41,040 nt of DNA from an uncultured Pseudomonadota bacterium (GCA_903844895.1 CAIMVM010000111.1:1-41040); one strand, 5' to 3'; shown: positions 1 through 41,040, numbered from the stretch's first letter. A program made the numbers and translations. Notes: a model not told the origin generated them from the letters alone.

Positions 1-338
1 AGCCCAACACAAAATTCCCAATCGACCTGGAAGGAGCGAACCAAAGGCCGTAAAGCGACGTCCCAAAGCTTATCCAAGGCTAACTAAACCGAGGAGCCAG
101 TTAAAAAAGCAGAGTATTTCTTAACTTAGCGCCATTCGACTGCCAGGTCATTTCCCGCAACCATTCTAGATAGCGTGGATCTACTTCGCAGAAAATTCTT
201 GCAGATTGCTATAAGATGTCTAGGGTTTCTTGCATGGTAAGTGTAATTTATGTGACGGGATATGATTCTAAATGCTGGCGTGTTCATAGTGTTAACTTAA
301 TACGGTATTTTGAACGGCGATTTGCTCTGGAGGTTTAA
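1..338. other. gene-poor left edge; possible C-terminal tail of a cut-off gene
   Basis: No complete gene is visible. Frame 1 of the plus strand is open from the window edge to a TAA at 85-87 and encodes a short basic, Ser/Lys-rich tail (29 codons including the stop). It could be the end of a gene lying to the left, but it is too short to support. The rest is the leader of the GST-like gene at 339; no convincing promoter was identified. Confidence 0.3.
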
Positions 339-917
339 ATGATGATTTTATATGGCTCCCAAACTTCTCCCTTTGTACGAAGACTTAGGTTGCTGCTGCC
401 TCAGGAACAGTATGACTTTAGGCAAATAGATATATTTGCCACTTCAAGTCGAGAAAAATTAAAACAGCTATCTCCCCTCCTAAAGCTGCCCATTCTGCAG
501 ATTGGTGAGACGGCAGTTTGGGATTCGCGGGTGATATTTAATGAACTCGTGCGTCAGGGATACCACGCGCCATTGAGTTTAGGAGAAGAAAATTTGCTTA
601 CCGCGATTAGCGATTGTTCCGATAGTCTTATCCAAATCTTAATGGCACAGAGATCCAAGATTATCTTTTCACCAGGTTCGCCTTTATATACAAGCCATTT
701 TGAAAGAGTGGCAAACACTATGGAGTTCCTCGATAGTCAAGTCCGGGATGGGCAATTTTCTAAATGGAACTTCCTCGCTATGAGTCTTTATGCGATGGTC
801 GACTGGATTGATTTTAGAAGTCTGGTTTCTCTTGCTGAGTATTCCGCATTACTAGAATTTCGGAATCGCAACAAAAATGAAGCTCGGATTGGCATCACTG
901 ATCCGCGTATGTCCTGA
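339..917 (+). CDS. glutathione S-transferase-like protein (thioredoxin-fold N-terminal domain)
   Basis: The 192-residue product opens with a GST-type N-terminal domain: a short beta strand, then the TSPFVRRLR helix start (residues 9-17), a LLKLPILQIG strand with the cis-Pro position at about residue 51, and WDSRVIFNEL, matching the Glu/Asp-Ser glutathione-contact region. The C-terminal half is mostly helical, as in GSTs, although the protein is slightly short (family about 200-220). The family conjugates or isomerises substrates with glutathione in the cytoplasm; the substrate cannot be predicted. The ATG at 339 is followed by a second ATG at 342, and GGAGG at about 329-333 fits either. The gene stands alone. 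Glutathione use is consistent with the gshA-type gene at 32116. Confidence 0.7.
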   Translation: MMILYGSQTSPFVRRLRLLLPQEQYDFRQIDIFATSSREKLKQLSPLLKLPILQIGETAVWDSRVIFNELVRQGYHAPLSLGEENLLTAISDCSDSLIQILMAQRSKIIFSPGSPLYTSHFERVANTMEFLDSQVRDGQFSKWNFLAMSLYAMVDWIDFRSLVSLAEYSALLEFRNRNKNEARIGITDPRMS

Positions 918-1083
918 AGACACCTGGGTCCACGTTGATTCGTCTGAACATTTAAGAATTCATTTTGTTTGCTTTATTGGGCAGCTTTCCTGTCCTGAGT
1001 TGCGCGGCAAATCTAAAAGAGTCTGAGCTTCCGTTTTTTAACTATTAGGAAGTGAGTTTTAGTAGAAATTAAACTTTTGGGTA

Positions 1084-1548
1084 TTACTTGCGACTCATAA
1101 ACGCTTTAGCTGAATCTAAGGCTGTCTTTCTTTGCTCAGGGCTCATGGTTTTAAAAAGATTTAACATACTGGACATTTTTTTAGCATCAAAGCCTGGGAT
1201 TGAGCTTGCCAAGGATCCCAGTTTTTCTGGATCCATACCAGACAATTGAGACATTGCGGATTCTAAAAAGTTAGGGTCATTGAGGCTTTGCGCAAATCTC
1301 GGATCCTTTAAGAAATCCTCATTGGTAGCTTGTGCCGCTGAAAACACCATTCTTGAACCTACAATCTCTGAATGAATGCCCTCTTGGCTGAGTAGATCTC
1401 TTACTTTATTAAAATGAAAACCTCTTTCATGAGCAGCATCGTAGAGAGCATCTAAAGAGAAAGACACGGACTTCGATGGAAATCCATTTTTAGCTAAATT
1501 TTTTGAAACATTTTGCGCCATTTCTTGGATACTTACATCTTTTTCCAT
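1084..1548 (-). CDS. hypothetical protein, helical, Met-rich C-terminal half
   Basis: The family is not recognised. The 154-residue product starts at the ATG at 1548, which has GAGGA five bases upstream. The reading frame extends to an ATG at 1635, but that start has no ribosome-binding site. The N-terminal 70 residues look like a small helical domain (KNLAKNGFPSKSVSFSLDAL, then a NKVRDLLSQEGIH helix). The C-terminal half has repeated short helices with FLKDPRFAQSLNDPNFLESA and a SPEQRKTALDSAKAF end, resembling small peptide-binding or STI1-like helical segments. There is no signal peptide or membrane segment, so it is probably cytoplasmic. A strong inverted repeat lies 131 bases upstream at 1679-1706. 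Confidence 0.55.
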   Translation of the reverse strand: MEKDVSIQEMAQNVSKNLAKNGFPSKSVSFSLDALYDAAHERGFHFNKVRDLLSQEGIHSEIVGSRMVFSAAQATNEDFLKDPRFAQSLNDPNFLESAMSQLSGMDPEKLGSLASSIPGFDAKKMSSMLNLFKTMSPEQRKTALDSAKAFMSRK

Positions 1549-2325
1549 GGAAATCCTCATCACTTCTTGAATGCACTTTTTAAGCCTAGAGCTTGAGATC
1601 GTCAAGGATACTTTAGAGATTACATCAATTCCCATTGTAGAAATAGGTTTTAGTGCTGATTTAATTGATAAATTACAACTCCCAATAGGTGGTCCCCTAT
1701 TGGGAGCTTATGCAAAATTGTCGTTCATTTCCCGCCTCATCGATGCTAGTTGGGTCCTAGGAAAAACTCCAATGAGAGTTGTTAACACCATGGGCGTTAG
1801 TTAAGACCGAGCAGGCCCTAATTTTGTCAAATCTCTTAGGCTCACGCTGCATCTAAGGTTTTATAAATTGAGATCCGCCATTTCATGAACCAAGAAAAAG
1901 GGAACGCATTTCGAATCCCGATCTGCTCTCGCCCATGAGCACTTGTGGTTTGTTTGGCAATTAGGGAGCTCCCCAGAGAAAAACATGGATGGTTTCTAGA
2001 AAATCAAAATGGGTGAATCTGTTTATCTGATAGGTTTCTATTCAGTGGCAATCTAGTTTAAATCTCACGATAACAAGAAGTTACAAGAAAAATGAGCGAG
2101 TTTGAGTAAGATTTTGACTTACTGTTTCAGCCCTCGAGGCTAAACATCATAAAATCTCAAAGTCTCAAAAAAGAATCACCAGTGCAAGTCTGTCTAAATA
2201 TGTTCCAATTCCATGTGCTTCAGTCAGACAAGGCGCTCTAGGGCTGCCGATGATTGCGCGGTGGCGCTGCTTTATCAGACCAGATATCATGCACTCTGAA
2301 ATCCTCAATAAAATGGAGAATTCTT
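1549..2325. other. about 780-base stretch without a supported gene
   Basis: The stretch holds the upstream region of the minus-strand gene starting at 1548 and the leader of the ThyX-like gene. The only clear structure is the perfect 11-bp inverted repeat at 1679-1706. Short open frames here (for example 1571-1804 plus and 2165-2407 minus) have no ribosome-binding site or recognisable product. Confidence 0.5.
1679..1706. promoter_or_regulatory. perfect inverted repeat, 11-bp arms, 6-base loop
   Basis: CTCCCAATAGG at 1679-1689 pairs with CCTATTGGGAG at 1696-1706 around TGGTCC. No T-run follows on either strand, so it is not a standard intrinsic terminator. Its place 131 bases upstream of the minus-strand gene starting at 1548 allows an operator or leader structure, but this is inference. 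Confidence 0.5.
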
Positions 2326-2952
2326 TTGGAAACACAATCCGCTTCTTTGGAGAAGTTTGTCCCTCTAAACCAAGTTCATGCCGTAACATTATTGGATGTC
2401 TCCCCATCCCACGAAGCGAGTTTGAGACAGTGGTTATCAGCTTCTCAGCGTACCGCTGACAGGCAGTACTTAAAACATATTAATGTGACATTAAAGCTAT
2501 CGCTTCCTGAATATGTTTGGACCGAATTGATGGAATATTGTGTTACCGGGTTGATACCCTTAGGCCGTGTTACCATTATTAAGAAGTCCTTGGAGCACGT
2601 TGAAGTTCAGTCCTTTAGAAGCTCTCCTCATGGAAGGTCGTCTATCCCCAGTGATAGATTGGCTCGTGAAGGAGAAGTGCACCTGAAATTCGAGAAGCTA
2701 TTTGACACAATATTGGAAACAGCTCAGGAATTTAGAGGTTTTGGTGTGAGTGAGGAGCAGATTTCTATTTTGATGCCAAGAACTAGAAGATACGAGATTT
2801 TGTGGGGTTTAGATTTGGGGGAATGCCTTGAGGTACTTAAGCTTTCTGGAAAAGAAAATGTACTCTGGGAAGTAAGGGAATTTGCCATTAACCTTCGCGA
2901 AGTCCTCAAAGAGGGCGTTGTGGGATTTGGTCATATCGGCGGGCTGTCGTAA
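2326..2952 (+). CDS. ThyX-like (flavin-dependent thymidylate synthase family) protein, signature motif not recognisable
   Basis: The C-terminal part (about residues 146-200) follows ThyX layout closely: an LMPRTRRYEILWGLDLGE block where ThyX has its LPLxxYTxFxWTVNxRSL segment, then VLWEVREFAINL in place of the QWEIRxYA helix. The middle (NVTLKLSLPEYVWTELMEYC) occupies the place of the ThyX strand and helix that lead into the RHRxxSxNExSxRY signature. Here the residues are CVTGLIPLGRVTII, so the FAD/dUMP-binding signature is absent. The 208-residue length fits ThyX (about 210-250). The TTG at 2326 has GGAG seven bases upstream. The frame reaches back to a TTG at 2254 directly after a stop, without a ribosome-binding site. 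It may be a repurposed or decaying paralogue. The assignment rests on pattern similarity only. Confidence 0.45.
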   Translation: METQSASLEKFVPLNQVHAVTLLDVSPSHEASLRQWLSASQRTADRQYLKHINVTLKLSLPEYVWTELMEYCVTGLIPLGRVTIIKKSLEHVEVQSFRSSPHGRSSIPSDRLAREGEVHLKFEKLFDTILETAQEFRGFGVSEEQISILMPRTRRYEILWGLDLGECLEVLKLSGKENVLWEVREFAINLREVLKEGVVGFGHIGGLS

Positions 2953-3081
2953 AATCAAAGCAATAGGGAAGCGGTACGTCCGTTACGCATGAGGCCTGGA
3001 TTTTGGAAGTACGGGCTCTAGTCTTTTTCAAGTTAATTCTGGTTTATAGTAGCGATTGATGTTTGGGAATCTAGTTTTTTG

Positions 3082-4518
3082 ATGTTTTTAGGTCGAGGTC
3101 CACAATTGGTAAAATCTAAAGACTCTTTTTGGCCCTATTCGAGACTAAAATCTACGATTGCAATTGCTTTATTTGTGATGGTTGTCGCAAGACTATTTGT
3201 TCTACAAATTAAGCCTTGGCCAGTTTCGCCAACTTTAGAAGCTATGATCACTTTAGAGTATGTCAATGTTCGCTCAAACGAAACCTGCAAGAATCCACAA
3301 GCTGGATTTGAGTTTAGGAATGCCATTGAAAGTAGAAACCCGACCATTGCCTGGTTGGTGTCACCAGGGTATTGGGTTTTAGGAATATTTGCTTGTCGCG
3401 ATGGTGAGATTAACGTAAATCGCTTAGTAAAGTGGAATCAGTGGTTTACGATTGCCACAGCGTTTATGGGCTGCATACTTTTGAGATTTTTAGCGAGTTC
3501 GTGGCTACTTGGTCTCTTTGCTGCCTTTTCTATATTGACCAAATCGTCTATTTTAGCTCGTCAAGATTTGCTAGCTATCGATGCACCAATGATGTTTTTT
3601 TTCATTAGCTGGTTTTGTGGCTTTGCTCATTATGTGAGAACTGGAAGCTTTTTGGGGGTAGCTCTCGGATTTTTGTTCTATGCCCTAGCAGTATTTTTTG
3701 ACCGATCAGCACTGGTTTTGGGCCTGTGCATTCCAGCTTTGTTAGTGGGAGCATGGACTTTAAGAAAGATGTTGGCTGAAAGCGTAGTTTCTAGACTTAA
3801 AGCAGTGGAGCTAGATGAGCGTCAATCCTTGCCGGTGCTTGTTGAAAGACGAAATCTGTTTTCTCGTGCCTTTGACAGTTTCGTGCCTGCGGTAAACTAT
3901 AGTTGGGATTTAGCTTCGCGTATTAAATCTGGGGGCATTTTTTCGACCTTGCGGGTACCTTTTGCCTACTGGGCTTATTATCGAAAACGCTGGCTGAGAA
4001 TTTCTATTGCTTGGCTAGCCTTAACTATCGGGCTGGCTTTTTTAGCCGCCCAAATGGAATGGCAAATATTTGGGGTGCCACGAGAAAGACTAAACTTAGA
4101 TCTTATCGAGCCTTTATTGACGATTATTCAACTCAAAGGTCAAGGATTGCATGCCCTCTGGCTCGTCGAGGTCTTGGAGCCATTGGACTTTAGGCTATTG
4201 TGCGCCCTCTCCATAGTGATACTCTGTGCCTTGCGCTCTCCAGCGGAAGGTCTTCCAGGATTCTTAGAGGTTTCCTTACTTTTTTTAATCGTTTTGGTAG
4301 GCCTTTTCTTCACCGCTTGGTTGTCAGATAGTGTAGATGCCAGTCTTTTTAGGTCCCTAACAAGCCAGGGTATTTGGGGCGAGGTGAAATATCTCATTCC
4401 TATTCGTCGTTTTTTTGGCTGGGTAGAACCTACCCTGATCGCTTTAGGGATAGGCGGAGTTTATAATCTTATTATGGTTGCAGGTCATCGAGTTGGAAAG
4501 GAAAATAGTCCTAAATGA
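3082..4518 (+). CDS. polytopic inner-membrane protein, possibly glycosyltransferase-39-like
   Basis: The 478-residue protein has about ten hydrophobic segments, clustered at roughly residues 20-40, 95-230, 305-325 and 380-470. The arrangement recalls GT39/PMT-type lipid-linked sugar transferases: an early loop with a conserved-looking NPTIAWLVSPGYW segment, then paired helices around RQDLLAIDAPMMFFFISW. The typical N-terminal acidic pair is not obvious, so the enzyme class is only suggested. The ATG at 3082 is preceded by a TTG at 3079. The ribosome-binding site is weak (GGGAA about 14 bases upstream). Its stop overlaps the start of the next gene as ATGA, so the two are translationally coupled. 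Expected location is the inner membrane. Confidence 0.6.
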   Translation: MFLGRGPQLVKSKDSFWPYSRLKSTIAIALFVMVVARLFVLQIKPWPVSPTLEAMITLEYVNVRSNETCKNPQAGFEFRNAIESRNPTIAWLVSPGYWVLGIFACRDGEINVNRLVKWNQWFTIATAFMGCILLRFLASSWLLGLFAAFSILTKSSILARQDLLAIDAPMMFFFISWFCGFAHYVRTGSFLGVALGFLFYALAVFFDRSALVLGLCIPALLVGAWTLRKMLAESVVSRLKAVELDERQSLPVLVERRNLFSRAFDSFVPAVNYSWDLASRIKSGGIFSTLRVPFAYWAYYRKRWLRISIAWLALTIGLAFLAAQMEWQIFGVPRERLNLDLIEPLLTIIQLKGQGLHALWLVEVLEPLDFRLLCALSIVILCALRSPAEGLPGFLEVSLLFLIVLVGLFFTAWLSDSVDASLFRSLTSQGIWGEVKYLIPIRRFFGWVEPTLIALGIGGVYNLIMVAGHRVGKENSPK

Positions 4519-5339
4519 AAACATCTATATTTTTTTTAGCGGTTCTTTCTGGATTAGTGGTGGTCGGATGTCAAAATCGTAATAATGAAGTTTTAGCGCA
4601 TTCTAGTGACATGACCGATGCTTCCATGGGGTTGTCAGCAAAAATGGGGGACTCTCTTGCATTAAATAGTGCGGATTTGAGCAAGTCGCACCTCTGCAAA
4701 TCCTTGAATATTCCTACTTTACCTTTTTGGTTTCCTGAAAGTAAAGTTTTTCTTACCCGTGTTTCGGCTGCCTGTGCCAGTGTAGATGGAAATCTGGAAG
4801 CCCAAGAAGATTCTCAGTGGGTTGCTATGGGTGTCCCTTGTTCGGGTGGCGATCACCGGTTTCGTTGGCTAGAAAACTATGACGATCCCAAGCAGGTGCT
4901 ATTTGACTTTGCGATCGCATGTCCTATGGCCCAATCTCAAACCGCAGTTTCAGAGTCTATTGCGAAGACTACTGGTCTTAACGCGACGAAGCTTATTGCT
5001 TTTAATCCAATGTCAGTTGTTTATTGGGAATTGCAGAACACCGGCGAAAAGGATGTAGGATCCCTGATAAGAGTGACTAATGTAAAGGAACTGAAGCCTT
5101 TCTGGCGTGAGTTCCTATATAAGAAAAAACCTCTTACATTTAAATTAGTTGGTTTTGAGTCTGCGTGGTTAGAAGGCCGTAAGTACTTTGAGGTTCAGGT
5201 AGATGTGTTTTTAAAGAGCCGCAATCGCTTTTCCATTCAAATTAAGGACGCTAAGGTTTTGGAAAATAAAGATGTGGCGCTTCTTCAAACAGCCTGTGCG
5301 GAGTTAACTCCAAGACGAGACTGCGATCGCGTTTTTTAA
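4515..5339 (+). CDS. predicted lipoprotein of unknown function
   Basis: The 274-residue product has a classic lipoprotein signal: Lys near the start, a hydrophobic FFLAVLSGLVVV core and a VVGC lipobox with Cys19. The mature part carries several further cysteines (near residues 61, 87, 109, 135, 260 and 269), which would suit periplasmic disulfides. No catalytic motif or named domain is recognised. The start overlaps the stop of the membrane-protein gene before it by four bases, so the two probably act in one process, for instance envelope glycan assembly if the partner is a GT39-type enzyme. That link is inference. Confidence 0.65.
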   Translation: MKTSIFFLAVLSGLVVVGCQNRNNEVLAHSSDMTDASMGLSAKMGDSLALNSADLSKSHLCKSLNIPTLPFWFPESKVFLTRVSAACASVDGNLEAQEDSQWVAMGVPCSGGDHRFRWLENYDDPKQVLFDFAIACPMAQSQTAVSESIAKTTGLNATKLIAFNPMSVVYWELQNTGEKDVGSLIRVTNVKELKPFWREFLYKKKPLTFKLVGFESAWLEGRKYFEVQVDVFLKSRNRFSIQIKDAKVLENKDVALLQTACAELTPRRDCDRVF

Positions 5340-5759
5340 GTTACACCTTTCTTAGGTTACTTAAGTAAGGGCTCAAGAAAGTCTCCTCCCAAAGCTCAGA
5401 TGCCTAAGCCCAGATGGCGCCTTAAAAAAACGCATATTTTGGGATATACGGATCTCCTAAAGACGAACTGGTTATAAATCTCACATGTCTAGCTTGTAAT
5501 CGGTTTTGTTAGGACTGAACCGCCTGTCCCACATGGGGTTCGGGGTTTGCATCATGCTAATGGCGAAGGTCCGGTTATATAGACCATAATCGAGTGAATA
5601 TATAGATTTCATGTTTTAGGTGTGTATCAGAGGGATGGCGCCTTAAGGCCCTTTTTTGAAATATGACTTTGTAAGCAAAGTCCTTGGATGAATTTGCCTG
5701 ATTTGTTGAGTTAAGGGAGTTCTCTAAATGACTATTAGCGCTTCTATTAGCGCTTCTAT
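5340..5759. other. 420-base intergenic region between convergent genes, with short repeats
   Basis: No gene is seen. A 13-base direct repeat (GATGGCGCCTTAA) occurs at 5413-5425 and 5634-5646. The second copy runs into GGCCC and six T, which looks like a weak plus-strand terminator. A 12-base unit (CTATTAGCGCTT) is tandemly doubled at 5732-5755, right beside the stop of the minus-strand TPR lipoprotein gene. Confidence 0.5.
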
Positions 5760-6560
5760 CTAGTGTGCGACATTGGATTCCCCAGTCGGGGATGGTACCT
5801 CGGTAGGTTTTGATTCATTTGGATTCAGCTTTAAGTCATTGGTGTTTGGCCTAAAGCTGGCATCGAGGCTTTTCTTAAGACGTGCCAAAGCCACTTGTAA
5901 TGTTTTGTCATTAGGGGTGAGTTCGAGAGCCCTTGTCCAGCTCTTATCTGCCAGGTTTTTGTTTCCTAATTTCATGAGAATAGAGCCTTTCATTTTGTAG
6001 AGAAGTGGGCTTCCCGGATAAAACGCAAGCAAATTATTGATCTCAATGAGAGCGAATTCATAGTCCTTTGAGCGATAGAACGATCTTACCTTCGCGAGGC
6101 CAAGGGTATAGCTTGGTCCTTGGCTCTTGTCTGTTTTGCCAACTCCCATGCTACGATCCAACATGGCAGCAGTTGCCCCTTGTCTTATTTCTAGATCAGG
6201 CAGCTCAGAGAGTAATTCTTTGTCCGAGGAGACGGGTGAGGACTCCTTTGAAAGTTTCTTTTCGACGTTAGTCTTTCCCGAAGCTTCGAGGGCCACTGGA
6301 ATCTCTACGTCATAATTGCGGCCCCCGCCCGGAAGCTGAACTTCATATTCTGCGGCCCCAGTATTCGATCTGATGAGGAACGGTTCCTTCTTTTCGGATT
6401 CACCCAGCGCTGATGTCGGCGCAAAGGGAAAAGAAATAGGGCCATTCATTCGCTCCAGAATCCGCTCATCTGAAGAGGGGCTGGTTGAGGTGCAAGATGC
6501 CATTGCATAGAGGATCGACCCGAATACATATCTAGAAGTTGTATGAGAATACGATATCAC
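5760..6560 (-). CDS. TPR-containing lipoprotein
   Basis: The 266-residue product has a hydrophobic N-terminus ending in an AMASC lipobox (Cys23). A Pro/Ser/Glu-rich linker follows to about residue 150. Then come about two TPR-like helical repeats (residues 150-235): AKVRSFYRSKDYEFALIEIN, LLAFYPGSPLLYKMKGSILM and KLGNKNLADKSWTRALELTP, the last with the usual A-L-P spacing. The C-terminal tail is Asn/Pro-rich. TPRs bind protein partners, so a periplasmic or outer-membrane scaffold is likely. The GTG at 6560 has GGAGG eight bases upstream inside the preceding gene and overlaps that gene's end by 29 bases, indicating coupling to the barrel protein. Confidence 0.7.
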   Translation of the reverse strand: MISYSHTTSRYVFGSILYAMASCTSTSPSSDERILERMNGPISFPFAPTSALGESEKKEPFLIRSNTGAAEYEVQLPGGGRNYDVEIPVALEASGKTNVEKKLSKESSPVSSDKELLSELPDLEIRQGATAAMLDRSMGVGKTDKSQGPSYTLGLAKVRSFYRSKDYEFALIEINNLLAFYPGSPLLYKMKGSILMKLGNKNLADKSWTRALELTPNDKTLQVALARLKKSLDASFRPNTNDLKLNPNESKPTEVPSPTGESNVAH

Positions 6561-7716
6561 CCGACATACCTCCGCTAGTTTTCACAAATTCTTTGCCAAT
6601 GAGAACGTCTGAAGGAACAAGGTACGTGGCACCAACTGTCATAATGAACCTTTTTCCGAAAAAAACATCCCAGCCCAAACTTGCAGATGGAGCAAGGTAA
6701 CCAGGCGCATAGAACCCACCCAGACCAATGTGATACCCATTTCGAATATCATCATAGGACTCTAGGTTTCCCATAAAATTTTGCGCATAGGTCGCTTGCA
6801 AAGAAAATGCAGTTTTAAAAGGTTTGGCTTTGAGAGTTGTATCTTCTTCCGTAGTTCCATCTGTGTCAGAGTTTGTCGCTGCTTGCCCCGTTGTCGGATA
6901 TCCTTTAGAAATACTGGCCATGGTCATAAAGACTCTAAAAGAGAGGCCGAATTCTGAATTGCGGTTATTGAATTTTTCGCTTGCCCTTAGATTTAAGGAA
7001 ATAGCTGAGTTGTCTGGTGATTCGCCAGAAACGTTTGAGATGCCTCCTGCACCTACGCCTAATGTATATCGAAATTCAGGACTGTATTCATCTCCAGCCT
7101 TTGATTTTGCTATTTGGCTATAATCAACAGCGACTTTTTGAAAGCGCGTCCTTAAAGTTTCACTATTATAAGTCTTTGTCCATAAGGTTTCGCCAGAGTC
7201 GATATTAAAAACTTCGATGGCTAGAATCATGTGGCTGGTGTGGTAGACAAGGAGAACGTCTATAAAGTTTTCTATTCCCATCATTTTAGCCGCATCGCGG
7301 AGCTGAATGATGTTTGTGTCAGGAGAGGTAAGTTTCAGTTTTCCTTCGATTAATGTCGAAGTGCGAGCCTGGCAGGTAATACAGTTAATGAGTTTTACAT
7401 CCGAGTTTAAACGTATCCGCTCTGAAACCAGCAATTCTAAGTACTTTTCATATGACTGAGGGAGAGATTCATTTACAGAAGTTTTCCTAATGGCGACATT
7501 TCTTAGGCCAGATACCTGACCGTTCTTCACATCATAGCCAAATTCAGTAAGCAAGTCCTCAAGCACCATGTGAAACTGTCTCACATTGCCTTGCTGCATG
7601 GGTATCGTAGTATCTGCTTTCGCTTGGGATTGCGTTCCGCCTGAATTTACGGAGTCTTCAGCGACTGCTTGTGCCGAAAAAAGTAATATCCAAGTGACAA
7701 TGAAAACAGCGCGCAC
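6532..7716 (-). CDS. secreted protein with FlgO/CsgG-like N-terminal domain and C-terminal outer-membrane beta-barrel
   Basis: A Sec signal peptide (residues 1-19, FSAQAVAED cleavage region) precedes a globular domain to about residue 190. Its QLRDAAKMMGIENFIDVLLV and MILAIEVFNIDSGETLWTKT segments resemble the FlgO/CsgG/TolB-N type fold, where a strand pair reads 'rlvD-x-x-tGevlws'. From about residue 210 to the end there are alternating beta strands (FRYTLGVGAGG, ISLNLRASEKF, HIGLGGFYAPGY, FIMTVGATYLV), closing with IVFSYNF and a terminal Phe, as in BAM substrates. A CITC cysteine pair lies near residue 113. The GTG start at 7716 has GAGG six bases upstream. It is the first gene of a pair with the TPR lipoprotein gene. 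Function unknown; assembly or transport in the envelope is inferred. Confidence 0.65.
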   Translation of the reverse strand: MRAVFIVTWILLFSAQAVAEDSVNSGGTQSQAKADTTIPMQQGNVRQFHMVLEDLLTEFGYDVKNGQVSGLRNVAIRKTSVNESLPQSYEKYLELLVSERIRLNSDVKLINCITCQARTSTLIEGKLKLTSPDTNIIQLRDAAKMMGIENFIDVLLVYHTSHMILAIEVFNIDSGETLWTKTYNSETLRTRFQKVAVDYSQIAKSKAGDEYSPEFRYTLGVGAGGISNVSGESPDNSAISLNLRASEKFNNRNSEFGLSFRVFMTMASISKGYPTTGQAATNSDTDGTTEEDTTLKAKPFKTAFSLQATYAQNFMGNLESYDDIRNGYHIGLGGFYAPGYLAPSASLGWDVFFGKRFIMTVGATYLVPSDVLIGKEFVKTSGGMSGDIVFSYNF

Positions 7717-7826
7717 GATTCACCTCTTAGCGATTCTAAGAGAGGATTCGGCTTTTAACTAAATTACTTTAGGAGGTATCTCATCAATTTGAGGTCTTAT
7801 GGATCTCAATAGGGAAATCAATGTGG

Positions 7827-8564
7827 CTATTTACTAGGATCGTCGATCGGTGTGATTTTACGACCAAAATAGTCTCTCGAATGGCTGATATAGCGATCCC
7901 GGGTGTAGCGGGCGTAGCGATTGGTTCCCGTGGCGACATCCAAACTTTTTGACAAAGCTACAAAAATTATCATTTTGGCTTGAAAATGAAATATCTTTTG
8001 GTCAATGGTTTTAAGGTTGCCAGACATCTCTCGATTGAGTGCATGGTGTCCCGCAAGAAAGCACCAATGATAATGAGGTATTTTATCCCTAATCATAGTG
8101 GAAATGGTGACGCTAGCTGCCTTTAGGGAGTCGCTATTCTTGGCGGTTTTGGTGACCTCAGCAAGTTCGTCTTGGCAGTGACTAAGGGAGACTTGATTTG
8201 CTTGATCATTGTCCAAAAGAAGTTCATTAAGTTCTTCCGGGTCTTCGGAGTTTGGAAACTTCTGCAAGTCTCCCTCAGACAGGGGCTGGCTCGCACTAGT
8301 TGAAACGTCAGAAGGTGCTGGTGTCGGGCTCGTAAGGGGTGATTTTCCGTCTAAGGAAGCTTCTATAGCAGCTCTACCCTCATCATCGGAAGCCTCTGGG
8401 TCCACCGTCGACGATGCCATGCTTTGGCCAGAAAGCGAAATACTCGAAGGGGGAGTCGGGCTATCAGAGACCGAGTCGGATTTTTCGTTGGACTTGCAGC
8501 CAAGGCTTAATGCCAAGCAGAGGTATAGAGCCCGACCCAATAGTATATTTTCTTTCGACCCCAT
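7827..8564 (-). CDS. lipoprotein with Ser/Pro/Glu-rich linker and conserved C-terminal region
   Basis: The start is taken at the ATG at 8564, which has GGGGA five bases upstream and gives a clean lipoprotein signal: MGSKENILLGRALYLCLALS followed by LGC. The longer frame to 8633 would hide the signal. Residues 25-120 are low-complexity, rich in Ser, Pro, Asp and Glu. The C-terminal 120 residues look folded, with LSHCQDELAEVTKTAKNSDS, a KIPHYHWCFLAGHHALN segment and an Arg/Tyr-rich RYARYTRDRYISHSRDYFG tail. The His/Cys-rich HYHWCFLAGHH stretch is unusual, but no known motif matches. The start overlaps the end of the upstream barrel gene by 58 bases. Confidence 0.6.
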   Translation of the reverse strand: MGSKENILLGRALYLCLALSLGCKSNEKSDSVSDSPTPPSSISLSGQSMASSTVDPEASDDEGRAAIEASLDGKSPLTSPTPAPSDVSTSASQPLSEGDLQKFPNSEDPEELNELLLDNDQANQVSLSHCQDELAEVTKTAKNSDSLKAASVTISTMIRDKIPHYHWCFLAGHHALNREMSGNLKTIDQKIFHFQAKMIIFVALSKSLDVATGTNRYARYTRDRYISHSRDYFGRKITPIDDPSK

Positions 8565-9259
8565 TGCATCCCCGTTGTAAGTCCTGTGCTTAACGCACCA
8601 CCTATGATTTTTCCGTAGCGCAATTCCCACCAAAGTCCAGGTGGGTCCGTTTTGAGTCCAGGACGTGAGCTAAGCTCTGGTTCTCCGGGACCCAACACAT
8701 TACGTCCATTTATCTTAACAAAGCTTGCGCCAAAGTCTATGGAAGTCTGGCGACGATTCTGAATCTTAGTGTAGCTTACGCTTGGCCCAAAGTAAGCAAA
8801 TCCAACTTTACCCATAGAATCTCCAATTGTGCCTTCCCCAGATACCGAGAATATACGAAGTCCTAGCATAAATGGAGATTCGTTTACCCTATAGGAAAAC
8901 ATTATTTGGGTTGTGGGATCCACTTGCCAGTTTTTATAGGCGTCAGATGTCTTGATCTTTGTGTAGTTGAGCCCAAGAGTGAGTTCCCAAAGATAGGAAT
9001 AGGGAGTTTTCTCATCCTCTTCAACTGTGGGTTTGACCTTTATAGGCTGCAGTTTTTGATCTGAAGGGTCCTTTAAGCTTTCCGTGAAGCTTACATTAGG
9101 CACTCGCATAGGGGGACTATAGAGTTTAGGGTCAATCGGCACAGGCTCGGCTGGTGCGGGATCTAAACTTGGAGGTAAAGGCGCATCGATGATCGTTTCC
9201 CCAAGAGCAAGCCAACTCTTTAAAAAAAGAATGCATGTCATGGATTTTATGGGGTTCAT
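8507..9259 (-). CDS. predicted outer-membrane beta-barrel protein with Pro-rich N-terminal linker
   Basis: The 250-residue product has a signal peptide (residues 1-20, with an ALG-type cleavage region), then a Pro-rich stretch (PLPPSLDPAPAEPVPIDP) to about residue 50 and a charged linker to residue 85. From residue 88 on, amphipathic beta strands appear (YLWELTLGLNYTKIK, TQIMFSYRVNE, FMLGLRIFSVSGEG, VGFAYFGPSVSYTKI, TSIDFGASFVKI, ALSTGLTTGMQWG, IYYWVGLYTSAWH), consistent with an eight- to ten-stranded barrel. AAAGGA precedes the ATG at 9259. It heads the four-gene minus-strand cluster and is divergent from the gene at 9428 across 168 bases. Family not recognised. Confidence 0.6.
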   Translation of the reverse strand: MNPIKSMTCILFLKSWLALGETIIDAPLPPSLDPAPAEPVPIDPKLYSPPMRVPNVSFTESLKDPSDQKLQPIKVKPTVEEDEKTPYSYLWELTLGLNYTKIKTSDAYKNWQVDPTTQIMFSYRVNESPFMLGLRIFSVSGEGTIGDSMGKVGFAYFGPSVSYTKIQNRRQTSIDFGASFVKINGRNVLGPGEPELSSRPGLKTDPPGLWWELRYGKIIGGALSTGLTTGMQWGRKKIYYWVGLYTSAWH

Positions 9260-9427
9260 GAGCGGTCCTTTCTAGTTTATCAAGTCCGGCGAGGCTAAAA
9301 TTTTAGTTCGTTCTCCGCTTAAACTACACGTTTAGACATAAGTTCCAGTTACAATATATAGGAAGATCGATCCAGCGCGATAGATTAGTAATTTCTATTT
9401 TATTCCTTTACTCCTCACGAGGTACAT

Positions 9428-11095
9428 ATGGCAGTCTTTAGCATCAAAAATAAGACCACAGAACCAAAGTCAGCAGAAGTTCCAAGAAAGGCACCGATGG
9501 AAATGGGTTTGCCAACTCTTGGGAAGCCCACGAAGTCAAATAGGCTTTCAACGATCGTGGCATTCCTTGGCTTTATTCTCTCATTGGGGGGATTGGGGTT
9601 ATATATCAGTGAGTCGCGCATGGGGCAAAAAGATGAAGGGAAGCAATACTTTCTTACGCTTTCTATACTTGATAGTGCGAAACAGCCCATACCCGGAGCT
9701 ACATTAAAAAGTCAACAAAGGGTTATCGGCACTACAAACGCAGCAGGACAATGGTTAAAGACTTTTGCCATTGTGGCTGGATCGGAATACCCCATTACCG
9801 TTGAAGGAACTGATAATGAAGGGCGCAAGGAAACTAAACATGTGAAACTCATCTTTCCTCATTGGACAAAAACATCTTCGGTCATGAACCGAGTGATTCG
9901 CTTGGATACTTTAAAAAATTCTGTCCCTAATTCTACAGCGCAGTCTGCCCCTTCGGATGGTCTGCCATCCTCAATTGAGGGAGGAAAAATAGAAGATACT
10001 GAGGGTACGGCAAAGGGCCCCCAAGACAATGCAGCCAATGTAATTGTAGACTCCAATGTTGGTCCGTCTAAGGGAGTTCTACCTTCAACGGGCCCTTCCA
10101 GCTCCCAGAATCCTGAAACAGCGATTTCTTCAAGCAATACCAAACAGGGAGTAGCGCCCCCACAGGAAGCCTCGAACAAGGCAAATTCAAATAAATCCCC
10201 CTCGGATAGCCAGGGCAAAGTTGCGGCCTTAAACCCGAAAGAAAAATCAGAACCAACGGAAACACAAGGTGTGCCTTCAAAAGTCGCCCCTTTACTACCT
10301 AAGAATTTGGCAAGTATTTGGTTTCGAACGGAAGGCAACTCTTCTGCAAGTGCATTAACGCGAGGACAATCATTAGAGTCCATTAAAGAAAAGCTTCAGA
10401 TGCGAGCAAAATCTTTAGGCTTCACCCTTGATGAAAAGTCTAATTTAATACTTTCCTTAAAGAACCTGGATGGAAAAATAGGAAGTGAGGCTCAAGACGT
10501 CATTCAAGTAGAGGTCCGTTTAGGGAATAAGGCGATGGAAACTTATCTTAGGAATTATCAAGAAGATTCCCTAACGACAGCGAGACTGATCCTATGGCGA
10601 GCGAGACTTTCTATGCCGGTTGCCTACCAAATTAAAAAGACCGGGGATCGATTTCTCGCAATTCAGCCCCAAGAAGGTCCGGCCCTATGGCGTCTTAGTG
10701 GAGGGACAAATCTATCAGACGACTCAGGCGCGCGAGGTGTTGTTGGTGAAGAAAAACCGAAGGCCTTAACGGTTCCTGTGGGTGGAACGCCACAATTTTG
10801 TTTGACGCCTACCGTTTGCAGGGCCCAACTCATTCCAGGTGAACTTGCCCAAAAAGGCTGGAGTAAGAGAACGTTGACGGTCCTTGGTGCAAATGGCCGC
10901 AAGCTCATGATTTTTGCAGCTGGCAATCCAGTCGTGGAATCGAAAGGAGAGTTTTCTTATGAGGGCCCAGACAATGGATTTACTGTATTTACAGTTTTAG
11001 AAGACGGCAAAATTATCTATAGGAACGCTCTGCATAACAATCTCTATCAGCAGACGATTTTGACACTGCCTGTCGCTTCCATCTCCCGTCGCTGA
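9428..11095 (+). CDS. single-pass inner-membrane protein with Ig/carboxypeptidase-regulatory-like domain and long low-complexity linker
   Basis: The 555-residue product has a short cytoplasmic N-terminus, one membrane span at about residues 40-60 (STIVAFLGFILSLGGLGLYI), then a beta-sandwich domain at about 72-145. In the latter, ILDSAKQPIPGATLKSQ and GTTNAAGQW follow the CarboxypepD_reg/Ig-like pattern of 'v-x-d-x-x-g-x-P-i-x-G-a' plus 'T-d-x-x-G'. Residues 160-290 are Ser/Pro/Asn/Lys-rich and probably cross the periplasm. The C-terminal 260 residues appear folded but are not recognised; a two-Cys FCLTPTVCRA segment lies near residue 460. GAGG sits five bases before the ATG at 9428. Its divergent arrangement with the barrel/lipoprotein cluster suggests a shared envelope role. 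Confidence 0.6.
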   Translation: MAVFSIKNKTTEPKSAEVPRKAPMEMGLPTLGKPTKSNRLSTIVAFLGFILSLGGLGLYISESRMGQKDEGKQYFLTLSILDSAKQPIPGATLKSQQRVIGTTNAAGQWLKTFAIVAGSEYPITVEGTDNEGRKETKHVKLIFPHWTKTSSVMNRVIRLDTLKNSVPNSTAQSAPSDGLPSSIEGGKIEDTEGTAKGPQDNAANVIVDSNVGPSKGVLPSTGPSSSQNPETAISSSNTKQGVAPPQEASNKANSNKSPSDSQGKVAALNPKEKSEPTETQGVPSKVAPLLPKNLASIWFRTEGNSSASALTRGQSLESIKEKLQMRAKSLGFTLDEKSNLILSLKNLDGKIGSEAQDVIQVEVRLGNKAMETYLRNYQEDSLTTARLILWRARLSMPVAYQIKKTGDRFLAIQPQEGPALWRLSGGTNLSDDSGARGVVGEEKPKALTVPVGGTPQFCLTPTVCRAQLIPGELAQKGWSKRTLTVLGANGRKLMIFAAGNPVVESKGEFSYEGPDNGFTVFTVLEDGKIIYRNALHNNLYQQTILTLPVASISRR

Positions 11096-11138
11096 AAAAA
11101 TAGACAGGACCGTTAGGCATATACTTAGCTTTTGAAAC

Positions 11139-11164
11139 GCCAGCTCTTTTTAAAAAGGGCTGGC
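11139..11164. terminator. 26-base inverted repeat between the envelope gene and serA
   Basis: GCCAGCTCTTTTT at 11139-11151 pairs with AAAAAGGGCTGGC at 11152-11164, with one T-G mismatch (a wobble in RNA). It could end transcription of the gene stopping at 11095, or act as a serA leader structure. It would bury the purine-rich sequence in front of the GTG at 11166, which is one reason to prefer the downstream serA start. Confidence 0.5.
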
Positions 11165-11216
11165 TGTGATACATTTTGTCACTAACGTGCCTTTTGGGGG
11201 AATTTTGGGGGAAGTA

Positions 11217-12812
11217 GTGGGAAAGACGACTATATTGATCACGGGTGCCCTGCATGAAGCAGCTATGGCAGCATTTAACGGGACAGATGCCTTTGAAATT
11301 ATCTATAGACCAGATTGTAGCCGTGAGGAGCTGCTGTCGTTGGTTCCGCGTTGCCAAGTTTTGGTGTCTCGCTCGGAAACAGATGTTGATAAGGTTGTGA
11401 TGGATGCTGCACACCAATTGAAAGTTATAGCTCGAGCCGCTGTCGGCGTGGGAAATATTGATATTCCCTATGCGACAGAAAAGGGGATTTTAGTTATCAA
11501 TACCCCAGGAAAAAATACCAATAGCGCTGCTGAGATGACCTTGGCGCTTCTTTTAGCTATGATGAGACACATTCCTGAGGCTTACCATAAAGTCAGAGAA
11601 GGCGGCTGGGATCGCCATGCTTTTACAGGACGTGAACTCAAGGGGAAGACCATAGGAATCGTTGGCGTTGGAAATGTCGGCCACCGAGTTGCCAAGTTCT
11701 GTAAGTCATTTGATATGGAAGTGATTGCCTTTGATCCCTATATCTCGACATCAGTGTTTCAGAGACTGAACATCACTAGAATAGAAAGCCTAGAAGATTT
11801 AGCAAGCCGCTGTGACATTCTTTCTGTGCATGTTCCGCTTAATAAAGAGACCAAAGGCATGGTTCACAGAGGCATTTTGAATTTAATGAAAAAAGGATCA
11901 TGGATTGTAAATGCAGCCCGCGGTGGAATTATTTTGGAAAAAGATATTCTCGAAGCCCTAGAGTCAGGACATATTGCAGGAGCTGCAATCGACACCTGGG
12001 AAACAGAACCTAAGCCATCTCTAGCCCTAGTGTCACACCCCAAGGTCTATGGGGCCCCCCATATTGGCGCTTCTACTGAAGAAGCCCAGCTTGCAATTGG
12101 GGAAACCATTTATGAGCAGGTAGTCAAAGCCATCGATGGAGGTGTGGTGGATTATCCTGTGAATTTGCCTCAAGTAGGTATCATAGAAAGTCCCCTCCTG
12201 CGCCCGTATGCCATACTTGCCGAAAAGCTTGGTGCGATGGCAGCTCAAATTCTTGATTTCAATCCATCCAGAGTCATGATTGCCTATCGTGGAGATTTAG
12301 CGGGTTTAGACCACTCTTTAGTCAGATTGTCATTTATGAAAGGATATGCATCGCGCGTTGTTGATGGATTTGTCTCTTTTGTAAATGCAGGTCAACATTT
12401 TGAAAAGTTAGGACTTACATTAGAAGAAGATGCTGACCCTGGCTTTGATTCCTATAGATCTGCCCTTAAGATAAAAATTTTTGGATCTGGCGGTAAAAAT
12501 ATAGCTATCGGTGGGATTGTTTTTGACTCTAAATATCCCCGGATATCACTTGTCAACGACTACTACTTTGAAATTGAACCTCAGGGCACGTTTCTTTTGG
12601 TAGAAAATGACGATAAACCAGGGGTGATCGGAGCTCTAGGGACCTTTTTAGCGAGCAAGGCCATAAATATTGACTCCTTTGACTTGGCGCGTAATCGAAA
12701 AGGTGGCCAAGCTATGGCGATGATTCGAGTGGATACGCCGCCCTTGGACTCTGATATGAATCTGATGATAAAACTTCCCAATGTGCGAGGGGTTAAGCTG
12801 TTACAACTTTAA
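11217..12812 (+). CDS. serA: D-3-phosphoglycerate dehydrogenase
   Basis: The enzyme oxidises 3-phosphoglycerate to 3-phosphohydroxypyruvate with NAD, the first step of serine synthesis. From the GTG at 11217 (GGGGG five bases upstream) it has 531 residues, matching the long bacterial type. The Rossmann motif GVGNVG is at residues 150-155. The catalytic Arg (NAARGG, R235), Glu (ETEP, E264) and His (PHIGAS, H282) are all present. An intervening ASB-type domain (about 330-450) and a C-terminal ACT domain (FLLVENDDKPGVIGALGTFL, about 455-531) suggest allosteric serine control. The frame is open back to a GTG at 11166, but family similarity begins at KTTILITGALHE. It is monocistronic, with a strong terminator after it. 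Confidence 0.93.
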   Translation: MGKTTILITGALHEAAMAAFNGTDAFEIIYRPDCSREELLSLVPRCQVLVSRSETDVDKVVMDAAHQLKVIARAAVGVGNIDIPYATEKGILVINTPGKNTNSAAEMTLALLLAMMRHIPEAYHKVREGGWDRHAFTGRELKGKTIGIVGVGNVGHRVAKFCKSFDMEVIAFDPYISTSVFQRLNITRIESLEDLASRCDILSVHVPLNKETKGMVHRGILNLMKKGSWIVNAARGGIILEKDILEALESGHIAGAAIDTWETEPKPSLALVSHPKVYGAPHIGASTEEAQLAIGETIYEQVVKAIDGGVVDYPVNLPQVGIIESPLLRPYAILAEKLGAMAAQILDFNPSRVMIAYRGDLAGLDHSLVRLSFMKGYASRVVDGFVSFVNAGQHFEKLGLTLEEDADPGFDSYRSALKIKIFGSGGKNIAIGGIVFDSKYPRISLVNDYYFEIEPQGTFLLVENDDKPGVIGALGTFLASKAINIDSFDLARNRKGGQAMAMIRVDTPPLDSDMNLMIKLPNVRGVKLLQL

Positions 12813-12889
12813 GAGAAGGACTCTGCCTAAAACAGCATAGTTATAGGAGTCGTATTATGTTTTAGGTGTCGAGATATTTAAAAATTCTG

Positions 12890-12919
12890 GTGAACATTTA
12901 AAGAAATGTTCACTTTTTT
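12890..12919 (+). terminator. intrinsic terminator after serA
   Basis: GTGAACATTT (12890-12899) and AAATGTTCAC (12904-12913) form a perfect 10-bp stem with an AAAG loop, followed by six T. It lies 78 bases past the serA stop and just before the convergent gene ending at 12923, so it may also stop transcription from the other side. Confidence 0.9.
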
Positions 12920-12922
12920 ATT

Positions 12923-13708
12923 TTAGTTTCTCGCGAAATCAGAGTCCGCCGCAAGTTTTTCAAAAAGGCGTTTATTTTTAAATACAGATGACAAATAGGC
13001 CTTAACTTCGGTGCTTCCGCAACTGCCTGGCGTCGGCTTTACATCATTATTTAGCGAACCCAGAGCTTCCGTAAGCCCACAACGGTGAAGAAGTGCAGCA
13101 AATATTTCAGTCTTTTCTTTGTCTAATTCAAGGCCCTCACTATGGATCTTCTTGTTCACGCTTGCCTGAATAAAGGCAGCCGTATGTTCAATGCTATTTG
13201 CCGGACTTAAACGAGTGGATAAGCCATTAAACCAGCATCCGTCAATCTGATACCAAGGTCTTGTCACCTCCGCATTGCCACCTTCAACACAGAATGCTTT
13301 CATTTTTGAGAAGTTACTAGCAGTGATCCCCATGAGGCCAAATGCCGTGGATTCAGGTTTTAGAAGATCTAGTGGGCCGCGCTTTAAATTAAATGACCAT
13401 CTAGGAGATGCCATAAAGGATCCGTGGCTTTCGGTTTGGGCAAGAGCTGCTAAAAAAACTGGCGAAAGATCTTTTGTGGAGTAGTTACGGAAATATGTCT
13501 TATACTCCTCCCAGGTGTCTCGTGGGGTGTGTGATCTTTCTGGAATAACCAAGCCCAACAGGCTAAGCGAATCGTGGAAAAGCTGTGTTGTTAAAGATAT
13601 GCTAATGCAAATTAAAAATCCGATTCCTATGCCGGTAGCCCACTTTACGGCAGTACCGTAGCGATTTCTTTTCTTATTGAATATTCTTCTTTTTTTGCGA
13701 CCTGACAT
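12923..13708 (-). CDS. membrane-anchored lysozyme-fold protein, possible lytic transglycosylase
   Basis: The ATG at 13708 has AGGAGA five bases upstream; the frame extends to 13747 without support. The 261-residue product has a very basic N-terminus (SGRKKRRIFNKKRNR), one membrane span (about residues 26-46) and a periplasmic domain. FLAALAQTESHGSF near residue 94 resembles the catalytic-Glu helix of SLT-type lytic transglycosylases (Glu in a Q-x-E-S context), and STAFGLMGITASNF matches the usual 'a-x-G-l-m-Q-i' region, though without the Gln. Such enzymes cleave peptidoglycan glycan strands. Several cysteines (CVEGG, DGCWF, HRCGL, GSCGS) may form disulfides. The family match is partial, so catalysis is uncertain. 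Confidence 0.6.
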   Translation of the reverse strand: MSGRKKRRIFNKKRNRYGTAVKWATGIGIGFLICISISLTTQLFHDSLSLLGLVIPERSHTPRDTWEEYKTYFRNYSTKDLSPVFLAALAQTESHGSFMASPRWSFNLKRGPLDLLKPESTAFGLMGITASNFSKMKAFCVEGGNAEVTRPWYQIDGCWFNGLSTRLSPANSIEHTAAFIQASVNKKIHSEGLELDKEKTEIFAALLHRCGLTEALGSLNNDVKPTPGSCGSTEVKAYLSSVFKNKRLFEKLAADSDFARN

Positions 13709-13964
13709 TATATGTCTCCTAACTAATCTAATTGTGAAAGAAATCACGGGATTAGGAGGTTGAACTTTTTTGCCGGGTTTGAACGCTGAGCTATAGATTG
13801 ACTAAAACTAACCGTTTCTATTGATAGAAATCAACAAAAGTGTTCTCACCTTGATCGGCGAGCTGAGAGGATCCAGTATGCAATAAATGCCCTCCTGGAA
13901 CCAAATCCTAGAAAAAAAGTATTCCATCTGAATGACGAGAGACTGGCCGATTGGAATGAGGTTC

Positions 13965-14258
13965 TTATGATTTTAACTCAAATTCGAAGTTTTCACTCAG
14001 AGCTAAGGTGTTAAAACGTATCAACCCACGAAGTTTATGATCATCGTAAGGATTGATGAGTTCAGATATTTTTTCAGCTCTTTCCGCGATTCGAAGTTCA
14101 GTTGCCTCTTCTTCAATGAGGGAGTCTGAAACTAATTGCATTAATTCTTCAAAGAGGTTTATACGTGTCGCCTCATCGATAAAAACGAGATTTTCCTCTA
14201 TGTAACTTTCGAGGTCACTATCAGGCAAGGAGAATAACATTTTTAAAAAATGGTCCAC
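13965..14258 (-). CDS. small acidic hypothetical protein
   Basis: The product has about 97 residues, is highly acidic and is predicted to be all-helical (LPDSDLESYIEENLVFID, INLFEELMQLVSDSLIEEEA, ELRIAERAEKISELINPYDD). There is no signal peptide or membrane span. The GTG at 14258 has GAGG six bases upstream; in-frame GTG (14264) and TTG (14270) codons sit within or before that site. The family is not recognised. It could be a small regulator or chaperone-like helper, but nothing in the sequence decides this. Confidence 0.5.
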   Translation of the reverse strand: MDHFLKMLFSLPDSDLESYIEENLVFIDEATRINLFEELMQLVSDSLIEEEATELRIAERAEKISELINPYDDHKLRGLIRFNTLALSENFEFELKS

Positions 14259-14616
14259 TTTCACCCTCAAAACATTTCAAGTTTGCAGCTCTCAGCTTCA
14301 GATGGAGTAGATTCCAAAGGGAGCCTAAGATATTGCGTCGCCCTTGATTTAGCAAAACTAGAGCCCGAAGGCTAGATAAAACCAAAAGAGAATACTCACA
14401 TCCTGATTATGTCAGCCCTTGCTGTATGTTAGGTGGAAGTCCCAAATAGGCCTTGAAAATCGAATCAGGAGAATGAAACTTGAAACCTCACCGGTTTCAA
14501 GCCATGGACCATCTTCTGATGGTAGTCTCGAGTCGCTTTTGTAATGGCTAGTTTAGAGCAAGTTCTTTGACTTGCCGCATCACAGATTCGATATCTTTGC
14601 TATTTGATGTCGCGAT
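14259..14616. other. 358-base intergenic region with two adjacent hairpins
   Basis: No gene is seen. The only structure is the double hairpin at 14479-14523, described separately. The region separates the small acidic gene from the end of the cobalamin operon. Confidence 0.5.
14479..14523 (-). terminator. double hairpin downstream of the cobalamin operon
   Basis: CTTGAAACC (14479-14487) pairs perfectly with GGTTTCAAG (14493-14501). Directly beside it ACCATC (14508-14513) pairs with GATGGT (14518-14523) around TTCT. It lies about 95 bases past the stop of the CobC-like gene. No long T-run follows, so termination is a guess; an RNA-stabilising 3' structure is equally possible. Confidence 0.4.
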
Positions 14617-15201
14617 CTAAAAAAATAGCGTCTCAGTTTTAATTTTATCGATGTCGACATGATATATACTGTGATGGTCAATTTGAGTCTTTAGCATTTC
14701 CAAATTGCCTGACTCGAGAGCAAGAAAAATTTTGATGATTCCCCCGTGGCATACGATTAAGTCCTTGTTTGTGGGAGCGCAGCGGGATAGAGCCTTTTTG
14801 ATTCGTATTTCTACTTGAGCAAGCGTCTCTCCGCCTGGTGGCGCTGACTTCAACCAGTTCTCTAACCAATGTGCAGATTCTAAGGGGAAACTCTCCGAAA
14901 TTTCACACCAAGTAAGTCCCTCCCATTCCCCAAAATTCATTTCAGAGAATAAGGGTTCTATCAAGATTTCCCGTTTGAGATTAGATTCTCTCAACACATG
15001 GGCTGCTGATTTTTGAGCTCGTTTTAAGGACGAAGAAAAAACGCGATTCGGTGGATCTAAGAGCAGCGAATTGAGTGTGGCATTCATCGCAGCATCTCGA
15101 GGAAATGGCGGCTGACGCCAGGATTCATGTATATCCACATCGCGGCTACCATTAAATTCTCCTGGTCTGCCAGCAGTGGGAAGATGCCTCAAAAGCCTCA
15201 C
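14617..15201 (-). CDS. histidine-phosphatase-family protein, probable alpha-ribazole phosphatase (CobC-like)
   Basis: The 194-residue product belongs to the phosphoglycerate-mutase-like histidine phosphatases. LLRHLPTAG (residues 3-11) carries the phosphorylated His with its Arg. VFSSSLKRAQKSA supplies the second Arg helix, FSEMNFGEWEGLTW is the typical acid-catalyst region, and IVCHGGIIK has the second His. Two neighbours make the cobalamin nucleotide loop, so dephosphorylation of alpha-ribazole 5'-phosphate is the likely role. The GTG at 15201 has GGGGG five bases upstream, 22 bases after the cobS stop. The usual RHG is RHL here. Without the context it would only be called a general histidine phosphatase. 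Confidence 0.75.
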   Translation of the reverse strand: MRLLRHLPTAGRPGEFNGSRDVDIHESWRQPPFPRDAAMNATLNSLLLDPPNRVFSSSLKRAQKSAAHVLRESNLKREILIEPLFSEMNFGEWEGLTWCEISESFPLESAHWLENWLKSAPPGGETLAQVEIRIKKALSRCAPTNKDLIVCHGGIIKIFLALESGNLEMLKTQIDHHSIYHVDIDKIKTETLFF

Positions 15202-15223
15202 TGGTACCCCCTAAGAAATGACT

Positions 15224-15985
15224 TCAGCTGCCCAACTGGATGCGAATGACGACCCAAGCTGTAAGCAGCTCTATAGCTATATTAGCGCCACCAAGCAGGT
15301 CTCCCGTATAGCCGCCAACTTGACGGATAAAGTATTTTCGCAACCCAAATAGACAGAGACCATTTACAAAACATAAGAGAAGAACCGTTTTTAAGTCCGT
15401 CATAAAGAAAGTGAATCCTAAAACAACAACGAAAGAAAATATCAAATCCTTAGTCGTCACTTGATTTAGGATGGGCTTATTGGCCGACCCACTGGAAACG
15501 TACTCTGTCGTCATAGCTATGGGAAGGCTTGAGCTCCTTGCCCACATCCAACTCAAGGGTATGATTGTAAGAAGCGCTTCAGGGGATTCGGTCCAAAGAA
15601 CAGTTCTAAAAAGTAAGATTAAAACCAAACCGGTTGCGCCATATGTACCAATTCTTGAGTCTTTCATAATTTCTAGTTTTTTCTCACGATGAAACGCCCC
15701 TCCTAGTCCGTCTAGAGAGTCAGCCACTCCATCTTCATGAAAAGCGCCTGTTAGGCCGATTCCAAATGCCACTAGTATGATGGCCGCCTGGTTAAAGGGG
15801 ATATCAAATAGGGAAAGAGCATAAGAGGCTAGGGTAATCATCAATCCTAAGATGAGGCCTACGACCGGAAAATACTTAATAGCATGAGCAAGCTCATAAC
15901 TTGTAGGATTTAGATCTCTAGAGATAGGAAGCCGAGTTAAAAACTGTGTAGCTGTGGCAAGCAGCCTTAATTCCGAACTTAACAT
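15224..15985 (-). CDS. cobS: adenosylcobinamide-GDP ribazoletransferase
   Basis: CobS is the membrane enzyme that joins adenosylcobinamide-GDP with alpha-ribazole (or its phosphate) in the last steps of cobalamin synthesis. The 253-residue length is normal. The N-terminal ATQFLTRLPI motif, the FPVVGLILG segment and GAFHEDGVADSLDGLGG (about residues 81-97, with the Mg-binding acidic residues) followed by KDSRIGTYG are family hallmarks. Several membrane helices follow, ending in QVGGYTGDLLGG. The ATG immediately follows the cobT TAA with no gap, and no separate ribosome-binding site is clear, so translation is probably coupled. Confidence 0.93.
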   Translation of the reverse strand: MLSSELRLLATATQFLTRLPISRDLNPTSYELAHAIKYFPVVGLILGLMITLASYALSLFDIPFNQAAIILVAFGIGLTGAFHEDGVADSLDGLGGAFHREKKLEIMKDSRIGTYGATGLVLILLFRTVLWTESPEALLTIIPLSWMWARSSSLPIAMTTEYVSSGSANKPILNQVTTKDLIFSFVVVLGFTFFMTDLKTVLLLCFVNGLCLFGLRKYFIRQVGGYTGDLLGGANIAIELLTAWVVIRIQLGS

Positions 15986-17011
15986 TTAAGATATACTTTC
16001 TAAAACTTCGGAGATAGTAGCCATTTCATTGGCTAGAGCAATGGCAGCTTTTAAAATGGGGAGTGCCGTTGCCGCGGCAGATCCTTCGCCTAGGCGCAGT
16101 CCTAAGCTTAAAATGGGTTGGCCGAGATCGAGAGCAGATAGCGCTTTATGGTGATGAGGCTCTCCTGATAAGGTTGCGGGAATCATGACTCGTTTCACGT
16201 TGGGATTTATGGCTTGGGCGATGTGACATGCTGCCCCGCAAATAAATCCATCAAGAAGAACTGGAACATTTTTTATTTCTGCTTCTAGGTAAAAACCGAC
16301 TAAAGCTGCGATTTCAAATCCACCCAGGCTTGCCAAAACATCAATAGGATCCTTTGCTGCAGACCGTTTTAAGGCCTTAGCAATGATGGCAGATTTATGT
16401 TGAACTCCACTTTGGTCTAATCCAGCCCCAGGACCGGTCAATTGCTCAGGGGGCAAATTGAGTAGTCGGCAGTAGATGGATGTAGCTGCGGTTGTATTTC
16501 CAATACCCATTTCGCCAGCAATTGCAATGGTTGCGCCTTCGGTCTGTAGGCGTCGCAAGGCCTGTCGTCCTGCTTCTACTGCGGACGCGCACTCTTCTTT
16601 AGACATGGCGTTTTGAACAACGATATTTTTTGTTGGACTCCTTGAAATTCCAGCGTCTACATATTGGATTTCGTTTGAGTGGAAACGGGGGCCCTCAAAA
16701 TTCATGACTCCGCAATTTACAATTTCAAGAGAGGCTTGATGTAAACGTGCCAATACAGAAATCGCAGCGCGGCCACTCAAGAATGTTTCCATCATAGCTT
16801 TGGTGATAGAGGAATCAAAAAGAGAAACTTTTTCTTGAATCGCAACGCCATGGTCTGCGGCAAAAATAACTATTTTGGGTCTATGATACTGCGGCGGAAA
16901 TCTTTGTTGGGCTTCGCTTACCTTGGCCGCTAAATGTTCTAACTCACCAAGGCTTCCTAAAGGTTTGGCAAGAAGATCCATATGTTCTCTAGTCTTTTGA
17001 TAGAAATTCAT
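15986..17011 (-). CDS. cobT: nicotinate-nucleotide--dimethylbenzimidazole phosphoribosyltransferase
   Basis: CobT converts dimethylbenzimidazole (or another base) plus nicotinate mononucleotide into alpha-ribazole phosphate, the lower-ligand precursor of cobalamin. The 341-residue length is typical. Visible hallmarks are KPLGSLGELE near the N-terminus, IFAADHGVA, GEMGIGNTTAA (residues about 165-175), LTGPGAGLD and GLRLGEGSAAA with the catalytic Glu near the C-terminus. GGGAGA precedes the ATG at 17011. It heads cobT-cobS-cobC-like. No cobU/cobP kinase gene is in the window, so the set is a partial assembly or salvage module. Confidence 0.95.
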   Translation of the reverse strand: MNFYQKTREHMDLLAKPLGSLGELEHLAAKVSEAQQRFPPQYHRPKIVIFAADHGVAIQEKVSLFDSSITKAMMETFLSGRAAISVLARLHQASLEIVNCGVMNFEGPRFHSNEIQYVDAGISRSPTKNIVVQNAMSKEECASAVEAGRQALRRLQTEGATIAIAGEMGIGNTTAATSIYCRLLNLPPEQLTGPGAGLDQSGVQHKSAIIAKALKRSAAKDPIDVLASLGGFEIAALVGFYLEAEIKNVPVLLDGFICGAACHIAQAINPNVKRVMIPATLSGEPHHHKALSALDLGQPILSLGLRLGEGSAAATALPILKAAIALANEMATISEVLESIS

Positions 17012-17236
17012 TCGAGTCTCCCTAAGGGACCTTGACTCTACTTAAAAAACAGAGGATAGCAATACCTAAACTTTTGTGAGGCTTTCGAGGTGGTGGCAAA
17101 AAGTACATAAAAAACAGAGAGATAAGTCTCGTCATTGGCGGGTCACTACCTCAGCCGCCATTACCTTTTATTTAAATCTATTCCGCCCGGCTTAGGTGCC
17201 ATTTACATGGAAGTATGGATGAGCTTTCGATCTATT

Positions 17237-17298
17237 GCCTTTAGCCTTTAGCCTTTAGCCTTTAGCCTTTAGCCTTTAGCCTTTAGCCTTTAGCCTTA
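17237..17298. repeat. tandem heptamer repeat GCCTTTA, eight full copies plus a partial
   Basis: The unit GCCTTTA is repeated without a single change from 17237 to 17292 (eight copies), then a six-base partial copy. It lies about 226 bases upstream of the cobT start on the opposite strand, in non-coding DNA. Perfect short arrays like this usually change length by slippage. Confidence 0.95.
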
Positions 17299-17366
17299 CA
17301 TTTTTCGATTCTAGTTGGCCGATTTTAGGTTCTATAATAGCCAACGCGATTCAATGTGAGATCCAA

Positions 17367-17417
17367 AACGTGAAAACCTTGCTGACACCAAAAAAGTGTT
17401 AGCAAGGTCTCCACGTT
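17367..17417 (-). terminator. long hairpin downstream of the subtilase gene
   Basis: ACCTTGCTGACAC (17376-17388) pairs with GTGTTAGCAAGGT (17396-17408), with one G-T wobble. A three-by-three internal loop then leads to an outer AACGTG/CACGTT stem (17367-17372 and 17412-17417). It sits 34 bases past the stop of the minus-strand subtilase gene. The T-run lies in the loop rather than after the stem, so it is a probable but not textbook terminator. Confidence 0.6.
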
Positions 17418-17450
17418 CAACTTGTTTTCCGATAAGGTCGAAACAAAAAT

Positions 17451-18638
17451 CTAGAGTTTTGAAGCTGTTGAAATTCCCGAAATGACGCGCGAGGAGACTT
17501 TATTGACTACCTCTGTATTTCCAATAATTGCCGACTTAAGCTCTTCTGCGCTCGGGTCTCTGCCAAGAGTGTCTCTTAAAGACTGAAGGATTAATGCTGC
17601 AACGCCTGAAACATGGGGGGATGCCATAGAAGTGCCCGAGGCTTGAGTGTAGCCGCCTTTATAATTAATGGACAAAACATTGGAACCAGGGGCTGCGACA
17701 TGAGTTGTTTTTTTGCCGTAATTGCTAAAATAACTTAGGGAATCGTCTGAACTTGTTGCAGCAACTGCAATTAAATTATTTGTTTGATAGCTTGCGGGAT
17801 AGCTTGGTTTTACGTCAATATTTGTCGAATCATTTCCGGCAGAGGCGACTACAACCGCTCCTTTGCTACTCGCATAAACTATCGCGTCGTAGAGAACCTT
17901 GCTTTCTTTCTCCGCCTCTGGCGCTCCGCCCCATGAGCAATTGATGATCTTTGCTCCCATATCAGCGGCATACATAATGCCTTTGACTACGGCCTCTTCA
18001 GTTCCTTCGCCCGCGCTAGAGTGAGTCTTAATTGCCATGATGCGCGCGTTCGGTGCCACCCCATAAAAGAAATCTTTTGCACTGAGCCCGGCAATGGTTC
18101 CGGCTACATGGCTTCCATGCATCATATCGTCTTTTGGATCGGGCGTTTTACCAATAAAGTTGTATCCATAAATATCGTCCATAAAACCATTGCCGTCGTC
18201 ATCTACGCCGGGACTTCCAGTCTTTTCAGCTTCATTTACCCACATATTTTGTGAAATAGCGGAATGATTGTAGTTCACTCCTGTATCAACAACAGCAACG
18301 ACAACGCCCTCACCATCAATTCCTTTTGTCCAAGCTTGAGGCGCTGCAACTCTTTTGATCCCCCAAAGAGCTCTTTGGGGCTGGTCGTAGGAGTCTAAAA
18401 TCATCGGGCCGACATGATAGGTCCGATCTTTTTCTACCTCGACAACGGAGGGGGATAGATTAAGCTCGTGAGATGAAGTTTTAACCCACATTAAACTCTT
18501 ATGGAGTCTCTCTGCAGACGGATTTTGTTCTAGATAACTTAAAATACTACTTTCGGATTCGAATTTAAGAAAGCGAGATTCAGCTGCAAAACCTGTGTGT
18601 GCAAACATAATTACTGAAAGCAAAAGACTTTTTTTCAT
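17451..18638 (-). CDS. secreted subtilisin-like serine protease (S8 family)
   Basis: The 395-residue product has a Sec signal peptide (residues 1-19, HTGFAAES cleavage region). A short propeptide-like region runs to about residue 95, followed by a catalytic domain with all subtilase residues: Asp118 (VVAVVDTGVN), His174 (MMHGSHVAG), oxyanion Asn269 (SAGND) and Ser337 (GTSMASPHVSG). The VDDDGNGFMDDIYGYNF insertion is typical of calcium-binding subtilases. It is expected to act in the periplasm or outside the cell, degrading proteins. GGAGA lies seven bases before the ATG at 18638. It appears monocistronic, between the aro operon and the cob operon, on the same strand as both. It is a paralogue of the gene at 26632. 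Confidence 0.92.
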   Translation of the reverse strand: MKKSLLLSVIMFAHTGFAAESRFLKFESESSILSYLEQNPSAERLHKSLMWVKTSSHELNLSPSVVEVEKDRTYHVGPMILDSYDQPQRALWGIKRVAAPQAWTKGIDGEGVVVAVVDTGVNYNHSAISQNMWVNEAEKTGSPGVDDDGNGFMDDIYGYNFIGKTPDPKDDMMHGSHVAGTIAGLSAKDFFYGVAPNARIMAIKTHSSAGEGTEEAVVKGIMYAADMGAKIINCSWGGAPEAEKESKVLYDAIVYASSKGAVVVASAGNDSTNIDVKPSYPASYQTNNLIAVAATSSDDSLSYFSNYGKKTTHVAAPGSNVLSINYKGGYTQASGTSMASPHVSGVAALILQSLRDTLGRDPSAEELKSAIIGNTEVVNKVSSRVISGISTASKL

Positions 18639-18707
18639 CGCATGTCTCCGTAGAATTTTATTTAGCTTAAACGGGATAGAGAAAAAGTTCCAATGAATAA
18701 ATTGAAT

Positions 18708-19796
18708 TTAAGTAGTAAGAAGGTTTGCGACGTCGGAAATGCCGTGGCCAAAGCCATTGGGGAATTCGATATTGGGGCCGCTAATGTTGACTCCGCCAAT
18801 AAATGGATCGATCCTTTGCATATGGGAAGCATCAAGGTCGAGGTAATTTATCGAAGGCCTGGCGCATGCTATGGCTGCAGCGCAGGTAATTCCAAGTTTA
18901 GACTCTAGCATGCTTGAAATCATGCACTCTTTTCCATACTCAGTCGCTAAATCTATTATTCTCAAAGCCTCATCAATCCCCCCTGTTTTCATCAGTTTGA
19001 CATTAAAAAGGTCACAAGCGTCCATTTGGGCAAGGGTCAAGGCGTCGCGGTAACTAAAGCAAGACTCATCAGCGAGTATACGAAGCGGTGAAGACTTGCT
19101 CACTTTCTTGAGCCCTTCAAAATCTCTACTTTTAACCGGTTGCTCGACAAATGGGATATTAAAACCCAAGTCAGCAAGTTTGGCGCATATTAGTATACTG
19201 TCGTCTACGGACCACGCTTGATTGGCATCTACCCGATATTCAAATTTATTGTCAGTTCCAAGGACCACTTTTGAGATGCGCTCAAGATCTTCTTCGAGCG
19301 CTCCTCCGACTTTTAACTTAAAGGACTCAAAGCCCTTAGAAATAGCTTCTAGTGTATCGGTGAGCATAGTTTCAGGGGTGTCAAGGCAAATGGTAATATC
19401 GGTGGTCAATTTTCGACAATCACCACCCAAGGCAGCAGGCAGTGAAATTTTATGCAATTTGCACCAGGCGTCATATATGGCCATATCGATAGCCGCCTTC
19501 GCCGAGGAATTGCCCGGGAGCGAAGATTTGATAAGGTCTTGAATCAGAACCCTATGGGAAAGGTCAAGGCCCATCAAGCTTGGGGCAATAAAATCTTTGA
19601 TTGCACGTATCATACTTTCTTGACTTTCCCCTGTAATTGCAGGAGTCGGTGCGGCGCTGCCTAATCCAAAAATGCCATCGTCACATTGAACTTTGACGAC
19701 AATATCGTGGCAGGCATCGACGGTCCTTAATGCAGTTCGAAATGGTTTGTGGAGAGGCACTTCAATTCTGTAAACTTCGATGTTATGAATCAACAT
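18708..19796 (-). CDS. enolase-superfamily dipeptide epimerase (L-Ala-D/L-Glu epimerase type)
   Basis: The 362-residue product belongs to the muconate-lactonising subgroup. Catalytic KxK is at 160/162 (FKLKVGG), the metal ligands are Asp190 (YRVDANQAW), Glu218 (FVEQPV) and Asp243 (ILADES), and the second base is Lys267 (NVKLMKTGG). A D-x-D pair in YLDLDAS (320/322) matches the dipeptide amino-group motif of Ala-Glu epimerases, which separates it from o-succinylbenzoate synthases. The enzyme would epimerise Ala-Glu-type dipeptides from peptidoglycan in the cytoplasm; exact specificity is unknown. It starts 29 bases after the aroB stop with GAGGG before the ATG, so it appears to be the last gene of the aro operon. 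Confidence 0.85.
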   Translation of the reverse strand: MLIHNIEVYRIEVPLHKPFRTALRTVDACHDIVVKVQCDDGIFGLGSAAPTPAITGESQESMIRAIKDFIAPSLMGLDLSHRVLIQDLIKSSLPGNSSAKAAIDMAIYDAWCKLHKISLPAALGGDCRKLTTDITICLDTPETMLTDTLEAISKGFESFKLKVGGALEEDLERISKVVLGTDNKFEYRVDANQAWSVDDSILICAKLADLGFNIPFVEQPVKSRDFEGLKKVSKSSPLRILADESCFSYRDALTLAQMDACDLFNVKLMKTGGIDEALRIIDLATEYGKECMISSMLESKLGITCAAAIACARPSINYLDLDASHMQRIDPFIGGVNISGPNIEFPNGFGHGISDVANLLTT

Positions 19797-19825
19797 AAGG
19801 TCCCTCTATTTAGTCATTGATAGAT

Positions 19826-20851
19826 CTATGCTAAAAGCTTCTTTGCGTGTGAGTCCAATTTTTTGTAGAAATCATTCAAAGCAATTTTAAACTTTATGGG
19901 CTGGCCATTGTCGTTCATTAAAGGTAGCTCTAGCACCTTAGAAGCTGCAATTTTTTTGTCATGGACAACATACTTCCAGAAATCTTTGAATTCAGTAATA
20001 TCAATGTTTGGCGTTAGAGAAATGCCTAGGATTGCTGCCAAATCTAAAACCTTTGAAGCAACTAAGGGTTGGTCCATGATATAGTGTTCCCAATACAATC
20101 CCCAGAGGACAGCTGTTCCGTGTCGAAGATTAAAGTATATCTCAAAGGCATGCCCTAAGGTATGGCCTAAATTGAGAAATCGTCTTTCATCAGAATCTAG
20201 GAAATCTTTTTTGACAACTTTGAGTTTGTATTGAGCAGCAGCATGAATCATGTCAGAAATGGGACTTTTTGCTTTTATTTGTTCTTCTATTTCTTTCGAA
20301 AGCAGTGCGTATTTGATGAGTTCTCCATACCCCGACTCTATTTCCAAAGGGTCTAAAGTAGACAAAAATTCCGAGCAAATTATAGTAGTCTTTGGCATAT
20401 GAAAGGAGCCGATGAGGTTCTTGCCGAATTTTGTATCAAGCCCAGTCTTTCCTCCAAGAGAAGCGTCAATCATGCCAAGAAAGGTAGTAGGAATGGAAAT
20501 CCAAGCGACTCCCCTCAAAAGGACACTGGCAGTAAAGCCTACAAGGTCTGTTAAACTGCCTCCGCCAATGGCAACGATTACCGAGTCTTTTTTTAAGTCT
20601 TTGGAAAGTAGAGTTTCAGCTAAATCCTCAAAAGTAGAGACTGACTTTAGTTGCTGTTGATTGGGTAATTTAATAGAAGTAATACTGGCGTCTTGTAGTT
20701 TTGTAATGAGATCCGGAAACAGATCAGCTAGAACTTGTTCGATCACAACTACGAAATGGAAGGAGCTATCTTCTTTGTTGTGTAGATAGTGAAAAGACAG
20801 CTCTCGCAAAATAGAGGGAATTTGGAGAATTTGCTCCGCTTTAGTTATCAT
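19826..20851 (-). CDS. aroB: 3-dehydroquinate synthase
   Basis: AroB turns DAHP into 3-dehydroquinate, step two of the shikimate pathway, using NAD and a divalent metal. The 341-residue product carries the NAD-binding AIGGGSLTDLVGF, SIPTTFLGMIDASLGGKTG, GKNLIGSFHMP, the metal-binding Glu in GYGELIKYALL, and LNLGHTLGHAFE with two metal-ligand His. Its substitutions relative to most family members are mild (for example GLD for GVN after GGKT). The start overlaps the aroA stop as ATGA. The downstream gene is the epimerase. The order aroQ-aroA-aroB is compact and clearly one transcript. Confidence 0.94.
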   Translation of the reverse strand: MITKAEQILQIPSILRELSFHYLHNKEDSSFHFVVVIEQVLADLFPDLITKLQDASITSIKLPNQQQLKSVSTFEDLAETLLSKDLKKDSVIVAIGGGSLTDLVGFTASVLLRGVAWISIPTTFLGMIDASLGGKTGLDTKFGKNLIGSFHMPKTTIICSEFLSTLDPLEIESGYGELIKYALLSKEIEEQIKAKSPISDMIHAAAQYKLKVVKKDFLDSDERRFLNLGHTLGHAFEIYFNLRHGTAVLWGLYWEHYIMDQPLVASKVLDLAAILGISLTPNIDITEFKDFWKYVVHDKKIAASKVLELPLMNDNGQPIKFKIALNDFYKKLDSHAKKLLA

Positions 20852-22176
20852 GGGTGGAGCCCTATGACATTAATTCCTATTGAATCAAGTACCGAGAAGA
20901 AATCAGGATAGGTTTTTTCGGTGCAAGCTGGGTTTAGGATTTGCATGGTCTCACTTCGAGAAGCTAGGATCGCAAAACTCATAGCGCATCGATGATCGCC
21001 GTGGGGGTCAATCACTCCTGGCTTAATAGCCCCAGGGTATACGATAATTCCATTTTTGGTAATCTCAGACGCAATCCCAATTCCTTGTAGGTTTGAATGT
21101 AGGCTTTGCAAACGGTTGGACTCGTGATAGCGGATGTGACCAATGCCAGTAAGCTCTACGGGTGCATCGCACTTAGCCGCTAAGACTCCTAAAGTCAAAG
21201 CTTGATCAGAGTATTCGGTTAAATCTAATACAAAGCCACCCTTAAGATGAGTGGGGCCGGTCACTTGAGTGGATTCCATGCTGTCGATGATTGTGCATCC
21301 CATTTGTGAGAGAGCCTCTAATATTTTTTTGTCGGGCTGGTGAGTTTCAAAGGGCAGATTGGATACGGTAACAGTTGTGCCGTGTAACGCAGCTAAAGCA
21401 AACATATAGCTTGCAGATGAGAAGTCCGCTTCAATAGCGATGTCTGCGCCTCTATAGGGCTTAGGTTCAATGTGCCATGTAGAACCATTTCTTGATACTT
21501 CGGCTCCAAATCTTTTCATTAGACTTTCAGTCATTGTTATGTATTCGGGCTGCACAAGAGTGTTGGTGACCTGAACCTCAGTGGCGACGCGAGCGAGAGG
21601 CGCAGCCATAAGAAGACCGCTAACGAATTGGCTGGAAATTGAACCATCAATAGAAATTTTGCCGCCGAGGAGTTTATTGCCAGTTACATTTAGGGGGAGG
21701 CATCCGGGCTGACCTAGAAATGCAATTTTGGCGCCTAATGCGTTAAGGCTGTCAACAAGAGGCTTTTGCGGTCTGCGTGTTAAAGTACTATCTCCGGATA
21801 AGATCCATTGTCCGTCAGAGATTGAGGCACTCAGTAGGCCTGGCAAAAATCTTGCGACTGTTCCAGCGGCTCCCAAATACAACTTAGCTTCTGAGTGCGG
21901 GACACGGCCCGATTGGCCCTCTACTTCAATGACGTCATGGGAAACATGTTCAATTTTAAAACCTAATGCTTTCAAACAAAATACTGCATGTTTGGTGTCA
22001 TCTGCATCAAGGAACCCTGTCAATCGTGAACGGCCTTCTGCAAAAGCAGCCATTAAAAGAGCGCGATTGGAAATGCTTTTGCTGCCTGGCACGCTAAGAC
22101 TCACACTCGAAGGCACGCGGCTAGGTCTTATTTCAAGAGACGGCAGGTGTTGCAAAGAAGATGGCAGAGGTGTCAC
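20848..22176 (-). CDS. aroA: 3-phosphoshikimate 1-carboxyvinyltransferase (EPSP synthase)
   Basis: The enzyme joins phosphoenolpyruvate to shikimate 3-phosphate. Hallmarks are the N-terminal VPGSKSISNRALLMAAFAEG (Lys33 of the PEP site), GAAGTVARFLPGLL, SGDSTLTRRPQKPL, and near the end EYSDQALTLGVLAA and HGDHRCAMSFAI. The GTG at 22176 is chosen: it follows the aroQ stop by eight bases, has AAGGA just upstream and gives 442 residues, a normal length. The frame is open to 22269, and an ATG at 22221 lies inside aroQ without a good ribosome-binding site. Its TGA overlaps the aroB ATG. The second motif matches the usual 'GNAGTxxRxL' with Ala for Asn. Confidence 0.93.
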   Translation of the reverse strand: MTPLPSSLQHLPSLEIRPSRVPSSVSLSVPGSKSISNRALLMAAFAEGRSRLTGFLDADDTKHAVFCLKALGFKIEHVSHDVIEVEGQSGRVPHSEAKLYLGAAGTVARFLPGLLSASISDGQWILSGDSTLTRRPQKPLVDSLNALGAKIAFLGQPGCLPLNVTGNKLLGGKISIDGSISSQFVSGLLMAAPLARVATEVQVTNTLVQPEYITMTESLMKRFGAEVSRNGSTWHIEPKPYRGADIAIEADFSSASYMFALAALHGTTVTVSNLPFETHQPDKKILEALSQMGCTIIDSMESTQVTGPTHLKGGFVLDLTEYSDQALTLGVLAAKCDAPVELTGIGHIRYHESNRLQSLHSNLQGIGIASEITKNGIIVYPGAIKPGVIDPHGDHRCAMSFAILASRSETMQILNPACTEKTYPDFFSVLDSIGINVIGLHP

Positions 22177-22184
22177 AGTGATCC

Positions 22185-22637
22185 TTATTGTTTTAGCGCG
22201 AGTTCCATAAGTTGCTTCCATGCCGGTAAATAGCCACCTACTCCTTGCCCAGAAACAAAACCCTGGCAAACTGGTGTTAAAATCGAAGTCTTTCTAAAGT
22301 CTTCACGTTTTGAAAGATCAGAAATATGTATTTCAAATACAGGAAAAGGATAATCCTCAATAGCGTCTCTCAGGGAATATCCGTACATCATAAGAGCGCC
22401 AGGATTTATCAAAATCCCACGATTTTCCGAGGGAAGTGACTGAATAAAGTCAATTAAGTCACCTTCGTGGTTTGAGCTGTAGGAGAAAAAATCTAAACCA
22501 TTTCTTTCTGCTTCTGTCTTTAGTTGGTTTTCAATTTCAGAAAGCGTTGTAGTGCCGTAGATAGCCGTATTGCGCTGCCCTAATCGATTGAGATTCGGAC
22601 CGTGGACTAATGCTAGACTGATTTTTTTTAAATGCAT
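22185..22637 (-). CDS. aroQ: type II 3-dehydroquinate dehydratase, divergent active-site loop
   Basis: AroQ dehydrates 3-dehydroquinate to 3-dehydroshikimate. The 150-residue size and the motifs HGPNLNRLG (Asn15), the catalytic Tyr27 (AIYGTTTL), SNHEGDLID, FEIHISD (catalytic His104) and GQGVGGYLPA identify the family. The loop that normally reads NPGAYTHTSVALRDA is NPGALMMYGYSLRDA here: Asn78 is kept but the conserved His is Met84. NIHAR-type residues are also changed (DLSKR). The ATG at 22637 has GAGGA five bases upstream; a GTG at 22649 falls inside that site. It is the first gene of the aro operon, divergent from the gene at 22751. Confidence 0.9.
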   Translation of the reverse strand: MHLKKISLALVHGPNLNRLGQRNTAIYGTTTLSEIENQLKTEAERNGLDFFSYSSNHEGDLIDFIQSLPSENRGILINPGALMMYGYSLRDAIEDYPFPVFEIHISDLSKREDFRKTSILTPVCQGFVSGQGVGGYLPAWKQLMELALKQ

Positions 22638-22750
22638 AAAAATCCTCACGCCTTAAGTGTAATGCTATCATAGCGCTTCAAGCAAACTTTTCTTCCTTTT
22701 TTTGGGTTTTGGTATACAATTTTAAAAAATGATTCCATGAGTAGACGGAT

Positions 22751-23098
22751 ATGAGCGAAACTCGGCTTAATCGAAGAACTACTAAAGGAGCCAGTGCAAG
22801 ATCTGGGCGATCCTGTGGTAGCTGTACTTTATGCTGCACCCATTTAGACATCGAGTCCGAGCCTGGGTACTCCACCCTTTTATCCGACGGGACGGATATT
22901 GCGAAGCCCAAAGGGCAAAAATGCCGATTCCTCGGATCTGGCGGTTGCACTGTTTATGAAGTTCGGCCGCTAGTCTGTCGAGAGTTTGCCTGTGACTGGC
23001 TTCTTGGTGACAAAAATTTTAAAGAATCTGATCATCCGTTAAAGTCGCGAATCATCGGCGTTCGCGGTGTTAATTGGCACTTTGATGTAAAAGTTTAG
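22751..23098 (+). CDS. YkgJ-family cysteine-cluster protein
   Basis: The 115-residue product holds the conserved eight-Cys pattern of the YkgJ/CxxCxxCC group: SCGSCTLCC at residues 22-30, KCRFLGSGGCTVYEVRPLVC from about 57 to 76, and FACDWLLG. These proteins bind zinc or an iron-sulfur cluster; their role is unknown. The product is cytoplasmic, with no signal sequence. The start is the ATG at 22751; the ribosome-binding site is poor (ACGGAT directly upstream). It is divergent from aroQ across 113 bases that must hold both promoters. Confidence 0.85.
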   Translation: MSETRLNRRTTKGASARSGRSCGSCTLCCTHLDIESEPGYSTLLSDGTDIAKPKGQKCRFLGSGGCTVYEVRPLVCREFACDWLLGDKNFKESDHPLKSRIIGVRGVNWHFDVKV

Positions 23099-23417
23099 GT
23101 CAGGTTTAGCAAATTAACTCGAGGCATGACGACTTTTCCCTTTAGCTAGGGTTCTTTTTTATTGTTTGATCCAGCCTTGATGCGTCTACTATTCAGATTA
23201 AGCTGGATCATTCTGCATATGGGGCCTCGGAATGTTTGCTAAATTTAACCTACTAAAATTGATTCTAACAGACAGAAAACAACTGATTATATAAAACGGA
23301 AAAAGTCTTTGCTTTATAATTGCAATCTTTAAGCCGGAGTACTTAAAGCCAGAATATTTAGTTCTGCTTTAAGATGCTCATGATTGTATCGTTTGAACCT
23401 TGATAGTTCAGATGGCT
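23099..23417. other. 319-base intergenic region between convergent genes, with terminator-like and inverted repeats
   Basis: CCCTTTAGCTAGGG followed by a C-interrupted T-run (around 23137-23161) looks like a weak terminator for the cysteine-cluster gene. GATCCAGC (23168-23175) and GCTGGATC (23202-23209) form an inverted repeat with a 26-base loop. No gene is seen. Confidence 0.45.
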
Positions 23418-25313
23418 CTATCGGCTAGGATACATTTTCCCCTCAATGGTCCAATTAATCGGCTGGGTTTTGACGATTTCATTTTGCAACTCGCTGATGT
23501 TTTGAAAAACGTTTCTAGTAGAAGCATAGTTTCTCTTAATCATCATGGCAGCAGCGCTTCCCGCGGCGGACCCAGAATTCCACTCAATGGGTTGTAATCT
23601 CGTCGCAGCGTTAGCGTGGTAGGTTTGCGCCATAGTTTTTCCCGCGACTAAAAGATTCGGTATTTTTTGATTAGTGAGTGCCCTAAATGGTATAAAAAAG
23701 GGCAGGTTGTCGTGTTTATTTAGGTATGCTCTTCTGGGGCAATTTTGAACATTGTGAAAGTCAGCCACATAGGCTCCAATTGCAATGCGATCCACGAAAG
23801 GTGTGCCGATGGGGGATGACCCGGTTGCTGAGCCATCTAAATCTTTAAATTTAAGCAAAAAATTGTCTAAGCCCAGGCTTCTTCTAGTGTCTCTAATATA
23901 GGGCATTTTTGCGAGTCCATGATCGGTTCCTAAAAGCGCTTTATCAAGCTTGATGTTAACCATCTGATTCACGGGAGTTTTGTTTGCATAGTATGAGGCC
24001 CAAGCAAAGGCATGATTTTCCGCTCTTCTAAGAACGTCCAAATCAATCCCTCCTGACCAGCTTGAGGTTTCTGCTTTGGCAGCCGCTTTAGATTTAAGAA
24101 AATATCCACCGGGGTAGTCGTTTCCTGGAAACCAGTTTTGAAGACTCATATCACCAGCTGTAGTTCCGGTGCTTCTAATTCTCCTGTAGCTCCAGATTTG
24201 AAACCAATTAAATTTTCCAAATGAAAAAAATCCAGGCATGTCAGTTTGAACTTTTGGGATTCCGGATTCAAATTTTTCGCTACCGTCACTCGTAAGTGGG
24301 ATAATAGTAGTATCTTCAAAGCTATCAGCTCTTTCCGCTAATGCAGGGGTTTCCATGGGGCTGTCAGTAAGAATCTCAGTATTTGAGGGATTTGCGGCAT
24401 CTTGCATCTGTGGAGATTTTTGGTTTTTTGGGGAATTCGGGATATTTTTCTTAGCAACTGCCTCCAAGACAAAAGGATAGACGATTGCTTGCCCGCATTG
24501 CTCATCAGCGGTAAGAGAATCCTCTGTAACTTCGGTTCCTTGCAAATAGGGTGCATCTGCTAGAACTAATATATCTCCGAATTCACTAGCATCAATGATG
24601 ACGGGGGGTTTATTTTTGGCTCCTGTAAAAGATATTACTTTTTTGCTAAAGAAATGGGAATCTTTGGTGCTATACCAATCGGCTAGATCTTGACTCAAAA
24701 GATTTCTGTATCCGCTACCTTTTTTGGCTGTTCGCTTCACGCCAAGCAAGGAAACGATAGACTCATTCTTTTTTGCAACAGAAATGACATTAGTTTCGTA
24801 AAAGACTTTTAATTTTGGTGCTCGTTTTTGGATCATGGGAAGAATCGTTTTTTGAAGAGCTAATATAGGTTCATAGCAAATGTTGGATACCCAACATTTG
24901 CCAGGATTGTTTCGAAAGGCATTTAATGCCTCAGTGAAGTCTTTGTTCCAATTTCTAATGTCGAGGGAGGCCTCTGGGAGTTTCATGTTATTTGGACGAT
25001 GATGTGCAAAGTCAATCGCCGATACGCCACTTGCGGTCATTTGTCCAGCAGGCCAATTGGTCGGTTCAAGAAGGCAAGTCGATACATTGCTGTCAGCTGA
25101 GCTTAAAGCCGCAGCAAGTGCTGCCGTGCTTCCCCCGATGATGACCACGTCGCAGGCTACTGATTCTGACACAGCTAATTCTGAGCTGGTGTTTTTGTTA
25201 GGAACACAAGAACTCATGAGACTTAGCGAAATCACTCCAATTTTCTTCAAGAAACGCCCCCGATACGTCGTAAGTGTTGGTAATTCTGATTTACTTTGCT
25301 CTATTTTGTTCAT
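23418..25313 (-). CDS. FAD-dependent oxidoreductase, predicted lipoprotein (FAD_oxidored type)
   Basis: The 631-residue product begins with a 45-residue leader that ends in LSLMSSC, a lipobox-like site. An FAD-binding Rossmann motif follows (DVVIIGGSTAALAAALSSA, about residues 55-73), then PAGQMTASGVSAID and a late LLVAGKTMAQTYHANAATRL block. These are typical of the large FAD-dependent oxidoreductases common in Planctomycetes and environmental bacteria, whose substrates are mostly unknown. A roughly 60-residue low-complexity insert (residues about 290-350) is unusual. The ATG at 25313 has AAGGA about ten bases upstream. Export of a folded flavoprotein would need Tat or periplasmic FAD loading, and no twin-arginine motif is visible (only YRGRFLKK), so the location is uncertain. 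Confidence 0.8.
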   Translation of the reverse strand: MNKIEQSKSELPTLTTYRGRFLKKIGVISLSLMSSCVPNKNTSSELAVSESVACDVVIIGGSTAALAAALSSADSNVSTCLLEPTNWPAGQMTASGVSAIDFAHHRPNNMKLPEASLDIRNWNKDFTEALNAFRNNPGKCWVSNICYEPILALQKTILPMIQKRAPKLKVFYETNVISVAKKNESIVSLLGVKRTAKKGSGYRNLLSQDLADWYSTKDSHFFSKKVISFTGAKNKPPVIIDASEFGDILVLADAPYLQGTEVTEDSLTADEQCGQAIVYPFVLEAVAKKNIPNSPKNQKSPQMQDAANPSNTEILTDSPMETPALAERADSFEDTTIIPLTSDGSEKFESGIPKVQTDMPGFFSFGKFNWFQIWSYRRIRSTGTTAGDMSLQNWFPGNDYPGGYFLKSKAAAKAETSSWSGGIDLDVLRRAENHAFAWASYYANKTPVNQMVNIKLDKALLGTDHGLAKMPYIRDTRRSLGLDNFLLKFKDLDGSATGSSPIGTPFVDRIAIGAYVADFHNVQNCPRRAYLNKHDNLPFFIPFRALTNQKIPNLLVAGKTMAQTYHANAATRLQPIEWNSGSAAGSAAAMMIKRNYASTRNVFQNISELQNEIVKTQPINWTIEGKMYPSR

Positions 25314-25415
25314 GGCGCCAAAATCCTTAGGTGATACTTTTTTAGATTAAAAAAGGACTCCACCTCAAATTGTACCTTTTTTCCAGATGATTCGTATGGG
25401 CGGAAATTGTCTAGT

Positions 25416-25449
25416 CATCTGTCATATAGGAGATTTTAAAAGACAGATG
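25416..25449. repeat. inverted repeat upstream of the intron remnants
   Basis: CATCTGTC (25416-25423) is matched by GACAGATG (25442-25449) across 18 bases. It lies between the FAD oxidoreductase gene start and the first intron-like end. It may be a promoter-region operator or an old element end. Confidence 0.35.
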
Positions 25450-25496
25450 TTACCAGTCTTTTGCGGGGAGAAGAGTTTCTTTAATTGATGTTCATT

Positions 25497-25618
25497 GTGC
25501 ACCAAAATAAGCTGCGCATGTCTTGCGGGTGAAAGTCCCGCTTGCGGTCTCAGACAATCAGAGACAAGTCAGCAGCTTTATTCATGAGAGCAGGGGAATT
25601 CTCTTCAGGGGGTTCAAT
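25497..25618 (+). mobile_element. truncated group II intron 5' end, first copy
   Basis: The segment starts GTGCACCAA and reads through GCTGCGCATGTCTTGCGGG and TGAAAGTCCCGC, the start of domain I in many bacterial group II introns (GUGYG start, hairpin, then UGAAAGUCC). About 45 bases match the second copy starting at 25619; after that the two differ. The six bases before it (TTCATT) closely match those before the second copy (TTCAAT). The rest of the intron is missing. Confidence 0.55.
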
Positions 25619-26100
25619 GTGCGCCAAGATCAGCGGCGCATGTCTTGCGGTTGAAAGTCCCGCTGCAGAAGGATGAGTCAGATCCACTGCACATCGAGTC
25701 TTGCAGTTCAGGAGGCGACAAATGAATTGAAGCGTAGACAGAGAAGCATCCGGGTGCCTAGAGCACTGTGGCGGGGACTGCTACAGCCGAAATCGGAAAG
25801 GGTGAATATTGTAGCTCCGAAAATGGTTATTTTTGTGCGTGCCGATGGAGCGCAAGATCCAGCAGGCAAAAGCTGACAGGTGGTAAAGCTGACGAATCCA
25901 ACTGTAAGCGCGCACCGGGGTTTTAGATATCGGCGAGTTTGCAAAGACATGCGACTGAACTTAGGAAGCGTTCGACGCTCTTCTAGGATGGAAGTATTGG
26001 TGAGGCAGCGCCTTTAAAGCGTGAGAGCACCGAGAAGGTCCGCAGGCGGCAGAGTCGACTATAGTAGCGAAGAAGCGAGATAACGCCGAATGAAACACTG
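25619..26100 (+). mobile_element. group II intron remnant, domain I and beyond, coding part lost
   Basis: The remnant begins with GTGCGCCAAG, then the domain I signature GCGCATGTCTTGCGG/TTGAAAGTCCCGC. About 430 bases of GC-rich, structured, non-coding sequence follow, including CTGCTACAGCCGAAATCGG and GGCGGCAGAGTCGACTATAG near 26050, a type of sequence often found just before intron-encoded reverse transcriptases. No reverse transcriptase frame follows: at about 26100 the sequence changes to a transposase tail. No domain V hairpin is seen. The short open frames inside (for example 25673-25876) are not protein-like. The call rests on recalled group II intron features. Confidence 0.55.
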
Positions 26101-26129
26101 GCATTTGTTTACCATTGTTCTATCAAATT

Positions 26130-26339
26130 TGACCCGCTATTAAAAGGTACTGATTTCTATCTTAGTGTAAGCAACAATTGTATTCCCCATTCAGCTTTGA
26201 ATGGGGCTTCTCCTGAGGAAATTCTTACAGGTATCGGGCCGAAGAGAAAAAGTCTGAATTAAAAGAGAAAATAATAGCAGCAAGACAGTTTAGGCTTGAA
26301 ACCAACATAGCGGGCCGGTGTTCTCCCAGCTTAGCCTAA
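26130..26339 (+). pseudogene. frameshifted C-terminal remnant of a DDE (integrase-core) transposase
   Basis: One frame encodes NNCIPHSALNGASPEEILTG, matching the 'N-x-x-P-H-S-A-L-x-G-x-T-P-x-E-x-x-x-G' end of IS3-like integrase-core transposases. The match then continues in another frame as KEKIIAARQFRLETNIAGRC up to a TAA at 26337-26339, like the usual 'ar-x-x-R-x-x-x-N' tail. The jump near 26240 is a frameshift. The catalytic domain is absent, so this is a fragment. Confidence 0.55.
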
Positions 26340-26526
26340 ACAGCCCGGATTGTGGAGTTGGAATGCCCTTCTTAAAAAGTCTTAAAATGTCCTTTCAGCC
26401 TTCGGAAACTACTCATCAACAGTTGCCTACGGAAGTTCTCACACCAATTGCACAAAGCGCATGAATAGGTGCACTGCGACGATCCTTTTAATGTTCCTTT
26501 AAATAGTGGTGAGAAAGGTGGTGAGG

Positions 26527-26560
26527 AACTAGATAGAAAAGTCACATTTTCTATCTAGTT
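26527..26560 (-). terminator. perfect 14-bp hairpin downstream of the second subtilase gene
   Basis: AACTAGATAGAAAA (26527-26540) pairs perfectly with TTTTCTATCTAGTT (26547-26560) around GTCACA. It lies 71 bases past the stop of the minus-strand subtilase gene. It could serve as its terminator, or be the end of a decayed mobile element; no flanking T-run decides between them. Confidence 0.5.
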
Positions 26561-26631
26561 GCGTTTAATTTCCTAAGTAAGTTCACGAATGGTTGTGGCA
26601 ACGACCTAAGCAAAGTCGTATCGAATTCATA

Positions 26632-27786
26632 CTATGGTTGATTCCAACCCAAATTTAATAGGGTGCGAGGGGTGGATTTAGGAAAGTTTAGAATTCCCTT
26701 AGTGATTGAGTTTTCAATAAGAAAATCGGAAATCTCCTTTGGGGTAGCTGAAGTATGTTCCTCTAAATAGATAGCTGCTGCTCCACTCACATGCGGAGCG
26801 GCTTGAGATGTGCCTCCCCAAATGCTTGTCTTTCCATTTGGCCATGTTGATTTGATGCCTTCACCTGGAGCGATCATTTTTACGCATCTTCCATAATTTG
26901 CATATATAGGCTTTAGTCCATTGGACTGAATGGACGTTACGGTTAGGGCGCTGGGTTCGCGCGCTGGGCTGAAGCGACAGGCTTCATAATTGTCGTTACC
27001 AGCAGATACAACTACGGCCAATCCATGTTCGACCAATTTTCTTACGGCAGCATCCATGACTTCGTCAGCTTGCCCTCCCAAGCTCATATTGATCACGGAC
27101 GGTTGTTTATGAGTACCTTGATCGGTGATGATCCAATCCAGACCAGAAAGGATGGTTGCTGTATCGGCGGTATCGCCGTGTCGATTGAATACTTTTACCG
27201 CAACTATACTGACGTCTTTAGCTACCCCGTAGGTTTTAGAACCTATGAGCCCGGCAACATGGGTGCCGTGGCCAAAACCATCTACATTTTCAAATTTTGT
27301 ATTCCGTTCCGAGCTTACATCGATTCCCGCACGTACACGCCCTTCAAACTCAGGGTGAGCTGCAAAAATGCCAGAATCTACTGTGTATACGACAACACCT
27401 TTTCCAGAGGCGCGGTAGGAGTATGTTTTATCATAGCGCTTGGAAGTCTGATCAAGCATATCTATATTCCAATGCGGATCTGTTTGAACGGCATGAGGTT
27501 TAAATTGGTGCATGGAATGAATCTTTTTAACTCCGGCCAAGATTGCGAGCTGCTTCACTTCATTTGGCTTCAATTCGGATAAAAATCCATTAAATATGTG
27601 CCTATATCTAGTTATGATGGGGTAGCCAGAAAAGAGTGATTCTGTTTCTGGGAGAGTATAGTTTTCTCTAAGTTCTATCAAATACCTAGACTTTGTGGAG
27701 TCAAGGCCTGTAACTTCGGGCAATTCTTTAGAGTATCCAATACTACTACTAATCAAATACAGTAAAACAAGTCTAGATATGAACAT
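26632..27786 (-). CDS. secreted subtilisin-like serine protease with inhibitor-type propeptide (S8, proteinase K-like)
   Basis: The 384-residue product has a signal peptide (residues 1-19) and an I9-type propeptide (about 33-95, YLIELRENY to VKKIHSMHQF). The catalytic domain has Asp137 (VVYTVDSGI), His173 (GFGHGTHVAG), Asn264 (SAGNDN) and Ser327 (WGGTSQAAPH). The order and spacing fit the proteinase K-like branch. The propeptide would act as intramolecular chaperone and be removed on activation outside the inner membrane. GGAG sits eight bases before the ATG at 27786. The gene is flanked on both sides by mobile-element remnants, so it may have been acquired with them, although its composition does not look clearly foreign. 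It is a paralogue of the subtilase at 17451. Confidence 0.92.
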   Translation of the reverse strand: MFISRLVLLYLISSSIGYSKELPEVTGLDSTKSRYLIELRENYTLPETESLFSGYPIITRYRHIFNGFLSELKPNEVKQLAILAGVKKIHSMHQFKPHAVQTDPHWNIDMLDQTSKRYDKTYSYRASGKGVVVYTVDSGIFAAHPEFEGRVRAGIDVSSERNTKFENVDGFGHGTHVAGLIGSKTYGVAKDVSIVAVKVFNRHGDTADTATILSGLDWIITDQGTHKQPSVINMSLGGQADEVMDAAVRKLVEHGLAVVVSAGNDNYEACRFSPAREPSALTVTSIQSNGLKPIYANYGRCVKMIAPGEGIKSTWPNGKTSIWGGTSQAAPHVSGAAAIYLEEHTSATPKEISDFLIENSITKGILNFPKSTPRTLLNLGWNQP

Positions 27787-27950
27787 TTAATTGCTCCGCA
27801 AAAAAAGTAACGAAATAGTTACCCCCATTATCCTCCTGGTCAATTGAATTCACAAGAATTTTTTGCGTTTGAAGAAAAAATTGCACTTTGTAAGTCTTTA
27901 AAGTCGAAGAATAAGATAAGAATCATGACAACCAAAACTACATCTATTTT

Positions 27951-27970
27951 TAATTTACACCTGTAAATTA
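27951..27970. promoter_or_regulatory. 20-base palindrome upstream of the subtilase gene
   Basis: TAATTTACA and TGTAAATTA flank CC at 27951-27970. It is symmetric and AT-rich, like an operator for a dimeric repressor, and lies 165 bases upstream of the subtilase start. A role is inferred from symmetry only. Confidence 0.35.
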
Positions 27971-28121
27971 GCTAGGTGTAGTATTAGCCCCAAAATGATT
28001 TAACTTTGGACTTGCGCCTCCTTAATTTTGAATTGCAACAGTCATTTAAAAGCATTTACAAATTAAAGTCTGCGATTGATTGGAGTTTTTGTGTGGAAGT
28101 AGGAATATTGAAAGATCGGGA

Positions 28122-28202
28122 ATTTCATGAGATTGAGCCATTCGATTTCACGTAGTTTGAGCCACCGGCCGACCGGACCGAAGGGGCTGAAGCAGGTCCG
28201 GT
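28122..28202. mobile_element. possible IS21-family element end
   Basis: Two repeats 23 bases apart (ATTTCATGAGATTGAGCCAT at 28122 and ATTTCACGTAGTTTGAGCCA at 28145; on the minus strand TGGCTCAA...TGAAAT) recall the repeated GTGGCTCAA blocks at the ends of some IS21-family elements. An 8-bp inverted repeat follows (ACCGGACC 28172-28179, GGTCCGGT 28195-28202). No istA or istB gene remains. The assignment comes from recalled pattern similarity. Confidence 0.35.
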
Positions 28203-28211
28203 ATTGTGATT

Positions 28212-28382
28212 TCATACTAGCTCAATGTTTGTCGAGCCTGATGTGATCCTTGTAAATTTCTGACCGCCATTAGGACCAAAGGCAATCGTTCCCACAATGG
28301 ATGAAGAAGTGGCCTGGACGTGACTTATTGTCGGCATTTCCGGCCTGAGAAGGCCATTGTAGCTCTGAGTCGTGTTCGTTAT
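28212..28382 (-). pseudogene. possible C-terminal remnant of an unidentified gene
   Basis: A 56-codon open frame without a start runs from just after a stop at 28383-28385 to a TGA at 28212-28214. Its composition is protein-like (LLRPEMPTISHVQATSSSI, then VGTIAFGPNGGQKFTRITSG), but no family is recognised. It could be the end of a gene destroyed by insertion of the neighbouring elements, or chance. Confidence 0.25.
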
Positions 28383-28502
28383 TTAGCTAACTTCAGGGAG
28401 GGAATACGGAAAACGCAACAAGCAATAACAACATCTGCAACGATTCATATATTAAGAACAAGGTAATCGACCACGACAAAGGCCTTGGCTCCCTACCCCT
28501 AA

Positions 28503-28913
28503 TTTGTAGTAACGCTTCCTATTCCCATGGCTTACAGGCTCTATTCCAGTAAAAACCTATTTGACATAGTCTACAGAATCATCATCAAAGAGATTCATAG
28601 TTACTACAAAACTAAAGCTCTCGCCTTTGGCGTTAAGGATTTAAAATCAGTAGCCATAAGCTTTACCCAGGTTGCCGGGTTTGCTCTATGCTTTTAACCA
28701 CATCTGCACATTTTATTCTGCGATGGCGTGTTTTCAGGTACCCATCAAAACGGTGTTGAAGCCTTCCGCTTTCGAAATCTATAAGCCGTTACCGACAAAG
28801 AAGTCGAAAAGCTCCTTGTAGAAATCTGCAGCAAAGAACATAAATTTCTCAAAAGGCAAGGTAGCTTAGATTACGAAAGAGAGATGCTGACCCAGAATCT
28901 GTCGCCTGCATAA
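28503..28913 (+). pseudogene. IS91-type (Y2) transposase remnant with internal stops
   Basis: Read in one frame the segment gives VVTLPIPMAYRLYSSKNLFD, matching the FTLP region of IS91-family transposases, then ALAFGVKDLKSVAISFTQVA and PHLHILFCDGVFSGTHQNGV, which matches the HxH-containing 'NPHFHxLxxDGVF' core. TDKEVEKLLVEICSKEH follows. In-frame stops lie after ALCF (before PHLH) and after FRNL, and the N-terminal zinc-finger region and the C-terminal Tyr domain are missing. The final TAA (28911-28913) lies two bases from the stop of the convergent cytochrome gene. Confidence 0.75.
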
Positions 28914-28915
28914 TG

Positions 28916-29713
28916 CTACAAGCAATCAGTCACGCTATTAGTTCCGGAACCTATTAGGTCCATCAAGGAGCCGTCATCAATCCATTTCTTAAATTTATCT
29001 ATGGATGTCTGCTCCAATTTGCCGGATGTGGGCATGGTACCAGCCTGCATCTCTTCTAAAGAATTGGTCGCTTCAGCTTTGGCGTTTTGATAGGTAGACA
29101 GGTCAGGCATGGTCATACCTGCACCATGGCAGCTTAGGCAATTATCTTTCAGCAGTTTATCTATCTCACCAAGATAGATTATTTTTGGAGAAGTTGGAGA
29201 AGTTGGAGAAGTTGGAGAAGTTGGAGAAGTTGGAGAAGTTGGAGAAGTTGGAGAAGTTGGAGAAGTTGGAGAGGTTGGAGAAGCTGGCGTAGTCGAGGCT
29301 GAGGTAAGAGGAAAGTTCGCAGCTACCCAGTCTTTAAATAGAGTTAGATCGCCCGCAGCTAGCTTAGGACTTGAAGCAGGCGGCATAGGATTCGTTGTAG
29401 CTTCCATTCGTATAACGGCCCTACTAGAGCTAGCTTTAACACTATCGTATGTGTCCAAAAAAGGCGCCTTTTTAAGACCAGAGACAGGGTTATGGCAGCT
29501 TATGCATTTTGCGTCAATAATGGCTTTTATCTCGGTCTGATAGCTTGGGGTGGTGGCAAGAAAAAGGCTTTGTTTCGCAGGTTTAGGGCATTTTGCCTGA
29601 GCATTTGCCTCAGCCATTTTAGAATTGGGCTTGATAATTGGTTTGTCAGAATTGCTACAGGAACTCACAAAAATCAGAACCGATAAAATGGGTAGCGTTG
29701 TTATTGCTTTCAC
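28916..29713 (-). CDS. diheme c-type cytochrome-like lipoprotein with Ser-Pro-Thr repeat linker
   Basis: The GTG at 29713 has GGAGG seven bases upstream and gives a lipoprotein signal ending VSSC (Cys19). The longer frame to 29761 has no such support. Two heme c sites are visible: CISCH in the first half and CLSCH in the second, each in a planctomycete-type cytochrome fold (IKAIIDAKCISCHN, later LLKDNCLSCHGAGM) with a Met-rich PMPP or TMPTSG ligand region. The two halves are joined by about ten SPT units encoded by a 9-bp array. The product would carry electrons at the outer periplasm. The gene stops three bases from an IS91-type remnant, so its very C-terminus (SVTDCL) may have been altered. 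Confidence 0.8.
   Translation of the reverse strand: MKAITTLPILSVLIFVSSCSNSDKPIIKPNSKMAEANAQAKCPKPAKQSLFLATTPSYQTEIKAIIDAKCISCHNPVSGLKKAPFLDTYDSVKASSSRAVIRMEATTNPMPPASSPKLAAGDLTLFKDWVAANFPLTSASTTPASPTSPTSPTSPTSPTSPTSPTSPTSPTSPTSPKIIYLGEIDKLLKDNCLSCHGAGMTMPDLSTYQNAKAEATNSLEEMQAGTMPTSGKLEQTSIDKFKKWIDDGSLMDLIGSGTNSVTDCL
29185..29283. repeat. 9-bp tandem repeat inside the cytochrome gene (about 11 copies)
   Basis: The plus-strand unit TTGGAGAAG is repeated from 29185 to 29283; one copy near the end reads TTGGAGAGG. On the coding strand it encodes Ser-Pro-Thr. Because the unit is three codons long, copy-number changes keep the frame and only lengthen or shorten the linker. Confidence 0.95.
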
Positions 29714-30003
29714 AGATTTACCTCCGCATGTAGAGCGATCCCATCGGCATTGCGGTCGCAAGCCCAGAGGAAGATCTTTTTAAGCAATTGTTTTAGGCGG
29801 TTACATCTATCTATTTGCTGTTTATTCCAAGAATCTTTTTCCGGGTACCATTTGTTAAGAGCCTTTGAAAAATGCGCTTGTTAAGGCTTTGATGCCGCAA
29901 AGCAGAGATGCCAAGATACGAGATTAGATAAAACCAGAAGACTTAGATTTAAAAGAGTAGCTAAGAGCCGGAATTCTATAAGTTTTTAGTGAGGATTTTA
30001 AAG
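29714..30003. other. 290-base intergenic region between the cytochrome gene and tRNA-Gly
   Basis: This is the leader of the cytochrome gene plus sequence downstream of the tRNA genes. No gene, repeat or clear terminator is seen. Confidence 0.4.
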
Positions 30004-30080
30004 TGGAGCGGGTAAGGGGATTTGAACCCCTGACCTTCGCGATGGCAACGCGACGCTCTAGCCAACTGAGCTACACCCGC
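30004..30080 (-). tRNA. tRNA-Gly (GCC)
   Basis: On the minus strand the sequence folds as a full cloverleaf: acceptor GCGGGTG with TACCCGC, a D-arm AGCTCAGTTGGCTAGAGC, an anticodon stem TCGCG/CGCGA with loop TTGCCAT (anticodon GCC), and a T-arm with GTTCAAATC. CCA is encoded at 30004-30006. It is the second of two identical genes in the direction of transcription. Confidence 0.97.
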
Positions 30081-30132
30081 TAAATACAGAAAACCGTTCT
30101 AAAATCACCAAAGTTCCTTTTTAAAGGAGATT

Positions 30133-30209
30133 TGGAGCGGGTAAGGGGATTTGAACCCCTGACCTTCGCGATGGCAACGCGACGCTCTAGCCAACTGAGC
30201 TACACCCGC
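30133..30209 (-). tRNA. tRNA-Gly (GCC), identical second copy
   Basis: All 77 bases, including the encoded CCA (30133-30135), are the same as in the gene at 30004-30080. The two lie 52 bases apart on the same strand and are probably transcribed together. Confidence 0.97.
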
Positions 30210-30351
30210 ATTAGAACAATTTGCGGTGGCTTTTATCTCCTCTAACTCTTCGTTTGTCAACATCAATTCGACTGGGTAAGAAATGTAGGGTCCAGGGCTG
30301 CCTTATTCTTGTTAGGCTTGTTTAAATATTGGGTTAAAGGGAGCTAGGGAG

Positions 30352-30909
30352 ATGGAAGGAAATCCAGGACCGCTAAAAAGAGTTTTAAGCTCTATTTCAA
30401 AGTTGGTAGTACCTAGGAAAGCAGGGCAAGATGCGCCCGCGAAGGTACGACATTATCCCGAAAATTGGGGTTTCTGGGATGAGGTTTTAGTCCAGCCTAC
30501 ACAAAATGAAGCTAAAGTTGATCTTGCATTTGAAGCCTTGAGGGAATCTTTATTTACTATCCTTGACCAACAAAGAACCCGCAATGAGGTCCCGTACTCC
30601 CCAGGGTTCGTTAGTAGGGAGTTTGGACGAATCAACGGGGGGCGAAGGTATTTCTATATAAAAGGTTTCAATCAAACCGGCTGGCTATTTGAAAGGATAG
30701 GACTGGGCTGGACCTTAAGTCCTGCAGAAAAAATAGCAGATAGAAGTCTCTTTATCCGCCATGGGGATTCTTTCGATGTGGTGTCTGTTCTTGAGGCATC
30801 AGGTGGATCAGATCGCTTTCGTTTGCGCTCTGAGCGTTGGAATATCGATCATTTCAGTCTAGAGGGGTATTCTATGAAGTGCGCAAAAGCGTTGGGGCTG
30901 AGCGCTTAG
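30352..30909 (+). CDS. hypothetical cytoplasmic protein
   Basis: The 185-residue product has no signal peptide or membrane span. After a basic N-terminus (KRVLSSISKLVVPRKAGQ) it has a mixed alpha/beta body with YPENWGFWDEVLVQP, INGGRRYFYIKGFNQTGWLF and LFIRHGDSFDVVSVLEA. The paired aromatic strands suggest a compact beta-sheet domain, but no family is recognised. The start ATG at 30352 follows a GGGAG site. It lies 120 bases upstream of exbB, separated by a palindrome at 30949-30968, so it may be its own unit. Confidence 0.6.
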   Translation: MEGNPGPLKRVLSSISKLVVPRKAGQDAPAKVRHYPENWGFWDEVLVQPTQNEAKVDLAFEALRESLFTILDQQRTRNEVPYSPGFVSREFGRINGGRRYFYIKGFNQTGWLFERIGLGWTLSPAEKIADRSLFIRHGDSFDVVSVLEASGGSDRFRLRSERWNIDHFSLEGYSMKCAKALGLSA

Positions 30910-30948
30910 AGTTAAAGCTGGGATCTGAAATGGAAAGATATGGCAAAG

Positions 30949-30968
30949 AGAAACAAACATTTGTTTCT
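30949..30968. promoter_or_regulatory. 20-base palindrome between the unknown gene and exbB
   Basis: AGAAACAAA and TTTGTTTCT flank CA. It lies 39 bases after the upstream stop and 61 bases before the exbB start. The T-rich right arm could allow weak termination; the symmetry would also suit an operator controlling exbB. Confidence 0.4.
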
Positions 30969-31029
30969 TTCCCATAGTTTTAGATTAAACTAGAGGATAT
31001 TTGATTGGTACTACTTTGGAGGACATTCT

Positions 31030-31665
31030 GTGCAATTTAATATCGTAGAAAAACTTTTAGGCATGACGCTTTTTGGATCGGAATGGGTACTTTGGCTTCT
31101 TTTAGCCTCAAGCGTACTTTCTGTCGCTGTCATTTTTGAGCGATTCTTTTATTTAAAGAAACTGTCGATTGATGTGGGCGGATTTACGCGTGAGCTTTCT
31201 GACTGTCTCAATGCTCGCGATCTAGAGGGTGCTGTTCGACTCTGTGAAAAGAGTCCTTCACTTGAAAGTCAAGTTGCATTAGTAGGCCTTAAAAACAGAA
31301 CTCGCGGCCCAGAAGCGATGGAAGGATCGATGGACGGATTCCTCATCGGCGAGCGTCAAAAACTAGATAAAAATTTAGTGATTCTTGGTACTCTTGGAAA
31401 CAATGCCCCTTTTATAGGCCTCTTTGGAACGGTTCTTGGAATTATTAAAGCTTTTAATGATTTGTCTTTAAATTCTGCGGGAGGCCCTTCAGTTGTGATG
31501 GCGGGTATTTCCGAAGCTTTAGTTGCGACCGCCGTAGGTCTATTGGTCGCAATACCTGCGGTAATTTTTTATAATTTTTTCAACCGCATTGTTAAAAAGC
31601 ATGTCAGTAGTTCGGCGGCGATTAGTAAGTTAGTTATGACGTATAAAAGTCAATTGGGAGAATAA
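31030..31665 (+). CDS. exbB: MotA/TolQ/ExbB-family proton channel subunit
   Basis: The 211-residue product has three membrane spans (about residues 14-33, 117-140 and 155-180) and the family pattern: a large cytoplasmic loop, then LGTLGNNAPFIGLFGTVLGI and GISEALVATAVGLLVAIPAV. With ExbD/TolR it forms an inner-membrane channel that passes proton-motive force to a periplasmic partner. The GTG at 31030 has GGAGG eight bases upstream. The gene is followed two bases later by exbD. TolQ is an alternative name; no tolA, tolB or pal is nearby, so the partner is unknown. Confidence 0.88.
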   Translation: MQFNIVEKLLGMTLFGSEWVLWLLLASSVLSVAVIFERFFYLKKLSIDVGGFTRELSDCLNARDLEGAVRLCEKSPSLESQVALVGLKNRTRGPEAMEGSMDGFLIGERQKLDKNLVILGTLGNNAPFIGLFGTVLGIIKAFNDLSLNSAGGPSVVMAGISEALVATAVGLLVAIPAVIFYNFFNRIVKKHVSSSAAISKLVMTYKSQLGE

Positions 31666-31667
31666 AC

Positions 31668-32102
31668 ATGGCCGGCGGAATTGCGGAAGGCGATGATGAT
31701 GAAATTACTGGTATAAACGTTACCCCGTTAGTCGACGTAATGCTTGTTCTTCTCATTATCTTTATGGTCACAGCTAATTACATCCATCAGAGGTCCATTG
31801 AGGTAAAGCTGCCTAAAGCAGAAACAGGAGCCGCTAATTCGGAGACCAAGAATATATCTTTTACGCTAGATCAGAGCGGGGCTCTATATATTGATGGCAC
31901 AGCAACCAGTTGGGGGGATGTCAGTGAAAAAATAAAGGCTGCACTGGCGAAAAATGGCGCGGGCTTACAGGCTATTATTACGGCAGATACGAACACTTCC
32001 CACGGAGATGTAGTGAAACTCATTGATGCTGTTAGAAAAAACGGTATAAATGACTTTGCGTTAAATGTCGAGACGTCAACACCCGCACAAAAAGCGCCTT
32101 GA
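31668..32102 (+). CDS. exbD: ExbD/TolR-family biopolymer transport protein
   Basis: The 144-residue product has one N-terminal membrane span (NVTPLVDVMLVLLIIFMVT, about residues 18-36) with the conserved Asp that carries protons, then a periplasmic domain. That domain has IEVKLPKAET and a LIDAVRKNGINDFAL helix typical of ExbD/TolR. It starts two bases after the exbB stop. No TonB-like gene follows; the next gene is gshA-type. Confidence 0.9.
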   Translation: MAGGIAEGDDDEITGINVTPLVDVMLVLLIIFMVTANYIHQRSIEVKLPKAETGAANSETKNISFTLDQSGALYIDGTATSWGDVSEKIKAALAKNGAGLQAIITADTNTSHGDVVKLIDAVRKNGINDFALNVETSTPAQKAP

Positions 32103-32115
32103 GAAGGGGTATTTG

Positions 32116-33549
32116 GTGTCAAAGAATTCTAAATTATCTCCTTTGACTAGAGATGCGGTAAGACAGTTCCTTTCGCAAAATACGTTTCGACTCACACCTA
32201 GGTCTGAAACCGAGTCCTCTTCATCGAATGTCGGGCTTGTTGGAGTCGAGATTGAGATGCTCCCACTGAGGGGGAAAGATTATTCAGGTATTCCGCAACT
32301 TCAAGGTCAACAAGAGTCCATTTTAAGTTGGATCCTACCTCTGGGAGATGAGCTAAAATGGAAACAAAAAACAGAACCGAAGGAAAATAGTCCCGGCCAG
32401 GTAGTTGTAACGTTGCTTGAGTTGCCAGAAGGAGACAATGTTTCCTTTGAACCAGGTGGCCAAGTAGAGATTTCCTCGAAGCCGTATGCCAGCCAAGTTG
32501 AGATGGTGAGTCGGGTAAGACAACTGCGAACTCAGATAACTACTGCTTTAGGATTTCATGGGGTGAATCTGGTAGGGATTGGCTACAATCCCATAGCAAC
32601 AACCGATCAAGTCGGCCTGCAAATGGCCAAAAAGCGCTATCGGGCAATGGACGCTTATTTTGAGACAATAGGTCCTTATGGCCGGCAAATGATGCGGCAG
32701 ACGTGTACCGTTCAAGTCTGTCTAGATTTTGGCAGTGATCAAGAAACCATGGCAAAGCGCTTTTGGGTCGGCCAAATGATAGCTCCTATAGCTGCAGCTA
32801 TATTTGCAAATTCTCCTATAGTGAATCGAAAGCCTGCAGGCATCGTGGGTCATCGTTCCAAGATTTGGCGGAATATTGATTCGTCTCGCACGGGACTTCT
32901 TTTTCCAAAGTCAAAGCTGATGGATTCACTGACCGCTCAGGCATGCGTAGAAACCTATGAGCGTTTCCTTTTGGAAAGCAAAGTAATATTTATTCAGGCT
33001 CTCGACTATGAGGTTCCCAAAAATCTTACCTTTGGCACCTGGCTCGCTGAGGGTTACAAGGGGATTTTTCCCAATGAGGCGGATCTCGAGCTGGCTTTGT
33101 CGCTACTTTTTTCAGAAGTGAGACCAAGAGGTTTTTTTGAATTTCGCTCTGTAGATAATCAGCATCCTGTCTGGCAGTTTGTTCCCACCGTCTTTTGGTC
33201 GACACTCATGTATAGCGAAGGTGCATTGAATCAAGCTTGGGAGCTGTTAGCGCCATTGCAATCTCGACTACCAGAATTGTTAAAACGATCCGAGCAAGGA
33301 TTGAAAGATCCAGAATTGAGTTCTTTGTCTCAGCGACTAGTTGCAATTGTAGAGCAACATCTGGAAACCTTGCCAACTGCTTTTAGGGACAAAACAATAG
33401 AGCATGATTTCCGTAGGTTTTGTGATAGATATACCCTTAAGGGGCGAACGCCAGGTGATGAATTGATTGAGCTATTGGGTCAATCTCAAGGTGATTTAGG
33501 AAGTGGATTTTGGTCCAGATTAAATGAAAAATTAGCGCGGGGCATGTAG
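32116..33549 (+). CDS. gshA: glutamate--cysteine ligase (plant/alphaproteobacterial type)
   Basis: The enzyme makes gamma-glutamylcysteine, the first step of glutathione synthesis, using ATP. VGLVGVEIEMLPL near the N-terminus, FEPGGQVEISSKPYAS, LVGIGYNPI, AKKRYRAMDAYF, RQTCTVQVCLDF and FFEFRSVDNQ are the blocks of the GCS2-like family. The GTG at 32116 has AAGGGG six bases upstream and lies 13 bases after the exbD stop (477 residues); the frame is open to 32065 inside exbD. It appears co-transcribed with exbBD. A glutathione synthetase gene is not in the window. Confidence 0.87.
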   Translation: MSKNSKLSPLTRDAVRQFLSQNTFRLTPRSETESSSSNVGLVGVEIEMLPLRGKDYSGIPQLQGQQESILSWILPLGDELKWKQKTEPKENSPGQVVVTLLELPEGDNVSFEPGGQVEISSKPYASQVEMVSRVRQLRTQITTALGFHGVNLVGIGYNPIATTDQVGLQMAKKRYRAMDAYFETIGPYGRQMMRQTCTVQVCLDFGSDQETMAKRFWVGQMIAPIAAAIFANSPIVNRKPAGIVGHRSKIWRNIDSSRTGLLFPKSKLMDSLTAQACVETYERFLLESKVIFIQALDYEVPKNLTFGTWLAEGYKGIFPNEADLELALSLLFSEVRPRGFFEFRSVDNQHPVWQFVPTVFWSTLMYSEGALNQAWELLAPLQSRLPELLKRSEQGLKDPELSSLSQRLVAIVEQHLETLPTAFRDKTIEHDFRRFCDRYTLKGRTPGDELIELLGQSQGDLGSGFWSRLNEKLARGM

Positions 33550-33588
33550 CTCTGGAAATTACTTATGACTTTGATAAGGTGATTTAAT

Positions 33589-36500
33589 ATGTCAGATTCA
33601 GATAAAGTAAATAAAAGTGAATTCGATGTCGTGGATCCGCAAAACTATGCCATGGAAAAGAGTCCAGAAGATCTTGAGGTCTATATACAAGATGTTGCTG
33701 ACACCGTGCGCATTGGTCTAGATCAGTCCATAGCTATACTGACCCCATGGTTTTTTAAGAATATGCCTCAGACATACTATCAAACGACGCCGCGCGCCGA
33801 AAAGGTCAGGCATTTGTCTGCAGTTATTACCGGACATGTATTTGAAACAAAACAAACGGTGGAACTATGGGATAGAGACCGACTTAAAGTTACCTATATT
33901 GGTCCAGGAAGTGATAAGAAAATACTGACTGATATGATAGAAAAATTGGCAACTGTCCCCGTTAAAATGGGTGCTCTCTATTTTTCCCACGACAAGCTGT
34001 TATTTCTTTCAACCTTCCATTGCAAAGGTTATAAGCCAGTCGACTTATCTAATCGCTTCAACAAAGGAAAGTTAGATAAAGCCAGAACACTTATGTTAGC
34101 AGAATTTCCAGGTCAAGAAGAAGCTATTGATCATTATCTCAATTATGTCGACAACGATCTTGTGGTCTACGGCACGGTGGAACGACTATTTGTAATTTTT
34201 AAAATGGTTCGCTATATGGTCTCCCATGAAGGAGCTTATACCCAATTGGAGCCATTTGAGAATTCAACCAAAGGCAAACTGTCGATTGGTATCAAGGGAG
34301 TTGAGATTCCAGAGGTTGCAGAACAGGTGTTTCACTTGGTCAATCGATATGGATTTAAAATCCACCGCGCATTTTTAGCTCGGTTTGATGAGGGGTACTC
34401 CGATCCGATCGTAGTTATGGTTTTCGAAATCGAGGGGAATAAGGGAGAGAAAGTTGATAAGCTAAATCTTTCCATGGTCAGGCTTACGAAAGCGCTTAGG
34501 ACATTAGGCTGGGTGGATTCGGATGAATACTCTCAACTCGCACTTGCTCCTTTAAATCTCTCCATAAATGCTGCCAACTTTGTTCGCAGCATCGCAGCTT
34601 GGGTTCATATTCAGTTAGGCAAAGAGAATCCGTACTATTTTTCTGAATACAAAGTTCATCAGACATTTTCTACTTATCGGGATATGGTTCCCGTGTTAGT
34701 GGAATTGTTTCGTATGCGGTTTGATCCCATGCAAGAGGAGCAGCGGAAAAACGGAAGTTACAATGTTGAGAGAGCGATGCTTGCGTCTAAGATAGATGAT
34801 ATTACAGACGCAGTAGAACGAAATATTATGAACTCTGCCTTAGTCTTTATCGACAATATTTTGAAATCAAATTATTTCTTGCAAACCAAAACCGGTTTGG
34901 CGTTTAAATTGAATCCTAATATTTTAAACTCTAGGTATTATGCAAATCGTCCATTCGGTATATTTTTCATAGTGGGCCGAGATTATAGGATGTTCCATGT
35001 GCGGTGGAAAGATATCGCAAGAGGAGGGCTTAGGGTCGTTATGCCACGCAGTAAAGCTGACTATGGCTACGCCCTCGCCGGATCATTTGATGAAGTTTAT
35101 GGTCTCTCTTTTGCTCAGCAGCTGAAGAATAAAGATATTCCTGAAGGTGGCTCTAAAGCGGTTTTAATTCTTAAGCCAACAGGAAATCGGGACAGGGCAG
35201 TAAAAGGCGCCATCAATGCTGTATTGGACCTGCTAGTCGAAGGTGATGAAGCTGGAGAAGGCCAATCTCAGGCTCCAATTACATACTACGACAAAGAGGA
35301 AATCATCTATTTAGGGCCCGACGAGAATGTCACAAATGAGCTCATTTCATGGATTCCTGATCAAGCTGAGCGCCGAGGCTACAAGTACGCTCGAGCCTTT
35401 ATGTCGTCTAAACCTGGAGATGGCATCAATCATAAAGAGTATGGAGTAACGTCAGAAGGTCTTAATGTTTTTGTGGAATATACCCTTAACTTTTTAGGTA
35501 TCAACCCTCGTTCACAGAGATTTACCATAAAGATGACAGGCGGCCCCGATGGCGACGTTGCAGGCAATGAACTTAAGATTCTACACAGAGAATATGGGGA
35601 AAACTGCCGAATTGTAGGCATTGCTGATGGCTTTGGGGCTGCGGCGGACCCTAATGGACTTGATTGGACGGAACTGCTTAGGCTAGTAAAAGAAGAGAAA
35701 TCTATTTCTCAATTTAATCCTTCCAAACTTTCTACACACCCAGAGTCATTTATTCTTCTAGCAGATAGCCTTGAAAATATTAAAAGGCGCAATGAGCTTC
35801 ATTTCAGGATTAAGTCTGACATATTTATACCTGCGGGGGGGCGCCCTTATACTGTAAATGAAAATAACTCTAAGTTGTTCCAACTTGAAGATGGCACTCT
35901 CTCTTGCCGTGCCATAGTGGAAGGCGCAAATATTTTCTTTACGACGGAAGCTCGCAATAAGCTGCAAGAAATGGGTATGATTATCATAAAAGATTCATCA
36001 GCAAATAAAACTGGGGTGATTTGCTCGTCTTTTGAAATTATAGCATCATTGATTTTGAGTTCTGAGGAATTTCTTGAAATCAAGCCACTTTATGTGGCTC
36101 AAGTATTGAAAGTGCTCAGGCAAAAAGCGGCCGATGAAGCTAGTCTCCTTTTCTCTGAATATATGAAGAATGGAGAGAGAGTTTCCTTGGTGGATTTGTC
36201 GATGCGTATTTCCAGGGAAATCAATAGCGTTACAGATTTAATTTTGGATGAGTTTACGAAGCATCCCGCTCAAATCATCGGCGAGCAAGTCTTCGTGGAT
36301 CTATTGTATAAGCACGTGCCACCAGTCATCCTAGAAAAATATCGAGATCGAGTGACGAATGATCTTCCAGAGGCTCACCGCATCGCGATACTTTCTGCCT
36401 ATATTGCAAGTCTCATTGTATATACGGAAGGGTTGGGTTGGCTTGACAGTATACCAGAAGAAGACAGGTACTTAGCGTGCGTTACCTACATCCGCAAGCA

Positions 36501-36639
36501 ACAAGAGACGCAGGGCCTTATAGATGCCATATTGCACTCTAACGTCGCAGCTAAGGAGCAAGTAGCTGGTATTCTAAGGAGCGCTGCGGCTAGGGAATTA
36601 ACAAAAATTGCACTCACAAAGTCCCATGCGGTGAAGTGA
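33589..36639 (+). CDS. NAD-dependent glutamate dehydrogenase, large form
   Basis: The product is 1016 residues long, in the large NAD-GDH group though shorter than the roughly 1600-residue type. The N-terminal half (about 1-460) is a regulatory region. The catalytic half contains RWKDIARGGLRVVMPRSKAD, IPEGGSKAVLIL, an NAD-binding part with GADPNGLDW-like AAADPNGLDW, and EGANIFFTTEARNKLQEMG with IIKDSSANKTGV. It oxidises glutamate to 2-oxoglutarate and ammonia with NAD, mainly for amino-acid catabolism. AAGGTG precedes the ATG at 33589. A bidirectional terminator follows. Confidence 0.92.
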   Translation: MSDSDKVNKSEFDVVDPQNYAMEKSPEDLEVYIQDVADTVRIGLDQSIAILTPWFFKNMPQTYYQTTPRAEKVRHLSAVITGHVFETKQTVELWDRDRLKVTYIGPGSDKKILTDMIEKLATVPVKMGALYFSHDKLLFLSTFHCKGYKPVDLSNRFNKGKLDKARTLMLAEFPGQEEAIDHYLNYVDNDLVVYGTVERLFVIFKMVRYMVSHEGAYTQLEPFENSTKGKLSIGIKGVEIPEVAEQVFHLVNRYGFKIHRAFLARFDEGYSDPIVVMVFEIEGNKGEKVDKLNLSMVRLTKALRTLGWVDSDEYSQLALAPLNLSINAANFVRSIAAWVHIQLGKENPYYFSEYKVHQTFSTYRDMVPVLVELFRMRFDPMQEEQRKNGSYNVERAMLASKIDDITDAVERNIMNSALVFIDNILKSNYFLQTKTGLAFKLNPNILNSRYYANRPFGIFFIVGRDYRMFHVRWKDIARGGLRVVMPRSKADYGYALAGSFDEVYGLSFAQQLKNKDIPEGGSKAVLILKPTGNRDRAVKGAINAVLDLLVEGDEAGEGQSQAPITYYDKEEIIYLGPDENVTNELISWIPDQAERRGYKYARAFMSSKPGDGINHKEYGVTSEGLNVFVEYTLNFLGINPRSQRFTIKMTGGPDGDVAGNELKILHREYGENCRIVGIADGFGAAADPNGLDWTELLRLVKEEKSISQFNPSKLSTHPESFILLADSLENIKRRNELHFRIKSDIFIPAGGRPYTVNENNSKLFQLEDGTLSCRAIVEGANIFFTTEARNKLQEMGMIIIKDSSANKTGVICSSFEIIASLILSSEEFLEIKPLYVAQVLKVLRQKAADEASLLFSEYMKNGERVSLVDLSMRISREINSVTDLILDEFTKHPAQIIGEQVFVDLLYKHVPPVILEKYRDRVTNDLPEAHRIAILSAYIASLIVYTEGLGWLDSIPEEDRYLACVTYIRKQQETQGLIDAILHSNVAAKEQVAGILRSAAARELTKIALTKSHAVK

Positions 36640-36661
36640 GTTTCTAGATAGCATACAGGAA

Positions 36662-36701
36662 GTTCCTTTTTTGCTTTGTAGTGAAATGGCAAAAAAGGAG
36701 C
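36662..36701. terminator. bidirectional terminator between convergent genes
   Basis: GTTCCTTTTTTGC (36662-36674) and GCAAAAAAGGAGC (36689-36701) pair at 12 of 13 positions. A-runs and T-runs on both sides make it usable from either direction. It lies between the glutamate dehydrogenase stop (36637-36639) and the stop of the minus-strand gene at 36704. Confidence 0.75.
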
Positions 36702-36703
36702 TT

Positions 36704-37309
36704 TTATTCTATTTGTCCGGGAACTTCACTTATATTAACGTACTTTTGGCATGCTTCCGGCATTTCTTGGTTTTTAAAAATCACTTTAAACTGCTGCTTG
36801 CCTGCAGAACTCAAGGCACAGCCCTCATGAAATCGCCGACAAGGCGTCGCATATTCAATTTTAAACGGGTAGCCCTTTGGGTCTTTGCCAGAAATTTTAA
36901 CGATTTCAAAGACAGGTGGTAAGCTGGCTTGCAGATTCTTGAGAGCCAATTTTTTAGCCTTTAACTCACTAGCGTTCTTGCTTATCGACTTCTGGTTTTC
37001 GTTAATAATATCCCCAAATGCAGCTAATTTGGATTCAAGAATCTCTATTTGGTCCCTTAGGGTGATATCTGTCGGTTTGCTTTTAAGCAATTCTTTCGTT
37101 TTGGTAAGAATCTCTCCTTGAGTTTTCTTCTCCCTTTGCAAGGTCTGGTTTCTTTCTTTAAGTAGCTGAAGTCGCGGTCCCGTGCTCGCTACTTCGTCAT
37201 ATAAAGTGAGATAAATGCCAGCTACCCTCTCCCTGCAAAGCTCTCTTAGGTTGTAAGGTGCTCCAAATGCGGATCCTGAAACGAGGATCAGTAGAAAGGC
37301 AATCTGCAT
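36704..37309 (-). CDS. secreted coiled-coil protein
   Basis: The 201-residue product has a Sec signal peptide (residues 1-17, VSGSAFGAP cleavage). A long helical coiled coil follows at about residues 40-125, with heptad-like QLLKERNQTLQREKKTQGE and IEILESKLAAFGDIINENQ. The C-terminal domain has five strands and four Cys in total (CRER, TPCRRFHEGC, EACQKY), probably disulfide-bonded in the periplasm. Family not recognised. It is divergent from the acyl-CoA dehydrogenase gene across 92 bases. Confidence 0.65.
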   Translation of the reverse strand: MQIAFLLILVSGSAFGAPYNLRELCRERVAGIYLTLYDEVASTGPRLQLLKERNQTLQREKKTQGEILTKTKELLKSKPTDITLRDQIEILESKLAAFGDIINENQKSISKNASELKAKKLALKNLQASLPPVFEIVKISGKDPKGYPFKIEYATPCRRFHEGCALSSAGKQQFKVIFKNQEMPEACQKYVNISEVPGQIE

Positions 37310-37401
37310 AATCTCTTTCCCATGACGCAGTCTTGTTATTTTTATGGAAACAGCCTAAATTTATTGTACGCGTAGATTTTTTAAAGAGTAAGGCAGGAAT
37401 C

Positions 37402-39231
37402 ATGCAAAAGCAAAACTTTTTTACTGGCAATGATGATATTCTCTTTCACCTTAAGCATAGGGTCGATTGGGACTTAGTATACAATACTCTAGATCCTAAA
37501 TACCGAGAGGCAGTTGGCGCAGTATCCGCAGAAGAATACAGAAATTCTTGGTTTGAAGTTATGTCGACTTTAGGCGAGATTTGCGGGACTACGATCGCTG
37601 ATAATGCGAGAACTGTCGAAGAACAGGATATCTCACTTCACAATGGTGTTGTTACATTACCTGCTGCCATAGTGGAAAACATGGAAACCCTAAAGGCTGT
37701 GGGTTTCTCTGCTATTTCCATCAACCCTTCATTTGGCGGACTTGGGGCCCCCTTTGTATTTGAAGCGATTGGAATGGAGATGATCAATAGAGCCTGTCCC
37801 TCAACAGCTTTAAACGCTTGCTGGTTTGGTTCTATTGCGCACATTATTGAGCGATTTGGCACCCATGAAATGGCCGAAAACTATGTTACCAAAATCGCTG
37901 CAGATGCATGGTCAGGCAGTATGGCATTGACGGAGCCTGATGCAGGGTCAGATCTTGGCGCCATGAAAACCTATGCTGAAAAGCAAGCGGATGGTTCTTG
38001 GAAGATTTATGGTTCTAAACGATTTATTTCTAATGGTCCAGGCGAACTCAGTCTCGTGCTTGCCCGTAAATCTAAAGAAGATAAGGGTCTAGATTCCATT
38101 TGCATATTTCTAGCTCCAAGAACTTTAGATGGAAAAGATAACTTTGTAATATCAAAGATCGAAGAAAAAGTAGGCTTACATGGTTCAGCTACCTGCGAAC
38201 TTAATTTTGATGGTTCGAAGGGGTGGTTAATTGGGGAGGAAGGCCAAGGCTTTCCCATTATGCTATTTTTAATGAACGATGCGCGTATCGCGGTGGGTTT
38301 CCAGGGCATTGGTTTAATGCAGGCCACTTTTGAAATGGCATCTAAGTACGCATCAGAACGCAAGACATGGGGTAAGCCCATTGCCCAGCATGAGTTGATT
38401 GCTGAGAAGTTGTTCGATATGGAATGCGAGTTGCGTGGGGCGCGCTCCATGGGAGTCCAGGCTGCGTTTAATCAGGCAATGATGTATGCATGCGAAGGTG
38501 CCTTGAAGCGTTCTGGTATTTCAGATGAAGAAAAAGCAGATTTAGAGAAAAGACTTGCCAAGCACAAGCAGCGAGTGCGCAGATGGACCCCTCTTATTAA
38601 GTACTACACAGGTGAAAAGTCTTTTGAACACGCAAGAAACTGTGTGCAAATTCACGGCGGGTATGGATTCACTAAAGAGTATCGCGCAGAATGGTGGGTG
38701 CGAGAGTCACTCATCTATTCCCTATACGAAGGAACGAGTCAGATTCAGGCTCTTATGTGCGTAAAAGATACCTTTAAGGTGGCCGTTCGTCGTCCTACGG
38801 AGCTGATAGAGCATGCATTAGGCGCTAAACTTAGGTCGTTTACAGGAGATTCTCTCAAAAAAGAGCTCTATTCTCTAAAGTCCATTGTAAGTTCCTCAGT
38901 GCTTGGACTATTACTCAAGATTACCACTTCAAATGTCATTCCTTCAGATGCTTCCATTAAAGATATCATTAAAGGATTGGCATCGGCAGGTAAGTCTTTA
39001 ACAAAAATTGAAGACATGCATTTGGCGATGCTTCACGCGGAACGAATTTGCGAGCTTAAGTGTCTAGAAGCTATTGCTGAAGCTCTTATTTGGGATGCTG
39101 AGGTCGATTCCACGCGAAGAAAGTATGCGGAAAGATTTCTTTATCGCGCACTTCCAAAGGCAGCGATGCTAAAACAAGAAATAATGACTCACTGTCAAGT
39201 GATGGAAGATAGATTGGCCGGTAAGCTCTAA
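37402..39231 (+). CDS. acyl-CoA dehydrogenase family protein (long form with C-terminal extension)
   Basis: The 609-residue product has the N-terminal AcylCoA-DH extension, then the core: FGGLGAPFVFEAIGM, the FAD/substrate motif GSMALTEPDAGSDLG, YGSKRFISNG, and RIAVGFQGIGLMQATFEMAS. The catalytic Glu lies in LIYSLYEGTSQIQAL. The C-terminal 110 residues are the helical extension of the 600-residue type. It desaturates acyl-CoA at alpha-beta using FAD, passing electrons to an electron-transfer flavoprotein. The ATG at 37402 (AGGA four bases upstream) is preferred over a TTG at 37333. It stands alone, with an inverted repeat after its stop. Confidence 0.9.
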   Translation: MQKQNFFTGNDDILFHLKHRVDWDLVYNTLDPKYREAVGAVSAEEYRNSWFEVMSTLGEICGTTIADNARTVEEQDISLHNGVVTLPAAIVENMETLKAVGFSAISINPSFGGLGAPFVFEAIGMEMINRACPSTALNACWFGSIAHIIERFGTHEMAENYVTKIAADAWSGSMALTEPDAGSDLGAMKTYAEKQADGSWKIYGSKRFISNGPGELSLVLARKSKEDKGLDSICIFLAPRTLDGKDNFVISKIEEKVGLHGSATCELNFDGSKGWLIGEEGQGFPIMLFLMNDARIAVGFQGIGLMQATFEMASKYASERKTWGKPIAQHELIAEKLFDMECELRGARSMGVQAAFNQAMMYACEGALKRSGISDEEKADLEKRLAKHKQRVRRWTPLIKYYTGEKSFEHARNCVQIHGGYGFTKEYRAEWWVRESLIYSLYEGTSQIQALMCVKDTFKVAVRRPTELIEHALGAKLRSFTGDSLKKELYSLKSIVSSSVLGLLLKITTSNVIPSDASIKDIIKGLASAGKSLTKIEDMHLAMLHAERICELKCLEAIAEALIWDAEVDSTRRKYAERFLYRALPKAAMLKQEIMTHCQVMEDRLAGKL

Positions 39232-39606
39232 GGACAGGCCCCAAGGTAAGCTCACTCTGTAATTTGCGGAGCATACCTGGGGCATGGCTTCTATTAGTTA
39301 GTCACAGCTTGCGCTTTTTTAGGCGCAATACTTATCTGTTTATAAAAAACCTTAAAATTTAAAAGTTCCATGGGAAGTCTTCTAGGAATTTTCTAGTCTC
39401 TGGATTCCAGATTTTTTCGTATATCATAGGCTAGTCTCTTGTCGCGAGGGGGAGATTTGGGATTGTTGCCGTTGACTGCAATGACATGATGCCGAAGGCT
39501 TAAGTTACTTTTTTTAAGGTTCTGTTCGGCAAGTATTTTCTTTGAGTGAGCTTTACTTTCAATTTGAAATTCGGTTTTAAAATAGGATTTTCAGAAGGTT
39601 TACGAT
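39232..39606. other. 375-base intergenic region with two hairpins
   Basis: GCCCC..GGTA (39238-39248) pairs with TACC.GGGGC (39274-39283), starting just seven bases after the acyl-CoA dehydrogenase stop; this is probably its terminator or 3' end structure. TTGCGC (39309-39314) pairs with GCGCAA (39323-39328) around a T-rich loop. The rest is the leader of the gene at 39607; no gene is seen. Confidence 0.5.
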
Positions 39607-40251
39607 ATGTCAGAATCAGAGCAAGAAGTCGCAGTCGAAAATATGGGACAAATTCTTTTGGGAAGTGTGAACCCTGCTTTGATTTCGAATGAGGTTAATG
39701 TTTTACCGCGAACAAAAAAAGGCAGACAAAAATTTTTGGTTATAGCACTCGTTCTTTTGATTGTTACGGCTTTTGCGTATTGTTTCATCGATCTCTCCAA
39801 GATTCAGTTAGGTGTTTCCATTCCCTTAAAGAGAATTAGCGAAATTTCTCTAAAGGTTCCGGATTCCGTGAGATTTATCGAACCTACTTCTGGGAAGGTA
39901 ATACAGGATTGGGGGACATATAACGCTAGGTTTCAAGTCGAGTACACCAGCAGTTTTCGATCTGTGGGATGGGTAGGCTTTGTCTCTGATCAAGGCCAAA
40001 CCATGCTGGATTTGGTGACCATTGGATCATCCATGGCAACTTTTGATAAGGGTCTTGCCAAAACTTTCCCTGTTCTGATGACAAAGCCTCATTTGAAAGA
40101 CGGATATCATATGGTGATCGTTCTTTGCACTGAGGCTTTAAGCCTTGACAGTCGCCCTAAGTTTCATGAAGTAGAGGCATTTATGAGGATCAGCTCCATG
40201 GGCGGAAGGCTGCCACGGTCCGACTGTTCGGCTATTAATTTTAGAATTTAG
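39607..40251 (+). CDS. single-pass membrane protein of unknown function
   Basis: The 214-residue product has a 35-residue cytoplasmic N-terminus, one span (about residues 44-62, LVIALVLLIVTAFAYCFI) and a periplasmic beta-rich domain. The latter contains VRFIEPTSGKVIQDWGTYNA and VGWVGFVSDQGQTMLDLVTI, reminiscent of Ig/FN3-like folds, and two cysteines (VLCTEA, RSDCSA) that may bond. AGAAGG lies about eight bases before the ATG at 39607. It is followed 30 bases later by a methyltransferase-like gene on the same strand. Confidence 0.6.
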   Translation: MSESEQEVAVENMGQILLGSVNPALISNEVNVLPRTKKGRQKFLVIALVLLIVTAFAYCFIDLSKIQLGVSIPLKRISEISLKVPDSVRFIEPTSGKVIQDWGTYNARFQVEYTSSFRSVGWVGFVSDQGQTMLDLVTIGSSMATFDKGLAKTFPVLMTKPHLKDGYHMVIVLCTEALSLDSRPKFHEVEAFMRISSMGGRLPRSDCSAINFRI

Positions 40252-40281
40252 TTTTTAAAGAGAAACTCCTCTTCTGCTGAA

Positions 40282-40788
40282 GTGGAGAAAGCTTTCCTTA
40301 AGGTAAGTGGCCCTATGCGAAAAAAAACGAGTGCCCGAGTTGAGCGGATTCTTTCGCTCCTTGATCCTAAACTAAGGGCCTTTGATCTATGTTCTGATCT
40401 AGGCCTAATTGGAATCGAAGCTTTAATGCAAGACAAAGTAAAACACGTGACTTTTGTAGAGATCAAGCCTCATTTAATTGAAGAAACCAAAAAAAGGATG
40501 ACAACTCTTAGTCTGACGGAACGAGCAAGCTTTGTTCAGGCCGATGTGCTGCAATATTCCTTTCCTGAGGAAGCTTCAAATTTTATCATTGCAGGAGTCG
40601 GGACGAATTTGATTATATCTTTTCTGAGCAAAGCTAGGCAGAGACCAGGAGATGTCATAGTGTGCCATACCCATCAAAACATCGCTCGGTTTGAACACAA
40701 GCTTTCAGAACTGTCATGGATTCCAACCGGAATTTTCGATGTGGAAGTCGGCAATCGCGTCGAAAGAATTTGGTTCTTTAGGCCTTAA
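40282..40788 (+). CDS. TrmK-like SAM-dependent methyltransferase
   Basis: The 168-residue product resembles TrmK, which methylates N1 of A22 in tRNA. SARVERILSLL matches its N-terminal helix, FDLCSDLGLIGIEAL stands at the SAM motif I, HVTFVEIKPHLIEET at the second strand, and NFIIAGVGTNLIISFL matches the 'D-x-x-v-i-A-G-M-G-G-x-l-I' block, with NL in place of G-G. The usual DIGTDHAYLP motif is altered to DLCSDLGLIG, so activity or target may differ. The GTG at 40282 has a poor ribosome-binding site; the ATG at 40315 is an alternative start. The protein is short for TrmK (about 230) and lacks the C-terminal coiled-coil domain. Confidence 0.6.
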   Translation: MEKAFLKVSGPMRKKTSARVERILSLLDPKLRAFDLCSDLGLIGIEALMQDKVKHVTFVEIKPHLIEETKKRMTTLSLTERASFVQADVLQYSFPEEASNFIIAGVGTNLIISFLSKARQRPGDVIVCHTHQNIARFEHKLSELSWIPTGIFDVEVGNRVERIWFFRP

Positions 40789-41040
40789 ACCTATAGCCGG
40801 ACTTTCGCCTATTCGCGGCACAAAACGATGGCACAGTAATAGGATAAAATTTCAAGGCAAGAAGATGCAATTCCCTGCTGTTTTTGAATTGGAAGTTTAG
40901 TTTAGTCAATAATTCTTGTTGCTCTTTTGGTTAGGAGCAAAACATGCGAGATGATTGAGTTCTCACCGGCTGTTCATTTAAAAAGGTAAGTCTATTGCTT
41001 TAGCGTCCGGGCGCGGAAAATATACCAATCCCCAAAGGCT
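40789..41040. other. right edge, no supported gene
   Basis: The stretch is 252 bases long. Short open frames continue over the methyltransferase stop but are out of frame and not protein-like. TTGTTGCTC(TTTTGGTTA)GGAGCAA near 40917-40940 forms an inverted repeat that could be the terminator for the gene ending at 40788. Confidence 0.4.

Follow-up and report, generated by a model that had tools for sequence, protein, structure and literature searches.

Four genes on the minus strand of the window, by which is meant the whole 41,040-nucleotide stretch from an uncultured Pseudomonadota bacterium that was analysed, probably specify the outer-membrane and periplasmic module of an ion-driven machine that resembles the flagellar motor and yet is distinct from the flagellum. 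Its inner-membrane engine is probably a MotA/MotB pair together with a FliF-FliG-like fusion protein, all encoded elsewhere in the genome, rather than the product of the divergent gene that lies beside the four. What can be computed in favour of a motor is gene linkage within one clade, MotA orthology, concordant presence and absence, predicted folds and a retained MotA arginine; we infer that the parts assemble, that ions flow and the ring rotates, and which way force is passed on. A preliminary description of the five genes had seen in them an envelope cluster with parts for both membranes. The outer-membrane and periplasmic parts of that proposal stand, and the divergent protein as the inner-membrane engine probably does not.

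Table 1. The cluster's five genes and their positions in the window
Product	Position	Strand	Features
TPR lipoprotein	5760..6560	-	266 aa, GTG start, lipobox MAS-C23
Predicted CsgG-like (TolB-N/LpoB fold) domain plus 8-stranded outer-membrane barrel (CsgG-barrel)	6532..7716	-	394 aa
Second lipoprotein	7827..8564	-	245 aa, lipobox SLG-C23, ATG at 8564
First barrel-like protein (barrel1)	8507..9259	-	250 aa, N-terminal Pro-rich segment
Divergent inner-membrane-anchored protein	9428..11095	+	555 aa, Pro/Ser linker

All five ORFs were located on the strands and at the positions previously claimed (Table 1), and the overlaps of 58 and 29 bases proved exact on recomputation. The longest ORF for the second lipoprotein begins at TTG 8633, the most likely start being the ATG, and it is use of that ATG that gives the 58-base overlap with barrel1. 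The two lipoproteins have the lipoboxes SLGC and MASC, and both barrel proteins have signal-peptide-like N-termini. Are these real genes? That homologs occur in the same order in many relatives argues that they are. The window (contig C111) is one of 372 contigs of an incomplete genome (95.6% complete). A single-sequence search of genome contigs yielded no match, and an alignment query matched metagenome-assembled genomes (MAGs) of Oligoflexales and Silvanigrellales; the relatives thus named are Oligoflexales, and the Silvanigrellales are relatives within the class. The earlier view that no named system covers the cluster is borne out; no family in Pfam or NCBIfam covers any of the five proteins, weak TPR matches excepted.

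Homologs of the CsgG-barrel protein were found in 32 of the 144 genomes searched, and 31 are taken as real carriers, the match in G037 being a weak paralog that was left out. The order barrel1, lipoprotein, CsgG-barrel, TPR recurs in 13 loci of the order, with the four-gene run in most cases pointing away from the inner-membrane gene and serA, so that the neighbourhood check proposed in the preliminary description gives conserved gene order in many relatives. Scattering of the genes, which would have counted against that description, is seen to a degree: several f11 genomes have the cluster in two pieces, CsgG-barrel and TPR standing alone and barrel1 and the divergent gene together elsewhere. 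The divergent gene is intact in four g19 genomes that are without the system, short or broken in others and absent from Silvanigrellales, and for these reasons it is a conserved neighbour, core membership being confined to the other four genes. Its product has one transmembrane helix (~42-60) followed by the Pro/Ser-rich linker that was claimed, and a conserved C-terminus ...SRR (alignment A5); for the ‘Ig-like’ domain the sole trace is one homolog's weak CarboxypepD_reg match (0.0012). It is very improbable that the five co-encoded proteins are a self-contained apparatus for assembly, secretion or adhesion with the divergent protein as its inner-membrane anchor. Many genomes of the order keep all five genes in synteny, which speaks for such an apparatus, as does the pairing of barrel1 with the divergent gene even on relocation, but the divergent gene occurs without the rest in f5/g19 and is missing from Silvanigrellales, and the closest partners of the CsgG-barrel protein are MotA/MotB and the fusion. 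Overall, assembly, secretion or adhesion is a less likely function than an ion-driven motor.

The CsgG-barrel protein had been called CsgG/FlgO-like plus barrel. That call, invisible to Pfam, even with 12 homologs, and to NCBIfam, gains support from an AlphaFold (AF2) model (pLDDT 70, pTM 0.42) with an alpha/beta domain at ~42-190 and then 8-10 strands at 214-393. In Foldseek the first domain matched TolB best (2.6e-7), then LpoB (3.2e-5) and also GNA1162 and PelBC, and the second domain matched OmpA, NspA and OmpX. By predicted fold, then, an 8-stranded barrel follows a TolB-N/LpoB/CsgG-like domain in the same chain. A PDB sequence search with its profile had no match, and the likeness of the first domain to TolB, LpoB, GNA1162 and PelBC is one of predicted fold without detectable sequence similarity; unlike them, the protein adds the 8-stranded barrel and an invariant C112-x-x-C115 (alignment A1). 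The TPR lipoprotein has weak Pfam matches to TPR_2/TPR_9, and in relatives its gene comes immediately after that for the CsgG-barrel protein. The second lipoprotein, with an invariant Cys and an HxCF motif, is kept beside barrel1 across the order and matched no known family in Pfam or NCBIfam. The barrel nature of barrel1 itself is a prediction from sequence (alignment A3).

The link to a stator comes from Silvanigrellales. At four loci there (L041, L042, L044, L045) genes for CsgG-barrel, TPR, MotA, MotB and a FliG-like protein of 837-968 aa follow one another on one strand, and a fifth locus (L275) has TPR-MotA-MotB-fusion as far as the contig end. The CsgG-barrel ortholog is 26-32% identical over its full length, the TPR ortholog is upstream of motA, and the operon's domains, scanned in L042, are PF01618, PF13677+PF00691 and FliG_M/FliG_C. 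In Oligoflexales, including the window's genome, the same parts are at three separate loci. The MotA/MotB pair of that genome (L154:3977-5469) is encoded in a run motA-motB-clpS-clpA on contig C352 (clpS/clpA neighbours were checked in two loci), with PF01618 at 4e-20, PF00691 at 2e-10 and PF13677 at 2e-4, the last below the curated cut-off; the ion-binding Asp is invariant (alignment A6). In a MotA tree the proteins of the Silvanigrellales operons and of the Oligoflexales motAB-clpS-clpA runs form one clade with support of 100/100, here termed motor-type. Flagellar MotA falls outside it, as do two further groups of MotA encoded in other TPR or CsgG-like clusters of the order. Flagellar structural genes were found neither among the Silvanigrellales operon proteins scanned nor around the fusion gene in the window's genome.

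The window has an ExbB/ExbD pair of its own (31030-32102), first raised by weak BLAST matches to MotA of the class. As a candidate engine it was rejected: genes for GCS2 and glutamate dehydrogenase follow it, and its ExbB, when placed in the MotA tree, has a very long branch.

The long FliG-like protein of the window's genome is encoded at L080:5851-8067 on contig C361. FliG_C (2.3e-9) and FliG_M (5e-8) are recognized in the product, and its profile (alignment A2) matches PDB FliG at 1.8e-16 across the middle and C domains. A signal-sequence-like N-terminus, one transmembrane helix ahead of the FliG part, two Cys-xxx-Cys segments that are invariant throughout and, in most sequences, a Ser-rich linker complete its features. 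AF2 predicts for the periplasmic part (pLDDT 84) two alpha-beta-beta-alpha-beta units whose top PDB matches are Salmonella FliF rings (1e-6, 7e-6), and so the protein appears to be a natural FliF-FliG-type fusion, with two predicted FliF-like ring-building folds and FliG_M/FliG_C in one chain. The ring-building fold is widespread. As hhalign of the periplasmic part against a single E. coli FliF gave no match, ‘FliF-like’ refers here to predicted fold. In the window's genome, as in many relatives, the fusion gene is preceded by one for a DsbA/thioredoxin-like protein, which would fit the conserved cysteines. A phylum-wide search of 58 genomes detected the fusion only in genomes already found to carry it.

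Would such a stator be expected to touch such a rotor? In E. coli, MotA R90 contacts FliG D288/D289 and MotA E98 contacts FliG R281 (PMC12505986). With E. coli MotA and FliG from the K-12 record as residue reference, the motor-type MotA clade keeps R90 and has A, M, V or T in place of E98, and in the fusion R281 has become E or D and K264 mostly A or V. Positions 288/289 are mostly E-D in the order, and the acids are lost in most Silvanigrellales sequences. From the set K264, R281, D288, D289, R297, MotA R90 and E98, what is kept is R90 and, mostly in the order, the 288/289 acids; thus the R90-288/289 pair is mostly kept in the order and the E98-R281 pair is lost on both sides. The altered charge pairs offer a direct test of stator-rotor contacts. 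They bear also on a Tol-Pal/ExbB-type system, in which MotA/MotB would drive a TolB-like barrel protein for outer-membrane maintenance with the fusion as scaffold and not rotor. TolB being the top fold match of the CsgG-barrel protein is in its favour, as is the absence of an adjoining FliG_M gene from other TPR/CsgG-like clusters with MotAB in the order. That other CsgG/TPR homologs of the order also adjoin MotA-MotB (L134, L135, L142) counts for the motor. In MotA from the clusters with no adjoining FliG_M gene (L134, L135, L142, L143, L144, L149) R90 is lost, and its retention in motor-type MotA suggests real FliG contact. As, in addition, the fusion co-occurs with the other parts, we consider maintenance of this type quite unlikely.

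That co-occurrence is close. Among 43 genomes of the order CsgG-barrel, barrel1 and motor-type MotA have an identical profile, present in 25 and absent from 18; of the 25 CsgG-barrel carriers 23 have the fusion, and of the 18 non-carriers none has it; Fisher values are 1.6e-12 for the former match and 3e-10 for the fusion, with genomes counted regardless of relatedness. When placed on an RpoB tree of 53 genomes, the presence of CsgG-barrel requires ~10 changes, of which well-supported branches force at least 6, and that of MotA behaves likewise; the losses fall within one genus, g7, as well as within families f5, f8 and f11. As MotA, fusion and cluster are at three places in the genome, positional linkage does not account for the matched profiles. 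The fusion was not detected in G020 and G042, both of which have CsgG-barrel and MotA, nor in G054, where a contig ends within the CsgG-barrel gene.

How is this machine related to the flagellum? Flagellin is encoded in all 31 carriers, the system is in none of the 8 flagellin-less genomes (p 0.001), and in three f5 genomes (L035, L037, L047) a flagellin gene adjoins the cluster. A flagellar accessory, i.e., an extra outer-membrane disk with alternative stator and rotor that is active under some conditions, is for that reason a serious rival, the more so as TolB-N/CsgG-like folds occur in flagellar outer rings; the Vibrio flagellum has FlgO/FlgP/FlgT and MotX/Y rings. However, the whole set is missing from 19 flagellated genomes, some of which belong to sister species inside genera g7 and g19, and so the machine is not simply the flagellum. 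Moreover, the fusion supplies a FliF-like ring that would be superfluous where the flagellum has FliF and FliG, and carriers retain a separate FliG match of ordinary size or fragmentary. We regard the accessory as unlikely.

In the ion-driven machine that we prefer, stator units of MotA/MotB type would pass ions and push the cytoplasmic FliG-like domains of the fusion ring, and its periplasmic ring-building domains would convey torque or movement into the periplasm. There the TPR lipoprotein and the TolB-N/CsgG-like domain, the latter anchored in the outer membrane through its own barrel, may fix the machine in position or take up the movement. The remaining two proteins, barrel1 and the second lipoprotein, would be order-specific outer-membrane additions. 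As to output, gliding or surface attachment is a first guess and a doubtful one; no description of gliding in Oligoflexales or Silvanigrella was found in the open-licence literature. The fuller proposal, an Oligoflexia rotary machine independent of the flagellum with its own MotAB, a fused FliF-FliG ring, a TPR-coupled TolB-like barrel and a role in surface movement or attachment, is tentative.

MotA/MotB with the ion-binding Asp, FliG_M/FliG_C and MotA Arg90 are shared with the flagellar motor, and the predicted ring-building folds resemble FliF. In contrast to it, FliF-like and FliG parts here share a single chain whose periplasmic region is 4-Cys, both MotA Glu98 and FliG Arg281 are lost, a TolB-N-like barrel and a TPR lipoprotein are the partners at the outer membrane, and the gene set is separate from flagellar FliG. 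The Agl-Glt gliding machinery of Myxococcus similarly joins a stator-type channel to TPR and outer-membrane barrel partners, though we know of no FliG/FliF-like rotor in it. The Agl stators fall in a generic TolQR/ExbBD-type clade (PMC12505986). FliF-FliG fusions have been made in the laboratory in Salmonella and Vibrio (PMC6079021, PMC11481574) and they too have ring-building domains, a membrane helix and FliG in one chain, whereas the present fusion is natural, has two predicted ring-building folds and no detected FliG N domain. In open-licence literature no description was found of natural FliF-FliG fusions or of MotAB with FliG-like proteins, and the open-licence papers found describe no rotor of FliG type except in flagella and related export systems.

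Flagellar-type stators serve swimming, and their relatives serve gliding, secretion and defence. If the motor reading is true, the combination of a MotA-FliG interface, a FliF-like ring and an outer-membrane barrel would bear directly on the question of how parts came together as the flagellar motor, and on the uses to which its core can be put. Similar machines may be commoner than described, the open-licence papers found being silent on them. In a distant genome (L266) a gene separated from MotA-MotB downstream of it by one large gene encodes a protein of 740 aa with YscJ_FliF_C (7e-5, narrowly missing its cut-off), FliG_M, FliG_C and TPR, which suggests that the design extends beyond this phylum, and L269 has another MotA-MotB-FliG cluster with TPR genes.

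By its domain composition, the 740-aa protein of the distant genome L266, in which the YscJ_FliF_C match lies just under its cut-off, reads as a second natural FliF-FliG-type fusion. In the window's genome (L080) and many relatives the gene for the fusion is directly preceded by a DsbA/thioredoxin-like gene, and four periplasmic cysteines are invariant in the fusion protein.

Arg90, the MotA residue that touches FliG in E. coli, is missing from MotA of the paralogous Oligoflexales clusters (six loci tabulated), and two separate clades hold the MotA of these TPR/CsgG-like clusters. There MotA-MotB is accompanied by TPR proteins and a ~550-aa protein, and often also by CsgG-like proteins. In L269 and L270, MotA-MotB is clustered with a ~431-435 aa protein without clear known family and with a FliG-like protein in which the N, middle and C domains are all present; TPR genes flank the L269 cluster, and gcpE and the gene for a lipid A acyltransferase come after it.

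Beside the envelope cluster, the multi-membrane protein and lipoprotein pair is kept in many genomes of the order, and in L035, L037 and L047 (f5 genomes) a flagellin gene sits between their homologs. In genus g8 genomes a ~310-aa gene with a lipoprotein-like start separates the second lipoprotein and CsgG-barrel genes. Elsewhere in the window, the grouping of ExbB/ExbD-like, GCS2-family and glutamate dehydrogenase genes is unusual.

Locations of the genes and clusters discussed
Feature	Location	Details
740-aa protein	L266:3-7900	near MotA-MotB; YscJ_FliF_C, FliG_M, FliG_C, TPR
DsbA/thioredoxin-like gene	L080:4802-5767	directly upstream of fusion gene
MotA-MotB + FliG-like cluster	L269:4295-10549	
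MotA-MotB + FliG-like cluster	L270:57-3865	
ExbB/ExbD-like pair, GCS2-family gene, large glutamate dehydrogenase gene	window 31030-36639	in this order, same strand
Multi-membrane protein and lipoprotein genes	window 3079-5339	plus strand; adjoin envelope cluster
Extra ~310-aa gene	L022:8859-9806	genus g8
Extra ~310-aa gene	L032:10829-11758	genus g8
Extra ~310-aa gene	L048:6884-7813	genus g8
Paralogous MotA-MotB cluster	L134:3519-8508	
Paralogous MotA-MotB cluster	L135:6704-11616	
Paralogous MotA-MotB cluster	L142:2772-7414	
Paralogous MotA-MotB cluster	L143:2597-7690	
Paralogous MotA-MotB clusters	L144, L149
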